This document shows positions 1-64,000 of a stretch of 64,000 nucleotides of DNA, piece after piece. A program made the translations under genes and the position numbers. The stretch covers positions 1 through 64,000 of the forward strand of contig NZ_KN050786.1 of assembly GCF_000745955.1 (NCBI RefSeq), read 5' to 3'. Source of the DNA: Alysiella crassa DSM 2578. GTDB lineage: Bacteria > Pseudomonadota > Gammaproteobacteria > Burkholderiales > Neisseriaceae. A model generated the notes under the pieces. The model worked only from the letters and a program-made list of their open reading frames with translations, was not told where the DNA came from and made no database searches. Numbering within the stretch: the first letter of the stretch is position 1; each line of letters begins with the position of its first letter.

Positions 1-95
1 GCTAGGGTGGGGGAAAATTTGTGGAATAAATTAATTGTCTTGAAAATCAACGAACCCCCACCCTAACCCTCCCCCGCAAGCGGGAGAGGGGACAG
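1..95. repeat. GC-rich palindromic repeat, copy 1 (cut by window edge)
   Basis: GC-rich arms (CCCCCACCCTAACCCTCCCCC and the partly lost GCTAGGGTGGGGG) flank an AT-rich centre. The right side runs through GGGAGAGGGGACAGGTTAC into an uptake sequence. Read on the reverse strand it aligns closely with the copy near 24.8 kb, including the uptake-sequence junction. Looser relatives lie near 4.8 kb and inside mfd near 11.1 kb. Confidence 0.7.
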
Positions 96-100
96 GTTAC

Positions 101-142
101 AGGCAGCCTGAAAGATTTTTGTCGTGTACTGAAAGGCTGCCT
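101..142. repeat. Short element remnant between two uptake sequences
   Basis: AGGCAGCCTGAA is followed by AGATTTTTGTCGTGTACTGAA and then AGGCTGCCT. The GTCGTGTACTGAA part is the terminal inverted repeat of the larger elements near 18.8, 27.4, 33.6 and 35.0 kb, but the internal hairpin is missing. The same short layout recurs near 23.9 and 24.76 kb, so it is a recurring internally deleted or solo-end form. Confidence 0.55.
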
Positions 143-157
143 GAAAACCATCAATGA

Positions 158-1240
158 CTACATGCGTTTGCCTTCACGATTAAATAAAGTTTTCTTATCA
201 TTGTCGCAACCGATTGCACTGAAACCGTCTTCCGTGTATTGAATTTTGTCGTATTCAAACGGTACAATCACGCGATTATTCACATCAATCACGCCCGATG
301 CACAAATAATGCTGCCGTTCCGTCTTTTAACCATGGTGGCAAAACCATTGTGGAAATAGCTGTGCAGATGATTGTCGTATTCAAACGGAATAACCGTGTT
401 GCCTTGTTGGTCAATGAAACCGTATTTGTCTTTAATGGCGACATTTGCCAAACCTTCGCGGAACACGGCTGCGTCATGATAAATGGTTGGAATGACCAAT
501 TCGCCTTTGGTGTTGATGAAACCGAAACGTCTCCCCAAATCCATTTTGCCATTGTCCATCGTGCCATCGCTTTTGGCTTTGATTTCCACACGCGCCAAGC
601 CTTCTTTGAAACCGTCCATGCCTGCATATTGACCAAATGGCACAATGATTTCATTTTTCGCATTGATGACAGCAGCTTGCGGAATGTTGAGCGTAGCGGT
701 TTCGCCATTCAGGGGATTTTTGATTTCTTGGGGCGCGTCTTGATACACCACCACCGCGCCATCGGTAAATTGGTATGGGGTCAAACCTTGCCAATCATAT
801 TGGGCAGGAATGACCCATTTTCCCGTTAAATCAATAAAGCCCATTTTCTTGCCATCTTCGGATACGGCAGCCAAGCCTTCGCTGAATTCAGCCGCTTTTT
901 TGTATTTGAATGGCACAATTTCTTTGCCCGAAATGTCAATAAAACCGTACAACGCCGAATCTTTTTTCATCGCCAACAAGGTTTTTTCATCATTGGACAA
1001 TTCCAAACGATTGTATTCAAATGGAATGACCACTTCGCCTTGTTGATTGAGCAAACCCACATGACCATTTTGGTGTTCCACACGATAGTTGGGTTGTGGT
1101 TTGGGCGCGATTTTAGGCGGTGGCGCGGTTTGGGTTTGCGCGACCGCATTTTTGGATTGGGTTTGTGTTTTTTGGTCGGATTTGTCGGAACACGCCAACA
1201 CATTGCACACCAAAATTGCCAAAATAACTTTTTTAAACAT
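158..1240 (-). CDS. WG-repeat lipoprotein
   Basis: A 360-residue predicted lipoprotein. The signal peptide (1-16) ends in a lipobox with Cys17 (VLAC). A Gln/Pro-rich linker follows to about residue 50, then about six WG (KWG) repeats of the form GFID..G..VIPFEYD fill the rest. WG repeats form beta-rich solenoid-like folds, usually on surface or periplasmic proteins; the function here is unknown. The start is supported by AAAGGATAAAATC before the ATG. It lies downstream of pxpA on the same strand, separated by a short spacer with an uptake sequence, and could be co-transcribed. The lipoprotein and WG assignment is firm; the role is not known. Confidence 0.8.
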   Translation of the reverse strand: MFKKVILAILVCNVLACSDKSDQKTQTQSKNAVAQTQTAPPPKIAPKPQPNYRVEHQNGHVGLLNQQGEVVIPFEYNRLELSNDEKTLLAMKKDSALYGFIDISGKEIVPFKYKKAAEFSEGLAAVSEDGKKMGFIDLTGKWVIPAQYDWQGLTPYQFTDGAVVVYQDAPQEIKNPLNGETATLNIPQAAVINAKNEIIVPFGQYAGMDGFKEGLARVEIKAKSDGTMDNGKMDLGRRFGFINTKGELVIPTIYHDAAVFREGLANVAIKDKYGFIDQQGNTVIPFEYDNHLHSYFHNGFATMVKRRNGSIICASGVIDVNNRVIVPFEYDKIQYTEDGFSAIGCDNDKKTLFNREGKRM

Positions 1241-1263
1241 GATTTTATCCTTTAAAAATATTT

Positions 1264-2001
1264 TCAGGCTGCCTGAATGCTTATCCCATTATCCGCCAAA
1301 GCCTTGCGAATTTTATCCGCAAATTCCAGCGCGTGCGCCCCATCGCCATGCAAACAAATGCTGTCGGCTTGCACCGCCACGCGGCTGCCGTCCACTGCCG
1401 TAACCGATTGTTCTTGCACCATTTGCAACACCTGCGCCACCGCCTCATCATCGCTGGCGACCGTAGCGTCAGGGCGCGAACGCGGCACCAGCGAGCCGTC
1501 TGGCAAATAACGTCTGTCGGCAAACACTTCCGAAATCACGCCCAAACCTGTGTTTTGCGCTGCCTGAATGTGCAGGCTGCCTGAAAGCCCCATCAATTTC
1601 AATTTGGGGTTAAATTGTTGGATTGTTTTACAAATTAAATTTGCCAAATCAAGGTCTTGTGCCGATTGGTTGTACAACGCGCCATGCGGTTTCACATACG
1701 CCATTTCTACGCCAAAATGGTCGCACAAACTTTGCACCGCACCCAACTGATACAACAGCCAAGCGCGTAACTCGTGTGCTGGCAAATTCATGTTTTTTCT
1801 GCCGAAATTTTCACGGTCGGGAAAGCTGGGGTGTGCGCCCACTCGAACGCCATTTTGTTTTGCCCATTCAAGGGCTTGGGCGATTTCTTTCGCGCCACCT
1901 GCGTGTATGCCGCAACAAATATTGGCGGACGTTACGCGCTGCAACAGCGTTTCGTCCACCGCAAAACCTTCGGCTAAATCGGCGTTTAAATCCACTTGCA
2001 T
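1264..2001 (-). CDS. pxpA: 5-oxoprolinase subunit A (LamB/YcsF family)
   Basis: A 245-residue LamB/YcsF protein, subunit A of the ATP-dependent 5-oxoprolinase that opens 5-oxoproline to glutamate together with PxpB and PxpC. Family motifs visible in order are DLNADLAEG at the N-terminus, [28 protein letters not shown] and ICLHGDGA. The start is the ATG preceded by AAAAGGAAAAG; an upstream in-frame ATG would add 23 basic residues not typical of the family. The stop codon is supplied by an uptake sequence, giving the C-terminus QAA. Unlike the usual compact pxpBCA order, three unknown genes lie between pxpC and pxpA. Confidence 0.93.
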
Positions 2002-2044
2002 TTTTCTTTTCCTTTTAATGGGTTGTGTGTTTTTTTCAGAGTTT

Positions 2045-2114
2045 GTAGGTCGGGCATTTATGCCCGACACAATGTGCCGCGATTGATTATGTAGGGTATA
2101 AATGCCCGACCTAC
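2045..2114. repeat. Inverted-repeat element with GTAGGTCGGGCA ends
   Basis: GTAGGTCGGGCATTTATGCCCGAC begins a short self-complementary arm, and the far end reads ATAAATGCCCGACCTAC, giving nested palindromes. It lies directly upstream of pxpA and could sit in its 5' untranslated region. It differs in sequence from the TTCAGTACACGAC family. Confidence 0.65.
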
Positions 2115-2132
2115 GGAAACCACCTGAAAAAT

Positions 2133-2204
2133 GTAGGTTGGGTCTTGACCCAACATTTTTCCAAATTTAAATTGTGTTGATGTTGGGTTTGCAACCCAAC
2201 CTAC
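2133..2204. repeat. Inverted-repeat element with GTAGGTTGGGTC ends
   Basis: The left arm GTAGGTTGGGTCTTGACCCAAC pairs with the right arm GTTGGGTTTGCAACCCAACCTAC across an AT-rich centre. It follows the previous element after about 18 bases. The common GTAGG/CCTAC tips suggest two related families of non-coding hairpin repeats. Confidence 0.65.
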
Positions 2205-2218
2205 GCGTTTGGTTGTGG

Positions 2219-2434
2219 CTATTCGTTTTTTGCAAACTGGTAGAATAGAAATATCGCCACCACACCAGCCAAAAAATGCAAAGCGGACAGCCAAATTCTT
2301 TCATTAAAATCATGAATATGCAAAAAGCGTCTGGTGGAAACACAATAACCAAGCGACAAACATAAAATCGTCAAACCCAAATTCACAATCGCCACAATTA
2401 AAATCAAAATGGGAAATGAAAACATTTTTTTCAT
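2219..2434 (-). CDS. Small membrane protein, unknown function
   Basis: A 71-residue protein with two predicted membrane segments, about residues 5-27 and 44-66, joined by a short polar loop. It starts four bases after the stop of the upstream gene, and the junction is an uptake-like sequence (TCAGGCAACCTGA), so translation is probably coupled. No family recognised. The next ATG three codons in is an alternative start. Its place in the run of minus-strand genes between pxpC and pxpA supports it being real. Confidence 0.6.
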   Translation of the reverse strand: MKKMFSFPILILIVAIVNLGLTILCLSLGYCVSTRRFLHIHDFNERIWLSALHFLAGVVAIFLFYQFAKNE

Positions 2435-2437
2435 TTT

Positions 2438-2965
2438 TCAGGTTGCCTGACTGGGTTCGCTGAAAAAATCATCTTTTGTATAAACCACATCAGGAAAATA
2501 GTCCAACATGGTTTTCTCGCGTTTCAATATGGACAATGCCATTTCGTAAACCGTTTCAGGGACAATCTCTTTGTTTGGCAATGACATTTTGATGATTTTG
2601 CCTGAATAACTTTGTTTAATCACGCAACTGGGGCGCATGATTAAATTGTGTTTTTCGGGCATATCGTGCGTTAAAGCGAAAATTTTTTCGTCCCATGCTC
2701 GCCAATTTTCGTCATCATAATCAGGCGGTGGCGGACATTCTTTAATCGCCCAACGCTCGCATTCTTCCCAATATGCCAATTGCAAATCCTGCCAAAAAAC
2801 GCGGTAAACGTGCGAACCATAGCGAAAACACAACACGTCTGGCATACCAATAAGCGAAGGCGTTAAAAATAAACGGTTTTTCGGAATGGGTAAGTTGCCA
2901 TAAGTGGCGTGTTTGCTGAATATTTTGGAAGATTGAATTTGGTTTTCGTATTTTATGTTTTTCAT
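2438..2965 (-). CDS. Hypothetical protein
   Basis: A 175-residue soluble-looking protein rich in aromatic and charged residues, with no signal peptide or membrane segment and no recognised motif. A Pro/Asp/Glu cluster (PPPPDYDDEN) lies near residue 100. The ATG comes immediately after an uptake sequence (CAGCCTGAAAATG), and the stop is itself formed by an uptake-like sequence, giving the ending QAT. Its tight spacing to both neighbours suggests one transcript. Function unknown. Confidence 0.65.
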   Translation of the reverse strand: MKNIKYENQIQSSKIFSKHATYGNLPIPKNRLFLTPSLIGMPDVLCFRYGSHVYRVFWQDLQLAYWEECERWAIKECPPPPDYDDENWRAWDEKIFALTHDMPEKHNLIMRPSCVIKQSYSGKIIKMSLPNKEIVPETVYEMALSILKREKTMLDYFPDVVYTKDDFFSEPSQAT

Positions 2966-2985
2966 TTTCAGGCTGCCTGAACATT

Positions 2986-3711
2986 TTATCCACGCACTTC
3001 ATCAATCAAATTGCTGATTTCATCTTCAAATTTTGCCGTATCGCGTTGAGCGGTGGGCGCACAATATTTCGCAAAATCAATATCATTGCTCATTGCCCAC
3101 GCAAACCCAAACACGCCACACATCACAAAAAATTTCACCACATAATAAATGACTTTTGCGAATGAATCGGTGGGCAAAAACAACCAATCCGCCCCAAACC
3201 AAACCACAGCCAAAATCGCCATCATCAAAAACAATCGTGCCAAAACAATCAAAAAACCTTCAAATGAACCGATAAAATTGGGGTAACTCAATTTGGCTGG
3301 TGCTTGATAATTTTGATTAAGCGATTGATTTTCTACATAAACAACCGAGTTTCGCCTTTCATCGTTCCACCAAACCACGATGATTTGATTATCAGGGCGA
3401 CATGAAATTTGCCAATCGGTAAAATGAAATGAATGCTCTTGCCCAGTCGTTTCGTCCAGTAAAAACAATTCTTCATGCACAAGAGTTTCGCTGCGAATGC
3501 GAACTGGGTCAATTTTGCCTTTCATCGTACCGTGCAGGCTGCCTGAACCGCCAAACACTGACCCTGAAGCCTTGCCTTTGATTTCGCCACCACCACCGTA
3601 ACCCGAAACCACCGTTTCCAAATCGCGGTTATTTGCCAATAATTTGCCTTTTAAAGCATGGAGTTGAATGTGCTTTTGATGTGTGAATGACAATGAACGT
3701 GTGGCATACAT
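2986..3711 (-). CDS. Hypothetical membrane protein
   Basis: A 241-residue protein with a soluble N-terminal part containing a glycine-rich stretch (about residues 38-62, including SGSL encoded by an uptake sequence) and two predicted membrane segments at about 152-172 and 185-205. AAGGAAAAATCATC before the ATG supports the start. It lies about 65 bases downstream of pxpC on the same strand. No family was recognised. Confidence 0.65.
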   Translation of the reverse strand: MYATRSLSFTHQKHIQLHALKGKLLANNRDLETVVSGYGGGGEIKGKASGSVFGGSGSLHGTMKGKIDPVRIRSETLVHEELFLLDETTGQEHSFHFTDWQISCRPDNQIIVVWWNDERRNSVVYVENQSLNQNYQAPAKLSYPNFIGSFEGFLIVLARLFLMMAILAVVWFGADWLFLPTDSFAKVIYYVVKFFVMCGVFGFAWAMSNDIDFAKYCAPTAQRDTAKFEDEISNLIDEVRG

Positions 3712-3776
3712 GATGATTTTTCCTTATGCAACATGGTTTTAAAACAAATTCGCGCGATTTTCAGGCTGCCTGAAAT

Positions 3777-4703
3777 TTATTTTGACCGCGCAATCACTTC
3801 AATTTGATGCAAATACGCTTCATTGCGCCGTTTTAATTTGGCGGCTTCTTGTGGCGTGGCAATCTGAAAAAACACCTTCGCGCCAAACCGAATTTGCGCC
3901 AAACGTCCCAAATCCGCCGCCACCACAGTCGCGATTTTCGGATAACCGCCAGTGGTTTGCGTGTCCGCCATCAACACAATCGGCTGACCGCTTGGCGGCA
4001 CTTGCACCGTGCCAAATTGCACCGCGTGCGACAACATTTCCACATTTTCCGCGCGTTCCAACACGCCACCGCCCAAACGGTAGCCCATGCGGTTGCTGTC
4101 GCTTTGCAGTGTCCAGCCGTTTTGCCAAAAGCGGAAATGCGCGTTGCGGTTGAATTGCCCGTATTCCGATGAGGGCAAGGCGTGAATGCGGTTGGTCAGC
4201 GCGATGGGCGCAACGCCGACTTTTTTCAGGCTGCCTGAATCGCCCAACACGCCCAATTTATCGCCTTTTTGCAAACTTCTACCGTGAAATCCGCCAAATT
4301 GCGCTTTTAAATCGGTGGCTTTTGCGCCCAATATTTCGGGTACGTCCACGCCACCGTCCACGCACAAATAGCCGTACATGCCATGCACCGCGCGCACCAA
4401 ACGCAAAGTTTGACCGCGTTTCGCGCTGTAACGCCAGTAGGAATGCACGGGTTCATCGTCCAAAAACGCTTCGTAAATCGCGCCTGTGATGCAAAAGGGC
4501 ATATCGCGTTCAAATTTCACGCTCAATCCGCCCAATGCGATTTCAATCGCGGCGGCATTTTCTTGATTATTCAGCAAAATATTGCCCGTCCGCAACGCCA
4601 AAGTGTCCATTGCGCCAGCGTGTCCCACGCCAAATCGCCGCCAACCGTAACGCCCCAAATCTTGTACGCTCGCCAATGCGTTGCATGATGTGATTTCTAA
4701 CAT
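3777..4703 (-). CDS. pxpC: 5-oxoprolinase subunit C (biotin-dependent carboxyltransferase-like)
   Basis: A 308-residue protein of the KipA/AHS2 family that acts with PxpB and PxpA in ATP-dependent 5-oxoproline hydrolysis. Near the N-terminus it has the family signature GVGHAGAMDTLALR followed by GNILLNN. A glycine-rich segment (DGGVDVPEILGAKATDLKAQ) and a late NRMGYRLGG motif also fit. The start has AGGATAAAACAAAA upstream. An in-frame uptake sequence encodes SGSLK in the middle. It follows pxpB after about 230 bases holding a GC-rich repeat. Confidence 0.92.
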   Translation of the reverse strand: MLEITSCNALASVQDLGRYGWRRFGVGHAGAMDTLALRTGNILLNNQENAAAIEIALGGLSVKFERDMPFCITGAIYEAFLDDEPVHSYWRYSAKRGQTLRLVRAVHGMYGYLCVDGGVDVPEILGAKATDLKAQFGGFHGRSLQKGDKLGVLGDSGSLKKVGVAPIALTNRIHALPSSEYGQFNRNAHFRFWQNGWTLQSDSNRMGYRLGGGVLERAENVEMLSHAVQFGTVQVPPSGQPIVLMADTQTTGGYPKIATVVAADLGRLAQIRFGAKVFFQIATPQEAAKLKRRNEAYLHQIEVIARSK

Positions 4704-4779
4704 TTTTGTTTTATCCTGTTATTTTTAAATTGTTTTCAGGCTGCCTGAAAATACACGACCAATTTTAATCTTGCCACAA

Positions 4780-4886
4780 ACCCACTCCCTCTCCTTTGGG
4801 AGAGGGCTGGGGAGAGGGAAAAATCGTTGAGCATCGTCAGTTTTCCCCTCTCCCTAACCCTCTCCCAAAGGAGAGGGGACGGGTTT
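4780..4886. repeat. GC-rich palindromic repeat, copy 2
   Basis: CTCCCTCTCCTTTGGGAGAGGG and its counterpart CCCTCTCCCAAAGGAGAGGG form large imperfect arms around a short unique centre, and the whole is bounded by CACAAACC and GGTTTGTG. It sits between pxpB and pxpC, so a transcript covering both would carry this hairpin. Confidence 0.7.
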
Positions 4887-4934
4887 GTGGTTATTTTACG
4901 GTTTCAGGCAGCCTGAAAAATATTTTTTGTAACC

Positions 4935-5579
4935 TTATTTCTCAATTTTTTCCGCCACAAATCGCACCGTATCCCCCGCATTAAGCAAAGTCGGTGGCGT
5001 GTTATCCGCTTGAAACAATGGAAGATTGGTGCGCCCCAAAATCTGCCAACCTGCTGGCGATGCAAAGGGATAAACCCCCGTTTGCGCCCCACCAATGCCG
5101 ACCGAACCCGCTTCCACGCGCGTGCGTGGCGTGGTGTGGCGCGGCGTGTGCAGATGTTCGGCTAATCCGCCCAAATATGGAAAACCTGCCTGAAAGCCCA
5201 TCATAAAAACGGTGTAGGTGTGGCTGGTGTGTTCGGCGACAATTTTTTCAATGGAAACATTGTGATACTTGGCAACGTCCGCCAAATCCATGCCAAATTC
5301 GCCACCGTAAACGACTGGGATTTCAACGTGTTTGCCTTGATAGTTTGCCGCTTGGGTTTCGTCCCAAATCGCGTTCAGGCTGCCTGAAAAATCGTGCAAA
5401 TCCACGCCATAGTCTGTGAAAATGGTAACGTTGTTCATGCCAACCACCACTTCTGCCACATGTTCAAGCGTTTGAAGTTTATCGGCAAATGCCCAGATTT
5501 TTTGTTGTTTGGCTAATTCGGCTGGCGGGGGAAGTTGGCAAACAATGCCGTTTTCGCTGATGGGGTGTAGGGTAAGCAT
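4935..5579 (-). CDS. pxpB: 5-oxoprolinase subunit B (KipI/AHS1 family)
   Basis: A 214-residue KipI-type protein, a partner of PxpC in 5-oxoprolinase. The family core is clear: HTYTVFMMGFQAGFPYLGGL, then PRTRVEAGSVGIGG and GVYPFASPAGWQILGRT near the C-terminus. The usual PGF of the central motif reads AGF here. The start at MLTLHPISENG fits family length; the ribosome-binding site is weak. It is the first gene of the minus-strand pxp group. Confidence 0.92.
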   Translation of the reverse strand: MLTLHPISENGIVCQLPPPAELAKQQKIWAFADKLQTLEHVAEVVVGMNNVTIFTDYGVDLHDFSGSLNAIWDETQAANYQGKHVEIPVVYGGEFGMDLADVAKYHNVSIEKIVAEHTSHTYTVFMMGFQAGFPYLGGLAEHLHTPRHTTPRTRVEAGSVGIGGAQTGVYPFASPAGWQILGRTNLPLFQADNTPPTLLNAGDTVRFVAEKIEK

Positions 5580-5728
5580 AATGTAATAAGATGTAATTTT
5601 TTTATCGGAATGATTTTATAAAATAAGTGAATAAATGTGTCAAGGGGATTGAACGGGTGTGATGGTTGTGTTGTTAAAAAATAAAAAAGGGCGGAAAGCA
5701 AATCCGCCCTTTATTGTGTGGCAAATGT

Positions 5729-6511
5729 TCAGGCTGCCTGAACTTTCTCCGCCACAATAAACAAACGTGGCAAAGACAATAAAATTTGCCCATCGTATTG
5801 TTTAGGATAATATTGTTGTAATTTTTGAATATAAATTTCTTGAAATTCAAATTGTTGCGTTTCATCTAAACACGCCAAATAGGGGCGCAGTGCGGTGCTG
5901 GCAAACATTTGGGCAATGCTGGCAACATCGGGCAAAACATGGTGGTAAACCGTATGCCAAGTGTCCACGCGACAATGATTTTTTACAAAAATATCATAAG
6001 AATCATGTACTTTTAATATATTTGGGCGACTGGCGACCTGTTGCATGGTGGTGCGCCATTGTGGTAATTGCGCGACTTCGTTCATCAGACGATGAGATGG
6101 CTCGTTTAAATTATCGGGCATTTGGATTGCCAACACGCCATTGGGTGCAAGTTGTTCAATAATATGCGAAAACAATGTTTCGGGTTCGGGCGACCATTGC
6201 AAAGAAGCATTGGCAAAAATCACATCTTGCGGCACATCGCTGCACCAGTCGTGAAAATCTTGCTGAATAAATTCGCACGATGGCAAGTTTTCACGCGCTG
6301 CTGCCAGCATATTGGGCGAATTGTCCACGCCTGTGATGTGGGCGTGTTGCCAAACTTCGCGTAACAGCGCGGTGCTGTTGCCCGCGCCACAACCTAAATC
6401 GGTAATGTGTTGTGCGGGGCGATGGAGAATGTGGGAGAGCAATTCTAGGGCTGGGCGGTTGCGTTGGGTAGCGAAATTTAAATAGGCTTGGGGGTTCCAG
6501 TCTTGGGGCAT
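5729..6511 (-). CDS. tam: Trans-aconitate 2-methyltransferase-like SAM methyltransferase
   Basis: A 260-residue class I SAM-dependent methyltransferase close to Tam, which methylates trans-aconitate, an inhibitor of aconitase. It opens with the typical MPQDWNPQAYLNF, then motif I DLGCGAGN at about 38-45 and ANASLQWSPEPETL in the middle. The start was placed at this Met because GGACTTCCCCCC precedes it; the longer reading adds 25 residues partly encoded by an uptake sequence. The C-terminal QAA and stop also come from an uptake sequence. Confidence 0.85.
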   Translation of the reverse strand: MPQDWNPQAYLNFATQRNRPALELLSHILHRPAQHITDLGCGAGNSTALLREVWQHAHITGVDNSPNMLAAARENLPSCEFIQQDFHDWCSDVPQDVIFANASLQWSPEPETLFSHIIEQLAPNGVLAIQMPDNLNEPSHRLMNEVAQLPQWRTTMQQVASRPNILKVHDSYDIFVKNHCRVDTWHTVYHHVLPDVASIAQMFASTALRPYLACLDETQQFEFQEIYIQKLQQYYPKQYDGQILLSLPRLFIVAEKVQAA

Positions 6512-6589
6512 GGGGGGAAGTCCTTTCAGGCTGCCTGAAATAAAAAAATGCTCACGGTATTTTATCGTAAGCATTTTCTCATGCAATAA

Positions 6590-7687
6590 TTATTTATTGG
6601 ATTTACGGCGATTACACGGTTTACACAACATTTGGCAATTCTCTTCCACCGTTTTACCACCTTCACTCCAAGGTGTGATATGGTCGCCTTCCATTTCGGC
6701 TAATTCAAATTTTTGTTTACAATTCGGGCAGATACCTTTTTGTTTTTCAAAAACTTTTTGTTTCAAACTGTCTGAAAAAGCACGGATATTCAAAAATTTC
6801 TCATCACGTGTTAAAACATAGGGATAAATCCCCCTTTGATTTCCCACATCATCATCGGCAATCAATTTGGCAATTTCACTTTCCAATGCATCTTTATCCA
6901 AATTGGCAGCCTGAAAACGGTTATATAGAAATCCCCAATCTTGTCCTTTCATCAATTTAGCGCGTTTAACTGGGAATTTCAAATTAACCCATTCAATCAC
7001 ATTTTTAAAATACAGCCACAAATCATCGGCATTTTTATCATGCTGATGAATCGCCATATATTGCCGAATGGCAGTATCGCTACTTTGATTGGCGTGCCAA
7101 GCAATTGCTGTTTCCAAAAAATCTTGGCGGATTGGCGAACCATTTAAATAATCCTTACCAATTTGATACGCCACACATCCATTTTTACTGAAATGGCGTT
7201 TTGCGTCTGTAACCCAACTGCCTGCATAAACTGCATTGCGTAATTCTTGGTCGGTCAATTTTTCGCCAGCGATATTGATGGTTTGAAACCAATCTAATTT
7301 ATCGCTAGGGCTGCCTGTACATTGATAAACCGTTAATTCATAATTTAAAAATTTTTCTTGTTCATCAGGTTGCAAATTATGGAAATAGCGCATTTCATAA
7401 GCAAAATCACCATTCACATATTGGCAAATGGAAAGGGTACGTTGCTGACCGTCCACAATTTCAAATGTGCCGTCATCGCGTACTGCCCAATACATTACAT
7501 TGAGTGGAAAACCTTTGTTAATGGTGTTAATTACGGCATCACGCTGTTTGTCTTTATAAACAAATTCACGCTGATAGGGTGGACGCACATCCAATTTTCC
7601 GCCAAATGCACGGACACCATTTTCGGCATTATCTTGATAATTTTCAACCAATTGGCGGATTGTGATGGTGGTCATTTCAATTTTCAT
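6590..7687 (-). CDS. DUF262-HNH endonuclease, probable restriction partner
   Basis: A 365-residue two-domain protein. The N-terminal DUF262 (ParB/Srx-like) domain shows PYQRE at 37-41 and the hallmark DGQQR at 79-83, which in GmrSD- and SspE-type proteins binds or hydrolyses nucleotide. The C-terminus is a compact HNH nuclease with zinc-binding CPNC (320-323) and CKPC (355-358), catalytic DH at 335-336 and Asn350. The start overlaps the end of the adenine methyltransferase by 11 bases (a second Met four codons on would remove the overlap), so the two are co-translated. The region is AT-rich with few uptake sequences, consistent with acquisition. Family knowledge supports a nuclease; its role as the restriction subunit is inferred. 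Confidence 0.85.
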   Translation of the reverse strand: MKIEMTTITIRQLVENYQDNAENGVRAFGGKLDVRPPYQREFVYKDKQRDAVINTINKGFPLNVMYWAVRDDGTFEIVDGQQRTLSICQYVNGDFAYEMRYFHNLQPDEQEKFLNYELTVYQCTGSPSDKLDWFQTINIAGEKLTDQELRNAVYAGSWVTDAKRHFSKNGCVAYQIGKDYLNGSPIRQDFLETAIAWHANQSSDTAIRQYMAIHQHDKNADDLWLYFKNVIEWVNLKFPVKRAKLMKGQDWGFLYNRFQAANLDKDALESEIAKLIADDDVGNQRGIYPYVLTRDEKFLNIRAFSDSLKQKVFEKQKGICPNCKQKFELAEMEGDHITPWSEGGKTVEENCQMLCKPCNRRKSNK

Positions 7688-8690
7688 GATGATTTTTTAC
7701 CTTTTTGTTTTTAATTAAAATTCTGGCATAAACTTCTTTATTATTGATTGTGAAACGTTTTCCATAATTTGGATTGTCTTCCACATATCTGTCAATTCCA
7801 ATAATTTCAAATTGTTCAGGATTGTATTTATCTAAAAATGTAATGGGTACACCCATTGCTCCATCATAATCTATCGGAATATCAGAAACTTGACCTACTT
7901 CAATAGCATTATAATTATCATATTTTGGATAATCTTCTGGATTATATTGTTTATACAAAATCAAATTTTCATGGCGTTTATCATGGTCTAAATTGGTAAA
8001 CCAACACGCTTGGGCGCGTGCTTTAATGACACCGTCAATAATCCGATAGCTGCTGCCTGCTTTTTTCTTTTCCACCAAGATAGCCGCATAATCATCAGGC
8101 ACACCAAACAACATATCCGTCCCCATTGGTGTTACCCCCAACCACATTTGATTATTTTGAATTAAGGGGAAAATTTCTTTATAAGTAATGGCATTTTTAT
8201 TGCCAATAATCAGAAATTGCTTTTTATATTCAATTAACTGTGCTACATATTCACGAAACAGTGAAAATGGCGGATTGGTTACCACAATATCCGCTTGTTT
8301 CAGTAATTCAATACATTCTTTGCTGCGAAAATCGCCATCACCTTTGAGTAGTTTAACGGCGATTTCATCGGGATTGGGCAAATTGTCGCCATTTTTATCG
8401 CCTGTATATTCCAAATAAACGGCGGTTTCGCTGTTGTTTTGGCTGAATAAATCGCGTTCTTGACTTTTGTAGCAAGTGGCAATTAGTTTTTTCAAACCAA
8501 GCTGTTCAAAATTGTATGAAAAATAGTGAAAGAAATTGCTTACACGCGGGTCATCGCAATTACAGTAAACAATTTTATTTTTGAAATGATGTTTGTAGTG
8601 GCGCAATTCTTTCTCAATATCAGAAAGTTGCGTGTAGAATTCATCGTTTTTCGCTTTATTGGCAGCGTGTAGACTTTTGTTTCCTGCCAT
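7677..8690 (-). CDS. EcoRI-family adenine-specific DNA methyltransferase
   Basis: A 337-residue protein resembling the M.EcoRI family of N6-adenine methyltransferases. Typical features are DEFYTQL near residue 16, YCNCDDPRV at 42-50 and the catalytic NPPFSLFREY at 139-148. It probably protects host DNA from the overlapping DUF262-HNH nuclease. AAAGGGG lies about nine bases before the ATG. Upstream is a short leader ORF built from an octamer repeat, whose frame changes with repeat number. Target specificity cannot be read from the sequence. The EcoRI endonuclease itself is not present. Confidence 0.88.
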   Translation of the reverse strand: MAGNKSLHAANKAKNDEFYTQLSDIEKELRHYKHHFKNKIVYCNCDDPRVSNFFHYFSYNFEQLGLKKLIATCYKSQERDLFSQNNSETAVYLEYTGDKNGDNLPNPDEIAVKLLKGDGDFRSKECIELLKQADIVVTNPPFSLFREYVAQLIEYKKQFLIIGNKNAITYKEIFPLIQNNQMWLGVTPMGTDMLFGVPDDYAAILVEKKKAGSSYRIIDGVIKARAQACWFTNLDHDKRHENLILYKQYNPEDYPKYDNYNAIEVGQVSDIPIDYDGAMGVPITFLDKYNPEQFEIIGIDRYVEDNPNYGKRFTINNKEVYARILIKNKKVKNHHEN

Positions 8691-8741
8691 GATTACACCC
8701 CTTTCATTGCGAAAAAGGGTTTCAGGCAGCCTGAAAATGCG

Positions 8742-8795
8742 TTAAGCGTTAGCGAACTTGCGAACTTGCGAACTTGCGAACTTGCGAACTTGCAT
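8742..8795 (-). CDS. Putative repeat-encoded leader peptide upstream of the methyltransferase
   Basis: A 17-codon ORF begins with ATG spaced well from AAGGA and is made almost wholly of the octamer CAAGTTCG read in three shifting frames (MQVRKFASSQVRKFANA). With five repeats it stops about 50 bases before the methyltransferase ATG. If the repeat count were a multiple of three, the frame would instead run to a TAA two bases before that ATG. Start-site quality and position are seen; a regulatory role is inference. Confidence 0.4.
   Translation of the reverse strand: MQVRKFASSQVRKFANA
8753..8792. repeat. Tandem octamer CGAACTTG x5
   Basis: Five perfect head-to-tail copies of an 8-bp unit (CAAGTTCG in the sense of the downstream operon), starting directly after the leader ATG. 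Because the unit is not a multiple of three, gain or loss of a copy by slippage changes the leader reading frame. Confidence 0.95.
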
Positions 8796-8810
8796 TATAT
8801 TTTCCTTATA

Positions 8811-8827
8811 AAAATAACCGTTATTTT
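8811..8827. promoter_or_regulatory. Palindrome upstream of the leader ORF
   Basis: AAAATAACCGTTATTTT is a perfect inverted repeat (7-bp arms, 3-base centre) just upstream of the leader ribosome-binding site. It sits where a repressor or the methyltransferase itself could act on transcription of the restriction-modification pair. Only the symmetry is seen; operator function is a guess. Confidence 0.25.
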
Positions 8828-8906
8828 AACATACTTTAATGATTATTAACAGATATTTTTCAGGCTGCTTGAAGTTGGAAAAAACCTTTTCAGGCAGCCT
8901 GAACCC

Positions 8907-11900
8907 TCATTCCGCCAACAATTTTAACACTTTCCGCGCATTTTCAATCCGTGCCACCACATCTGCGCTTTTCATTTCCACGCGCAATTTGTCGCTGCCA
9001 GCCATGCGCCAGCCTTTTTCGCGTTGCATGATGGCGATGATTTTGGCTGGGTTCAGCACCATGTTTTTGCCAAACGCCAATGTGATGGCTTCGGCAGTCG
9101 CGTCCACCGTGCTGATGCCCAAATCGCTTGCCATAATCCGCAATTTGTGGCTTTCCACCAGCGTTTTCACGGCTTGTTCAGGCAGCCCGAAACGGTCTAT
9201 GAGTTCTTCAAAAATATCGTTGATTTGATTGATGTTTTCGCAAGTTGCCAAACGTTTGTACAGCACCAAACGTTCGTGAATATCGGGGCAATAACTTTCA
9301 GGCAGCAAAGCAGGTGCATGGAGCTTGATTTCCGTGTTCACACCCAAAGGCGCGTCCAAATCAGGCACACGCCCTTTTTTCAACTCGCGCACGGCTTGTT
9401 TCAACATTTCCGTGTACAAAGTCAAACCCACTTGCGCCATTTCGCCCGATTGCCCCTCGCCCAAAATTTCGCCTGCGCCGCGAATTTCCAAATCTTGCAT
9501 GGCAAGCGCGAAACCTGCACCCAATTCATCGGCAGCCGCAATCGCGTCCAAACGTTTTTGCGCGTCTTTGCTGACAAATTCGCCAGTAAAAAGATAAGCA
9601 TACGCCTGATGATGACTGCGCCCCACGCGCCCACGCAACTGGTGCAACTGGGCGATACCGAATTTGTCGGCACGATTGATGATAATCGTGTTGGCATTGG
9701 GAATGTCTATCCCCGTTTCAATGATGGTAGAACAGAGTAAAACATTGAATTTCTGTTGCAAAAATTCGCGCATGACCTGTTCCAATTCGCGTTCGCGCAA
9801 CTGTCCGTGTGCCACGCCAATGCGGGCTTCGGGCAAGAGTTCTGCCAATTTTTCTCGCATATTTTCAATGGTTTCTACTTCATTGTGCAGGAAAAACACC
9901 TGTCCGCCGCGTTTCAATTCGCGCAACACGGCTTCGCGCACGCTGCCATCGCCAAAGGGTTTGACAAAAGTTTTCACGGCAAGGCGGCGCGATGGCGCGG
10001 TGGTAATCAATGAAAAATCGCGCAAACCCTCCAAAGCCATGCTTAATGTACGCGGAATGGGCGTGGCGGTCAGCGTGAGCATGTCCACATTGGCGCGAAG
10101 GCGTTTGAGTTGCTCTTTTTGGCGCACGCCAAAGCGGTGTTCTTCGTCAATGATGACCAAGCCCAAGTTTTTAAACGCAATATCATCTTGCACCAATTTG
10201 TGTGTGCCAATCACGATGTCCACCGTGCCGTCTGCCATGCCTGCGAGTGTGGCTTTGGTTTCTTTGCTGCTGTTAAAACGCGACAACGCCGCCGTTTTAA
10301 CGGGAAAATCGGCAAAACGGTCGGCAAAATTTTTCGCGTGTTGCTCCACCAGCAAAGTGGTGGGCGCGAGTACCGCCACCTGTTTGCCACCCATCACCGC
10401 CACAAATGCGGCACGCAACGCCACTTCGGTTTTGCCAAAACCGACATCGCCACACACCAGCCTGTCCATCGGTTTGGCTTGGGTTAAATCTTTCAACACG
10501 GCAGCGATGGCGGCGGCTTGGTCTTCGGTTTCTTCGTAGCCGAATCCGTCTGCAAAGGCTTGATAATCCAATTCGTTGATTTCAAATTTGAAACCCGATT
10601 GTGCTGCGCGTTGGGCATACAAATTGAGCAATTCGGCTGCGGTGTCGCGGGCTTGTTCGGCGGCTTTGCGTTTGGCTTTGCCCCACGCGCCTGTGCCGAG
10701 TTTGTGTAATTGCACGTTTTCGGACGCGCTGCCTGAATAGCGGCTGATTAAATGCAGTTGTGAAACAGGCACATACAGTTGCGCTTCGTTGGCGTATGCC
10801 AGCAACATCATTTCGGTGTCGCCATCGCCAAAATTCATGTTGACCAAGCCTTGATACCGCGCAATGCCGTGTTCTTGGTGGACAACGGGGTCGCCCATGT
10901 TGATTTCTGCCAAATCGCGCAAGGCGGTGTCGGCAATTTTGGCGTGTTTCAAGCGGCGCGTTTTGGGGCGAGCAACGTATTGATAAAGTTCGGTTTCGGT
11001 GATGACGGCAATTTTCAGGCTGCCTGAAACTTGATTTTTCACATTTTGTGAATGGGATTGTGCCAACGCATTTTCAGGCTGCCACACATCTGCCCCCTCC
11101 CCCGACTGGCGGGGGAGGGCTGGGGGGGGGGTGGTTTCGCCAAATTGCCCCCACCCTAACCCTCCCCCGTTTGAGACGGGGGAGGGAACAAGGTTGTCGG
11201 CAATTTGAAAGCCCTGCACCAAAGGCGACACGCAAATTGCCAATTTATGGTTTTGTTGAACAAAATCCTGCCAACTTGCCACTTGTGCCACGTCCAAACC
11301 ATTTTGTTTGAAAAAAGCGGACATGGTTTCCCTGCGCCCCAAGCTGTCGGCACAAAGCAAAATTTTGCCGTCAAACGCTGCCTGAAAATCCTGCAACGCC
11401 AAAAGCGGCTGTTCCGACTGACGATTTACGGCAAGATTGGGCAAATCGTGACGGTGGTCGGGCGAAGTCCAAATTTGCGGATACGGTTTCAGGCAGCCTG
11501 AAAACTGGTCGGGCGACAAATACAAAAACTGCGGTGCAAGTGGCGGATAATGCGGCTCGCCCTGCGCGAATTGGTGGCGTTGCTTCACATCGCCCCAAAA
11601 ACGGTTGGCGTAGGCGTGGACATCGTCCGTGCAAACCACAATCGCATTTTCGCCAACATAATCAAACAGATTGGCACAATTCTCTTCAAAAAACAAAGGC
11701 AAATAATGCTCCACGCCTGCGCCAAATTGCCCATTGCCCACCGCTTTGTACACTGCTGCCGCGCTGGGGTCGCCATCAATTTCTTCACGGAAACGGCTGC
11801 GGAAGATTTTCTGCGCGTCCGCATCGGTAGGGAATTCGTGGGCGGGCAACAATCTGATTTCTTGAATGTTTTCAATGGTTCGCTGCGTTTCGGGGTTGAA

Positions 11901-12467
11901 AATTTTGATGGTGTCAATTTCTTCATCAAACAAATCAAGGCGATAGGGCAAATCCGCACCCATGGGGAACACGTCCACAATGCCACCGCGCACGGCAAAT
12001 TCGCCTGCCGCCAACACATTGTCCACCAAATGATAGCCTGCCTGAATCAAATTTTCCCTTAAAGAATCAATGTGTAAAGTTTGACCGACTTTCAACCAAA
12101 ACGTCCGTGCCAACAAAAACGACACAGGCGCGAGCTTTTGCATGGCGGTGGCAACGGGCAAAAACAGCGCGTCCACCATACCGTTTTTCAGTTGCCACAA
12201 TACAGATAATCGTTCAGAAACAAGGTCTTGGTGTGGCGAAAAATGTTCGTAGGGCAAAGTTTCCCAATCGGGGAAAAACAGGGCATTGTCGCGTGGGCGG
12301 AAAAATTGCCATGCTTGATGAAGTCGGTGGGCGGTTTCGCTGTCGGCAGTTAAAATGATTTTGCTTGAATTTTTGGGGAGATTTTCGCTTAATAAATAAG
12401 GCATTGAGCCTAATGATAAATCTGTCCAGAAGGATTTTTGCGCGGGTTTGGGAAGGGGGAAATTCAT
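8907..12467 (-). CDS. mfd: Transcription-repair coupling factor
   Basis: A 1186-residue Mfd that removes stalled RNA polymerase and recruits UvrA for strand-specific repair. It has the UvrB-like N-terminal region, the polymerase-interaction domain after MGDPVVHQEHGIARYQG, helicase Walker A GDVGFGKTEV at about 670, DEEHRFGV near 772, and the C-terminal TRCF domain. The ATG giving MNFPLPKP is preferred; a longer reading starts at TTG and adds uptake-encoded residues. Between about residues 426 and 482 it carries an extra Gly/Pro/Ser-rich segment encoded by a GC-rich palindromic repeat plus an uptake sequence. Frame is kept and all motifs are intact, so it is probably functional. Confidence 0.95.
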   Translation of the reverse strand: MNFPLPKPAQKSFWTDLSLGSMPYLLSENLPKNSSKIILTADSETAHRLHQAWQFFRPRDNALFFPDWETLPYEHFSPHQDLVSERLSVLWQLKNGMVDALFLPVATAMQKLAPVSFLLARTFWLKVGQTLHIDSLRENLIQAGYHLVDNVLAAGEFAVRGGIVDVFPMGADLPYRLDLFDEEIDTIKIFNPETQRTIENIQEIRLLPAHEFPTDADAQKIFRSRFREEIDGDPSAAAVYKAVGNGQFGAGVEHYLPLFFEENCANLFDYVGENAIVVCTDDVHAYANRFWGDVKQRHQFAQGEPHYPPLAPQFLYLSPDQFSGCLKPYPQIWTSPDHRHDLPNLAVNRQSEQPLLALQDFQAAFDGKILLCADSLGRRETMSAFFKQNGLDVAQVASWQDFVQQNHKLAICVSPLVQGFQIADNLVPSPVSNGGGLGWGQFGETTPPPALPRQSGEGADVWQPENALAQSHSQNVKNQVSGSLKIAVITETELYQYVARPKTRRLKHAKIADTALRDLAEINMGDPVVHQEHGIARYQGLVNMNFGDGDTEMMLLAYANEAQLYVPVSQLHLISRYSGSASENVQLHKLGTGAWGKAKRKAAEQARDTAAELLNLYAQRAAQSGFKFEINELDYQAFADGFGYEETEDQAAAIAAVLKDLTQAKPMDRLVCGDVGFGKTEVALRAAFVAVMGGKQVAVLAPTTLLVEQHAKNFADRFADFPVKTAALSRFNSSKETKATLAGMADGTVDIVIGTHKLVQDDIAFKNLGLVIIDEEHRFGVRQKEQLKRLRANVDMLTLTATPIPRTLSMALEGLRDFSLITTAPSRRLAVKTFVKPFGDGSVREAVLRELKRGGQVFFLHNEVETIENMREKLAELLPEARIGVAHGQLRERELEQVMREFLQQKFNVLLCSTIIETGIDIPNANTIIINRADKFGIAQLHQLRGRVGRSHHQAYAYLFTGEFVSKDAQKRLDAIAAADELGAGFALAMQDLEIRGAGEILGEGQSGEMAQVGLTLYTEMLKQAVRELKKGRVPDLDAPLGVNTEIKLHAPALLPESYCPDIHERLVLYKRLATCENINQINDIFEELIDRFGLPEQAVKTLVESHKLRIMASDLGISTVDATAEAITLAFGKNMVLNPAKIIAIMQREKGWRMAGSDKLRVEMKSADVVARIENARKVLKLLAE
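11085..11190. repeat. GC-rich palindromic repeat, copy 3, inside mfd
   Basis: CCCCTCCCCCGACTGGCGGGGGAGGG and CCTCCCCCGTTTGAGACGGGGGAGGG are large near-complementary arms of the same family as the copies near 0, 4.8 and 24.8 kb, here within the mfd reading frame. It is read as PSPVSNGGGLGWG and PPPALPRQSGEGA. The insertion falls between the UvrB-like part and the polymerase-interaction domain, where a linker is expected. Confidence 0.8.
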
Positions 12468-12587
12468 ATTCAAGCTGCCTGAAAATTCAAAAACGCGCCA
12501 TTTTAACAAATTTCATAAAAAACACGCCAAAATCGTATGATTTGGCGTGTTTTATTGGGGTTTACGATATTTCAGGCAGCCTGCAAA

Positions 12588-13094
12588 TTACAATGCCACA
12601 CAACCTTCAATGGTTTTCATGTTTTTGTCATTTTTCAGAGAATTGGTTTTGCCGCTAGAAGTGCATTTGGCATAACTTTCGCTGCCTGAATGGTAAATCA
12701 AATATACTTGTTGGGTTTCCAATACATTATTGTTATACACGCCCTCTTTGGGTGTGGCGGTGATGATGTAATTGCTGCCATTATCGGCTAATTGCACTTC
12801 AAAATCGTAGTATTTGTTCACTTTAGAATTGCTGGTGTTGGCAACAATGGCTTTGTTGGCATTGCAGGCTACACCGATATTGGTGGAATAGGGGGCTTTG
12901 CATTCAAAAGTACGCGCTGCGCCGTAATAGCGTTCCATCAATTTTTTATTGTCCAAAATCGTAGCGCGTGCGTCTTCCAAACGCCCTTTGCGAATATAAT
13001 CAATGTATGATGGATAGGCAATGGCTGCCAAAATCGCCAAAATCGCGATGGTAACCATCAATTCAATCAGAGTAAAACCTTTTTGCGTGCGCAT
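12588..13094 (-). CDS. Type IV minor pilin, possibly ComP-like
   Basis: A 168-residue prepilin with a six-residue leader ending in Gly (MRTQKG) and mature FTLIELMVTIAILAILAAIA, with Glu5 and the hydrophobic alpha-1 helix. The globular part has four cysteines (about 65, 77, 144, 165), enough for two disulfides, the number I recall for the uptake-sequence receptor ComP. AGGAATTGAGC before the ATG sets the start. It stands alone, divergent from rsmG, which also fits ComP. PilE-, PilV- or PilX-like roles cannot be excluded; pilin class is firm, ComP identity is tentative. Confidence 0.8.
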   Translation of the reverse strand: MRTQKGFTLIELMVTIAILAILAAIAYPSYIDYIRKGRLEDARATILDNKKLMERYYGAARTFECKAPYSTNIGVACNANKAIVANTSNSKVNKYYDFEVQLADNGSNYIITATPKEGVYNNNVLETQQVYLIYHSGSESYAKCTSSGKTNSLKNDKNMKTIEGCVAL

Positions 13095-13220
13095 GCTCAA
13101 TTCCTAAAATAAAGTTCATTATTATCGTGGAAATAGCAAAATTTATGCCAACGTCTTACATATTTTCACAAATTCGGTTAGCATTTAGGCTAATCATCAA
13201 AATAAAATAGGAAAATAAAA

Positions 13221-13847
13221 ATGACTGATTTAAAAGAACAACTCAAAGCGGGTTTGCAGGCAATGAATTTGGAATTGCCTGCCACCCAACAGTTATTGTT
13301 GCTGGAATACATTGCCTTGCTGAAAAAATGGAACAGCACCTATAATTTAACTGCTTTGCGCGATGAGCGCACCATGATTAGCCATCATTTATTGGACAGC
13401 TTAACCCTGTTGCCCTATGTGGCGAATGCGAAAACTTTGATGGACGTGGGTTCGGGCGGCGGTATGCCGGGGATTCCGACTGCCATTTGTTGCCCCGATT
13501 TACAGATTACCCTACTGGATTCCAATACGAAAAAAACCACCTTTTTGCAACAAGCAGTGATTGAATTGGGTTTGAAAAATGTAACGGTGGCAAGTGGTCG
13601 CGTGGAAGCCATGCACGATAAAAAAGTAGATGTGGTAACCAGTCGCGCTTTTGCCGAATTGCACGATTTTATTGCGCTAACCAAGCATTTATTGAACGAA
13701 AATGGCTATTGGGCAGCCATGAAAGGTGTGTATCCCTACGAAGAATTGGAAAATGTGCCGAAAAATATTGATGTTTATCAAATTGATAAATTAGATGTGC
13801 CCACTTTGGGCGCAGAACGCCACATGGTATTAATGCGCCCGAAATAA
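13221..13847 (+). CDS. rsmG: 16S rRNA (guanine(527)-N7)-methyltransferase
   Basis: A 208-residue RsmG (GidB) that methylates N7 of G527 in 16S rRNA in the cytoplasm. It has the family N-terminus (LLLLEYIALLKKWNSTYNLT), HHLLDSL and SAM motif DVGSGGGMPGIP. AGGAAAATAAAA precedes the ATG. It is followed by parA after an uptake sequence, the common gidB-parA order. Confidence 0.95.
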   Translation: MTDLKEQLKAGLQAMNLELPATQQLLLLEYIALLKKWNSTYNLTALRDERTMISHHLLDSLTLLPYVANAKTLMDVGSGGGMPGIPTAICCPDLQITLLDSNTKKTTFLQQAVIELGLKNVTVASGRVEAMHDKKVDVVTSRAFAELHDFIALTKHLLNENGYWAAMKGVYPYEELENVPKNIDVYQIDKLDVPTLGAERHMVLMRPK

Positions 13848-13899
13848 TGGATTTCAGGCAGCCTGAATTCACGAAAAATAAAACCATTAAGGTCAAATA

Positions 13900-14715
13900 A
13901 TGAGCCAAAAACATAAAGTTATTACGATTTGCAATCAAAAAGGCGGTGTGGGCAAAACCACCACCGCCGTCAATCTCGCCGCCAGTTTGGCGCACCGCAA
14001 CCGCAAAGTTTTGCTGATAGATATTGACCCACAAGGCAATGCAACTATGGGCGCGGGCGTGGATAAAAATACTTTCCAATTCGGTACTTATCATATTTTG
14101 CTCGGCGAAGCGAGCATGAAACAAGCCATTATTCCCAGCGAATCTGGACAATTTGATGTGATTGCCGCCAACCGCGATTTAACAGGCGTGGAAATTGCCC
14201 TGATGCAGCGTCCCGCACGTGAAATGTGTTTGCGCGATGCGATTGTCCAAGTGCGCGATGAATACGATTTTATCCTGATTGATTGTCCGCCTACCTTGTC
14301 ATTGTTGATGTTAAACGGTTTGGCGGCGGCGGATAGCGTTTTGATTCCCATGGTTTGCGAATATTACGCGCTGGAAGGCATTTCCGATTTGCTCGCCACC
14401 ATCAAAAAAGTGCGCCAAACCATCAATCCGACTCTGGACATCACAGGCGTGGTGTTTACTATGTTTACCACACAAAACAATTTGTCCAAAGAAGTCAGCT
14501 CACAATTGAAAAATTATTTTGGGCAACGCGTGTTCGCCACCACCATTCCGCGCAATGTACGACTGGCGGAAGCCCCCAGTCATGGCATGCCCGCATTAGC
14601 CTACGACCCCAAATCCAAAGGCGCACAAGCCTATTTGGCGTTGGCAGATGAATTGTTGGCGGTGAAATTGCCTGCTTCTTCAATTGGTTATTTGAAAACT
14701 GTATTGCGATTTTAA
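13900..14715 (+). CDS. parA: ParA/Soj chromosome-partitioning ATPase
   Basis: A 271-residue deviant-Walker ATPase: KGGVGKTT at 14-21, DIDPQGNAT, and DCPPTLSLL as the switch region. ParA positions ParB-parS complexes during chromosome segregation. It follows rsmG as in many genomes, but the next gene is psd, not parB, so the partner must lie elsewhere. An uptake-sequence hairpin with a T tail follows it. Confidence 0.93.
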
Positions 14716-14722
14716 TTTATCA

Positions 14723-14773
14723 ATCTTCAGGCTGCCTGAAATCTTATTTTGACAGGCAGCCTGAAGATTTTTG
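14723..14773 (+). terminator. Uptake-sequence hairpin terminator after parA
   Basis: ATCTTCAGGCTGCCTG pairs with CAGGCAGCCTGAAGAT, followed by a run of T. It ends the rsmG-parA unit before psd. Confidence 0.6.
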
Positions 14774-14798
14774 ATTGGATAAAAAAACGAGTTTTGCT

Positions 14799-15698
14799 AT
14801 GAATTTAACACCTTACCCCAAACCCACTTGTTGCCAACGCGCAAAAATTGCGTTCCACTATTTGCTGCCCCAATTGGCGGTAACGCGCTTGGCTGGCTGG
14901 TTTGCCGAAAAAGAGTGGGGCGGCACCACCCATTTTGTCATCAAACAATTTGCCCGCGCCTACAAAATCAACTGGGACGAAGCCAAAAAATCCCAAGCAA
15001 CGGATTTCAAAACATTTAACGAATTTTTCACCCGCGAATTAAAAGATGGCGTGCGCCCCATTGTTTCAGGCAGCCACCAATTAGCCCTGCCAGCCGATGG
15101 GCGCGTGAGCGAATGTGGCAACATCAAAGATGATTTATTGTTGCAAGCCAAAGGGCATTTTTTCACTTTGTCAGACTTGTTGGCTGGCGATAGCGAATTG
15201 GTGCAAAAATTCACAAATGGTTCATTTATTACAACTTATTTGTCGCCGCGAGACTATCATCGCGTGCATATGCCTTGCGCTGGCGTGTTGCGTAAAATGA
15301 TTTATGTGTCGGGCGAATTGTTTTCGGTGAACCCATTTTTGGCGCAACACATTCCCAATTTGTTTGCGCGAAACGAGCGCGTGATTTGCGTGTTTGACAC
15401 CGAATTTGGCACGATGGTACAAATTTTGGTGGGCGCAACCGTTACCGCGAGCATGAGTACGGTGTGGCATGGTGTAGTCAATCCGCCGCGTAATCAAGCG
15501 GTTAAAGTGTGGGATTATCCAGCCGAAGGCGTGGGCGTGGTGCGTTTGGACAAGGGCGCGGAGATGGGCGCATTCCGTTTGGGTTCAACGGTGATTAATT
15601 TATTTCCTGCCGAAAAAGTGTTGCTAAATAGTCAATTACACGCTGGTGTGGCGACTAAAATGGGCGAATTATTGGGCGAGCGCGTTCAGGCTGCCTGA
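14799..15698 (+). CDS. psd: Phosphatidylserine decarboxylase proenzyme
   Basis: A 299-residue membrane-associated proenzyme making phosphatidylethanolamine. The self-cleavage LGST motif is present (FRLGSTVINLF, Ser263 becoming the pyruvoyl group), with the family YLSPRDYHRVHMP and FFTRELKDGVRP. The ATG of MNLTPYPKP is preferred over a TTG eight codons upstream, though the ribosome-binding site is weak. An uptake sequence supplies the stop and the ending QAA. Confidence 0.94.
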   Translation: MNLTPYPKPTCCQRAKIAFHYLLPQLAVTRLAGWFAEKEWGGTTHFVIKQFARAYKINWDEAKKSQATDFKTFNEFFTRELKDGVRPIVSGSHQLALPADGRVSECGNIKDDLLLQAKGHFFTLSDLLAGDSELVQKFTNGSFITTYLSPRDYHRVHMPCAGVLRKMIYVSGELFSVNPFLAQHIPNLFARNERVICVFDTEFGTMVQILVGATVTASMSTVWHGVVNPPRNQAVKVWDYPAEGVGVVRLDKGAEMGAFRLGSTVINLFPAEKVLLNSQLHAGVATKMGELLGERVQAA

Positions 15699-15729
15699 AA
15701 AAATAACCCAAGCTATGCACCATCAAAAT

Positions 15730-15781
15730 ATATTCAGGCAGCCTGAAAACCAGTTTCCCAGTTTTCAGGCTGCCTGAATAT
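15730..15781. terminator. Bidirectional uptake-sequence terminator between psd and groEL
   Basis: A perfect 21-bp stem made of two opposed uptake sequences (ATATTCAGGCAGCCTGAAAAC and its complement) around the loop CAGTTTCCCA. It lies between convergent psd and groEL. Almost the same pair and loop recur after gltA. Confidence 0.7.
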
Positions 15782-15807
15782 CATTTTAAATCAATGGAAT
15801 GCAGGGA

Positions 15808-17448
<1,641 letters not shown>

Positions 17449-17486
17449 TTAATATGCTCCAAAAATTTGTTGTATTTAATCAATTT

Positions 17487-17552
17487 GTAGGGTGCGTATC
17501 ACGCACCGAATTGTCAAAAAATGGGAAATTTTGGTGCGTGATACGCACCCTA
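17487..17552. repeat. Hairpin core of the GTAGGGTGCG element family between groES and groEL
   Basis: TAGGGTGCGTATCACGCACC and GGTGCGTGATACGCACCCTA form long arms with a 25-30 base AT-rich centre. This is the inner part of the family seen near 18.8, 19.8, 27.4, 33.6, 35.0 and 62.8 kb, but without the TTCAGTACACGAC ends. No flanking direct repeat was found. Confidence 0.75.
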
Positions 17553-17627
17553 ACATTGTTTCAGGCTGCCTGAAAGTCCTAGCGGATGCAAGATGTTAAG
17601 GTGAATAAGTTGCACCCTACGGAAACA

Positions 17628-17915
17628 TCAAGCAATCACGCCAAAAATGTCTTCTTCTTTCATGACCAGCAATTCTTCGCCGTCCACTTTTACGGTTTGA
17701 CCTGAATATTTGCCGAAAATCACTTTGTCGCCTACTTTCACGTCTAATGGACGGCGGTTGCCATCGCGACCAATTTTGCCTTCGCCAATTGCAATCACTT
17801 CGCCCATATCGGGTTTTTCGGTTGCGCTGGGGGCTAAAATGATGCCAGAGCTGGTTTTTTCTTCCGCTTCCAAGCGTTTGATGACAACACGGTCGTGTAA
17901 AGGACGGATATTCAT
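17628..17915 (-). CDS. groS: 10 kDa chaperonin GroES
   Basis: A 95-residue GroES, the cap of the GroEL chamber: [14 protein letters not shown], the mobile loop [19 protein letters not shown], and [11 protein letters not shown]. Normal length. The start is preceded by GGAGAATAAAAT. A heat-shock-like promoter is suggested upstream. Confidence 0.97.
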
Positions 17916-17973
17916 ATTTTATTCTCCGAAAAATTGATGTGTTAAAAAAAGGAAAAGTTTGTTACAAACCACA

Positions 17974-18002
17974 AAATAAGGCTGCCTGAAACAAATTTCA
18001 AG
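17974..18002 (-). promoter_or_regulatory. Possible sigma-32 promoter for groES-groEL
   Basis: On the minus strand an exact CTTGAAA is followed after 14 bases by CCTTATTT, resembling the heat-shock consensus CTTGAAA and CCCCATNT. Transcription would start about 50 bases before groES. The spacer is the uptake sequence itself, and the site lies inside the hairpin that ends the upstream gene. Confidence 0.4.
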
Positions 18003-18036
18003 TATAAAAATACAAAAAATTTGTTTCAGGCAGCCT
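17979..18036 (-). terminator. Long uptake-sequence hairpin after the 188-residue membrane protein gene
   Basis: AGGCTGCCTGAAACAAATTT and AAATTTGTTTCAGGCAGCCT are perfect 20-bp arms around an 18-base loop, just past the stop of the upstream minus-strand gene. It is a likely terminator, and it overlaps the proposed groES promoter. Confidence 0.5.
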
Positions 18037-18042
18037 GAAGCC

Positions 18043-18609
18043 TTATTTTTTAATCACGGTAACGCTTGAGCCTGCGATATTTTGTTTCAGGCGAATGCGA
18101 ATTGGGTCGTGGCGATGGTCGTCCAGCCAGCGATAATCGCGTCTGCCGATTTTAAAATGACGCATAAGCAATTGTTCGTTTGGGCTTTTCACTTGCCAAT
18201 AATAATGGTAGGTGATGAAGCGGAATTCGTCTAATTGGGCGACACGCGTTTCCACATATTGATTGGGTGCGCCGCGAATTAAAAACACTGTCAGCAAACA
18301 CAAAAAACTGCTAATGCTGATAAAACAACAGATTAAATGCAGCAATTTTTCCACAAAATACGACAATTGCCATGGCAAACCCATTTTGTGAAACGAGGGT
18401 AAATAGCTGCCTGAATCCACTTGGGTAAACGCAAATAAGCTAACCAATGGCGAAAGCACCCAAAACACGCGCTCAAAATCTAAAGACATCACATAGCTTG
18501 TAGATGAGCCGTGTACCCAGAAAAAATAATTGAAAATTAATGGGATAGTAGAAAATGCCCACAGCATTTCTTTTTTGTTTTTTCGTAAGAATCTAAAAAA
18601 ATAATACAT
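18043..18609 (-). CDS. Hypothetical membrane protein
   Basis: A 188-residue protein with a basic N-terminus (FRFLRKNKKE) and three or so hydrophobic segments, at about 16-34, 48-62 and 84-112, then a polar C-terminal part of about 75 residues rich in Arg, His and Tyr. No family recognised and no neighbour gives a clue. It lies divergent from cysE with a mobile-element-like repeat between them. Confidence 0.6.
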   Translation of the reverse strand: MYYFFRFLRKNKKEMLWAFSTIPLIFNYFFWVHGSSTSYVMSLDFERVFWVLSPLVSLFAFTQVDSGSYLPSFHKMGLPWQLSYFVEKLLHLICCFISISSFLCLLTVFLIRGAPNQYVETRVAQLDEFRFITYHYYWQVKSPNEQLLMRHFKIGRRDYRWLDDHRHDPIRIRLKQNIAGSSVTVIKK

Positions 18610-18913
18610 ATAAAATTTAAGTATAAGGTGTCAATAATGTTGATAAAATCAAAAAGTTATGGTGCAACAGCTCAACTTTTTGTGGCTAAAGTGAAGATTA
18701 CCGCAGTTTGTAAACCTGTGTCAAATCGTGTATAAACGGTTTTATTTTATTGATTGTTTCAGTACACGACAAAAATAACTGTAGGGTGTGCCGTTCGCAC
18801 CAAAACCCACCACAATATTTAAATTATTCAGTAATTTGGTGCGCATGGCGCACCCTACAGTTATTTTTGTCGTGTACTGAAATTGATTGTGAAAAGTAAA
18901 GTGGTGAAATAAG
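18610..18913. other. Intergenic region before cysE
   Basis: About 300 bases without a gene. The right half is the 124-bp inverted-repeat element described next; the left half is AT-rich and presumably holds the divergent promoters, but no clear -35/-10 pair was found. Confidence 0.6.
18758..18881. mobile_element. Inverted-repeat element (MITE-like), cleanest copy, with 9-bp target duplication
   Basis: A 124-bp element with about 30-bp perfect terminal inverted repeats beginning TTCAGTACACGAC and containing GTAGGGTG at the inner end. It is flanked on both sides by the perfect 9-base direct repeat ATTGATTGT (18749-18757 and 18882-18890), which is not an uptake sequence. No reading frame inside. 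This copy defines the ends and the duplication length for the family. Confidence 0.85.
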
Positions 18914-19720
18914 ATGGATTTGAATTTATGGCAACAAATTCGTGTGGAAGCAGCACAATCTGCTAGTGAAGAACCAACTTTGGCTAGTTTCTTGCATTTA
19001 ACGGTGTTGCGGCACAAATCATTGGCAAGTGTGTTGGCGTTTCATTTATCCAGCAAATTGTCCAATAGTGTGATGGACGCACGCAGCCTGAATGAGTTGT
19101 TTTTGGAAGCCTTAACGGACGATGAGCAAATTGTGGCGGCGGTGGAAGCGGATATTTGTGCGTATTATCAACGCGACCCTGCGTGTGATTTGTATTGTTT
19201 GCCTTTGTTGTATTTTAAGGGTTTTCATGCGATTCAGGCGCATCGGATTAATCATTGGCTGTGGAATCATGGGCGCAAAACGGTGGCGTATTTCTTACAA
19301 AATCGGGTTTCGGAAGTGTTTGGGGTGGACATTCACCCTGCGGCGCGGTTTGGGCATGGGATTATGATTGACCACGGCACGGGGGTGGTGGTGGGCGAAA
19401 CGGCGGTGTTGGGCAATGATATTTCTATTTTGCATGGGGTTACGCTGGGCGGCTCGGGCAAGGAAAGTGGCGACCGCCACCCGAAAATTGGCGATGGGGT
19501 GATGATTGGGGCGAATGCGTCTATTTTGGGCAATATTCGGGTGGGCGAATGCGCGAAAGTGGGCGCAGGCAGCGTGGTGGTGCGCCACGTTGAGCCGCAC
19601 ACAACGGTGGTGGGTGTACCTGCGAAAGCGGTGGGCGGCGTGTCGTCTTGTAAACCTGCTGATGAGATGAATCAGAATTTTGTGGACGATGGCTCGTTGT
19701 ATATTGGGGCAGGGATTTAG
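18914..19720 (+). CDS. cysE: Serine O-acetyltransferase
   Basis: A 268-residue CysE making O-acetylserine for cysteine synthesis. An alpha-helical N-terminal domain is followed by left-handed beta-helix hexapeptide repeats with GVDIHPAARFGHGIMIDHGTGVVVGETA; the His and Asp of IDHGTG are catalytic. HGVTLGG and GAGSVVVRHVEPHTTVVGVPAK complete the fold. Start ATG is 23 bases after the flanking repeat of the inserted element, so its promoter may involve that element. Confidence 0.96.
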   Translation: MDLNLWQQIRVEAAQSASEEPTLASFLHLTVLRHKSLASVLAFHLSSKLSNSVMDARSLNELFLEALTDDEQIVAAVEADICAYYQRDPACDLYCLPLLYFKGFHAIQAHRINHWLWNHGRKTVAYFLQNRVSEVFGVDIHPAARFGHGIMIDHGTGVVVGETAVLGNDISILHGVTLGGSGKESGDRHPKIGDGVMIGANASILGNIRVGECAKVGAGSVVVRHVEPHTTVVGVPAKAVGGVSSCKPADEMNQNFVDDGSLYIGAGI

Positions 19721-19759
19721 TTTTGTTGTAAAATTGCTGTTTTGGTGTTCAGGCTGCCT

Positions 19760-19881
19760 TTCAGTACACGACAATTTTTACCAACACCCAAAATGTAGGG
19801 TGCGTACCATGCACCAAATCATTTAAATAATTGACATTTCGGTGCGTAATACGCACCCTACATTAAATTTGCCACATATTT
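19760..19881. mobile_element. Inverted-repeat element, copy with decayed right end
   Basis: The left end TTCAGTACACGAC follows AGGCTGCCT, and the inner hairpin GTAGGGTGCG/CGCACCCTAC is intact. The right terminal repeat has drifted beyond recognition before AGGCAGCCTGAA. The two flanking 9-mers differ only at the centre base. It lies between cysE and birA-coaX. Confidence 0.7.
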
Positions 19882-19932
19882 AGGCAGCCTGAAAAACATA
19901 TCCCCTTATTTTAAAATATAAAAAATAATAAT

Positions 19933-21690
19933 ATGCCCAGCAATCAACTGATTCAAATTTTAGCCGATGGCGCGGCGCACCATATTACGGAGCTTGCCCA
20001 CGCCGTTCAGCGTCAGCCGCAAAATCTCAATGCTATTTGGCAACACACGCCGCCCCATATTCGCGGTTTGTTGCGCCAAAAAGATGGGACTTGGCGGCTG
20101 GTGCGTCCGCTTGCGCTGCTCTCGCCACAGCATGAACATGACACATTTGATGTGCGCGTGTTACCCGAAACCTCGTCCACCAATGATGAATTAATGCAGC
20201 AAATCCGCGCCAATTCGCCCATTCATCGGCAAGTGGTGGTGGCGCACCATCAAACGGCGGCGCGTGGACGACAAGGACGTATTTGGCATAACCGTTTGGG
20301 CGAATGCTTGACGTTTAGTGTGGGCTGGACGTTTACCCAGCCACAATCGGCGTTGGGCGCAATGGCTTTGGTGGTGGCGGTGGCGTGTCAGCGTGGTTTG
20401 GCGAAACTGGGTTGTGTGGCGCAAATCAAATGGTCTAATGATTTGGTGATTGGGCTGGAGAAATTGGGTGGGGTGCTGATTGAGACGGTTCGGCAAAAAA
20501 ATCAAACGCATGTGATTATTGGCATAGGGATTAATTTTGTTTTGCCCAAAGAGGTGGAAGGGGCGACTTCGGTTCAGGCAGCCTGTACGCATAGGGTTAC
20601 GGCGGCTGACGCGTTAAACGCGATTTTGGACGAGCTGCACACCAGTTTACCTGAATTTGAGCGACATGGTTTCACGCCGTTTCAGGCTGCCTACCAGCAA
20701 TTGCACCGCGACCACGCACAGGAAGTGTGTATTTTGCGCGACAATCAGATTGTGCAAACGGGCGTGATAGTTGGGATTTCCGATAATGGCGCATTATTAT
20801 TACAAACCGATGATAAAATTGAACAAATTGTAAGCGGCGAAACCAGTTTGCGCCGCCCTGAACAATTGCCCAAACCTGCGTTATCACCCGATTTTCAGGC
20901 TGCCTGCACACGATATTTATTGTTGGACGGCGGCAACAGTCGCTTAAAATGGGCGTGGGTAGAGCAGGGCGAATTGGTGCATTCGGCACACGCGCCGTAT
21001 CGTGATTTGTCGCGTTTACTAAATGAATGGGCGCGATGGGGCGATAAAAATGTGCGCGTGGTGGGTTCGGCGGTGTGCGGTTTGGCGAAACAGGCGATGG
21101 TGGAAGCCCAGCTTCCCGTGCCGATACAATGGCTGGGTTCCATGAAACGCGCTTTGGGCGTGTACAATCATTACCAAAATCCCGAGCAACACGGCGCAGA
21201 CCGTTGGTTTAACGCGCTGGGCAGTCGCCGTTTTACGCAAAATGCGTGTGTGGTGATGAGCTGCGGCACGGCGGTTACGGTGGACGCGCTGACGGCGGAT
21301 AATCATTATTTGGGCGGCACGATTATGCCAGGGTTTCATTTAATGAAAGAAGCGATGGCAATGAAAACCGCCAATTTAAATCAACCCGTTGGCAAATTAT
21401 TTCCCTTTCCCACCACCACCGCCAACGCGCTCGCGGGCGGCATGATGGACGCGGTGTGTGGTTCGGTCATGATTATGCATGCCCGTTTAAAAGAACGAGA
21501 AAACGGTGGCAAAGTGGACGTGATTATGACAGGTGGCGGTGCGGCAAAAGTCGCCAAATCATTGCCCGAAACATTTGTTTTAGACAATTGCGTGAAAATT
21601 GTAGATAATCTCGTGATTTTTGGTTTATTAAACTGGTTGGAGCAGCAGCCGTATGCACATACGCCCAGTACCCCTTTTCAGGCTGCCTGA
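19933..21690 (+). CDS. birA-coaX: Fused biotin-protein ligase / type III pantothenate kinase
   Basis: A 585-residue fusion known from Neisseria. Residues 1-65 look like a winged-helix domain; the ligase follows with GRQGRIWHN (biotinyl-AMP loop) and KWSNDLVIGLEKLGGVLIET. CoaX begins near 325 with LLLDGGNSRLKWAW, then GADRWFNALG and MSCGTAVTVDAL, giving pantothenate phosphorylation for CoA synthesis. Uptake sequences encode QAA stretches inside both halves and at the C-terminus, where one supplies the stop. AATAATA lies before the ATG; the ribosome-binding site is poor. Confidence 0.95.
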   Translation: MPSNQLIQILADGAAHHITELAHAVQRQPQNLNAIWQHTPPHIRGLLRQKDGTWRLVRPLALLSPQHEHDTFDVRVLPETSSTNDELMQQIRANSPIHRQVVVAHHQTAARGRQGRIWHNRLGECLTFSVGWTFTQPQSALGAMALVVAVACQRGLAKLGCVAQIKWSNDLVIGLEKLGGVLIETVRQKNQTHVIIGIGINFVLPKEVEGATSVQAACTHRVTAADALNAILDELHTSLPEFERHGFTPFQAAYQQLHRDHAQEVCILRDNQIVQTGVIVGISDNGALLLQTDDKIEQIVSGETSLRRPEQLPKPALSPDFQAACTRYLLLDGGNSRLKWAWVEQGELVHSAHAPYRDLSRLLNEWARWGDKNVRVVGSAVCGLAKQAMVEAQLPVPIQWLGSMKRALGVYNHYQNPEQHGADRWFNALGSRRFTQNACVVMSCGTAVTVDALTADNHYLGGTIMPGFHLMKEAMAMKTANLNQPVGKLFPFPTTTANALAGGMMDAVCGSVMIMHARLKERENGGKVDVIMTGGGAAKVAKSLPETFVLDNCVKIVDNLVIFGLLNWLEQQPYAHTPSTPFQAA

Positions 21691-21714
21691 AAAAAATTTT
21701 AAGGATAATTGAAG

Positions 21715-22335
21715 ATGAAACATCTATTTTGGATACTCGTGTTTTTAAATTTACTGGTGTTTGGCGGCATGATTGCCAGCAAAATGTTGAAACAGCACAT
21801 GCCTGCGGAAGCTAGGGTACAACAAGTTACGCCACCGCCAACCATCATCATTCAAAGCAGCGATTTGGTGAAAGCGGTTACCAAAAGCGCGTCTGAAGCC
21901 GCCGCCAGCGCAGCAAGTGGCGCAGCCGCCCCAGCAGTTGCCGCGACGGGCAACAAAGCCATAGCCGCACAACCTAAACGCGAAGAAAATAAAAATAACA
22001 ATAAAAACAACAATAATGACAAACAAGCTCGCCGCGAAGAACCCCGCCGCGCCCCTGTGGTGGCATCTGGCGACCAAAACACAGGCACACCACGCGCCAA
22101 ATACAAAGAATGCTCCGCTCGCGTGAGCATGCCCGAAGACGATTTCCACCGCATTAAAGGCTTGTTGGGTCGCTATCCGCACGCCGCCAGCCGTCAAGTA
22201 GTGGACAATGGCAACGGCGACAGCACCGCGCGTATGAACGTGGTGTTTATGCAAGTGAGCGACCAAGAAGCCAGCGCGATTCAAGGGATTGTGGGGCGTT
22301 ACGGTCAATTAAATCGTTCAGCGTGTAATCGTTGA
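21715..22335 (+). CDS. Membrane-anchored protein, possibly SPOR-type
   Basis: A 206-residue protein with one N-terminal membrane segment (about 3-22), an Ala-rich then Lys/Asn-rich low-complexity linker (about 55-115), and a C-terminal globular domain of about 80 residues beginning KECSARVSMPEDDF. The layout (anchor, linker, small periplasmic domain) resembles SPOR cell-division proteins of the FtsN type, and I recall a similar gene after birA-coaX in Neisseria, but SPOR identity is not proven. The ATG after AAGGATAATTGAAG is the start. Confidence 0.7.
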   Translation: MKHLFWILVFLNLLVFGGMIASKMLKQHMPAEARVQQVTPPPTIIIQSSDLVKAVTKSASEAAASAASGAAAPAVAATGNKAIAAQPKREENKNNNKNNNNDKQARREEPRRAPVVASGDQNTGTPRAKYKECSARVSMPEDDFHRIKGLLGRYPHAASRQVVDNGNGDSTARMNVVFMQVSDQEASAIQGIVGRYGQLNRSACNR

Positions 22336-22406
22336 TTTTAGGTAAACAAGGCAGCCTGAAAAATGGAATTTCCCTTTTCAGGCTGCCTGATTATTTGGAT
22401 AACATA

Positions 22407-22883
22407 ATGAATACAAAAGACAAACAAAACGCATTGCAAAATAGCCGCAGTTTTCAATTGGGCAAACAAATCAAAAAATATTTAGACGAATATTATTTGG
22501 ACGGTGTAATTGGCTTGATTCCCTTTGTGGGGAGTGCGTTAAGTCATTGTTTTAATTTGGTATATATTTATATTGCTTTGGTGAAATTGCGTTCCAAGCG
22601 TTTAACTTTGGTGATTATATTCAATGGCTTAAAGGATATGGTGTTGGGTTTTATCCCCATATTGGGTACGGTGCTGGACTTTTTCTATAAATCCAATAAG
22701 CAAAATTTTGAATTAATTGAACAATTCGCGGCGGGCAACCCCGACACAATCCGCCAAGTCAATCAACGGGCGGCGATGGCGGGTGTGGGGATTTTGGCGT
22801 TGTGTGTGGCGGCGTATTATTTGGTGAAATTTGGTTGGTTTGTGCTGGTGTGGGTGTTTAACACATTGATGGGTTTATTTTAA
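22407..22883 (+). CDS. DUF4112-type membrane protein
   Basis: A 158-residue protein with the paired motifs DGVIGLIPFVGSALS and GFIPILGTVLDFFYKSNKQN characteristic of DUF4112, plus a C-terminal membrane segment (about 125-150). Function of the family is unknown. The start was taken at MNTKDKQ, because the upstream in-frame Met adds 25 residues read through an uptake sequence. A convergent terminator follows. Confidence 0.75.
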   Translation: MNTKDKQNALQNSRSFQLGKQIKKYLDEYYLDGVIGLIPFVGSALSHCFNLVYIYIALVKLRSKRLTLVIIFNGLKDMVLGFIPILGTVLDFFYKSNKQNFELIEQFAAGNPDTIRQVNQRAAMAGVGILALCVAAYYLVKFGWFVLVWVFNTLMGLF

Positions 22884-22886
22884 ATA

Positions 22887-22945
22887 TATAGTGAATTCAA
22901 TTTAAACCAGTACCGCGTTGCCAGCTCACTTATTGAATCCACTAT
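22887..22945. repeat. Internally deleted Correia-like element
   Basis: TATAGTGAATTCAATTTAAACCAGTACCGCGTTGCCAGCT matches one end of the 107-bp element near 26.4 kb, then jumps to TATTGAATCCACTAT, its other end. The middle is lost. It sits directly after the DUF4112 stop. Confidence 0.75.
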
Positions 22946-22947
22946 TT

Positions 22948-22980
22948 AGGCAGCCTGAAAACCTTTCAGGCTGCCTTTTT
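22948..22980. terminator. Uptake-sequence terminator between convergent genes
   Basis: AGGCAGCCTGAAA, a three-base loop, and TTTCAGGCTGCCT followed by five T. Serves the DUF4112 gene and perhaps the opposing transporter operon. Confidence 0.75.
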
Positions 22981-22992
22981 CATTTAAACCAA

Positions 22993-23862
22993 TTATTTAG
23001 CTAATAATTCTTCAGGCTTCACTTTGTCGCCATACACAGGTTTCAGCGTTTTTTCATACGCCGCGTTCAAGCGACCATCTTGCTTCAATTTCGCCATTTC
23101 CGCATTCACCCAATCCAGCAACACTTTGTCGCCTTTTTTCACCGCAGGCGCGATGTTTTCAGGCTCGCCCAATTTGCCAATCGCCACTTCAAAGTTTGGA
23201 TTTTCTTTTGCCCATGCCCACAACAAAGCATTATCGTGTGCCAATGCTGCACCGCGACCATCTTTCAGCGCGTCAAACGTTTCCGTGTTTTGGTCAAATT
23301 TCAACAATTTGATTTCAGGGTAATTTTTGGTGAAATACGTGTCCGCAGTCGTACCTTTGTTCACCAATAAGGTTTTGTCTTTCAATTGCGCTAAATCGGT
23401 GATTTTCGCATTGGTTGGCGACACCACGCCCAGCGAAACTTGCATATAAGGCGCAGCAAAATCAACCACTTCTGCACGTTCAGGCGTTTGCGTGAAATTA
23501 GCTAATACCAAATCCACTTTACCCGATTTCGCGTATTCCACACGGTTGGCGGCTTCGGTTAAGACAAATTCCACTTTATCGGGGCTGCCGAGCAAATCAT
23601 TTGCCAATTCTTTGGCGATTTCCACGTCAAAGCCTTGATTTTTGCCATTCGCGTCCACATAGCCAAACGGTGGCTTGTCGCCGAACACGCCAATGCGGAT
23701 TTTGTCGGCGGCTTTGATTTTTGCCAACGTGTCTTCGCCTGCGGCGGCGGCTGGTGCGCTGCCTTGCGTGTTTTGCGCGGGCGCGGCATTGTCGCCACAC
23801 GCCGCCAAACCCAAGCTCAATAATGCAGCCGATACGAAGGATAAAGTTTTGTTTAATTGCAT
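22993..23862 (-). CDS. Amino-acid ABC transporter substrate-binding lipoprotein
   Basis: A 289-residue solute-binding lipoprotein (signal peptide and lipobox to Cys22, LGLAAC) followed by an Ala-rich linker and a family 3 binding domain (KIRIGVFGDKPPFGYVD, GFDVEIAKELANDL). The overall type resembles CjaA/Peb1, which bind cysteine or acidic amino acids; the substrate here is not determined. It is the last gene of a four-gene operon, after two permeases and the ATPase. Confidence 0.88.
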   Translation of the reverse strand: MQLNKTLSFVSAALLSLGLAACGDNAAPAQNTQGSAPAAAAGEDTLAKIKAADKIRIGVFGDKPPFGYVDANGKNQGFDVEIAKELANDLLGSPDKVEFVLTEAANRVEYAKSGKVDLVLANFTQTPERAEVVDFAAPYMQVSLGVVSPTNAKITDLAQLKDKTLLVNKGTTADTYFTKNYPEIKLLKFDQNTETFDALKDGRGAALAHDNALLWAWAKENPNFEVAIGKLGEPENIAPAVKKGDKVLLDWVNAEMAKLKQDGRLNAAYEKTLKPVYGDKVKPEELLAK

Positions 23863-23893
23863 TTTTCTTCTCCAGAAAAGTAGGGGGAATATT

Positions 23894-23936
23894 CAGGCAA
23901 CCTTACAGTACTACAAAAATCTTTCAGGCAGCCTGA
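23894..23936. repeat. Short element remnant
   Basis: AGGCAACCT, TACAGTACTACAAAAATCTT, then TCAGGCAGCCTG: a worn version of the short solo-end arrangement at the left edge of the window. It sits in the spacer between the ATPase and the binding protein gene. Confidence 0.4.
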
Positions 23937-23982
23937 AATATAGAATTGATAAATAAAACCATAAAAAAACAATAAGATTATC

Positions 23983-24726
23983 TTATTTGGTATATTCCAT
24001 AATATTTAAAAATTGGCGTGCGCGCTCGGTTTCAGGCTGCCTGAAAAATTGTTCAGGCGTATTTTGTTCAATAATCACGCCCTTATCCATAAACACAATG
24101 CGGTCGGCGACTTTTTCGGCAAAGCTCATTTCGTGGGTTACGATAAGCATACTCATGCCTTCGTTAGCCAATTCCAGCACCACGTCCAGCACTTCGCGCA
24201 CCATTTCGGGGTCAAGCGCGGCGGTGATTTCGTCTAATAAAATCGCTTCGGGATTCATGCACAGGGCGCGGACAATGGCAATGCGCTGTTTTTGTCCGCC
24301 CGATAATTCGCGTGGAAAAGCGGTTTTGCGTTCAAATAAACCCACGCGTTTCAATAATTTATCCGCTTGCGCTTCGGCTTCGGCACGGTCGCGTTTTTGC
24401 GCTTTGAGTGCGCCGAGCAAAATATTGTCAATCACATTCATGTGCGCGAACAATTCGTAACTTTGGAACACCATGCCGACTTTTTGCCGCGCTTGTTGCC
24501 ACGATACGTCTTTGCCAAATTCGCCCACGCCGTCCATGTGAATGCTGCCGCCTTGTATGCTTTCCAAACCATTGACGCAGCGCAATAAAGTGGATTTGCC
24601 GCAGCCCGAAGCACCCAAAATCACCACCACTTCGCCTTTGTGTAAATCCAAATCTAAATTGGGAATGGCAACCGTGTCGCCATATTTTTTGTGTAAATTT
24701 TTAATGCTGATGAGTGGATTATTCAT
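23983..24726 (-). CDS. Amino-acid ABC transporter ATP-binding protein
   Basis: A 247-residue ATPase of the polar amino-acid type: Walker A GASGCGKST at 38-46, signature LSGGQKQR, Walker B ILLDEITAALDPE (Ile in place of the usual Pro), and the H-loop VTHE. An in-frame uptake sequence encodes FFRQPETE near the C-terminus. It energises the two permeases encoded upstream. Confidence 0.94.
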   Translation of the reverse strand: MNNPLISIKNLHKKYGDTVAIPNLDLDLHKGEVVVILGASGCGKSTLLRCVNGLESIQGGSIHMDGVGEFGKDVSWQQARQKVGMVFQSYELFAHMNVIDNILLGALKAQKRDRAEAEAQADKLLKRVGLFERKTAFPRELSGGQKQRIAIVRALCMNPEAILLDEITAALDPEMVREVLDVVLELANEGMSMLIVTHEMSFAEKVADRIVFMDKGVIIEQNTPEQFFRQPETERARQFLNIMEYTK

Positions 24727-24752
24727 TTGTTTTCTTTCATTATTTTGTTTTC

Positions 24753-24795
24753 AGGCTGCCTTTTGGTACATGGTAAAAATCTTTCAGGCTGCCTG
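24753..24795. repeat. Short element remnant
   Basis: AGGCTGCCT then TTTGGTACATGGTAAAAATCTT then TCAGGCTGCCTG, the third instance of the short solo-end layout. Confidence 0.4.
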
Positions 24796-24925
24796 TAACC
24801 TGTTCCCTCCCACGCTGGCGGGGGTTAGGGTGGGGGTAGTTCTTTAATTTTGAACAAAATTTATTTGCTGTCAAGATTTTCCCCCACCCTAGCCCGTTGG
24901 GGACGGGGGAGGGGATAGGTTTGTG
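24796..24925. repeat. GC-rich palindromic repeat, copy 4
   Basis: From TAACCTGTTCCCTCCC to GGGGACGGGGGAGGGGATAGG, with an AT-rich middle. It aligns with the reverse strand of the copy at the window start, including its uptake-sequence junction. It lies between the second permease and the ATPase gene of one operon. Confidence 0.75.
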
Positions 24926-24955
24926 GTCATTTCAAAAAATTGTGGCAGCCTGAAA

Positions 24956-25624
24956 TTAAACTTCCCATTTCTTTTCCAATTTCATCGCCACCAAAGACAA
25001 GGGATAACAAATCAGAAAATACAACACAAAAATCAAACCATAAACAAAAAATGACGCATTTGGCATGGTTAATAATGAATTTTCAATGATTTGCTGCCCT
25101 ACTTTCACCACTTCAATCACGCCAATCAATGCGGCTAGCGAGCTGGTTTTGACCATGCGGGTAAACAGATTAATCGCGCTGGGTAATACGCGACGCAAAC
25201 CTTGCGGTGCTTCAATGTGCCAAAAAATTTGTTGGCGCGATAAACCCAATGCCATGCCTGCTTCAACTTGATGTTTTTCAATGGATTCTAATGCGCCACG
25301 CACCAAATCGCCCATCTCCGCCGTACCCCACAGCACAAACACCCACACGCACACCCACAAACCGCTCAAATGTAGCCCCGTCCATTCCGCCAGCCCAAAA
25401 TACAGCACAAACAGCCACACCAAAATCGGCACAATCCGTATCGTTTCCAAATAAAACAGGCAACCTGAACGCAAAATTTTATTGTGAGAACGCATTAACA
25501 AGCCAAAAATCGTCCCCGTAACACAGGAAATCGCCACCGAAATAAAGGAAATTTGCGCCGTGAGCCACAAACCTGCCGCCAAGCGTTGTGCATTTTGCCC
25601 TTCCATCAACCAATCAAACGCCAT
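24956..25624 (-). CDS. Amino-acid ABC transporter permease 2
   Basis: A 222-residue inner-membrane permease of the His/Glu/Gln/opine family, with about five membrane segments and the EAA loop RGALESIEKHQVEAGMALGL contacting the ATPase. Its start overlaps the end of permease 1 by 11 bases, so the two are co-translated and probably act as a heterodimer. Confidence 0.92.
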   Translation of the reverse strand: MAFDWLMEGQNAQRLAAGLWLTAQISFISVAISCVTGTIFGLLMRSHNKILRSGCLFYLETIRIVPILVWLFVLYFGLAEWTGLHLSGLWVCVWVFVLWGTAEMGDLVRGALESIEKHQVEAGMALGLSRQQIFWHIEAPQGLRRVLPSAINLFTRMVKTSSLAALIGVIEVVKVGQQIIENSLLTMPNASFFVYGLIFVLYFLICYPLSLVAMKLEKKWEV

Positions 25625-26273
25625 ATTTCGCGCTCCTTGCCTTGCGTTCTGCTCGCCGCGCCCACCACGATACGGGCAGCAAAATAATTAAATAACTGAT
25701 AAATAATAAAAATAATGCTTCATTGGTTTTGTAATCCATGCCAATGATGTCTTTGGTTAAAAACATCAATTCTGCCACCGCCACCGCGCTGACCACCGAA
25801 GTTTCTTTGATTAAAAACAAGACATTCGCGCCAATCGCAGGCAGCGAAATCGCCCACGCTTGCGGCAAAACCACATAGTGGAAAATTTGCACATCGCTCA
25901 AACCAATCGCTTTGGCGGCTTCGGTTTGACCGCGCGGCACGGCTAATAGCCCAGCGCGTAAGGCTTCCGCCATATAGCTGCCGCCCAAAAACACCAGCGC
26001 AATCACGCCGCAGGTGAAGCCGTCCCATTTAATCCCGATTTTGGGCAAGCCGTAATACAGAAAAAACAGTTGAATCAACAAAGGGGTATTGCGTGATAAT
26101 TCAATATAGCCACGACAAATGGTATTGAAAACAGGTAAACGATATGCGGTGCAAATGGCAACGAAAATCCCCAAAATCAACGATAAAACAATGCCATACA
26201 ATGATAGTTCCAACGTGATTAAGGCAGCCTGAAAAAAACGCGGCGCAGCTTGAAAAATATATTGCCAATTCAT
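25614..26273 (-). CDS. Amino-acid ABC transporter permease 1
   Basis: A 219-residue permease, first gene of the operon, with the EAA loop EALRAGLLAVPRGQTEAAKA and several membrane segments. The N-terminus carries FQAA read through an uptake sequence. With permease 2, the ATPase and the lipoprotein it makes a complete importer. Confidence 0.92.
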   Translation of the reverse strand: MNWQYIFQAAPRFFQAALITLELSLYGIVLSLILGIFVAICTAYRLPVFNTICRGYIELSRNTPLLIQLFFLYYGLPKIGIKWDGFTCGVIALVFLGGSYMAEALRAGLLAVPRGQTEAAKAIGLSDVQIFHYVVLPQAWAISLPAIGANVLFLIKETSVVSAVAVAELMFLTKDIIGMDYKTNEALFLLFISYLIILLPVSWWARRAERKARSAKYGV

Positions 26274-26357
26274 AATGCGATTTTTGGAATAGAAAATGAG
26301 ATTGTATGCGTTTTGTAAAAAATGGGAAAGATGTGTAAGCCATTTTTGCCAACAAAA

Positions 26358-26387
26358 AGGCAGCCTGAAAATATTTTCAGGCTGCCT
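26358..26387. terminator. Uptake-sequence hairpin after thyA
   Basis: AGGCAGCCTGAAAAT meets its full complement ATTTTCAGGCTGCCT with almost no loop. It lies between thyA and the transporter operon on the same strand. Confidence 0.6.
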
Positions 26388-26395
26388 AAATATTT

Positions 26396-26502
26396 TATAG
26401 TGGATTCAATTTAAATCAGGACAAGGCGACAGCGACCGCCGTGTACACATAGTACATAAGGGAGCTGGCAACGCGGTACTGGTTTAAATTGAATTCACTA
26501 TA
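26396..26502. repeat. Correia-like repeat element, 107 bp
   Basis: Terminal inverted repeats TATAGTGGATTCAATTTAAA and TTTAAATTGAATTCACTATA enclose a GC-richer middle (AGGACAAGGCGACAGCGACC ... GCAACGCGGTACTGG). Length, TATAGTGGATT tips, TCAGGACAAGGCGAC and GTACTGGTTT all recall Neisseria Correia elements, whose short class is about 104-108 bp. It abuts the thyA stop codon. Confidence 0.85.
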
Positions 26503-26503
26503 A

Positions 26504-27298
26504 TTAAACAGAAACTTCCGCTTTAATATGCGGGTGTGGGTCATAATCCAATAATTCAAAATCATCAAAAGTAAATGCAAATAAATCTTTGATTTCAGGA
26601 TTGATTTTCATTGTGGGCAAACGGCGTGGTTCACGCATTAATTGCAATTTGGCTTGTTCAAAATGATTGTTGTAAATGTGCGCGTCGCCTAAAGTATGAA
26701 TAAATTCACCCACTTGCAAATCGCATACTTGCGCCACCATCATGGTCAGCAGCGCATAGCTGGCAATATTAAACGGCACGCCCAAAAACACGTCCGCGCT
26801 GCGCTGATACAGTTGGCAGGACAATTTGCCTTCCGCCACATAAAATTGAAACAGCGCGTGGCAGGGCGGTAACGCCATATCGTCCACTTCGGCAGGATTC
26901 CACGCGGAAACAATGATGCGGCGGCTGTCGGGATTGGTTTTAATTTGTTGAATAATTTGGCTAATTTGGTCTATGCTGTGCCCGTTGGGGGCTTGCCAAC
27001 TGCGCCATTGTGCGCCATACACGCGCCCCAAATCGCCGTTTTCATCTGCCCACTCGTCCCAAATGGAGACTTGATTGTCTTTCAAATATTGAATATTCGT
27101 GTCGCCGCGCAAAAACCAGAGTAGTTCGTGAATAATGGAGCGCAAATGCAGCTTTTTGGTCGTCAAAAGCGGGAAACCGTCCGCCAAATCAAAACGCATT
27201 TGGTAGCCAAAAACGGAGCGTGTGCCTGTGCCTGTGCGGTCGGATTTGTCTGTGCCATGACTTAAAATATATCGGATAAGAGTTTGATATTGTTTCAT
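26504..27298 (-). CDS. thyA: Thymidylate synthase
   Basis: A 264-residue ThyA converting dUMP to dTMP with methylenetetrahydrofolate. It has the standard length, [12 protein letters not shown] near the start, the nucleophile Cys in [12 protein letters not shown], and [21 protein letters not shown] Correia-like element begins one base after the stop. Confidence 0.97.
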
Positions 27299-27364
27299 TA
27301 TTTTCTCGTTAAATAAATGATAAAACAGGCAGCCTGAACGGGAAATAGGGCTTTCAGGCTGCCT

Positions 27365-27489
27365 TTTAGTACACGAAAAAACTTATGTAGGGTGCATATT
27401 ACGCACCAAAATTTCAAGTTATTTGAATGATTTGGTGCGTGGTACACACCCTACATTTTAGGTGTGGGTAAAAATGATTGTGTACTGAA
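27365..27489. mobile_element. Inverted-repeat element inside an uptake sequence
   Basis: A 125-bp copy with ends TTTAGTACACGA and TGTGTACTGAA and inner GTAGGGTGCAT/CACACCCTAC. It is flanked by the direct 9-base repeat AGGCTGCCT (27356-27364, 27490-27498), both with T at the centre, so outer sequence plus one repeat restores TTCAGGCTGCCTGAA. Confidence 0.8.
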
Positions 27490-27503
27490 AGGCTGCCTGA
27501 AAT

Positions 27504-28463
27504 TTATTTCTGGCTTTCTTTTTCCACCGCGTCAATAAACATTTGCGCCACATCAAAATGTTTTTGTTTCATGATTTCTTGGAAACCTGTGGGGCTGGTT
27601 ACATTGATTTCGGTTAAATAATCGCCAATCACGTCCAAACCTGCCAATAAGATACCGCGTTCTTTCAAGATTGGGGCGAGTGTTTCTGCGATTTCGCGGT
27701 CGCGGCGACTCAATTCTTGCGCCACACCGCGTCCGCCTGCGGCTAAATTGCCGCGCGTTTCGCCGTCTTGTGGAATACGCGCCAACGCGTAGGGCAACAC
27801 TTCGCCGTTGATAATCAAAATGCGTTTGTCGCCCAACACGATTTCGGACAAATATTGCTGCGCCATAATGGTGCGGGTGTCGTTTTGCATGAGCATTTCT
27901 AAAATGCTGTTGGTGTTGCCATCGTGTTCACGCAGCCTGAAAATGCCCATGCCGCCCATGCCGTCTAGCGGTTTAACAATGATGTCTTGGTGGGTTTTCA
28001 AAAAGGCGCGAATTTCGTCTGAATGGGTGCTGACGATGGTGGGGGCGGTAAATTTGGGGAAACCCAAAATGGCGAGTTTTTCATTAAAATCGCGCATGGC
28101 TTGTCCGCTATTAAACACTTTCGCGCCCTGTTTTTGTGCCAAGCTGAGCAATTGGGTGGTGTATAAATATTGCATATTAAACGGCGGGTCGGTACGCATA
28201 ATCACCGCGTCAAAAAGCGTTAAGGCAGCCTGAACAGCTTCGGTGGCACGAAACCATTCATGGTCGTGGTCGTGTTGTGCGCCAATAAATTTAAATGGGC
28301 GCGCTAATGCCACCACTTGCCCATAATATTGCACGGACAATTGGCTGCTCAAGGTGTGATATAAATGAATCCCACGATGTGCTGCTTCGCGCATCATCAC
28401 ATAAGTGCTGTCTTTATAGGTTTTAAAAGTTTCTAGTGGGTCGGAAATAAAGAGAATTTTCAT
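27504..28463 (-). CDS. gshB: Glutathione synthetase
   Basis: A 319-residue ATP-grasp enzyme joining gamma-glutamylcysteine and glycine. Family features are MRTDPPFNMQYLY, KPLDGMGGMGIFR and the C-terminal INVTSPTGFQEI. The ATG of MKILFISDP is the start; it comes immediately after an uptake sequence (CAGCCTGAATATG) with no better ribosome-binding site. It lies 19 bases after the stop of the DUF2322 gene, so the two form one unit. Confidence 0.96.
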   Translation of the reverse strand: MKILFISDPLETFKTYKDSTYVMMREAAHRGIHLYHTLSSQLSVQYYGQVVALARPFKFIGAQHDHDHEWFRATEAVQAALTLFDAVIMRTDPPFNMQYLYTTQLLSLAQKQGAKVFNSGQAMRDFNEKLAILGFPKFTAPTIVSTHSDEIRAFLKTHQDIIVKPLDGMGGMGIFRLREHDGNTNSILEMLMQNDTRTIMAQQYLSEIVLGDKRILIINGEVLPYALARIPQDGETRGNLAAGGRGVAQELSRRDREIAETLAPILKERGILLAGLDVIGDYLTEINVTSPTGFQEIMKQKHFDVAQMFIDAVEKESQK

Positions 28464-28482
28464 ATTCAGGCTGCCTGAAAAA

Positions 28483-28800
28483 TTATTTGCTGCGTGGAAC
28501 AAGTTGCCAAGTTAAATTTTCACTTTGCACTTGAAACAGTAAATCAATATTGGGGTGTTTGCCTACATTGGCTTGCGCGTCTGCGGTGTGTTCGGCAAAC
28601 CATGTTAAGCCTTGTGCGGCGGATTCGGCGTTCAGCACGCCATCAAATTTCGCCGCCAAAGCGTTGTACACTTTCAGGCTGCCTAATTTACCTTCTACCG
28701 CAGGAATGCTGTGGATAACGCTGCCGTTTGCATCGCACACGTCCAAGCTGCTTAAATGGGCAATATCGGGCATTGTATCTAAATTTTCTTTAAAACTCAT
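28483..28800 (-). CDS. DUF2322-type hypothetical protein
   Basis: A 105-residue soluble protein starting MSFKENLDTMPDIAHLSSLDV, with GKLGSLKVYNALAAKF and a late FAEHTADAQANVGKHPNIDLL. It resembles a small family I remember as DUF2322 in Neisseria and relatives; function unknown. Its stop is followed by an uptake sequence and the gshB start. Confidence 0.65.
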   Translation of the reverse strand: MSFKENLDTMPDIAHLSSLDVCDANGSVIHSIPAVEGKLGSLKVYNALAAKFDGVLNAESAAQGLTWFAEHTADAQANVGKHPNIDLLFQVQSENLTWQLVPRSK

Positions 28801-28904
28801 GATTTATCCTAAATATTTCAAATTTTTATTGTTTTTTTCAATACAAATAATGGGCAGTATTGAAAAATGAAGTAGGCAAAACACGTTTTCAGGCTGCCTG
28901 ACAC

Positions 28905-29537
28905 TTAACCATGCCGCGTGCCAAAAATCTTATCGCCCGCGTCGCCCAAACCAGGAATAATGTAACCATCTTCATTCAGATGACTGTCCAAAGCCGCCGT
29001 GAAAATCGTTACATCGGGGTGGGCTTCATTCACCACTTTCACCCCTTCGGGCGCGGCAACCAAAACCAAAGCCTTGATATTTTTGCAACCTTTTTGTTTT
29101 AACAAATCAATGGTTGCCACCATAGAGCCGCCCGTTGCCAACATCGGGTCTAAAATCAGGGCAGGGCGTTCATCCATTTTGTCCACTAATTTTTCAAAAT
29201 AGGATACGGGTTGCAAAGTCGTTTCATCACGTTGCAAGCCCACCACGCTGATTTTCGCGCTCGGAATCAAATCCAACACGCCGTCCAACATCCCCAAACC
29301 TGCGCGTAAAATCGGCACAACGGTAACCGTTTTCCCCTTAATGCGTTGTCCCTGAATTTTGCCGCACCAACCGTCAATTTCATATTCTTCAATTTTGAAA
29401 TCTCGAGTGGCTTCATAGGTCATGAGTCGGGCTAACTCTTTGGTGAGAGTACGAAATTTGCCTGTACTGCATTCTGCTTCGCGCATTAATGTTAATTTAT
29501 GTTGAACCAATGGGTGTGTGATGACTTGAATATTCAT
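28905..29537 (-). CDS. upp: Uracil phosphoribosyltransferase
   Basis: A 210-residue Upp salvaging uracil to UMP with PRPP. The PRPP loop [13 protein letters not shown] is followed by [13 protein letters not shown], and the C-terminus reads [29 protein letters not shown] is the start, with GTGAGAATTATT upstream; an earlier Met adds only four residues. Confidence 0.96.
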
Positions 29538-29752
29538 AATAATTCTCACATGTTGAGATTTGACTTAAATGACACATATTATAAGACTTGCCAGCCATTT
29601 GAGCAAAAGTGAACACTCCATAAAACCCTACCTAATTTGTCAGAAATTGCCCTTTTCAGGCAGCCTGAAACAAATAAAACCGTTTTAGATGTTGAGATAA
29701 ATAGCAAGCGGCGTTAAAATTTCAGCTTATTCAATTTGCACAGCACACGATT

Positions 29753-30193
29753 ATGAATGCCATTGGCGAGATTTTACCTTTATCGCACATTATTTTAGAT
29801 TTAGACATCAGCAGCAAAAAACGCCTGTTTGAAGAAGTGGGCAAATTGTTGGCTGATGAAAATTTGAGCGCGAATGATGTGTTTGAATGCTTATTTGCGC
29901 GTGAAAAACTTGGTTCAACAGGTTTAGGGCATGGCGTGGCGATTCCACATGGTCGCCACGCACATGTGCAGCAGATGACTGCCGCGTTTGTGCGCACCGC
30001 CGAGCCGATTGATTTTGACGCGCCCGACAATCAACCTGTTTCATTGGTTTGCGTACTGCTCGTTCCTGAAGCGGCAACTGGGGCGCATTTGGAATTGTTG
30101 TCGCACCTAGCCAGCAAGTTTTCCGATAAAACCACACGCGAACAATTATTGTCTTGTGGCGAAGCAGCGCAGGTGGCACAGATTTTGGCGTGA
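29753..30193 (+). CDS. ptsN: PTS IIA-Ntr nitrogen-regulatory protein
   Basis: A 146-residue IIA domain of the fructose/mannitol type. The phosphorylated His is in GVAIPHGRH (His66). PtsN regulates metabolism and ion transport through phosphorylation rather than sugar uptake. It stands alone between upp and hscA. The ribosome-binding site is weak. Two hairpins follow it. Confidence 0.88.
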   Translation: MNAIGEILPLSHIILDLDISSKKRLFEEVGKLLADENLSANDVFECLFAREKLGSTGLGHGVAIPHGRHAHVQQMTAAFVRTAEPIDFDAPDNQPVSLVCVLLVPEAATGAHLELLSHLASKFSDKTTREQLLSCGEAAQVAQILA

Positions 30194-30267
30194 TGTGAAT
30201 TGCGCGGCGTGGATAAATCCACCATCAAAATCATTTGGATTGTGAAAATAGGCAGCCTGAAAAATAT

Positions 30268-30310
30268 AACCGTTTGATTACCCAATTATTTTTTGGGTAA
30301 TCAAACGGTT
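30268..30310. terminator. 17-bp perfect hairpin after ptsN
   Basis: AACCGTTTGATTACCCA and TGGGTAATCAAACGGTT with a short T-rich loop. No T tail, so it may stabilise the 3' end or act with the next hairpin. Confidence 0.5.
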
Positions 30311-30311
30311 T

Positions 30312-30350
30312 AAACCCGTATTGATTCATCTGAAAAATACGGGTTTTTAT
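30312..30350 (+). terminator. Rho-independent terminator after ptsN
   Basis: AAACCCGTATT and AATACGGGTTT followed by TTATTTT. It ends ptsN transcription before hscA. Confidence 0.65.
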
Positions 30351-30434
30351 TTTCAGGCTGCCTGAAACCCGACAAATTCACTCAAGTAATGTAAAATACG
30401 CGCCGTTAAAAATACAAATGAAGGAATACACATC

Positions 30435-32291
30435 ATGGCACTTTTACAAATCGCCGAACCGAATATGTCCGCCGCGCCGCACCAACACCGTTTGGCGGTG
30501 GGCATTGATTTGGGGACGACCAATAGTCTGGTTGCCACCGTGAAAAGTGGCGCGGCAAGCTGTTTGGCAGACGAAAATGGCGAGATGACTTTGCCGTCTG
30601 TGGTGCGTTATGTGGGCAATGAAAACAAAATTGTCGGCAAAAAAGCCTTATCTGAACAAAAACTTGACCCGCAAAACACCATTTCTTCCGCCAAACGCTT
30701 GATTGGGCGCAAGCTGCCTGAAATTGATACGGCGCATATGCCTTACCGTTTTGGTAAATCCGAGCAAATTATTGAATTACAAACAAAAAATGGTTTGAAA
30801 ACGCCGATAGACGTGTCCGCCGATATTTTGCGCGAATTGCGTGAACGTGCCGAGCAATCTTTGGGCGGCGAACTGGTGGGTGCGGTCATCACCGTGCCAG
30901 CTTATTTTGATGACGCGCAACGCCAAGCCACTAAAGACGCGGCGCGTTTGGCGGGGCTGAACGTGTTACGTTTGCTGAACGAGCCGACCGCCGCCGCCAT
31001 CGCCTACGGTTTGGATAATGCGGCGGAAGGCACGTTTGTGGTTTACGATTTGGGCGGCGGCACGTTTGACGTTTCCGTGTTGCAATTGTCCAAAGGTTTG
31101 TTTGAAGTGAAAGCGACTGGCGGCAATTCGGCTTTGGGTGGCGATGATTTTGACCACCGTTTATTTTGCCATATTGTTGAAAATAATCAGCTTTCTTTAA
31201 CTGATGAACGCGATGTACAATTATTATTCGGTTTGGTGCGCCATGCCAAAGAAGAATTGAGCAGGCAGCCTGAAGCGCATATTGTGGCGGAATTGTCATC
31301 GGGTAAACAAATCAACACTTTGATTACACGCGCAGAATTTCACGCGCTGACCCAGCATTTGGTTGCCAAAACCATTGAACCCGTTAAACAAGCACTGAAA
31401 GACGCTGGTGTGGCAAAATCGGACATTAAGGGCGTGATTATGGTCGGTGGCGCAACGCGAATGTTGCACGTTCAACAGGCGGTGGGTGCGTTTTTTGGGC
31501 AAACGCCTTTGAATAATTTGAATCCCGACCAAGTGGTTGCGCTGGGCGCGGCAATGCAGGCGAATGTGTTGGCGGGCAATAAAAATGATGGCGAATGGCT
31601 GTTGTTGGACGTTACGCCTTTGTCTTTGGGATTGGAGACTTACGGCGGTTTGGCGGAGAAAATTATTCCACGAAACAGCACTTTGCCGACTGCGCGCGCC
31701 CAAGAATTCACCACGTTTAAAGATGGGCAAACGGCGATGACCATTCATGTGGTGCAAGGCGAGCGTGAATTGGTGGCGGATTGTCGCAGTTTGGCGAAAT
31801 TTACTTTGCGTGGTATTCCGCCTATGGTAGCGGGGGCGGCGCGAATTCGGGTTACGTTTCAAGTAGATGCGGACGGCTTGTTGTCGGTGTCGGCGCGTGA
31901 GCAAACGACTGGGGTGCAGGCGCAAGTGGAAGTGAAGCCATCTTATGGTTTGGACGATGAGACGATTACGCAAATGTTGCGCGACAGCATGAGCAACGCC
32001 AAAGATGATGCAGCAGCCCGCGCTCGCGCCGAAGCCAAAGTGGAAGCGGAAGGTTTAATCAGCGCGATTCAGGCTGCCTTGACCTTGGACGGCGATTTAT
32101 TGAGTGCCGATGAATTGAATCAAATCAATGGCTTGATTGCGCGATTAATCGCCAGTTTGTCGGCGCACACGGCGGAGCAGATTCGCGCTTTGGTGCAAGA
32201 ATTGTCGCATGCCACCGATGATTTTGCGGCGCGGCGCATGGATAGGAATATTCAACGGGCATTGGGCGGTATGCGCGTGGAAGATTTGTAG
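30435..32291 (+). CDS. hscA: Fe-S cluster assembly chaperone HscA
   Basis: A 618-residue Hsp70 of the HscA type, which helps transfer Fe-S clusters from IscU. It shows [15 protein letters not shown], the conserved [14 protein letters not shown], and the HscA-specific start [10 protein letters not shown]. It is shorter than DnaK and lacks the acidic tail. AAGGAATACACATC precedes the ATG. No isc genes or hscB are adjacent. An uptake sequence encodes SRQPEAH in the protein. Confidence 0.93.
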
Positions 32292-32308
32292 TAAAAAATA
32301 AATCAAAA

Positions 32309-32343
32309 ATAAGGCAGCCTGAAAACTTTTCAGGCTGCCTTAT
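32309..32343. terminator. Bidirectional uptake-sequence terminator
   Basis: ATAAGGCAGCCTGAAAA and TTTTCAGGCTGCCTTAT form a 17-bp perfect stem between convergent hscA and the binding-protein gene. Confidence 0.75.
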
Positions 32344-32363
32344 TTTATTATTAAATCAATAAA

Positions 32364-33218
32364 TTAGTGCGCATGAGTTGCTGAAGCAGCATGGTTATGC
32401 CCATCATTTTTATGTTGTTGTTCATTAGGCATCCATTTGTGATGAATTTTATCCAAAGTGCCATCTGCTTTCATTGCTGCCAAACCTTTGTTTAATTTAG
32501 CCAATAATTCAGTATTGCCTTTTTTCACCACAAATCCGATGGGTTCAATTTGTGCATTATCATTGTAAATTAAACGGATATTGGTATCTTTGTATTGATT
32601 GGCATAATATTCAAATGGTGCAGAGTCGCCGATTGCTGCATCTTTGCCGCCCATGACCGCTTTAATGGTCAGCCACGCGCTGTCGGTGGCGTCTTTTTCG
32701 TTCGGGGCTTTATTTTGCAATTTGGCTAATTCTTCTGCGGCTTTAGTGCCTTTTTGGTAGCTTACGGTTTTGTCGCGTACATCGGTGAATGTTTTAATTG
32801 GTGAATCTTTTGGCACGGCTAATACCAAAGAAATAGAGTCGTATGAATCAGTAAAGTCCATGGTTTCTTTACGTTTTTCGGTAGCTGACAAACCACCAGC
32901 TACTACGTCTGCTGCGCCACTATCCAATTGTTGGAACAATATATCCCAAGGGTAGGGCGTGTAGCTAACGGTAAAGCCTTCTTTTTCTGCAATCGCGTTC
33001 AATACGTCAATGTCGTAGCCTTCAAAGCCGCCACTAGGTAAAGGTTGCACAAAAGGTGGGTAAACGGGTTCAACCGCCACTTTTAAAACATTGCCACTCG
33101 CAGCCGCCGCAGGCGCAGCACTTGAAGCGGTGGCAGGGGTTTTATTGTCATCACCACCACATGCCGCCAAAGTAAACGCCACCACAGGCGCAAGCAGCCA
33201 AGTTTTCATTTTCAGCAT
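32364..33218 (-). CDS. Orphan solute-binding lipoprotein with His-rich tail
   Basis: A 284-residue family 3 solute-binding lipoprotein (lipobox Cys20, FTLAAC) with an Ala-rich linker, then VLKVAVEPVYPPFVQP, GYDIDVLNAIAEKEGF and a late IHHKWMP. After the binding domain comes the tail EQQHKNDGHNHAASATHAH, with seven His in about 19 residues, which could bind metal. No ATPase or permease genes are next to it. AAAGGAAATCTCT before the ATG fixes the start. Substrate unknown; an amino acid is likely from the family. Confidence 0.85.
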   Translation of the reverse strand: MLKMKTWLLAPVVAFTLAACGGDDNKTPATASSAAPAAAASGNVLKVAVEPVYPPFVQPLPSGGFEGYDIDVLNAIAEKEGFTVSYTPYPWDILFQQLDSGAADVVAGGLSATEKRKETMDFTDSYDSISLVLAVPKDSPIKTFTDVRDKTVSYQKGTKAAEELAKLQNKAPNEKDATDSAWLTIKAVMGGKDAAIGDSAPFEYYANQYKDTNIRLIYNDNAQIEPIGFVVKKGNTELLAKLNKGLAAMKADGTLDKIHHKWMPNEQQHKNDGHNHAASATHAH

Positions 33219-33659
33219 AGAGATTTCCTTTGTTTTTAATGAGTTAAATTTAAATAATACAATCATGGTGTCATGAGAATTGACCGCTTATTATAAAACA
33301 ATCTGGCATGAATTTAAACATCAGCATAATATAAAAATAAATAATGAAATGCGTGATAATTTAGACCATGATTTTATGTTTTATTTAAATTCAGTTGCTT
33401 AAATTTATGTGTGTTAAATTGGGTTAATGATTGTATGCAGATTCATTAGTCAAGCTAATGAATAAATATGGGAATGGTTTGAGGGGATTTTTTGCAGGCT
33501 GCCTTTCAGTACACGAGAATTTTGATAAACACTAAAAGTAGGGTGCGCCGTGCGCACCAAATGGCTTGAATAATTGAAATATGATGGCGAATTTGGTGCG
33601 CACGGCGCACCCTACTGTGATTTTTATTGTGTACTGAAAGGCTGCCTGAAAAATAAAGA
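33219..33659. other. Intergenic region between the orphan binding protein and the aminotransferase
   Basis: About 440 bases. The first part is AT-rich and should hold the promoter of the binding-protein gene; no clear promoter hexamers were picked out. The right part is a 134-bp inverted-repeat element. No gene seen. Confidence 0.6.
33505..33638. mobile_element. Inverted-repeat element inside an uptake sequence
   Basis: A 134-bp copy, ends TTCAGTACACGAG and TGTGTACTGAA, inner GTAGGGTGCGCCGTGCGCACC with its counterpart GGTGCGCACGGCGCACCCTAC. It is flanked by the direct repeat AGGCTGCCT (33496-33504 and 33639-33647), T at the centre on both sides. Confidence 0.82.
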
Positions 33660-34853
33660 TTACAACACTTTCACAATGCTTTCGCACAAATACTGAATAT
33701 TGTCATCGGTAATCCCCGCGACATTAATCCGCCCCGAACGCACCGCATAAATGGCAAATTCATCGCGCAATCTGTCCACCTGTTCCGCCGTCAAACCGCT
33801 AAACGAGAACATGCCATTTTGTTGAATAATAAAATCAAAATCTTGTTTCGCACCACAGGCTTTGAGCGTGGCAACAAATTTTTGGCGCATGGCGTGAATG
33901 CGTTCACGCATTTCGTCTAATTCGGCAATCCATTGTGCTTTCAAATCAGCGTCTTGCAAAATCAGGGCGATGGTGCTGCCGCCGTGTGAAGCGGGGTTGG
34001 AGTAGAGCGTGCGGATAATGGATTTGACTTGACTGAATGCGCGGTTGGCGACTTCTTCGTTGTCCGCCACCAATGTGAACGCGCCCACGCGCTCGTTGTA
34101 CATGCCGAAATTTTTGGAGTAGGAACTGGCAAGCAATAACTCACGGTTTAATTTAGCAAAACTGCGTAAGCCGTAAGCGTCTTCTTCCAAGCCACGCGCA
34201 AAGCCTTGATAAGCAAAGTCAAATAAGGGCAACCAGCCCACTTGCGCCGACATTTGCGCCAATGCGTCCCATTGCTCGGGCGTGGGGTCTATGCCAGTTG
34301 GGTTGTGGCAGCAGCCGTGTAATAAGACCACATCACCTTGTTTTGCTTGCGATAAATCTTCGGTTAAACCTGTCCAATCCAAACCGTGTGAAGCCGCGTC
34401 ATAATAGCGATAATGGCGAATTTGAATGCCAGCAGCCTGAAAAATTGCGTCATGATTAGGCCAAGTGGGGCTGGAAATCCACACGGTTTGTGCTTGAGTT
34501 TGGCGTTTGATGAATTCGGCGGCAATGCGTAATGCGCCTGTGCCGCCCAAACTTTGCGCGGTTTTGGCGCGGTGAGATGTGATGATTTCGTGGTTTTCGC
34601 CAAACAGCAAAATTTGCGTGGCGTGGTTGTAGGCGGCTACGCCATCAATCGTCAGGTAATTTTTGGTTTTTTCTTCGGTAAGCAAGCGGCTTTCGGCGGT
34701 TTTAACGGCTTGCGGAATCGGGGTTTCGCCTTGCGCGTTTTTGTAAATGCCAATGCCCAAGTTTACTTTTTCGGGGCGTGTTTCGGCTTTGAAGGCTTCG
34801 CCCAAACCCAAAATTGGGTCGGCTGGGGCGGCGGTAATCGGTTCAAAAAACAT
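33660..34853 (-). CDS. tyrB: Aromatic amino-acid aminotransferase
   Basis: A 397-residue class I PLP aminotransferase of the AspC/TyrB group: [18 protein letters not shown], the PLP lysine in [15 protein letters not shown], and a late [13 protein letters not shown]. It interconverts aromatic (and perhaps aspartate) amino and keto acids. AspC versus TyrB preference cannot be settled by reading. Confidence 0.9.
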
Positions 34854-34963
34854 GGTTTGTTGTCCAAATAAAAATATTGATGGGGAAAAAACGAATTATA
34901 GCGCGATTAGACGGAATATTCAGGCTGCCTGAACCGTGTACGATAAAAATTTTCAGGCAGCCT

Positions 34964-35098
34964 TTCAGTACACGACAAAAATAACAGTAGGGTGCGCCGT
35001 GCGCACCAAATTCACCACAATATTTAAATTATTCAGTTATTTGGTGCGCAGGGCGCACCCTACATGATTTGTGATTGGCAAAATTGTCGTGTACTGAA
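34964..35098. mobile_element. Inverted-repeat element inside an uptake sequence (A-centred)
   Basis: A 135-bp copy, ends TTCAGTACACGAC and GTCGTGTACTGAA, inner GTAGGGTGCGCC/GGCGCACCCTAC. The flanking direct repeat is AGGCAGCCT on both sides (34955-34963, 35099-35107). Here the centre base is A on both sides, where other copies have T on both. Confidence 0.82.
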
Positions 35099-35219
35099 AG
35101 GCAGCCTGAAAACAGGAAAATTAGCCCCTAATTACTCATTGAGTTGTACACGCGTTGCGCCGCGTACCACGCTGTCCAGCCCCACGATTAGCCATTTCGC
35201 CAAAATGTTCAGGCAGCCT

Positions 35220-35324
35220 AACAATTCACGAAAATGTAGGGTGTGTCGTTCGCACCAAATAGCTGAATAATTTAAACATTGTGGCGAATTTGGTGCGTAC
35301 TGTTATTTTTGTCGTGTATTGTTA
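35220..35324. mobile_element. Decayed inverted-repeat element
   Basis: A shorter, worn copy: AACAATTCACGAAAATGTAGGG on the left, GTCGTGTATTGTTA on the right, the inner right arm largely lost. Flanks are AGGCAGCCT and AGGCATCCT, eight of nine bases the same. Confidence 0.65.
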
Positions 35325-35467
35325 AGGCATCCTGAAAATTTAAACCATTTGAATTTGAACAATATTTTTAATTTTATTGTTTGGCTTACTTTTCCAAAAA
35401 GTAAGTCGCCTGCGCGGCGACAGTGCGCACGCCGTAGGCAAAAAATTCAGGCAGCCTGAACAATATT

Positions 35468-35944
35468 TTATCTTGAAATTTCAACCACAAACGTATCTTC
35501 CGCTTTCACGCCTGCCGAAGTTGCCACGCCGCGATTTTTGTCCAGAAAATAATAATTGCCGCCCACTTCGCCACAATTCCACGAAGCAATCAAATACGTT
35601 TGACGCGGTTTGAACCAACGTGCCGCATCACGCGAAAAATCCGCATAATCGGCAAATTCACGCTCATTGCTAAACGCCAACACTTCGGGCATTTGTTCCG
35701 CCAAATCTTCCGCGATTTCCGTGCCTGTGGCATCGGCAAATTGCAGCGTTTCAAAATTGCCGCATTGACGGCTGGCGCGTTGCGTGCCGTCTCGCTCTTG
35801 CATCTCAATAAATTCGGGCAAACGCTCGGCAACGGGCGCGGCGGCATCGTAACGCCATTTGCCTTCCACATCGTCTGCGTCCAATGCCAATGCGGGTGCG
35901 CTCAATGCCAATAAAATGCTTGTCAATACAATTTTGTTTTTCAT
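35468..35944 (-). CDS. Hypothetical secreted protein
   Basis: A 158-residue protein with a cleavable signal peptide (about 1-20, ending APALA) and a mature acidic domain with two cysteines (RQCGNFE, WNCGEVG). No family recognised. A terminator-like uptake hairpin separates it from sucB, so it may have its own promoter. Longer in-frame starts upstream are read through that hairpin and were not used. Confidence 0.65.
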   Translation of the reverse strand: MKNKIVLTSILLALSAPALALDADDVEGKWRYDAAAPVAERLPEFIEMQERDGTQRASRQCGNFETLQFADATGTEIAEDLAEQMPEVLAFSNEREFADYADFSRDAARWFKPRQTYLIASWNCGEVGGNYYFLDKNRGVATSAGVKAEDTFVVEISR

Positions 35945-35970
35945 GATGTTTTTCCTTAAATTAAATGAAA

Positions 35971-36012
35971 AAGGCAGCCTGAAACGAAAAATTTTCATTT
36001 CAGGCTGCCTTA
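35971..36012 (-). terminator. Uptake-sequence hairpin after sucB
   Basis: AAGGCAGCCTGAAA and TTTCAGGCTGCCTT around a 12-base loop, directly downstream of sucB. Confidence 0.6.
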
Positions 36013-36025
36013 TTCTAATCAATTA

Positions 36026-37228
36026 TTAGATGTCCAACAACAAGCGAGATGGGTCTTCCAACAATTCTTTGATGGTTACCAAAGCCAACACCGCTTCACG
36101 ACCGTCAATAATGCGGTGGTCGTAAGACAATGCCAAGTACATCATGGGGCGCACCACGATTTCGCCGTTTTCAACCACAGCGCGGTCTTTGGTGGCGTGC
36201 ATGCCCAAAATGGCAGATTGTGGCGGATTGATAATCGGCGTGGACAACATAGAACCAAATGTACCGCCATTGGTAATGCTGAACGTGCCGCCAGTCAAAT
36301 CTTCAATGGCGATTTTGCCATCTTTGGCTTTTTTCGCGTAATCCACGATGGCTTTTTCAATGTCGGCAATGCTCATTTGGTCGGCATCACGCAAAATCGG
36401 CACAACCAAACCGCGTGGGCTGCCAATCGCAATGCCAATATCAAAATAACCATGATAAACAATGTCATTGCCATCTACAGACGCATTGATGATGGGGTAT
36501 TTTTTCAATGCTGCCACAGCCGCTTTCACAAAGAAAGACATAAAGCCCAATTTCACGCCATGTTCTTTTTCAAATTTCTCTTTGTATTTAGCACGCAAAT
36601 CCATCACAGGTTTCATGTTGATTTCATTGAACGTGGTCAAAATTGCGTTTTCACGTTGCGAAGCCAACAAACGCTCCGCCACACGCGCGCGCAGACGGCT
36701 CATCGGTACGCGCTCTTCCACGCGATTGCCCGCAGGCACAGTCGCCACAGGTGCAGCCGCTTTGGAGGCAGCCTGAACCGCAGCCGCAGCCGCTGCCGCT
36801 TGCACGTCTTCTTTCAACACGCGACCATCACGACCCGAACCTTGCACCGCGTTCACATCAACACCAGTCTCTGCAGCCAATTTCGCCGCCGCAGGCATGG
36901 CAACCGCATTGCCTTGAGCCGCAGCAGGGGCAGCCTGAACTTCAGGAGCGGCTGTAGCAGCAGCCGCAGGCGCAGAAGCTGCCGCGCTGGCTTCCGTATC
37001 AATTTTTGCCAACAATTGTTGCGTGCCAACCACCGCGCCATCTTGCACAAGGATTTCCACCAACACACCCGCTTGTGGCGCAGGCACTTCCAACACCACT
37101 TTATCGGTTTCAATGTCCACCAACACTTCATCGCGGGCAACGCTGTCGCCTACTTTTTTGTGCCAAGACAATAAAGTGCCTTCCGTAATACTTTCAGCAA
37201 ATACGGGTACGTTTACTTCTACAATCAT
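36026..37228 (-). CDS. sucB: 2-oxoglutarate dehydrogenase E2 (dihydrolipoamide succinyltransferase)
   Basis: A 400-residue E2. Lipoyl domain with [12 protein letters not shown] (lipoyl Lys43), an Ala-rich linker, the E3-binding domain ([20 protein letters not shown]), another Ala-rich linker, and the catalytic domain ending in [11 protein letters not shown]. It transfers the succinyl group to CoA. The ATG overlaps the sucA stop in an ATGA, and GGAG precedes it. E3 (lpd) is not adjacent. Confidence 0.96.
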
Positions 37229-40200
37229 TTGATTCTCCAAACAAAATTTGCATTTCCACTAGAAAAACTGTTTTTCTTTTCGGTTGCGGTTTCAGGGGTT
37301 TCTTCTACAGTTGCGGCGACTTTAGGTTCTTCTGCCACCACGCTGATTTCAATATTTTCCGCTACATTGGTGCTGGCATTCAAAATGCCCACACCCGCAT
37401 CGCTCGGATTCACTTCCACCACGTCCACATCTACCGCAGACATATCCACAATGCTCGGCGCAACATGCACTTCGGGTACGGCTTTGTTATCCGCATCAAT
37501 CACTTCTACTGTGATTTCTGCTGGAGTGGCTTCTGGTGTTGGGCTGGCTGGGGCTTCCTGTGCTGCCTGTTCAGGCAGCACTACCTCCTTTACCGCTTCA
37601 ATCACGCCCTCCACTTTCTCGGCAACTTCTGCTACCACATCGGCAGCAACTGCTGATGCAGCCTTAAACAAAGTTTCCAATGGCACAACATTGCTCAAAT
37701 TCAAAGTATCATCAACCAATTGAGCCAATTGTGCATTGTGTTTGCTGGCATAGCCCACCGCAGGCGATGCGCTGGCAGGGCGACCTGCGTACACCACTTT
37801 TTGACCTTTTTGCGCCAATGCTTCTAAACGATGGCGTGTTTGATACCAAGCCCCTTGATTTTTCGGCTCTTCTTGCGACCACATGATTTCAGAAGCATTG
37901 GGGTATTTCGCCAATTCAGCTTCTACTTCAGCGTAAGGGAATGGATACAATTGTTCCACGCGCACAATCGCCACATCATCAGCCAAATTGCGCTCATCAC
38001 GCGCTTTTGCCAAATCATAGTAAACCTGACCCGCGCACAATACCACGCGTTTCACGCTGTCATTGCTGGCACGCGTTGCCACATCGCCAATCACAGGGCG
38101 GAATGTGGTGCCTTCCAGGAAATTCTCCAATGGGCTAGTAGAATCTTTGAAGCGCAACAAGCGTTTAGACATGAAAATTACCAATGGTTTGCGATATGAA
38201 CGCAAAGTCTGGCGGCGCAAAATATGGAACATTTGTGATGCTTCAGATGGCATAATCACTTGCATATTGTGTTCCGCACACAATTGCAACCAGCGTTCCA
38301 CGCGACCAGATGAATGCTCTGGACCTTGACCATCATAACCGTGTGGCAAAATCGTGGTCAAACCGCACAAACGTCCCCATTTGGTTTCGCCTGATGACAA
38401 AAATTGGTCAATCACAACTTGCGCACCATTGGCAAAATCGCCGAATTGCGCTTCCCAAATCGTCAAGGCTTCGGGGGCAGAACACGCAAAACCATATTCA
38501 TAAGCCATCACCGCTTCTTCATTCAAAATGGAATCAATCACGGTGAAATCGGCTTGATTGTCCGCCATGTGTTGCAATGGAATGAAAATGCCCGCGTCAT
38601 GTTGTTGGCGGTTGGTATCGTGCAATACGGCATGACGATGTGAGAACGTGCCGCGACCCGAATCTTCGCCCGAAATGCGAACAGGTGTACCATTGGTAAC
38701 CATGCTGGCGTAGGCGATGGTTTCTGCCATGCCCCAGTCAATGTTTTGCTGACCTGCTGCCATGTCTTTACGCTGTTGAATCACACGTTTAGCGGTGTTG
38801 TGCAAGCCAAAATTTTCAGGTACTTGCGTGAATTTGTCTGCCAAACGCGCAATATCTGCTGCTGGCAAGCCACTTTCCACTTGTTCGCGCCAATCGCCAC
38901 CATTGTATTTAGACCAATCTACGCGATGTTTGCTTTCATAATCGGTCAAACGCGTTTGTTCAACGTGTTCGCCTTTGTCCAAAGCATTGCGGTATTCTTG
39001 TACATAATTGTCTGCGTCTGCGGCGGTAATCACATTTTCTGCAATCAATTTATCCGCATACACAGCGCGAGTGCCTTTGTGTTGCGCGATGGCGCGGTAC
39101 ATCAAAGGTTGAGTCAAAGTTGGGTCATCGCCTTCGTTGTGTCCTAATTTACGGAAGCATACCAAATCAATCACCGCATCTTTTTGGAAAGTTTTGCGGT
39201 AATCCAAGGCAGCCTGAATCACATAGCATACGGCTTCAGGGTCATCGCCATTCACATGGAAAATGGGCGCGTCCACCATTTTGGCGATGTCGGTGCAATA
39301 CACGCTAGAACGCGTGTCGCGGGTATCGGAAGTCGTGAAACCGATTTGGTTGTTAATCACGATATGCACCGTGCCGCCTGTGGTATAACCGCGTGTGCGC
39401 GACAAGTTAAAGTTTGCCTGATTCACGCCCAAGCCAATAAATGCCGAGTCGCCGTGAATCAATACAGGCAATACTTGTGCGCGACCGTTTTCGCCACGAC
39501 GTTGTTGTTTGGCGCGAACCGAACCTTCCACCACAGGATTCACAATTTCCAAATGCGATGGGTTAAACGCCAGCGTAACGTGCATGGCACCGTGTGGCGT
39601 AGCGATGTCGGAACTGAAACCGTTGTGGTATTTCACGTCGCCGCTTGGGAATTTGATTTCGGCGCGACCTTCAAATTCAGCAAATAAATCAGCAGGTTTT
39701 TTGCCCAATGTGTTCACCAACACATTCAAGCGACCACGGTGCGCCATACCGATGACCACTTCTTCCACGCCATCTTTGCCTGCGTTTTGGATTAAGTAGT
39801 TCAAGCCAGCAATCGCGCTTTCGCTGCCCTCAACAGAAAAGCGTTTTTGACCCACATATTTGGTGTGCAGGTAGCGTTCCAAAGTTTCTGCGGCGGTAAC
39901 TTGTTTTAAAATAGAACGTTTTTGTTCAACAGAGAACTTGGGTGTGGACAAATCGCGTTCAAAATGGTTGCGAATCCACAAACGCTCTTCGCGGTTGGCA
40001 ATGTGCATGTATTCAATGCCGATGTGTCCGCAATAGGTTTTTTGTAATTTGACGATGATGTCCGCCAAAGGCAATTTTTCTTCTTGAGCCGATGAGAAAT
40101 CGCCATCGCCCAAACCAAATTTCAGCGACAAATCCGCTTGGCTCAAGCCGTGTGCTTCCAAGCTCAAGCCTTCTGTGTTGCGTGATTTTCTCATGCCCAA

Positions 40201-40530
40201 TGGGTCAATATCGGCTGCGCCCGCGCCTTGAATGCGGTAGGCTGAAATCAGGCGTAAAACTGCGATTTGTTTTTGCAACAAGGCTTCATCTACTTCGCCA
40301 GCCGCTACGGTTACGACTGGGCGGTGTTGTTTTGCCAATTGTGCAAACGCTTCTTGAATAGGGCGATGGGCAATATCTTTTGCACCTGACTGGGCAGTCA
40401 AATCGCTAAAATATTGTTTCCAATGCTCTTCTACAGAGTTAGGGTCGCTCAAAAATTGCTCGTATAGCTCTTCAATATAGGGAGCGTTTGAGCCGAATAA
40501 ATAGGAAAAATTGCGTTTTTCGTCCATCAT
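37225..40530 (-). CDS. sucA: 2-oxoglutarate dehydrogenase E1 with long C-terminal extension
   Basis: An 1101-residue thiamine-diphosphate E1 that decarboxylates 2-oxoglutarate. Core motifs: [25 protein letters not shown], and the usual end [19 protein letters not shown]. Known homologues end just after this point, about residue 947. Here about 154 residues follow, rich in Ala, Val, Glu and Pro with no clear domain, and the frame then overlaps sucB by ATGA. The extension has no frameshift signs; it may be a disordered or scaffold-binding tail. Confidence 0.94.
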
Positions 40531-40968
40531 GGCACTTACCTTTAATTTCGTCTAAGTGTAGTTAGTCGGTGTGCGAAGGGATTTTTTGACCCTGTGCAAA
40601 TGGGTTTATTTTACTATTTTTGTTAAGAGTTTGTCAGTTATTTTTTATTGATGGGATGTGTTTTTCAGGCAGCCTGAAAGGTTTAACAAATGATTTGATA
40701 TACATAACACAGGAAATTTTGATGTGTAAACCAGCATTAAGTGAATTATTACAAAACATTACAAGCAAGCAAACTGGGTTGCGCTTGACAAAATATTGCT
40801 TTGTTATGCTATTGATTTCATAAAAAAATGAAAATGCTTATATCGCGTGGGGTATTTATTTACATGATTGGCAGATGGCGTTTGAATCAAAATATCAGAT
40901 GAAATTACAAAGCATTTCAGGCAGCCTGTAACCAGTTTCCCAGTTTTTCAGGCTGCCTGAAGATTCAA
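40531..40968. other. Spacer between gltA and sucA
   Basis: About 440 bases with no convincing gene (one short plus-strand frame has neither homology nor a good start). It holds one single uptake sequence near 40.67 kb and the paired-uptake terminator after gltA. A sucA promoter is expected here but was not located. Confidence 0.5.
40916..40961 (-). terminator. Uptake-sequence hairpin after gltA, with CCAGTTTCCCAGTTT loop
   Basis: TTCAGGCAGCCTG and TTCAGGCTGCCTGAA in opposed orientation around CCAGTTTCCCAGTTT. The same loop separates the pair between psd and groEL. Confidence 0.6.
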
Positions 40969-42255
40969 TTAGCGTTTATCTGTGGGTACAAAATCGCGGC
41001 GTGCTGAGCCTGTGTACAACTGACGTGGGCGACCGATTTTTTGGTTCGGGTCGCTAATCATTTCGTTCCAATGAGAAATCCAGCCCACTGTGCGCGACAA
41101 GGCGAAAATTACCGTAAACATAGAAACTGGAATACCTAATGCACTTAATACGATACCAGAGTAGAAGTCCACATTCGGATACAATTTGCGTTCAACAAAG
41201 TAGGGGTCGTTCAACGCAATTTGTTCTAATTCCATTGCCAATTTGAATTTGGGGCTGTCTTGTAAACCCAATTCGGTCAAAACTTCGTGGCAAGTTTGTT
41301 TCATGATGGAAGCGCGAGGATCCATATTGCGGTAAACGCGGTGTCCGAAGCCCATCAAGCGGTATTTTTTCTGTTTCACGCCTTCCATAAATTCGGCTAC
41401 GCGAGACACATCGCCGATTTCATCCAGCATATCTAAAACGGCTTCGTTTGCACCACCGTGAGAGGGTCCCCACAAGCTGGAAATACCAGATGCGATACAC
41501 GCAAATGGATTTGCACCAGAAGAACCCGCCAAACGAACGGTAGAAGTGGAGGCGTTTTGCTCGTGGTCGGCGTGCAAAATAAAAATGCGGTCTAATGCGC
41601 GTACCAACACAGGATTGGGTTCATAAGGTTCGCAAGGTGTGGCAAACATCATGTGCATGAAATTGGCGGCATAACCCAAATCATTGCGTGGGTAGTTGAA
41701 TGGTAAGCCTTCAGAGTAACGGTAGCACATTGCCGCGATGGTTGGTACTTTGGACAATAAGCGGAAAATGGCAATTTCACGGTGGCGTGGGTCAGAGATT
41801 TCCAAGCTGTCTTGGTAGAATGCAGACAATGCGCCCACCACGCCCACCATCATCGCCATTGGGTGTGCATCGCGGCGGAAACCACGGAAGAACCATGTTA
41901 ATTGTTCATGCACCATGGTGTGTTTGGTAACGGTTTCTTTAAATTTGGCTTTTTGCTCTGCGGTGGGCAATTCGCCGTAAATCAGTAAATAGCACACTTC
42001 CAAATAGTCGCTGTGTTCGGCCAATTGTTCAATGGGATAGCCACGGTAGTACAGCAAACCTTTGTCGCCATCAATAAAAGTAATTTTGGATTCGCAGCTT
42101 GCGGTGGACACAAAACCAGGGTCAAGCGTGAACATGCCTGTGGCTTTGTTCAATGCGCGTACATCAATCACTTCATTACCAAAAGTGCCTGTTAATACGG
42201 GCAATTCGGTGGTGTCAAAACCTTCACCTTGCAGTTTTACAGTCTTGTTAGTCAT
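40969..42255 (-). CDS. gltA: Citrate synthase
   Basis: A 428-residue type II citrate synthase: [31 protein letters not shown] (catalytic His), [13 protein letters not shown] (catalytic His) and the C-terminal catalytic Asp region ([10 protein letters not shown]). It condenses oxaloacetate with acetyl-CoA. Part of the TCA cluster after sdhE. Confidence 0.97.
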
Positions 42256-42359
42256 CTCTGGCTCCTAGCTTGGGGTTAAATAATTTTACTTATAAAATCA
42301 GGCTGGTGTGCTGTTTTCAGGCTGCCTGAAAGTTCTGAAAACAGGTAAAACAGAATTTT

Positions 42360-42614
42360 TTATGCTTTCGCATTTCTGATTCTTTGCAATAAGGGTTCAA
42401 AATCAGCGCGTGGCGATGGTTCATATTGATTGACGATTGCCAAAAATTCTTGGTCTTCCAACGCCAAAATATCCACGAATAGAGCTAATTCTTCATCGCT
42501 TAATTGCTCAAATTCTTCCGCCATAAATCGTTTTAACACGATGTCCAATTCCAATAAACCGCGTCGGGTTTGGAAGCGAATGCGGCGTTTTGCGGTATCG
42601 TCAAATTGTGCCAT
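42360..42614 (-). CDS. sdhE: Succinate dehydrogenase FAD-assembly factor SdhE
   Basis: An 84-residue SdhE (YgfY/CptB family) needed for covalent flavinylation of SdhA. The conserved RRGLLELD is at 17-24, and FMAEEFEQLSDEEL follows. It sits between sdhB and gltA, consistent with its role. Confidence 0.95.
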   Translation of the reverse strand: MAQFDDTAKRRIRFQTRRGLLELDIVLKRFMAEEFEQLSDEELALFVDILALEDQEFLAIVNQYEPSPRADFEPLLQRIRNAKA

Positions 42615-42728
42615 AGTCGTTTACCGTTTGTGAATGGGGTTTCGTTTTTCTAATGGTTGCGATTATTTTTTGTGAACGTGATTTCAGGCTGCCTGAACAA
42701 TGGAGATAGATTCAGGCAGCCTGAAAAA

Positions 42729-43433
42729 TTAAATGGCACGTTCCAACATAATCTCTTTGATTTTGCCAATCGCACGAGTCGGATTCAAATGTTTCGGACA
42801 CACGTCCACGCAATTCATAATCGTGTGGCAACGGAACAAGCGATATGGGTCGTTCAAATTGTCCAAACGCTCATTGGTAATTGTGTCGCGGCTGTCGGCG
42901 ATAAAGCGGTAAGCGTTCAACAAACCAGAAGGACCTACGAATTTATCAGGATTCCACCAGAATGATGGGCAAGACGTTGAGCAGCACGCGCACAAAATAC
43001 ACTCGTACAAACCGTCCAATTCAGCGCGGTCTTCTTGGCTTTGCAAACGCTCGCGTTCTGGCTTGGCGGTATCATTCACTACATAAGGTTTAATAGAATG
43101 ATATTGTTTGAAAAATTGCGTCATGTCCACAATCAAATCGCGGATAACGGGTAAGCCAGGTAAGGGGCGCAGTACAATTGGTTGAGGCAGGCTGCGAATG
43201 TCAGTCAAGCAAGCCAAGCCATTCTTACCATTGATGTTCATGCCATCTGAACCGCAAATCCCTTCGCGGCAAGAACGGCGGAAAGATAAGCTGTCATCTT
43301 GTGCTTTCAATTTTACGAGCGCGTCCAATAATTTCACATCGGTGGCATCAATTTCCAACTCGTAATCTTGCATATAAGGTTTGGCATCGCGGTCTGGGTT
43401 GTAGCGATACACTTGTAGGCGAATTTTTTCCAT
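42729..43433 (-). CDS. sdhB: Succinate dehydrogenase iron-sulfur subunit
   Basis: A 234-residue SdhB. Plant-type [2Fe-2S] ligands in CREGICGSDGMNINGKNGLAC, and two ferredoxin-like clusters in CILCACCSTSCP and CHTIMNCVDVCPKHLNP. It carries electrons from FAD to the quinone site. Confidence 0.97.
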   Translation of the reverse strand: MEKIRLQVYRYNPDRDAKPYMQDYELEIDATDVKLLDALVKLKAQDDSLSFRRSCREGICGSDGMNINGKNGLACLTDIRSLPQPIVLRPLPGLPVIRDLIVDMTQFFKQYHSIKPYVVNDTAKPERERLQSQEDRAELDGLYECILCACCSTSCPSFWWNPDKFVGPSGLLNAYRFIADSRDTITNERLDNLNDPYRLFRCHTIMNCVDVCPKHLNPTRAIGKIKEIMLERAI

Positions 43434-43533
43434 GTGGGTGTTCCTTTTGTTTTTTCAGGCTGCCTGTTTTCTATATTTTTCCTAATTTAAGATTGGGAAA
43501 AGACTTTCAGGCTGCCTGAAAAAACTGGTTTTA

Positions 43534-45294
43534 TTAGTAAACGCGTTTTGCTGGCTCAATGTAATCAACGGTCAAAGGCTTGGTGTGAACAGGTTTGTAC
43601 ACCAAACGATTGCCTTCTGAATAATACAAAGTGTGTTTCATCCAGTTTTCATCATCGCGCTCTGGGTGGTCATCGGAAGCGTGTGCGCCGCGAGATTCTT
43701 TGCGGGCTTCGGCGGACACGATGGTGGCTTTTGCCACTTCCATCAAATTATCCAATTCCAAAGCTTCAATACGAGCGGTGTTCCAAACTTGGCTCTTGTC
43801 TTTGATTTCAGTGCGTTTTACGCGTTCTGCCAATGCCAAGACTTTTTCCATACCTTCTTTCAAAATCACGTCTGTGCGGAACACGCCAGCGTGTAATTGA
43901 ATGGTGCGTTGCAATTCGTTGCGCAAAGCGTCCACGTTTTCGCCGCCTGTTTGATTGTTCAAACGGTCAAGACGTTGTTTGGTGAACTCGCCCGCGTTTT
44001 CAGGCAAAGGTTTGAAATCATTGTTTTTAACGTATTCCGCCATGCTGTCGCCAGCCGATTTACCGAATACCACCAAGTCCAACAAAGAGTTTGTCCCCAA
44101 ACGATTTGCGCCGTGTACCGAAGCGCAAGCACATTCGCCTGCCGCGTACAAGCCGTTTACCACTTTTTCAGGATTGTCGCCTTCTGGCACAACCACTTCG
44201 CCCAAATAATTGGTTGGGATACCGCCCATCATGTAGTGTGTGGTGGGTACAACTGGGATTGGGTCTTTAATCGGGTCCACGCCAGCAAATTGAATGGAAA
44301 TTTCACGAATCCCTGGTAATTTGGACATGATTTTTTCCGCACCAATGTGGTCAATTTTCAACAATACATGGTCTTTTTTCGGGCCACAACCGCGACCTTC
44401 ATAAATTTCCATCGCCATCGCGCGTGAAACCACATCGCGTGAAGCCAAATCTTTCACGGTTGGCGCATAGCGTTCCATGAAACGCTCGCCTTGCGCGTTC
44501 AACAAAATACCGCCTTCACCGCGCACACCTTCGGTAATCAACACGCCAGCACCTGCCACGCCAGTTGGGTGGAATTGCCAGAATTCCATGTCTTCCAATG
44601 GAATGCCTGCGCGAGCGCAAATGCCCAAGCCGTCGCCTGTGTTCATGAATGCGTTGGTGGAAGAAGCGTAAATGCGACCGCCACCGCCTGTGGCGAACAA
44701 CACGCCTTTGGTATGGAAAATAAACACTTCGCCACTTTCCATTTCCATCGCGGTAACGCCGACCACATCGCCATGGTCATCACGAATCAAGTCCAGCGCA
44801 GTCCATTCCACGAAAAAGTTGGTGCCAGCACGCACGTTTTGTTGATACAAAGTGTGCAACATGGCATGACCTGTGCGGTCGGCTACGGCACAAGCGCGTT
44901 CTACGGCACGTTTGCCGTATTCGGCGGTGTGTCCACCGAATGGACGTTGGTAAATTTTGCCGCTTTCCACGCGGTCAAATGGCATACCCATGTGTTCCAA
45001 TTCCACCACCGCATCTACGGCGTTTTTACACATGAATTCAATCGCGTCTTGGTCGCCCAGCCAGTCTGAACCTTTTACGGTGTCATACATGTGCCAGTGC
45101 CAATTGTCTTCTTGCACATTGCCCAAGGACGCAGACACGCCCCCTTGCGCCGCCACCGTGTGCGAGCGCGTAGGGAATACTTTAGATAATACGGCGGTGT
45201 TTAAACCAGCCTGTGATAATTGCAGGGCTGCACGCAAACCCGCACCACCCGCGCCGACCACTACGGCATCAAATTTACGAATCGGATAAGTCAT
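43534..45294 (-). CDS. sdhA: Succinate dehydrogenase flavoprotein subunit
   Basis: A 586-residue SdhA. N-terminal FAD fold GAGGAGLRAALQL; covalent FAD His in TRSHTVAAQGG; catalytic HPTGVAGAGVLITEGVRGEGG. It oxidises succinate. Start six bases after the sdhD stop. Confidence 0.98.
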   Translation of the reverse strand: MTYPIRKFDAVVVGAGGAGLRAALQLSQAGLNTAVLSKVFPTRSHTVAAQGGVSASLGNVQEDNWHWHMYDTVKGSDWLGDQDAIEFMCKNAVDAVVELEHMGMPFDRVESGKIYQRPFGGHTAEYGKRAVERACAVADRTGHAMLHTLYQQNVRAGTNFFVEWTALDLIRDDHGDVVGVTAMEMESGEVFIFHTKGVLFATGGGGRIYASSTNAFMNTGDGLGICARAGIPLEDMEFWQFHPTGVAGAGVLITEGVRGEGGILLNAQGERFMERYAPTVKDLASRDVVSRAMAMEIYEGRGCGPKKDHVLLKIDHIGAEKIMSKLPGIREISIQFAGVDPIKDPIPVVPTTHYMMGGIPTNYLGEVVVPEGDNPEKVVNGLYAAGECACASVHGANRLGTNSLLDLVVFGKSAGDSMAEYVKNNDFKPLPENAGEFTKQRLDRLNNQTGGENVDALRNELQRTIQLHAGVFRTDVILKEGMEKVLALAERVKRTEIKDKSQVWNTARIEALELDNLMEVAKATIVSAEARKESRGAHASDDHPERDDENWMKHTLYYSEGNRLVYKPVHTKPLTVDYIEPAKRVY

Positions 45295-45300
45295 GATTTT

Positions 45301-45648
45301 TTAGCCCCAAATTGCAAAGAATGAATAAACGGTACAGCCCACCAACCAAATAATCGTGGCAGACTGCAAAAACATACGCAAATAGAATGGTTTAATATAG
45401 TCCATCCACAAATCGCGCATACCTACCCAAGCATGCAAGAATAGGGCGATAAACGTGGTTTGCGTGAATACTTTTACCCACGTTTTGTCAAAAAAGGCTT
45501 GCCATTCGGTGTAATCGTCTGCACCAGCCATGCCTAATAAAAAGAATAAAAACAAAACAGTATAGGCAACCATCACCACAGCCGTCATGCGCTGCATTAC
45601 CCAATCGCGCACACCATAATGTGCGCCAGTTAATTTGCGGTTTACCAT
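45301..45648 (-). CDS. sdhD: Succinate dehydrogenase membrane anchor subunit
   Basis: A 115-residue subunit with three membrane helices (about 20-40, 57-76, 91-113) and a haem/quinone-region His in FLHAWVGMRDLWMDY. Its start overlaps the sdhC stop by seven bases. Confidence 0.93.
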   Translation of the reverse strand: MVNRKLTGAHYGVRDWVMQRMTAVVMVAYTVLFLFFLLGMAGADDYTEWQAFFDKTWVKVFTQTTFIALFLHAWVGMRDLWMDYIKPFYLRMFLQSATIIWLVGCTVYSFFAIWG

Positions 45649-46043
45649 AATGCAATCCCCAAAACAAAAGCGGTTACTGCGCCAGCAATTAGAACGATAC
45701 GCGCAGATTTACGCGCTGTTTCCAAGTTCAAGCCGATTTCAGCGTCAATCAATAAAAAGCGCACGCCAGCAAATAAATGGTGGCAGAACGCCCACAAAAC
45801 GCCCCACAAAATCAACTTGACGAACCAATTGTCTGCCCATGCTTTGTAGAAAGCAAAATCTTCGCCGCTAGAGCGCGAGCCGCTCAACATCGCCAGCAGA
45901 AACGGTAATAAAATAAACAGCGCAACGCCCGTAGCGCGGTGCAAAATGGATACAATCGCAGGCATGGGTAAATGCTTGATAATTGTGGGCATATCCAAAT
46001 ACACGGGGCGTTTTTTGCCAGAGTGTAATTTTTCGGTTTGCAT
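45642..46043 (-). CDS. sdhC: Succinate dehydrogenase cytochrome b556 subunit
   Basis: A 133-residue subunit with the family RPVYLDMP and SILHRATGVALFILLPF, three membrane helices, and FCHHLFAGVRFLLID for haem ligation. MQTEKLHSGKK is the start (GAGGAAATCTTT upstream); a longer reading runs through an uptake sequence. First gene of sdhCDAB. Confidence 0.94.
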   Translation of the reverse strand: MQTEKLHSGKKRPVYLDMPTIIKHLPMPAIVSILHRATGVALFILLPFLLAMLSGSRSSGEDFAFYKAWADNWFVKLILWGVLWAFCHHLFAGVRFLLIDAEIGLNLETARKSARIVLIAGAVTAFVLGIALW

Positions 46044-46465
46044 AAAGATTTCCTCTTTGCTGGCACACTTTTCAGGCAGCCTGAAAAGTGAATACCGCAA
46101 ATCAATGTTTTTCTAAATGAATTAAATTCATGCAAAGCAATCAAAAAATCAATAGAATTTGACCGCTTTGCACGGGGTGTTAATTTACCTTGTTTTTGTG
46201 AACTTGGGTAGTCTTATTTTTCAAAAATCCTATTAAATTGATGGAGATAGATGAGCGTAATAGTGTGTAATTATGTTTACATAAATTGATGTTTGTAAAC
46301 AAAAAAATTGGATTAAAAAAACATTTTTTCGTAAATAAAAAAATTTCTTATTTATAAATATTTGAATTTTATTAAAAAATAATTTGCATAAAAAACGCAT
46401 TTTACACATTTTCAGGCTGCCTAAAGTGTGCAAAATGTATGAATAAAAATCACGTCTATTTGGGA
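46044..46465. other. Intergenic region upstream of sdhC
   Basis: About 420 bases, strongly AT-rich between 46.25 and 46.40 kb, with no gene. It holds an uptake sequence near 46.07 kb, another near 46.41 kb, and GTTTACATAAATTGATGTTTGTAAAC, an inverted repeat (GTTTAC arms) at 46275-46300 that could bind a regulator. The sdh promoter is presumably here. Confidence 0.5.
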
Positions 46466-47338
46466 TTAGGCGCGTGGATGGTGTTGTTCTACAATGTGTT
46501 TTAGTCGCTCATTGGCAACATGGGTGTAAATCTGTGTAGTGGCAATGTCGGCGTGTCCCAGCAACATTTGCACGGTACGCAAATCCGCGCCATGATTGAC
46601 CAAATGGGTGGCAAACGCATGGCGCAAACTGTGTGGCGATAGCGATTTTATGCCAACCAAATCAGCATATTGTTTTACAATCAGCCATGCCAATTGGCGC
46701 GTAATCCCTGTTTTTTTTTGACTGACAAATAGGGCATCGCAACGCCGATTTTTCAACAAAAGAGGTCGCCCAAATTGGATATATTGTCCAATCCAATGCA
46801 CCGCTTCTTCACCAAGTGGCACAATGCGCTGTTTGTCGCCTTTACCGATGGTATTGACTAAACCATTGTTTAGATTGACCTCATCGCTGCGTAATTTGAC
46901 GGCTTCGCTCACGCGCAAACCTGTGGCGTACATCAATTCCAGTAAGGCTTTGTCGCGCAAACCGTGTGGCGTGTCCAAATCGGGCGCGTTGAGCAGGTCG
47001 TCAATTTGTTGTTCGGTGATGATTTTGGGCAGGGTGTGCGGGGTTTTGTTGGCTTTTAAATCGCGGGTGGGATTGTCTTCGCGCTGCGCGGTTTCTGCCA
47101 GCCAACCATACAGCCGCTTGACCGCCGACAAAGCGCGTGCCTGTGAACGTGGCTGTTCATCGGGCGCGTACACCGCCGCCGCCAAATCCACCGCGTTTGC
47201 CGTCCAAAAATCCAATTCTTGTTCGGAAAGACGGGTGGCGATTTTGTGTAAATCACGGCGATAGGCTTCCAAAGTATTGTGGGCAAGTCGTTCTTGTAGC
47301 CAGAGATGTTCTAGTAATTGGTCAATTAAATCAGTCAT
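46466..47338 (-). CDS. xerD: Site-specific tyrosine recombinase XerD
   Basis: A 290-residue tyrosine recombinase for chromosome-dimer resolution at dif with XerC. N-terminal SAM-like domain, then Arg in YATGLRVSEAV, Lys in GKGDKQR, His-x-x-Arg in SPHSLRHAFATH, His in GHADIATTQIYTH with the Tyr nucleophile. Length and isolated position fit XerD rather than a phage integrase. Confidence 0.93.
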   Translation of the reverse strand: MTDLIDQLLEHLWLQERLAHNTLEAYRRDLHKIATRLSEQELDFWTANAVDLAAAVYAPDEQPRSQARALSAVKRLYGWLAETAQREDNPTRDLKANKTPHTLPKIITEQQIDDLLNAPDLDTPHGLRDKALLELMYATGLRVSEAVKLRSDEVNLNNGLVNTIGKGDKQRIVPLGEEAVHWIGQYIQFGRPLLLKNRRCDALFVSQKKTGITRQLAWLIVKQYADLVGIKSLSPHSLRHAFATHLVNHGADLRTVQMLLGHADIATTQIYTHVANERLKHIVEQHHPRA

Positions 47339-47376
47339 TTGGAGCTTTCAGGCTGCCTGAAAATATTACCGTACTA

Positions 47377-48015
47377 TTATTTGAAATAATGAGTTGGATT
47401 AACGTGCTTGCCATTCACACGCAATTCAAAATGCAAAGCCGTGCGCCCATCGCGCCGACCGCTATCGCCCACTTCGGCGATGATTTGTCCTGCTTTGACA
47501 CGTGCGTCCATTGGCACGAGCAGGTTTTCATTATTGGCATAAGCGGTTATGGTCGTATTGCTGTGGCGAATGAGCAGCATTTTGCCGTAATGTGGCACAG
47601 TGCTGCCTGAATAAATTACCACGCCATCTGCGGCGGCATGTACCAGCGTGCCGCGTTCTGCGGCGATGTCAATGCCTTTGCTGGTGTTGCTGTAGTTTTG
47701 AATGATTTTGCCTTTGACGGGCATGTGTAAACTGAATGTTTTGCCAGCATTGTTTGGTGCGATTTTATGATTATATGGTGGGCGGATAATCAGTTTATCG
47801 CCCACATGAATGGTGTCGCTGCTTAAATTATTCCAACGGCGCAAATCTGCCACATTCACGCGAAAACGCTGTGAAATGCGCGTCAGCGTGTCGCCCGTTT
47901 GGATGCAGTATTGCCCCGCAGGTGGGTTGGTGCAGGGGCGGCGTGAATTGCCATCGCCTGCACAAGCGGCGAGTAGGGCGGTGGTGGTGAGTAAAATAAA
48001 GCTGTTTTTTATCAT
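47377..48015 (-). CDS. nlpD: NlpD-like lipoprotein: LysM and degenerate LytM/M23 domain
   Basis: A 212-residue lipoprotein (lipobox LLAAC). LysM region at about 35-75 (YCIQTGDTLTRISQRFRVN), then an M23-like domain from about 95. The position of the first zinc ligand His reads SKGIDIAAERG, as in NlpD, which is enzymatically dead and activates amidases; the later LHFELRVNGKHVNPTHYF is kept. So it is probably an amidase activator in cell separation. It lies just upstream of xerD. The inner Met at MIKNSF gives a clean signal peptide. Confidence 0.82.
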   Translation of the reverse strand: MIKNSFILLTTTALLAACAGDGNSRRPCTNPPAGQYCIQTGDTLTRISQRFRVNVADLRRWNNLSSDTIHVGDKLIIRPPYNHKIAPNNAGKTFSLHMPVKGKIIQNYSNTSKGIDIAAERGTLVHAAADGVVIYSGSTVPHYGKMLLIRHSNTTITAYANNENLLVPMDARVKAGQIIAEVGDSGRRDGRTALHFELRVNGKHVNPTHYFK

Positions 48016-48167
48016 GATGTTGTTTCTCTGTTTATGCAATTTGGGTTAAGGAAATTATCTGTTTTCAGGTAGCCTGAAAGCCATCAATGGTAACAAATTT
48101 TGGGCAGTCGTGCAGTTTATGATATAGTTTCTACTCTAAAAATTGAGCGAAAATAAGGTTTAATGAT

Positions 48168-48788
48168 ATGAAAATTCACACAAAAATTTGCGGTATCACG
48201 CGCAGCGAAGATGCGCTAAAGGCGGCGGCTTTGGGGGTGGATGCGCTGGGTTTTGTCTTTTTTGCGGGCAGCAAACGCGCCATCACGCCCGAAGCCGCCA
48301 AGCCCATTATTCAACAATTGCCGCCATTTGTGAGTGCGGTGGGCTTGTTTGTGAATGAGACGGCGGAAAATATCCAAAAAATTCTGCAAACCGTGCCATT
48401 GGATATTTTGCAATTTCACGGTGATGAGTCGCCCGAATTTTGTCGCCAATTTCATCGCCCCTATTTAAAAGCGGTGCGCGTGCGTTCGGAGGCGGATGTG
48501 CTGGACGCGTTGGAAAAATATGATGACGCGCGGGCGGTACTTTTTGATGCCTATGTGGTGGGTGAATACGGTGGTACAGGTCATGCTTTTGATTGGACGA
48601 TGTTGCCTGATGATTTGGGTGCACGCTGGATTTTGTCGGGGGGGCTGAATGTGGACAATCTGGCGGCGGCTTTGGCGCAAACGGGCGCGGTGGCGGTGGA
48701 CGTGTCTAGTGGTGTGGAACAATCGGCTGGTGTGAAATCGCCCGAATTGATGGCAAAATTTCTTTCTATTTGTCAATCAAAAACTTAA
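48168..48788 (+). CDS. trpF: Phosphoribosylanthranilate isomerase
   Basis: A 206-residue TrpF barrel: KICGITRSEDAL (catalytic Cys), LQFHGDESPEFC, DAYVVGEYGGTGHAFDW, ILSGGLNVDN and AVDVSSGVEQSAGVKS. It catalyses the third-last step of tryptophan synthesis. No other trp genes are adjacent. Confidence 0.96.
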   Translation: MKIHTKICGITRSEDALKAAALGVDALGFVFFAGSKRAITPEAAKPIIQQLPPFVSAVGLFVNETAENIQKILQTVPLDILQFHGDESPEFCRQFHRPYLKAVRVRSEADVLDALEKYDDARAVLFDAYVVGEYGGTGHAFDWTMLPDDLGARWILSGGLNVDNLAAALAQTGAVAVDVSSGVEQSAGVKSPELMAKFLSICQSKT

Positions 48789-48830
48789 ATGGTTTACACT
48801 TTTGTTGCAAAATATTCTCAATTATAATGG

Positions 48831-48868
48831 ATTCAGGCAGCCTGAAAGCGTTTTCAGGCTGCCTGAAT
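48831..48868 (+). terminator. Uptake-sequence hairpin between trpF and the ABC exporter gene
   Basis: ATTCAGGCAGCCTGAAA and TTTCAGGCTGCCTGAAT around GCGT, followed by T residues. Confidence 0.6.
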
Positions 48869-48903
48869 TTTTATCTCCCATCATTAATTATTGAAATAAA
48901 ATC

Positions 48904-50682
48904 ATGCAAAAATGGCAAATTGAATTGTATAACACGCCCTTATGGTTATTGAAAACCTTTGCGGGGGTATTGTTGGCGTGTCTTATCCTGATTTTTTGGG
49001 TGGGCAAAACGCGTTTTGGTGTGCAATTTCGCCATGTTTTAACGCTGTGTTTGGACAAAAAAACGCTGTTTCGTGTGTTGTTGATGATTGCGGCGATGAT
49101 AATTTTATTGCTGACGGAAGTGCGTTTAAATGTATTAAGTACCTTTATGTCCAATGGTTTATATACATCTATGCAGGATTTGAATGTGAATGCGTTTTGG
49201 GTATTTGCGGCGATGAATGCGGCGGTGGTTTTGTTGCGGACGTTTAATGGCGCGGTGAATGATTTTTTTGACCAAGCCCTTGAGATTAAATGGTCGGAGC
49301 GGCTGAATGCGGTGCTGGTGGCGCGCTGGTTGGCAGACAAAAACTATTACCGCCTGCAAATGCTGCGCCATACGCCCGATAATATTGATCAACGTATTCA
49401 ACAAGATGTACAGGACTTTATTCACAATACCATTGAATTTGTGCGTGGCATGCTCAATTCGGTGATTTCGTCTATGGAGTTTGCGGTGGTGCTGTGGGGG
49501 CTGGCTGGGGTGCTGACGGTGTTTGGGGTCAATATTCCGCATGGGATTGTTTTCTTTGTGTTTATTTTTGTGATTGTGGCGACTGTGGTGGTGATGTGGA
49601 TAGGTAAACCATTGATTCAATACAATTATGAAAATGAGCGATTGAACGGCGATTATCGCTATTCCCTGATTCGGGTGCGCGACCATGCGGAGAGTGTGGC
49701 GTTTTATCATGGCGAATCGGCGGAGCATTTGCGTTTATCACAACGTTTTGTTTTGATTATTCAAAATCGTTGGCGCATGGCGCGACAAAGTGTGGGTTTG
49801 AGTGGTTTTAACGATATGTTTAGCCAAGCGGTGCAATTATTGCCGATTATTTTGCAAGCACCGCGCCTGTTTGCGGGGCAAATTAAATTGGGCGATATTC
49901 AGCAAACGGTGCAAACCTTTGCGCGATTGCAACGCGCTTTGTCGTTTTTTCGCTTATTTTATGAGCAATTTACTGCATATCGGGCGCGTTTGGAGCGTTT
50001 GAGCGGATTTTTGGCGAGCATGGAAAAAGAAGCAGCAATCGCCCACGCGCAACGCGAAACGGTTTCAGGCTGCCTGAAATTATCAGACGTAAGCCTATTG
50101 CGCCCCAATGGGGAAATTTTATTAAATAACATTCATTTAAGCGTAGGGCAGGGCGAAAGTTTATTGATTAAAGGCAAATCGGGTTGTGGCAAAACATCTT
50201 TATTGCGAATGTTGGCGGGGCTGTGGACGTTTGGCGGTTCGGGCAAAGTGTTTGCGCCTGATTTTGCTGAAACCATGTTTGTGCCGCAACGCGCTTATGT
50301 GCCGCAGGGTACGCTGCGCGAAGCGGTGTGTTATCCCGATTTGCAGACGAGTGAAGCGGAATTGCATGCGGTTTTGCGTGAATGTGAATTGGCGCATTTG
50401 ATTGATTTTTTGGATAAATCTAAAGATTGGCAACATTTATTGTCGTTGGGCGAATTGCAGCGCATTGCTTTTGCGCGAATTTTTTTGGCGCGACCCAAAT
50501 TGATTTTGCTGGACGAAGCCACCGCCGCATTAGACGAAGCCACCGAAGCACAATTATATGATTTAATGAAACAAAAATTGCCTGATAGCATTATCGTCAG
50601 TATTGGGCACCGCAGCACGTTGGCGGCATTTCATGATGACAGTGTGGACGTGAGTGGGTGTTGTGGGGTGCGTGAAACATAA
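48904..50682 (+). CDS. ABC transporter fused permease-ATPase (SbmA/YddA-like)
   Basis: A 592-residue half-transporter: five or six membrane segments in residues 15-320, with the ABC_membrane_2 signature region (LEIKWSERLNAVLVARWL, NPDNIDQRI-like), then an ATPase with Walker A GKSGCGKTS, signature LSLGELQR, and Walker B LILLDEATAALDE. The type is related to peroxisomal ABCD and bacterial YddA/BacA-like proteins that move peptides or cobalamin-like compounds; the substrate is unknown. An uptake sequence encodes VSGCLKLS at the domain junction. Confidence 0.88.
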   Translation: MQKWQIELYNTPLWLLKTFAGVLLACLILIFWVGKTRFGVQFRHVLTLCLDKKTLFRVLLMIAAMIILLLTEVRLNVLSTFMSNGLYTSMQDLNVNAFWVFAAMNAAVVLLRTFNGAVNDFFDQALEIKWSERLNAVLVARWLADKNYYRLQMLRHTPDNIDQRIQQDVQDFIHNTIEFVRGMLNSVISSMEFAVVLWGLAGVLTVFGVNIPHGIVFFVFIFVIVATVVVMWIGKPLIQYNYENERLNGDYRYSLIRVRDHAESVAFYHGESAEHLRLSQRFVLIIQNRWRMARQSVGLSGFNDMFSQAVQLLPIILQAPRLFAGQIKLGDIQQTVQTFARLQRALSFFRLFYEQFTAYRARLERLSGFLASMEKEAAIAHAQRETVSGCLKLSDVSLLRPNGEILLNNIHLSVGQGESLLIKGKSGCGKTSLLRMLAGLWTFGGSGKVFAPDFAETMFVPQRAYVPQGTLREAVCYPDLQTSEAELHAVLRECELAHLIDFLDKSKDWQHLLSLGELQRIAFARIFLARPKLILLDEATAALDEATEAQLYDLMKQKLPDSIIVSIGHRSTLAAFHDDSVDVSGCCGVRET

Positions 50683-50686
50683 TATT

Positions 50687-50714
50687 AGGCAGCCTGAAAT
50701 TTTTCAGGCTGCCT
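50687..50714. terminator. Bidirectional uptake-sequence terminator
   Basis: AGGCAGCCTGAAA and TTTCAGGCTGCCT, then GAATATTTTTTT, between the convergent ABC exporter and thrC. Confidence 0.7.
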
Positions 50715-50748
50715 GAATATTTTTTTAAATCAATTCATTATCTAATGA

Positions 50749-52161
50749 TTAATTATCTAATTTTTCCCGAATAATCATTTTCACCACATCGGCATTGTTT
50801 GGCACGACTTGCACGCGCTGCGGCAAATCTTCCAAACCCGCCAATTTGGCTGGGCGCGGAATCGCCACATCGCCAACGGCTTCACGAATCGTCTCGTCAA
50901 ATTTCGCTGCCAATGCGGTTTCCAAGCAAATAATGGTTTCGTCTGGCAAACGCACTTCACGCGCCACTTTCACGCCGTCTGCGGTGTGTGGGTCAATTAA
51001 TTCGCCATCGGTTTCAAAGACTTGCTTGATGGTCGCCAAACGGTCGCGGTGTAAACTTTTGCCCGACACAAAACCATATTGTTCCCGAATTTCAGGCAGC
51101 CTGAACGCCAAATTGAAGCCTTTGCCCGTTCCCACTTCCGCCCACAAACTTGCCACTTCGCTGCTGTCGCGTTCCATTAAATCACAAATAAAGCGTTCAA
51201 AATTAGAGGCTTTGCTGATGTCCATAGAGGGGCTGGAGGTTACATAAGTGTGTTCGGTATTGCGCGGACGGTATTCGCCCGTTTTGAAAAATTGGTCAAG
51301 CACGTCATTTTCATTGGTGGCGACAATTAAGCGTTTGATGGGCAAACCCATTTGTTTGGCGATATGCCCCGCGCAGACATTGCCGAAATTGCCGCTTGGC
51401 ACGCAGAAGCTGACTTCTTGGCGATTGTTTTCGGTGGCGCGGAAATAGCCTGCGAAATAGTAAACCACTTGCGCGACAATTCGCCCCCAGTTAATGCTGT
51501 TTACTGTGCCGATGTGGTATTTTTCTTTGAAACTGTGGTCGTTTTGTACGGCTTTGACAATGTCTTGGCAGTCGTCAAACATGCCTTTTACGGCGATATT
51601 GACAATGTTTTCGTCTTGTAAACTGAACATTTGGGCGCGTTGGAAAGCGGACATTTTGCCTTCGGGCGAGAGCATAAACACGTTTACGCCTTTTTTGCCA
51701 CGCAAAGCGTATTCGGCAGCAGAGCCTGTGTCGCCACTGGTTGCGCCTAAAATATTTAACTGTTTGTTTTGTTTATTTAATACATATTCAAACATATTGC
51801 CCAAAAATTGCATTGCCATATCTTTAAACGCGAGCGTGGGACCATTGGACAGGGCTTGAATTTTAATGCCGTCCGACAGGGTACGCACGGGCGTGATGTC
51901 GGGCGTGCCAAAGGTTTCTTCGGTGTAGGTGCGCGAAATAATGTTGTGCAAATCTTCGGCAGGAATATCGGTAGCAAATAGGCTGATGATTTCAAAAGCC
52001 AAATTTTTGTAACTCAAATTGCGCCAATTCGCCAACATGGTTTCGGAAACCACAGGATATTCTTCAGGCAGCATTAAACCACCATCGGGGGCTAATCCCA
52101 TTAACAAAATATCGCTGAAGGTTTTGCGCTCGGTTTGTCCGCGTGTGCTGATGTAGTGCAT
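50749..52161 (-). CDS. thrC: Threonine synthase
   Basis: A 470-residue PLP enzyme making threonine from O-phosphohomoserine. MHYISTRGQ start, PLP Lys in TLAFKDMAMQFLG, and GATSGDTGSAAEYAL. The length fits the long ThrC class. An in-frame uptake sequence encodes AFRLPEIRE. No other thr genes adjacent. Confidence 0.96.
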   Translation of the reverse strand: MHYISTRGQTERKTFSDILLMGLAPDGGLMLPEEYPVVSETMLANWRNLSYKNLAFEIISLFATDIPAEDLHNIISRTYTEETFGTPDITPVRTLSDGIKIQALSNGPTLAFKDMAMQFLGNMFEYVLNKQNKQLNILGATSGDTGSAAEYALRGKKGVNVFMLSPEGKMSAFQRAQMFSLQDENIVNIAVKGMFDDCQDIVKAVQNDHSFKEKYHIGTVNSINWGRIVAQVVYYFAGYFRATENNRQEVSFCVPSGNFGNVCAGHIAKQMGLPIKRLIVATNENDVLDQFFKTGEYRPRNTEHTYVTSSPSMDISKASNFERFICDLMERDSSEVASLWAEVGTGKGFNLAFRLPEIREQYGFVSGKSLHRDRLATIKQVFETDGELIDPHTADGVKVAREVRLPDETIICLETALAAKFDETIREAVGDVAIPRPAKLAGLEDLPQRVQVVPNNADVVKMIIREKLDN

Positions 52162-52240
52162 GATTGGGGTCTCGTTGAATAACTGGTTGAATAAATAGCT
52201 GGAGAATAAATTTCAGGCTGCCTGAAAAATAGGCATTGCC

Positions 52241-52300
52241 GTAGGGTGGGTGTAAACCCACCATTTTGTTGAATATCAACAATTTTGGTGGGTTTACTAC
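52241..52300. repeat. Hairpin repeat with GTAGGGTGGGT ends
   Basis: GTAGGGTGGGTGTAAACCCACC and GGTGGGTTTACTAC arms around TTTGTTGAATATCAACAA. Right of it, AGGGTACTGCAAGGCAGCCTG looks like a worn end of the TTCAGTACACGAC family, so this may be a diverged member. Between thrC and a lipoprotein gene. Confidence 0.6.
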
Positions 52301-52349
52301 GTCAGATTGACACGTTTTTTTATAGGGTACTGCAAGGCAGCCTGCAACA

Positions 52350-52805
52350 TTATTTACCCGTAATGCTGTCGGTAAACAAGCGTTTGTAGCAAGCGGTTAC
52401 GGTTTTGGTGGTGATTTCGGTCATCAATTTGGCGCGACCTGTTTCGGTCATCACATTGGCTAAATCGGCGGCGGTGATGTGTTGTGGGGCTTCTTCGCTC
52501 ACGCAACCGCAGATTTTGTCTTCCCATTCGGCTTGTTTTTCTGCCGTCATCAACAGGGCGGCGGTACGCCATTCTTTGCGGGCTTGTAAATTTGTAACAC
52601 ATTGATTATTTACATACATTTTAATCAACCCAGCCGTAATGCTGGGCGATTTGCCTTCGGTGTTGGTTTGATTGTCGCCGCCGTTTACCATGCCGCCCAG
52701 CACCGAACCCACGCCCGCCGCCATATCATTTACCGCGCTGCCCGAACCCGCGCAACCTGCCAACAAAAATGCCGCCAACGCCGCCGCAGAAGTTAATTTT
52801 TTCAT
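52350..52805 (-). CDS. Hypothetical lipoprotein
   Basis: A 151-residue lipoprotein (lipobox FLLAGC, Cys18). A Gly/Ala/Ser-rich stretch follows, then a helical domain with four cysteines (NNQCVTN, KICGCVSEE, TACYKR). No domain recognised; similar small lipoproteins occur in Neisseria. Location presumably periplasmic or outer membrane. Confidence 0.75.
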   Translation of the reverse strand: MKKLTSAAALAAFLLAGCAGSGSAVNDMAAGVGSVLGGMVNGGDNQTNTEGKSPSITAGLIKMYVNNQCVTNLQARKEWRTAALLMTAEKQAEWEDKICGCVSEEAPQHITAADLANVMTETGRAKLMTEITTKTVTACYKRLFTDSITGK

Positions 52806-52933
52806 ACATTATCCTAAAATCAGTTTGTTAAAAGGGAAAAACAAGATTATGCGCATAATCAGGTATAAAAACAAGTTTCAGGCTGCCTGAAATATAAAAT
52901 AATATTTTTATTCAATTATTTAAGATAATTTAT

Positions 52934-53608
52934 TCAGGCTGCCTGCACAATTTGCCACAGCGACCCAATCGCCCAGCCACACACCAACAATCCCGCCACC
53001 AAACGCACCCATTTATGTTGCAAAAAAACACGCAATTGGGCGGCAAACACGCCCATCGCCAACAAATTCGGCAAAGTCCCCAGCCCAAACGCCAACATCA
53101 GCAAACCCCCTTGCGCCGCCGAACCGCTTCCCAGCGCGTACAAAGAAGCGTTGTACACCAAACCACACGGCAGCCAGCCCCACAACACCCCCACCCATAG
53201 GCAGCCTGAAACCGATTGTATGGGTAATAATTTGTTTAATAAGGGATTAATTTTCCGCCAAACAGGTTTGCCCAATAATTCCACTTTCGCCGCCAACGCC
53301 CACACACCCGCCAAATACAAACCCATCAATAATAATAAAATATTCGCCGCCACATGCAAAATCAGTTGAGCCGAACGCGCTTCATCTAATGCCAAACCCA
53401 ATTGCGACAATGCGCCCATCAATGCGCCAATGGCAATATAACTGCTGATTCGTCCAATATTCAGTAATGTAATCAATAAAATACGCGGAATATGGAGCGG
53501 CAATTGTAAGGCAAACGCGCTGCTCAAGCCGCCGCACATGCCCACGCAATGCGTGCCACCAAAAAAACCCAACACAAATAAAGTTAAATAATTAATTTCG
53601 GGAAACAT
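52934..53608 (-). CDS. SafE/UreH-like membrane protein
   Basis: A 224-residue membrane protein of the TauE/SafE (UreH-like) type with about six segments. GGTHCVGMCGG near residue 18 and WGWLPCGLVYNASLYA are the family signatures, with Cys/His/Met that could carry copper; members often assist cytochrome oxidase or metal delivery. An uptake sequence encodes SVSGCLW inside, and another gives the stop with ending QAA. Confidence 0.8.
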   Translation of the reverse strand: MFPEINYLTLFVLGFFGGTHCVGMCGGLSSAFALQLPLHIPRILLITLLNIGRISSYIAIGALMGALSQLGLALDEARSAQLILHVAANILLLLMGLYLAGVWALAAKVELLGKPVWRKINPLLNKLLPIQSVSGCLWVGVLWGWLPCGLVYNASLYALGSGSAAQGGLLMLAFGLGTLPNLLAMGVFAAQLRVFLQHKWVRLVAGLLVCGWAIGSLWQIVQAA

Positions 53609-53685
53609 ATTGATTTTTAAAATAAAAAAATAATGGGTGAATCATTGAATCCACCCACTTTATGATTTTTCAGGCAGCCTGAAAA

Positions 53686-54165
53686 TTAACGCTGATGTCC
53701 AAATGCCGCGTCTTCCGCGCCCACTTCAGGCAAAAACGCCGCCGCCAAACGATGACGTGAATTGGCGGTGGCAATAATAAAACTCAAGTCCACCAATTCT
53801 TCTTCTGTGAAAAAATCTTTAATGTAATCATAATCTTTGCGAGAAACACCATGACCGCATAATTTGGTCAGCAATTCTGTCCATTGCAAGGCGGCGCGTT
53901 CACGGTCGTTGAACAAGTCCGAATCGTACCAAATCGCCAAATGGTGCAAGCGCAAATCGCTTTCGCCCAAATCTTTGGCGATTTTTACATGTTTATCAAC
54001 ATGATACAGGCTGCCATTGATTTGTGCGGCGCGGATTTTAATCAATTCGCGCAATTTGGGTTCAATCGTGTTTTCCGCTAATAAAGTTTCCAATTGGCGA
54101 ATCACATGGTCATAACGACCGCCGATTTCTTTAAACGCCAAACGCGCAGGTTCACGTTTACGCAT
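53686..54165 (-). CDS. AhpD-like (carboxymuconolactone decarboxylase family) protein lacking the redox cysteines
   Basis: A 159-residue all-helical CMD/AhpD-family protein (LRELIKIRAAQINGS, ERAALQWTELLT, LVDLSFIIATANSRHRLA). The usual active site CxxC in the segment NGCxYCVxxH reads NGSLYHVDKH, so both cysteines are replaced (Ser, His) while the His is kept. A peroxidase role is therefore unlikely; it may have a different function or be decaying. No frame damage. Alone between the SafE-like gene and ubiD. Confidence 0.8.
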   Translation of the reverse strand: MRKREPARLAFKEIGGRYDHVIRQLETLLAENTIEPKLRELIKIRAAQINGSLYHVDKHVKIAKDLGESDLRLHHLAIWYDSDLFNDRERAALQWTELLTKLCGHGVSRKDYDYIKDFFTEEELVDLSFIIATANSRHRLAAAFLPEVGAEDAAFGHQR

Positions 54166-54240
54166 GGTTTACTCCTTCGTGAGATGGGTTAAGGGACTGT
54201 TTGTATTATATAGATTTTGTGAATGGGTGTGTTGGGAAAT

Positions 54241-54276
54241 TTCAGGCTGCCTGAAAATATCAGGCAGCCTGAAACA
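54241..54276. terminator. Uptake-sequence hairpin upstream of the AhpD-like gene
   Basis: TTTCAGGCTGCCTGAAAATATCAGGCAGCCTGAAA: two opposed uptake sequences with a tiny loop, in the spacer after ubiD. Confidence 0.5.
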
Positions 54277-54280
54277 CATT

Positions 54281-55759
54281 TCACAAACCCAAATCCGCCC
54301 ACATTTTATCCACTTTCGCCACCGTGTCAGGGTTATGTTTAATTGGCACACCCCACTCGCGGTTGGTTTCGCCCGCCCATTTATTCGTCGCGTCCAAGCC
54401 CATTTTGCCGCCCAAACCGCTCACGGGGCTGGCAAAATCCAAATAATCAATCGGCGTGTTTTCCATCAAAACCGTGTCGCGCACAGGGTCCATGCGCGTG
54501 GTCATCGCCCAGATGACTTGTTTCCAGTCGCGTACGTCAATGTCATTGTCCACCACCACAATGAATTTGGTGTACATAAATTGCCGCAAAAATGACCAGC
54601 AACCCATCATCACGCGCTTGGCGTGTCCCGCGTATTGCTTTTTCATGCTCACGACCGCCATGCGATAGGAACAGGCTTCGGGCGGTAAATAAAAGTCCAC
54701 AATTTCAGGAAATTGCTTTTGCAACAATGGCACAAACACCTCATTCAGAGCCTCGCCCAATACGGCAGGTTCATCGGGCGGTGCGCCTGTGTAGGTGCTG
54801 TGGTAAATGGGGTTTTCGCGCATGGTAATGCGTTCCACCGTGAACACAGGGAAATAATCCTGTTCATTGTAATAGCCCGTGTGGTCGCCATAAGGACCTT
54901 CCAGCGCGACTTCATCGGGGTAAATCACGCCTTCCAACACGATTTCGGCGCGCGCTGGGACGTGCAAATCGTTGCCAATGCACTTGGTCAATTCGGTGCG
55001 CGCGCCACGCAGCAAACCTGCAAATTGGTATTCGCTCAACGTATCGGGAACGGGCGTTACCGCGCCCAAGATGGTGGCAGGGTCGCAACCCAACACCACC
55101 GAAACAGGGTAGGGCTGGTCGGGGAACAGGCGTTTGTGTTCTTGAAAATCCAATGCGCCGCCGCGATGTGCCAACCAACGCATAATCACTTTGTTTTTGC
55201 TCAACACTTGCTGCCTGTAAATGCCCAAGTTTTGGCGTTTTTTGTTGTAACCACGCGTTACGGTCAAGCCCCAAGTAATCAAAGGCGCAACATCGCCCGC
55301 CCAACAATGCTGAATCGGCAAATCGTACAAATTGACATTTTCCCCTTCCAAAACAATTTCTTGGCAAGGGGTGTTTTTGACGATATTCGGTGCCATGCTC
55401 CAAATGTCTTTGAGCAAGGGCAATTTGCTGAATGCGTCTTTTACGCCTTTGGGCGGCTCGGGTTCTTTCAAATATGCCAAGGTTTTGCCGATTTCGCGTA
55501 ATTGGCTGATGTCGCTCGCGCCCATGCCCATGGCAACGCGCTCGGTGGTGCCAAACAAATTTGCCAAAACGGGGTAGGGGTATTTGGTGCCGTCTGCTTT
55601 GACCACGTTTTCAAACAACAAAGCCGCTCCGCCAGCACGCAAAACGCGGTCGCTGATTTCGGTGATTTCCAAATAGGGCGACACGGGGGCGGTGATGCGT
55701 TTGAGTTTGCCTTGTTGTTCAAGGATTTGGATAAATTCGCGTAGGTCTTTGTATTTCAT
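54281..55759 (-). CDS. ubiD: 4-hydroxy-3-polyprenylbenzoate decarboxylase
   Basis: A 492-residue UbiD of ubiquinone synthesis, dependent on prenylated flavin from Ubi[20 protein letters not shown], the conserved QRQ-type region, [20 protein letters not shown] with the catalytic Glu/Asp, and [21 protein letters not shown] follows AGAAAGAAATAAT. Confidence 0.96.
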
Positions 55760-55783
55760 ATTATTTCTTTCTGATTTGAATTT

Positions 55784-56443
55784 TCAGGCTGCCTGAAACT
55801 GATGAATCCATATTTCGCGTTGTGCAGGGTCTTGGGTGGCAATCAATTGTGTGAACAATTTGCTTAATTTCTTCTCATCAATCGCCAAATTGTCCAATGA
55901 TAAATAAGCATTTTGTTGTACCAAATGGGTTTTAAAATAATTTTTCAGATTTTGCCAACTGGATTGTGATTGGGGATTTTCAGGCTGCAATCGTTCGTCA
56001 GACGAAGTGGGACGGTAAACCAAAATGAGAGAAACATTGCCTTTGTAGTTGCGAAACTCAAACGAAGCAATATTGTCCCAAGCCATGCTGATTTGTTCGC
56101 GGTGGCTGCTGATGTTGTAGGCATTGATGGTGATTTGCGGCTTTTTTTGAAACAGATAGATGATATTCCAGTATGTTTGGCGGAATGAAGACAAAATGCC
56201 CCAAAGCAAATTCAAAACCAACATTCCAACAAAAATAAGGAATATGCCCCACTCTGTATCCCATATTTTTTGCAGCCATGCCAACCAATTGATTTCTTTG
56301 AGCATCGGCAACATTTCACGCGCCTGTTGCTGCCATGGGCTGCCGTCAAACCACCAATATAATCCAGCCAATACAAGATACGGCAATAAAATATCAATCA
56401 AAAGACTGATTTTGCTGTGGTAAATATGGATTTCTCTCATCAA
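55784..56443 (-). CDS. Hypothetical membrane protein
   Basis: A 219-residue protein with two membrane segments (about 13-32 and 66-88) and a C-terminal cytoplasmic domain of about 125 residues containing an in-frame uptake-derived LQPEN. The stop and ending QFQAA come from an uptake sequence. Two alternate Met codons at the start. Unknown; it lies between a DUF1176 gene and ubiD on the same strand. Confidence 0.65.
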   Translation of the reverse strand: MMREIHIYHSKISLLIDILLPYLVLAGLYWWFDGSPWQQQAREMLPMLKEINWLAWLQKIWDTEWGIFLIFVGMLVLNLLWGILSSFRQTYWNIIYLFQKKPQITINAYNISSHREQISMAWDNIASFEFRNYKGNVSLILVYRPTSSDERLQPENPQSQSSWQNLKNYFKTHLVQQNAYLSLDNLAIDEKKLSKLFTQLIATQDPAQREIWIHQFQAA

Positions 56444-56468
56444 AAAAACCTTTCAGGCTGCCTGAACA

Positions 56469-57428
56469 TTATTTCACATCGCTCACAAAAGTCGGCAAAT
56501 GCCACGCGCCGCCCGCAAAACCGCGACACATACCCGTTGTATGCGCTGACGTTTGCACAAAACGGCGACCATTCCAAACATATTCTGCGCCCGACCAACA
56601 ATCGCCCATACCGCGACTTTTGTGGTAATTGCTAATCACGCCCTTTGCATAATCCGAGCCGTCTGTGGTGGGGATTTGGTGGATTTGGCGGCGCGAATTG
56701 TCCAGCACCGCATACGCGTAGCCCACATTATACGCGCCGCGCCAACATTCTGTTTCGGCTAACACATTTTGCGCGTTCAGGCGATAGAGCGAAACGGGGT
56801 GGCTGGATTCGTGTAATTCGTGGCAGGTGTCGTTGTTGATTTTGCCGCGCAATAATTGGCGAATGGCGTTTTGTTCGGCTGAACTGATTTTCAGGCTGCC
56901 TGAAAGCGTTTTGGCTGGTTTGATAAGGGGTTTGGGCTGCGGTTTGAGTTTGCCAAATTGTTGAAATTCATCGGCTTTCAACCAAGCCGCCGCCGCACCC
57001 GCATTGGACAAAACAAACACATTTTTGCCCACCCGAATATGCACCACGCCGCGCCCTTTGGTGGCGGCGATGATGGCGGCGGTGTGGCTGGGCGAAAGCG
57101 GCACGCTGTCGCCTTGCTTGAATGGGATTTTGCCAATGATTTGATGGTCAATCAATAAGTGAATATTTTGGGGATTGCCCATATTTTTTTCGCTTAACCA
57201 AGTCAATTCGCCCGAAATTTGCTGTGAACCTGCTTGGCGGGTAAATAAGACGGAAACCAAGTTTTCATCTTCATTTTCATGATGATAACCCACCACGCGG
57301 CAAGTGCCTGTGTTGTCGCAAGCGGTTGCCCAGTCTTTGTGTTCAAAATAAATGTCTTGCAAAGGGGCGGCGAGCGCGTTCACACAAATGAAACTGCCGA
57401 ATAATAGCCCATATTTTGTTTTTATCAT
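56469..57428 (-). CDS. DUF1176 periplasmic protein
   Basis: A 319-residue secreted protein (signal peptide to about ALAA, residue 20) of the DUF1176 type: KDWATACDNTGTCRVVGYH near the start, GKGRGVVHIRV-like and a late RGMGDCWSGAEYVWNGR. CGGAGAAAATC precedes the ATG; the upstream Met would add ten residues from an uptake sequence. An in-frame uptake sequence encodes LSGSLKISS. Function unknown. Confidence 0.8.
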   Translation of the reverse strand: MIKTKYGLLFGSFICVNALAAPLQDIYFEHKDWATACDNTGTCRVVGYHHENEDENLVSVLFTRQAGSQQISGELTWLSEKNMGNPQNIHLLIDHQIIGKIPFKQGDSVPLSPSHTAAIIAATKGRGVVHIRVGKNVFVLSNAGAAAAWLKADEFQQFGKLKPQPKPLIKPAKTLSGSLKISSAEQNAIRQLLRGKINNDTCHELHESSHPVSLYRLNAQNVLAETECWRGAYNVGYAYAVLDNSRRQIHQIPTTDGSDYAKGVISNYHKSRGMGDCWSGAEYVWNGRRFVQTSAHTTGMCRGFAGGAWHLPTFVSDVK

Positions 57429-57600
57429 GATTTTCTCCGTTTCAGGCTGCCTTACCATTATTTTGAAAATTGGTATAAAAATTGCTTGTTAAAATATTTT
57501 AACACTTTTTCAGTTATTTGTAAAAAACGGATAAAAATCCAAGATTTTTATGATAGAATAAAATTATGGATTCATAATTATAAATGAATAAAGGAATAAT

Positions 57601-58158
57601 ATGGCGGCAATTATTTATACAGCGTACAGCCCATTTACACTAGATGCCATTGTGCAAGCTATGGAAAATCAAATAGGCAAACAAATACTGATAAACAGTT
57701 TTACTTTGCCTCAAGAGGGCGATGAACGCTATATGGCACTCCCATCAGCGTGGCGCGTGTTGCAATCCATGCTCACGGGCGTGGATAATGATGACAATGA
57801 ATATTTAACCGAATGTTTTGATGGGCAAAATTATTTAGATGGTTGGAGCGATAAGGGGGCGGCGTGGATTGATGCTGAACACGTTGCTCATATTGCTGAA
57901 TCCTTGCAAAATATTGATTTTAAAGAACGTTTACGCTTATTTAATGAATACCAACATAAAATCAGCAGCAGTCTTTCACAAGAAGCCATAGATAAATTTG
58001 ACCAAAATTGTGGCAGCAAATTCGCCGATTGCAATGAATTCAACAATATGCACAGCGAAAAACGTCAAGCCGAATTGCATACTTGTTTTCAACAATTGTC
58101 CGCGTTTTACCAAGCGGCGGCGGCGCGTGGCGATGGTTTAATTGTTGAATTTGCTTAA
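57601..58158 (+). CDS. DUF1877 (YfbM-like) protein
   Basis: A 185-residue soluble protein recalling E. coli YfbM (DUF1877): central [17 protein letters not shown], a region of alternating polar helices, and a C-terminal [17 protein letters not shown]. The function of the family is unknown. Start has AAAGGAATAAT. The family call rests on recollection. Confidence 0.6.
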
Positions 58159-58236
58159 TTTTTGTAAACAAGAAAATGCACATTTAGGATAAACCAATGT
58201 GCATTTTTTATTTTCAGGTAGCCTGAAAGATTTTTT

Positions 58237-60501
58237 ATGTGGAAAAACATTGTTTTACCCGCATTTTGTGTGGGCGCAATTGCCGCGTTTTTTGTGCCAG
58301 CGCAGGGCGTGGATTGGCTGGTGTGGCTGGGCGTGTTGCTGCTGGTTTTGGGATTTATTTTTTATAAAATCAATCAGTTATCGTGGTTTGTGTTGGCATT
58401 GGTGGCGGTGTTGCTGGGGGCGAGTTACAGCGCAATCCGCACCCAATCCGCCTTGTCGCGCCAATGGCAAGCCGCCGCCGAATCAACCGAATTTCACATA
58501 AAAATCACAGGTTTGCCTGAACAAAATGGACAGGGACGCACGCGTTTTATCGCTCAAGCCACCGCCGCCGATGGGCGGCGTTATCGCTTATTGTTTCAAG
58601 ATTATCAGCCGCGTGAGTGGCGAGTGGGCGAACATTGGCGCGTGAAAGCGCGTGTGCGTGCGCCGATTGATATGCGAAATGCGGTGGGTTTTGACCGCCA
58701 AGCGTGGGCGTTGGCGAATGGCGTGGACGGCATGGCGACGGTGGGCAAAACGCGTTTCAGGCTGCCTGAACATTCATGGGCTGGCATAAATGGCATTCGC
58801 GCCCAAATGGTGCAAAATTGGCAAAATGTATCAATGGTTTATCCGCAAGGCGCGGCATTGATGAAAGCCCTATCGGTGGGCGATGACAGTGCATTGTCGG
58901 CGGCGGTGTGGGCGGCGTTGCGCCCTTTGGGGCTGAATCATTTGATTAGCATTTCGGGTTTGCATATTACCCTGATTGCGCTGTTGGCGGCGTGGATAAG
59001 TAAGAAAATCATGCGTTTGGGCAAAATGCCGCGCCGTCCGCGTGTGTATGCTTTGGCGGTGGCTTGGTTGGCGGCGGTGGTTTATACGGGTTTGGCGGGT
59101 TTTGAAGTGCCTGCTTTGCGTAGCTTGTTGATGTTAAGCGTGTTTTCTTGGTCGTGGTGGCGGCGTGGGCAATTTTCCAATTGGCAAATTTGGTGGACGG
59201 CGTTGGCGGCGGTGCTGTTGTATCAGCCGATGGCGGTGTTGGCGGTGGGGTTTTGGTTATCGTTTGGTTTGGTGGGGGCATTGTTGTGGGTATTGAGTTT
59301 CAGGCTGCCTGAAACGGGGGAACGCGGCTTTTGGCAACACCGAATCATCGTTTTAAAACAAGCCACACGCGCACAATGGGCAGCCACTTTAATCGGCGGC
59401 GTGGCGACCATTTATCTCTTTGGTTTATTGCCGATTTTCAGTCCTGTGGTGAACGCGTTTGCCATTCCCTTTTTTTCGTGGATACTCACGCCTTTGGCTT
59501 TGCTGGCTTCGGCTGTGCCTTCGGATACGCTGAAATGGCTGGCGGCGGGTTTGGGTGAATGGACGATTCATTTATTGATTATTTTGGGTAATTATTTACC
59601 TGAAGCCGAATTTGCTCATGTGCCCATGCCATTATTTTTATTGGCGATTCTGGGCAGTCTGATTTTATTATTGCCTATGGGTTTGCGATTAAAACCTTTG
59701 TCTATCATGATGTTAGCCGCATTTTCCCTGTATCAACCGCCGCCCGTTTCAGGCAGCCTGAACGCAACTGTCTACGATGTGGGGCAAGGATTATCCGTTT
59801 TGATTCAAACACCTACGAAAAATATTCTGTACGATACAGGCACAGCCGCCGCCGCCGAATTTGCCTTATTGCCCAATTTACGCGCCGCAGGGGTGGACGA
59901 ATTGGACACGCTGATTTTATCGCACCACGATGACGACCATGATGGCGGTTTTCCAAGTTTGCAAAAAAATATAAAAATCAAACAAATATATGCTGGTCAG
60001 CCTGAATTTTATCCACACGCCCAATTGTGCGTGGGCAATTGGACGGTGGACGATGTGCGTTTTGAATTTTTCAGGCTGCCTGAAAATCTACAAATTCACA
60101 GTAAAGACAATGAGTTAAGCTGCGTATTGCGCGTTTCTCACAAGGGGCAGGCTTTGTTGATCACAGGCGACATCAGCAGCGCAACAGAAGCACAATTCAT
60201 TGAACAATATGGAAAAAATCTTCATGCCAATGTGCTGATACTCGCCCATCACGGCAGTAAATCCAGCAACAGCAGCGCATGGCTACGCGCCGTATCGCCG
60301 CAAGTGGGCGTGGCAAGTAGCGGATTGGGTAATGCTTTTCGCCACCCATCGGCGGATGTGGTGCGGCGTTTGGCGGCATTGCAGATACAATTATTGCGTA
60401 CCGATTTACACGGAGGCATGGTTTTTTATTTTACTGAACAAGGGGTTAAATACCGATTATTAGCGCAGGACAAATTTTGGTGGCAAAGCAAGCCATTTTG
60501 A
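58237..60501 (+). CDS. comEC: ComEC/Rec2 competence DNA channel
   Basis: A 754-residue inner-membrane protein that passes transforming single-stranded DNA into the cytoplasm. Order: N-terminal membrane pair and DUF4131-like domain (about 1-180), the competence domain with LRPLGLNHLISISGLHITL and about eight segments, and a C-terminal metallo-beta-lactamase domain with SHHDDDHDGG (about 563-572). At least three in-frame uptake sequences encode FRLPE or SGSL. An Eikenella-type uptake variant lies just before the start. Confidence 0.95.
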   Translation: MWKNIVLPAFCVGAIAAFFVPAQGVDWLVWLGVLLLVLGFIFYKINQLSWFVLALVAVLLGASYSAIRTQSALSRQWQAAAESTEFHIKITGLPEQNGQGRTRFIAQATAADGRRYRLLFQDYQPREWRVGEHWRVKARVRAPIDMRNAVGFDRQAWALANGVDGMATVGKTRFRLPEHSWAGINGIRAQMVQNWQNVSMVYPQGAALMKALSVGDDSALSAAVWAALRPLGLNHLISISGLHITLIALLAAWISKKIMRLGKMPRRPRVYALAVAWLAAVVYTGLAGFEVPALRSLLMLSVFSWSWWRRGQFSNWQIWWTALAAVLLYQPMAVLAVGFWLSFGLVGALLWVLSFRLPETGERGFWQHRIIVLKQATRAQWAATLIGGVATIYLFGLLPIFSPVVNAFAIPFFSWILTPLALLASAVPSDTLKWLAAGLGEWTIHLLIILGNYLPEAEFAHVPMPLFLLAILGSLILLLPMGLRLKPLSIMMLAAFSLYQPPPVSGSLNATVYDVGQGLSVLIQTPTKNILYDTGTAAAAEFALLPNLRAAGVDELDTLILSHHDDDHDGGFPSLQKNIKIKQIYAGQPEFYPHAQLCVGNWTVDDVRFEFFRLPENLQIHSKDNELSCVLRVSHKGQALLITGDISSATEAQFIEQYGKNLHANVLILAHHGSKSSNSSAWLRAVSPQVGVASSGLGNAFRHPSADVVRRLAALQIQLLRTDLHGGMVFYFTEQGVKYRLLAQDKFWWQSKPF

Positions 60502-60582
60502 GTTTCAGGCTGCCTGAAACCGCCCAAATTTGCCCAAATCCGCTATAATTTACCCATCAAAATATTGGAGAAACCCGATTCA

Positions 60583-61683
60583 ATGAGCGCGTACACCGAC
60601 CAACTTCGTCAAAAAACCGATTATCTCACCAAATTGCTGCAATCTTTCCATCTGCCCAGCATGCAAGTTTTCCCATCTGCCGAACAGCATTTTCGCCAAC
60701 GCGCCGAATTTCGCGTGTGGCATGAAGGCGATGAAATGTGCTATGCCATGTTTCAAAAAGGACAGAAAGCCAGTAGCAACTCATTAATTAAAATAGAAAA
60801 ATTTCCCATTGCTGCACAAAGCATTAACGACATCATGCCACGCCTGATGGCGGCGATGGCGGCGCAAAACGTGTTGCGCCATCGCTGGTATCAGGTGGAA
60901 TTTTTGGCGACTTTGAGCGGAGAAATGCTGATTACCCTGATTTACCACAAGCGTTTGGACGAAGAATGGGAAGTGGCGGCGCGTGCTTTGCAAACGCAAT
61001 TGGGCGTGTGGATTATTGGGCGAAGTCGTGGGCAAAAGATTGTTTTGCAACAAGATTTTGTTACCGAAAAATTGACCGTGCATGGGCAAAATTTTATTTA
61101 TCGCCAAATTGAAGGCGGTTTCACGCAACCGAATGCGCGTATGTGTGAAAAAATGCTGGAATGGGCGTGTACGGCGGCTGGGGATTCTCAAGATTTTGAT
61201 TTATTGGAACTTTATTGCGGAAATGGCAATTTTACCCTGCCTTTGTCGCAACATTTTCGCCGCGTGTTGGCGACCGAAGTCTCCAAAACTTCAGTGCAGG
61301 CAGCGCAATGGAATATTGCGGCAAATCATAGAGATAATATTGAAATTGCACGGCTTTCTGCCGAAGAGTTTACGCAAGCGTTTTCAGGCTGCCGTGAATT
61401 TGAGCGTTTGCGTACGCAAGGCGTTTCATTACAAGATTATGATTTTTCAACTATTTTTATTGACCCACCCCGTGCTGGTGTGGACGATGAAACCTTGCAA
61501 TTGGTGGCGCAATTTGAGCGCGTGATTTATGTGTCGTGCAATCCTGAAACCTTGCGCGACAATTTGGCGGTTTTAACGAAAACGCATGATATTCAACAGC
61601 TTGCCTTATTTGACCAATTCCCGTTTACCCATCATATTGAAAGCGGTGTTTTATTGGTGAAAAAATCATTTCAGGCAGCCTGA
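60583..61683 (+). CDS. trmA: tRNA (uracil(54)-C5)-methyltransferase
   Basis: A 366-residue TrmA making m5U54 (ribothymidine), the same length as in E. coli. FRVWHEGDEMCYAMF, ELYCGNGNFTLPLS (SAM), FIDPPRAGVDDETL, and VSCNPETLRDN with catalytic Cys. The ATG at MSAYTDQL is used; a TTG six codons earlier is an alternate. Ends SFQAA through an uptake sequence. Confidence 0.95.
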   Translation: MSAYTDQLRQKTDYLTKLLQSFHLPSMQVFPSAEQHFRQRAEFRVWHEGDEMCYAMFQKGQKASSNSLIKIEKFPIAAQSINDIMPRLMAAMAAQNVLRHRWYQVEFLATLSGEMLITLIYHKRLDEEWEVAARALQTQLGVWIIGRSRGQKIVLQQDFVTEKLTVHGQNFIYRQIEGGFTQPNARMCEKMLEWACTAAGDSQDFDLLELYCGNGNFTLPLSQHFRRVLATEVSKTSVQAAQWNIAANHRDNIEIARLSAEEFTQAFSGCREFERLRTQGVSLQDYDFSTIFIDPPRAGVDDETLQLVAQFERVIYVSCNPETLRDNLAVLTKTHDIQQLALFDQFPFTHHIESGVLLVKKSFQAA

Positions 61684-61706
61684 AAATAAAATATATTGGA
61701 GAAACA

Positions 61707-62195
61707 ATGAATTATCCCACTCCTGATTTTGAACGCAAAATTGTTGCCCCAGAACAGATTGTGGCGGCGTGCGCGAATTTGCCGCGTCCATTGGTGTTTA
61801 CCAATGGTTGTTTTGACATTATTCATCGCGGACACGTCAGCTATTTGGCGCAGGCGCGGGCTTTGGGTGGTAGCCTGATTTTGGCTTTAAATACAGATGC
61901 TTCGGTCAAACGTCAAGGCAAAGGCGATGACCGCCCGATTAATGAGTTGGCGCAACGGGCGGCGGTGTGCGCGGCTTTGCAGAGCGTGGATTTGGTAACG
62001 TGGTTTGATGAAGACACGCCGTTTGATTTAATTCAATTGATTCAACCCGATGTGTTGGTGAAAGGCGGCGATTGGTCGCCCGATAAAATTGTGGGCGCGG
62101 CGGAAACTTTGGCGCGTGGCGGTGCGGTGCATAGCATTCCATTTTTACATGAAACTTCTACCACAAAAATGTTACAAAAAATCAGAATGTTGTAA
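61707..62195 (+). CDS. rfaE2: D-glycero-beta-D-manno-heptose 1-phosphate adenylyltransferase
   Basis: A 162-residue nucleotidyltransferase (HldE C-terminal type) adding AMP in ADP-heptose synthesis for lipooligosaccharide: FTNGCFDIIHRGHVSYL with the HxGH site, LNTDASVKRQGKG, and VKGGDWSPDKIVGA. GGAGAAACA precedes the ATG. Single-domain form, so the kinase part is encoded elsewhere. Confidence 0.94.
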   Translation: MNYPTPDFERKIVAPEQIVAACANLPRPLVFTNGCFDIIHRGHVSYLAQARALGGSLILALNTDASVKRQGKGDDRPINELAQRAAVCAALQSVDLVTWFDEDTPFDLIQLIQPDVLVKGGDWSPDKIVGAAETLARGGAVHSIPFLHETSTTKMLQKIRML

Positions 62196-62239
62196 TTTTC
62201 AGGCAGCCTGAAAATCTTTTTTCAATAGGGAGTGTCAAA

Positions 62240-62716
62240 ATGAATACATTTTATATCTACACCATGAAATTAGACGAATATCAGCAATTGATGGACGATG
62301 ATTTCATCAGCGATGAAACGCGCCAAATTAAGCTGAACAATCATTTGCTGGTGTCTGGCACCAATCGGCGGATTATCACGGAATTGTTGCGGCTGAATGG
62401 TTTGCATGAATTGGTGCAGGGCGAGAGTGATGTGAATGTGTTTGATAGCCATGTTTTTGGTATGAAATACAATCAGTTGCAATCATTGGTGCAAAGTGAA
62501 GTGCGCATGGCGGCAGGGCATTTTTCGCATACGATTCATCGGGTGAATTTGGCGGCGTTTTATTATTTGTCGTTTCATGTTGAGCGTGAATTGACGGTGG
62601 TTTTGCTGAAAAATGAATTGCCCGATGGGGCTATTGAACGCGGCAATTGGGAAGGTGTACCGCCAACGCCTGCGCCCACATACAGTCGCTTTTATGATTC
62701 TGATTTGCCTGAATAA
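62240..62716 (+). CDS. Hypothetical protein
   Basis: A 158-residue soluble protein with acidic N-terminus and NRRIITELLRLNGLHEL. No family recognised. GGGAG lies upstream of the ATG. Same strand as rfaE2 and possibly co-transcribed. Confidence 0.65.
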   Translation: MNTFYIYTMKLDEYQQLMDDDFISDETRQIKLNNHLLVSGTNRRIITELLRLNGLHELVQGESDVNVFDSHVFGMKYNQLQSLVQSEVRMAAGHFSHTIHRVNLAAFYYLSFHVERELTVVLLKNELPDGAIERGNWEGVPPTPAPTYSRFYDSDLPE

Positions 62717-62779
62717 TTTTGTTAAACAAAAAAACGGAATTTCATGATGAAATTCCGTTTTTCCGTTTTCAGGCTGCCT

Positions 62780-62902
62780 TACGGTACACGACAACTACAT
62801 GTAGGGTGCGTATTACGCACCGAAATTTCAATTATTTGATGATTTGGTGCGTGGTACGCACCCTACATTTGGGAGTGTTTGTCAAAATGGTTGTGTACTT
62901 TC
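62780..62902. mobile_element. Inverted-repeat element inside an uptake sequence
   Basis: A roughly 123-bp copy, left end TACGGTACACGAC, right end GTTGTGTACTTTC, inner GTAGGGTGCGTATTACGCACC and GGTGCGTGGTACGCACCCTAC. Flanks are the direct repeat AGGCTGCCT (62771-62779 and 62903-62911). Confidence 0.78.
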
Positions 62903-62916
62903 AGGCTGCCTGAAAA

Positions 62917-63306
62917 TTAAAATTTAGGTCTTTGACTTTTGCGCCACATACGCACATAGCCCACCACAATCGGCAACGCCATCAAAGTCAATTTCAGCCA
63001 CCAAGACGCATACCAAGGCTTGCTCAATACCACCACTTCGCCCGCAGGCACCGCCACGCCGCGCAAGGCAAACCAGTCCAGCACCGCCCACCAACATGCC
63101 ACCAATCCACCCCATGCAAATGGATACAATTTGCCCAATCGCCCAGCCTGCCACAGCAAAAATACCACCACCGCCCACACCGCCGTGCAGCCTGTAACCA
63201 TCAGCACCGTTGTCCAGTCGCCCGTGAATCGTACCGCCACATAAGTCAGCACCGTCCAAAACGCCGCCAAACACGCCATAATCACTTCTTCAGGTTTGCT
63301 AAACAT
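62917..63306 (-). CDS. Hypothetical membrane protein
   Basis: A 129-residue protein with about four membrane segments and little polar sequence. AAGGAAAACAAGCG before the ATG of MFSKPEEV decides the start; the first in-frame Met, 18 codons earlier, has no ribosome-binding site. No family recognised. Confidence 0.65.
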   Translation of the reverse strand: MFSKPEEVIMACLAAFWTVLTYVAVRFTGDWTTVLMVTGCTAVWAVVVFLLWQAGRLGKLYPFAWGGLVACWWAVLDWFALRGVAVPAGEVVVLSKPWYASWWLKLTLMALPIVVGYVRMWRKSQRPKF

Positions 63307-63423
63307 CGCTTGTTTTCCTTCAAAATGCATCAAAATATAATCTTGAAATATTAACGACATTTGGCATTGGTCGCAATCAAATTTCGCTATAATTTATGCT
63401 TTTTTGGGATAGGGGGAATACAG

Positions 63424-64000
63424 TATGTGGTCTCATTTTCAAAATATATTATTGATTTTAATGCCATTGTTTATCGGGTTTGCGTGTAAATTGCCCAAGC
63501 CGTATGTGCAGATGACCGATAGGCTGTTATCGGTTTTGGTGTATGTGATTTTGCTGCTGATAGGTGTGGAATTGGCGCAAGTGGACAATTTGGGGCAGGA
63601 ATTGGGCAAAATGGCGATGTATGCTGCTTTGCTGTTTATTTTATTGATGATGTGTAATTTATTGATTTTGTTTTGGTTTGATAAATTATTTTTCAAACAG
63701 CACCCGTTTCAGCCCAGCCAAACCACGCGGCAAAAAATCCGTTTTGCGGACAGTGCGAAACAAATGGGGGTATTGATTTTCGGCATGATATTGGGCGTGG
63801 GGCTGCCTGAAAACTGGCTGCCGCCACACCAAAGTGGACAATACGCGCTGATGACCTTGATTTTGATTGTGGGCATACAAATGCGTGGCAATGGGATTGC
63901 CTTGCGACAAATTTTGTTGAACAAGCATGGTTTGTATTTGAGTGCGTGGTTTATGGCTTCGTGTGGGTTGGCGGGTTTGCTGTTTGCGGCGATATTGCCT
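63424..64000 (+). CDS. lysO: LysO-type lysine exporter (3' end beyond the window)
   Basis: An open frame of at least 192 codons reaching the window end, starting MWSHFQNILLILMPLFIGF after AGGGGGAATACAGT. It is very hydrophobic with about six segments so far, and contains GVELAQVDNLGQELGK and GLPENWLPP (from an uptake sequence). The pattern resembles the LysO/YbjE (DUF340) lysine exporter; the C-terminal half is not visible. Confidence 0.7.

Follow-up and report, generated by a model that had tools for sequence, protein, structure and literature searches.

Short inverted-repeat elements of Alysiella crassa lie mainly in DNA uptake-sequence dyads and are probably mobilised by an ISAba1-like transposase

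Insertion sequences (IS) aimed at genomic palindromes are already known. According to the available text of PMC1525189, IS1397, IS621 and the IS4-family ISRm22 insert in REP palindromes, and the elements described below resemble them in that they too land in a palindrome abundant in the genome. For ISAba1, a 9-bp duplication is reported in the accessible part of PMC3498117. Correia elements, from the same bacterial family as Alysiella, are likewise short, gene-less inverted-repeat elements, of 100-155 bp (PMC3898611, available sections). The palindrome concerned here is familiar in another role: Simonsiella, Alysiella and Kingella have dyads of the same overlapping pair of uptake sequences, simDUS and kingDUS, with 1294 occurrences in Simonsiella muelleri. 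The portions of PMC3630211 and PMC7371117 that report this treat dyads purely as uptake sequences.

We analysed a 64,000-nucleotide stretch of the Alysiella crassa DSM 2578 genome (the window), in which an inverted-repeat element lies near a cysE-like gene. The explanation we favour, with a probability of about 0.86, is that this focal element, a MITE, depends for its movement on an ISAba1-like transposase of the IS4 family that the same genome encodes and that acts in trans. The transposase would bind shared ends of about 15 bp, cut the target with a 9-bp stagger and strongly prefer TTCAGGCWGCCTGAA, a palindrome of 15 bp in which two uptake sequences overlap as a dyad. Insertion would duplicate the dyad’s 9-bp core, AGGCWGCCT, so that the element comes to lie between two complete 12-bp uptake sequences, both facing outward, where there had been one dyad. 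The focal copy would be a rare off-target insertion.

The focal element and its family

The original prediction described a 124-bp inverted-repeat element with a perfect 9-bp duplication, and this is what the sequence between the two ATTGATTGT copies reads directly (18758-18881; Table 1). The outer sequences of the element are TTCAGTACACGAC...GTCGTGTACTGAA. Its terminal repeats, predicted to be perfect over some 30 bp, are without mismatch for the outer 31 bp, and 44 of the 48 outermost positions agree; the repeat search gave arms of 48 nt at 94%. Only about 15 bp of these form the end shared by the family. The chance of a 9/9 flank match is an estimated ~4e-6 per site, and the predicted fold of the element strand has an energy of -81 kcal/mol (z -13.5 against shuffles). 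The element carries no gene, as had been claimed: the sole ORF of at least 60 aa across it is a mechanical minus-strand ORF of 91 aa (18742-19017). It is short and gene-less, has terminal inverted repeats and a target duplication, and is multicopy with an IS sharing its ends, which are the features of a MITE. Rfam gave no match above gathering score in the whole window.

The predicted position just upstream of cysE is right, with 32 bp between the end of the element and the start of the cysE-like ORF. In the focal region the promoter scan near cysE gave chance-level results and the terminator scan found no terminator-like site. These results speak neither for nor against the suggested effect of the element on cysE. 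The flank was also correctly described as unrelated to uptake sequences, a useful point because most sister copies sit inside them. Its context, TTT-ATTGATTGT-GAA, still has the TT...AA found at the outer positions of the preferred target. The suggested empty site, a single ATTGATTGT upstream of cysE, was found in none of 22 relatives, where by eye the flanks have no counterpart.

Table 1. Features of the focal region and further family copies in the window
Feature	Position	Strand	Basis or remark
Focal non-autonomous element (MITE), 124 bp	18758..18881	.	IS4-family IS-like ends; interior is GTAGGGTGYGC hairpin core
Target-site duplication ATTGATTGT, left copy	18749..18757	+	Sequence read
Target-site duplication ATTGATTGT, right copy	18882..18890	+	Followed by GAA, as in uptake-sequence target
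Family terminal repeat TTCAGTACACGACAA, left	18758..18772	+	Shared-end comparison
Family terminal repeat, right	18867..18881	-	Shared-end comparison
cysE-like ORF	18914..19720	+	Same-family relatives at 61-82% identity
Minus-strand ORF on other side of focal element	18043-18609	-	ORF list
Sister copy in uptake-sequence dyad, AGGCTGCCT both sides	27365..27489	.	Empty site in G004, same two flanking genes
Sister copy, AGGCTGCCT both sides; TGC in place of TTC at outer left	33505..33638	.	Sequence read
Sister copy in dyad, AGGCAGCCT both sides	34964..35098	.	Sequence read
Sister copy, only left end intact, right end lost	19760..19880 (approximate extent)	.	Sequence read
Degraded sister copy	35232..35321	.	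DNA search and sequence read
Right end near contig start, then AGGCTGCCTGAA; no left end in window	121..133	-	End scan

The focal end belongs to a large family. With at most one mismatch allowed, TTCAGTACACGAC matches the 2.76-Mb genome at 302 places and its reversed-pattern control at 4, and a DNA search with the whole element gave at least 84 matches, many places being counted on both strands (40 of 401 candidates scored). The copies compared have about 15 bp in common at each end and differ in their interiors. One core type is a GTAGGG...CCCTAC hairpin (most copies 112-136 bp), a second is of the CTGTCCCC type (about 106-345 bp), and a third, the GTAGGTCGGGC hairpin, occurs in this genome in one 73-bp copy (C12:35838-35910). 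The GTAGGTCGGGC core is also present in the congener G001 (L152 and L159) and in G004, which represents another genus of the same family (L165), so that three unlike cores go with one kind of end.

Long arms like those of the focal copy occur in only three of 60 own-genome copies, C64:226-348 (48/48), the focal element (44/48) and C8:34162-34273 (44/48), the rest matching at 25/48 or fewer. The 30-bp repeat is therefore not the recognition end of the family; the focal arms are long because the same arm is present at both ends. Perhaps the arms of these three copies were homogenised by hairpin-templated repair.

Several copies have further peculiarities. The copy at C1:75669-75921 (L052) has an interior insert that starts ATAGTGGATTCAATTTAAA and ends TTTAAATTGAATTCACTAT, with similar sequence beside a G004 copy (L180); the insert resembles a Correia element. 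The right flank is AGGCTGAAACCTTTG or close to it, rather than AGGCWGCCTGAA, at C19:4217, at L159 in G001 and at L180 in G004, possibly another repeat recombined with the element end. Within the nested copy at C1:117517-117811 a G tract comes after a long run of C, which may reflect either an error of assembly or a hypermutable sequence.

Insertion sites and their duplication

Most copies of the family have the arrangement TTC-AGGCWGCCT-element-AGGCWGCCT-GAA; AGGCAGCCTGAA is kingDUS and AGGCTGCCTGAA is simDUS. Among 99 element pairs from three genomes, scored with at most one mismatch to AGGCWGCCT, the core was on both sides in 78 and on one side in 16; four had a non-uptake duplication (three 9/9, one 8/9) and one had neither. 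One left end was kept automatically per right end, and the pairs counted had at most 4 end mismatches, spanned 40-420 bp and did not lie too close to the end of a sequence. The own-genome set comprised 513,661 bases and 20 stretches; G001 and G004 contributed 20 stretches apiece, and all three sets had partly been selected for their copies. Two identical contig-end copies, C92:159 and C59:14394, are possibly a single locus counted twice. Genome-wide, AGGCWGCCT followed by an end was found at 258 sites (at most one mismatch over 22 bases; controls 0), all ends numbering 302. The outer TTC was present in 60 of the 61 pairs with exact cores, as was the outer GAA, whereas outside elements dyads account for 265 of the 558 uptake sequences. 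The target is therefore the 15-bp dyad and not the single tag.

We estimated the strength of the bias in 431,309 bases (contigs C1, C2 and C3 whole, with 15 kb of C4), which hold 265 intact dyads and 30 retained element pairs. The uptake core flanked 28 of the 30, on both sides in 23 and on one side in 5, a bias of ~1,374-fold over random expectation, with 28 of 293 dyads occupied (9.6%, about 10%). The C4 stretch was selected for copies and contributes 2 of the 28. For this count seven of 67 pairings were removed by hand as mis-pairings or as using one end twice (starts 75669, 22864, 3749, 37361, 45793, 106501 and 117414), leaving 60; 75669 and the outer copy at 117414 are real elements, and with 75669 kept the count is 28 of 31.

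Such a bias could in principle arise from untargeted insertion followed by survival of the copies that preserve uptake sequences, and insertion into a dyad, which retains two full uptake sequences, should indeed be well tolerated. Survivorship should, however, also leave many copies at neutral intergenic sites elsewhere, and instead 28 of the 30 pairs share a single exact register within dyads, which cover ~0.07% of positions. The non-uptake sites also speak against untargeted insertion. All four such duplications, the focal one included, have TT and AA at the outer positions, a pattern (TT-N11-AA) with a background of 1.2%, or 2.7% in AT-rich stretches. This regularity was noticed after the fact; since all four keep it, it suggests that the outer part of the target contributes to recognition. 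We regard survivorship as an improbable explanation and targeted insertion as the better one.

Targeted insertion into dyads fits with the unoccupied sites. Opposite the window copy at 27365-27489, the corresponding pair of genes in G004 encloses a single dyad, TTCAGGCAGCCTGAA, and two G004 copies face single dyads in our genome, at C2:41976 and at window position 8889, the G004 copy opposite the latter having a degraded right flank. A third candidate pair, L179 of G004 with C1:61670, was too rearranged to count. Of the four relatives compared at the 27365 copy, the others have the same neighbour without a dyad (G009), a different neighbour (G001) or a contig end (G017). For the copies at 33505 and 34964 no empty site was found: G001 lacks a dyad at the matching place, none was seen in G009, and in G017, which does have uptake sequences, no site could be aligned. 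In our genome, two more copies whose 12-bp ends are perfect lie between unrelated perfect 9-bp repeats, AGCGTTGGT and GTTTCAAAT. The first of these, at C1:117517, is a nested insertion with 17 uninterrupted paralogous counterparts, differing at 2-6 positions over 36 bases. The predicted insertion by a transposase that makes 9-bp duplications is thus supported by three perfect unrelated duplications, a nested insertion and orthologous empty sites for sister copies.

The flanks at dyads need separate consideration. They resemble an inverted repeat, and they could be read as the element’s own, the true element then being TTCAGGCWGCCTTTCAG...CTGAAAGGCWGCCTGAA without any 9-bp duplication at such copies. 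The core is palindromic except at its centre base, so the two readings can be told apart: a duplication predicts identical centre bases on the two sides, and an inverted flank complementary ones. In the 61 exact-core pairs of the three genomes the centres were A/A in 23, T/T in 22, T/A in 15 and A/T in 1. The 16 complementary pairs (15 T...A, 1 A...T) would suit inverted flanks, which require complementarity throughout; the 45 identical pairs, of which none is expected on that reading, do not (Fisher p 8e-6). Perfect-ended copies outside uptake sequences, moreover, stop exactly at TTCAG/CTGAA, and the empty sites hold a single dyad. That the flanks belong to the element is hence very hard to sustain. 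Because the centre base is identical in 45 of 61 pairs, the uptake-core flanks are a target duplication.

Pairs with differing centres look older on average, because their ends are more decayed (mean 2.0 versus 0.93 mismatches, one-sided p 0.01). Age alone need not be the reason, since the 12-bp ends are perfect in four of the 16; copies may also have recombined with one another, or selection may have been strong. The direction of the difference is one-sided (T/A 15, A/T 1; p 5e-4). A T/A pair reads outward as AGGCAGCCTGAA from either flank, and among single uptake sequences outside elements this form is likewise the more frequent (224 versus 69). From this 15:1 direction toward the commoner tag we infer continued uptake selection on both flanks after insertion.

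The probable partner insertion sequence and the distribution of the family

Many contigs of the assembly break within a longer element that has the same ends as the MITEs. A 107-aa C-terminal transposase fragment has 35 matches in this genome, and in each of the 30 cases examined it is no more than 21 bases away from where the contig stops or starts. The right ends of this IS are followed by AGGCWGCCTGAA in 28 of 30 cases (the exceptions are one AGGCTGGCTGAA and one ACAATAAATGAA), and TTCAGGCWGCCT precedes the available left ends in 11 of 11. The fragment matches Pfam PF01609 (DDE_Tnp_1) above the cut-off, and its best NCBIfam model is IS4, at 77.7 bits for the 107 aa compared against a full-length cut-off of 152. 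IS4-family transposases carry the signature motif Y-(2)-R-(3)-E-(6)-K, which YRQRWQIEMLFSCLK in the fragment fits by eye. Among 897 matching plasmid records, the top-ranked annotated ones of the matches listed are ISAba1 copies, with 53.8% identity over 77 residues, and one further record matches at 60-80% identity. The ends of one ISAba1-family copy are CTCTGTACACGACAAA, and GTACACGACAAA is common to these and to the ends of the partner IS.

The partner transposase that had been predicted elsewhere in the genome therefore has a good candidate in an ISAba1-like IS4-family IS with the same ends, though the PF01609 search found no complete gene in the assembly, the central part being missing. 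The 20 last-numbered, shortest contigs contained neither a full-length transposase nor family ends at one mismatch or fewer. Duplications of 9 bp are found at MITEs that carry the ends of this IS. Its transposase probably mobilises them in trans and would be the cause of the target bias. Further PF01609 matches outside the 35 (C95:81-248, C40:21754, C37:79, C55, C65, C66, C4:77353 and C83:912-1304), several near contig ends, are probably other DDE insertion sequences.

The least credible alternative is that no transposition is involved and that static repeats, such as terminator or RNA hairpins, were carried from one uptake sequence to another by recombination or transformation: the strong hairpin and the lack of a complete transposase in the assembly would suit it, but it accounts neither for perfect 9-bp duplications at unrelated sites, the nested copy and precise empty sites, nor for ends common to MITEs and an IS, and the focal region is without a terminator-like site.

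The family has a narrow distribution. In 61 genomes (our own and 60 relatives) the ends exceeded the control level only in our own genome, G001 (85 ends) and G004 (68). The uptake core joined to an end matched in three of 83 family genomes, our own included (276, 67 and 41 sites; controls 0). This uptake-sequence usage would fit the Alysiella/Simonsiella group, as the available text of PMC10715097 describes it. Within the 61 genomes the transposase fragment was found only in our own and in G017 (44%, with a stop). As its C-terminus has no match in G001 or G004, though both carry MITEs, another transposase may have worked there.

Possible consequences and comparison with known systems

The flanking tags presumably function as uptake sequences in this host, as they are known to do in relatives. 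A tentative extension, which we think somewhat less probable than its opposite, is that the family lands on the tag by which cells recognise self-DNA and, in making one dyad into two outward tags that bracket it, is preferentially imported by transformation and spread among cells and species sharing the dialect, with both tags staying under uptake selection. That selection is supported by the 15 of 16 differing-centre pairs that read outward as AGGCAGCCTGAA. Flanking tags would then benefit the element, and transformation would be a means of its spread.

Uptake sequences are usually viewed as a filter that excludes foreign DNA, and here a mobile element appears to target the tag. Insertion doubles the tag rather than destroying it, so new copies could be marked for transfer by their flanks. 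As a case of a transposon that takes advantage of natural competence this is concrete and can be tested and, with family members in two genera, it offers a possible route between genera. The centre base provides a sequence record of how uptake sequences evolve after duplication.

In the literature searched, which did not extend to subscription papers and preprints, we found no IS or MITE described as directed at DNA uptake sequences. None is described in the available text of PMC3898611, PMC7371117, PMC3049150 and PMC3630211, and the available text of the last contains neither ‘transpos’ nor ‘insertion sequence’.

The closest known relatives differ from the Alysiella family in several ways. 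Correia elements have a TA duplication and 26-bp repeats, in contrast to a 9-bp duplication and shared ends of about 15 bp with a different sequence. We therefore rejected the focal element as a Correia element: its duplication is of 9 bp, not TA, and its ends, TTCAGTACACGAC, differ from the Correia terminal repeat. Likeness to the ISAba1 group lies in the transposase fragment and in the GTACACGACAAA common to the ends; a 9-bp duplication was not seen at the ISAba1-family copy with ends CTCTGTACACGACAAA. The ISAba1 target given in the accessible part of PMC3498117 is ATAATTTTA, whereas the Alysiella family targets the uptake-sequence dyad, and abundant MITE derivatives are a feature of this family, unlike the ISAba1 group. 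The IS that insert in REP palindromes differ in their target: here the palindrome is that of the DNA uptake sequence, which insertion leaves complete on either side of the element.
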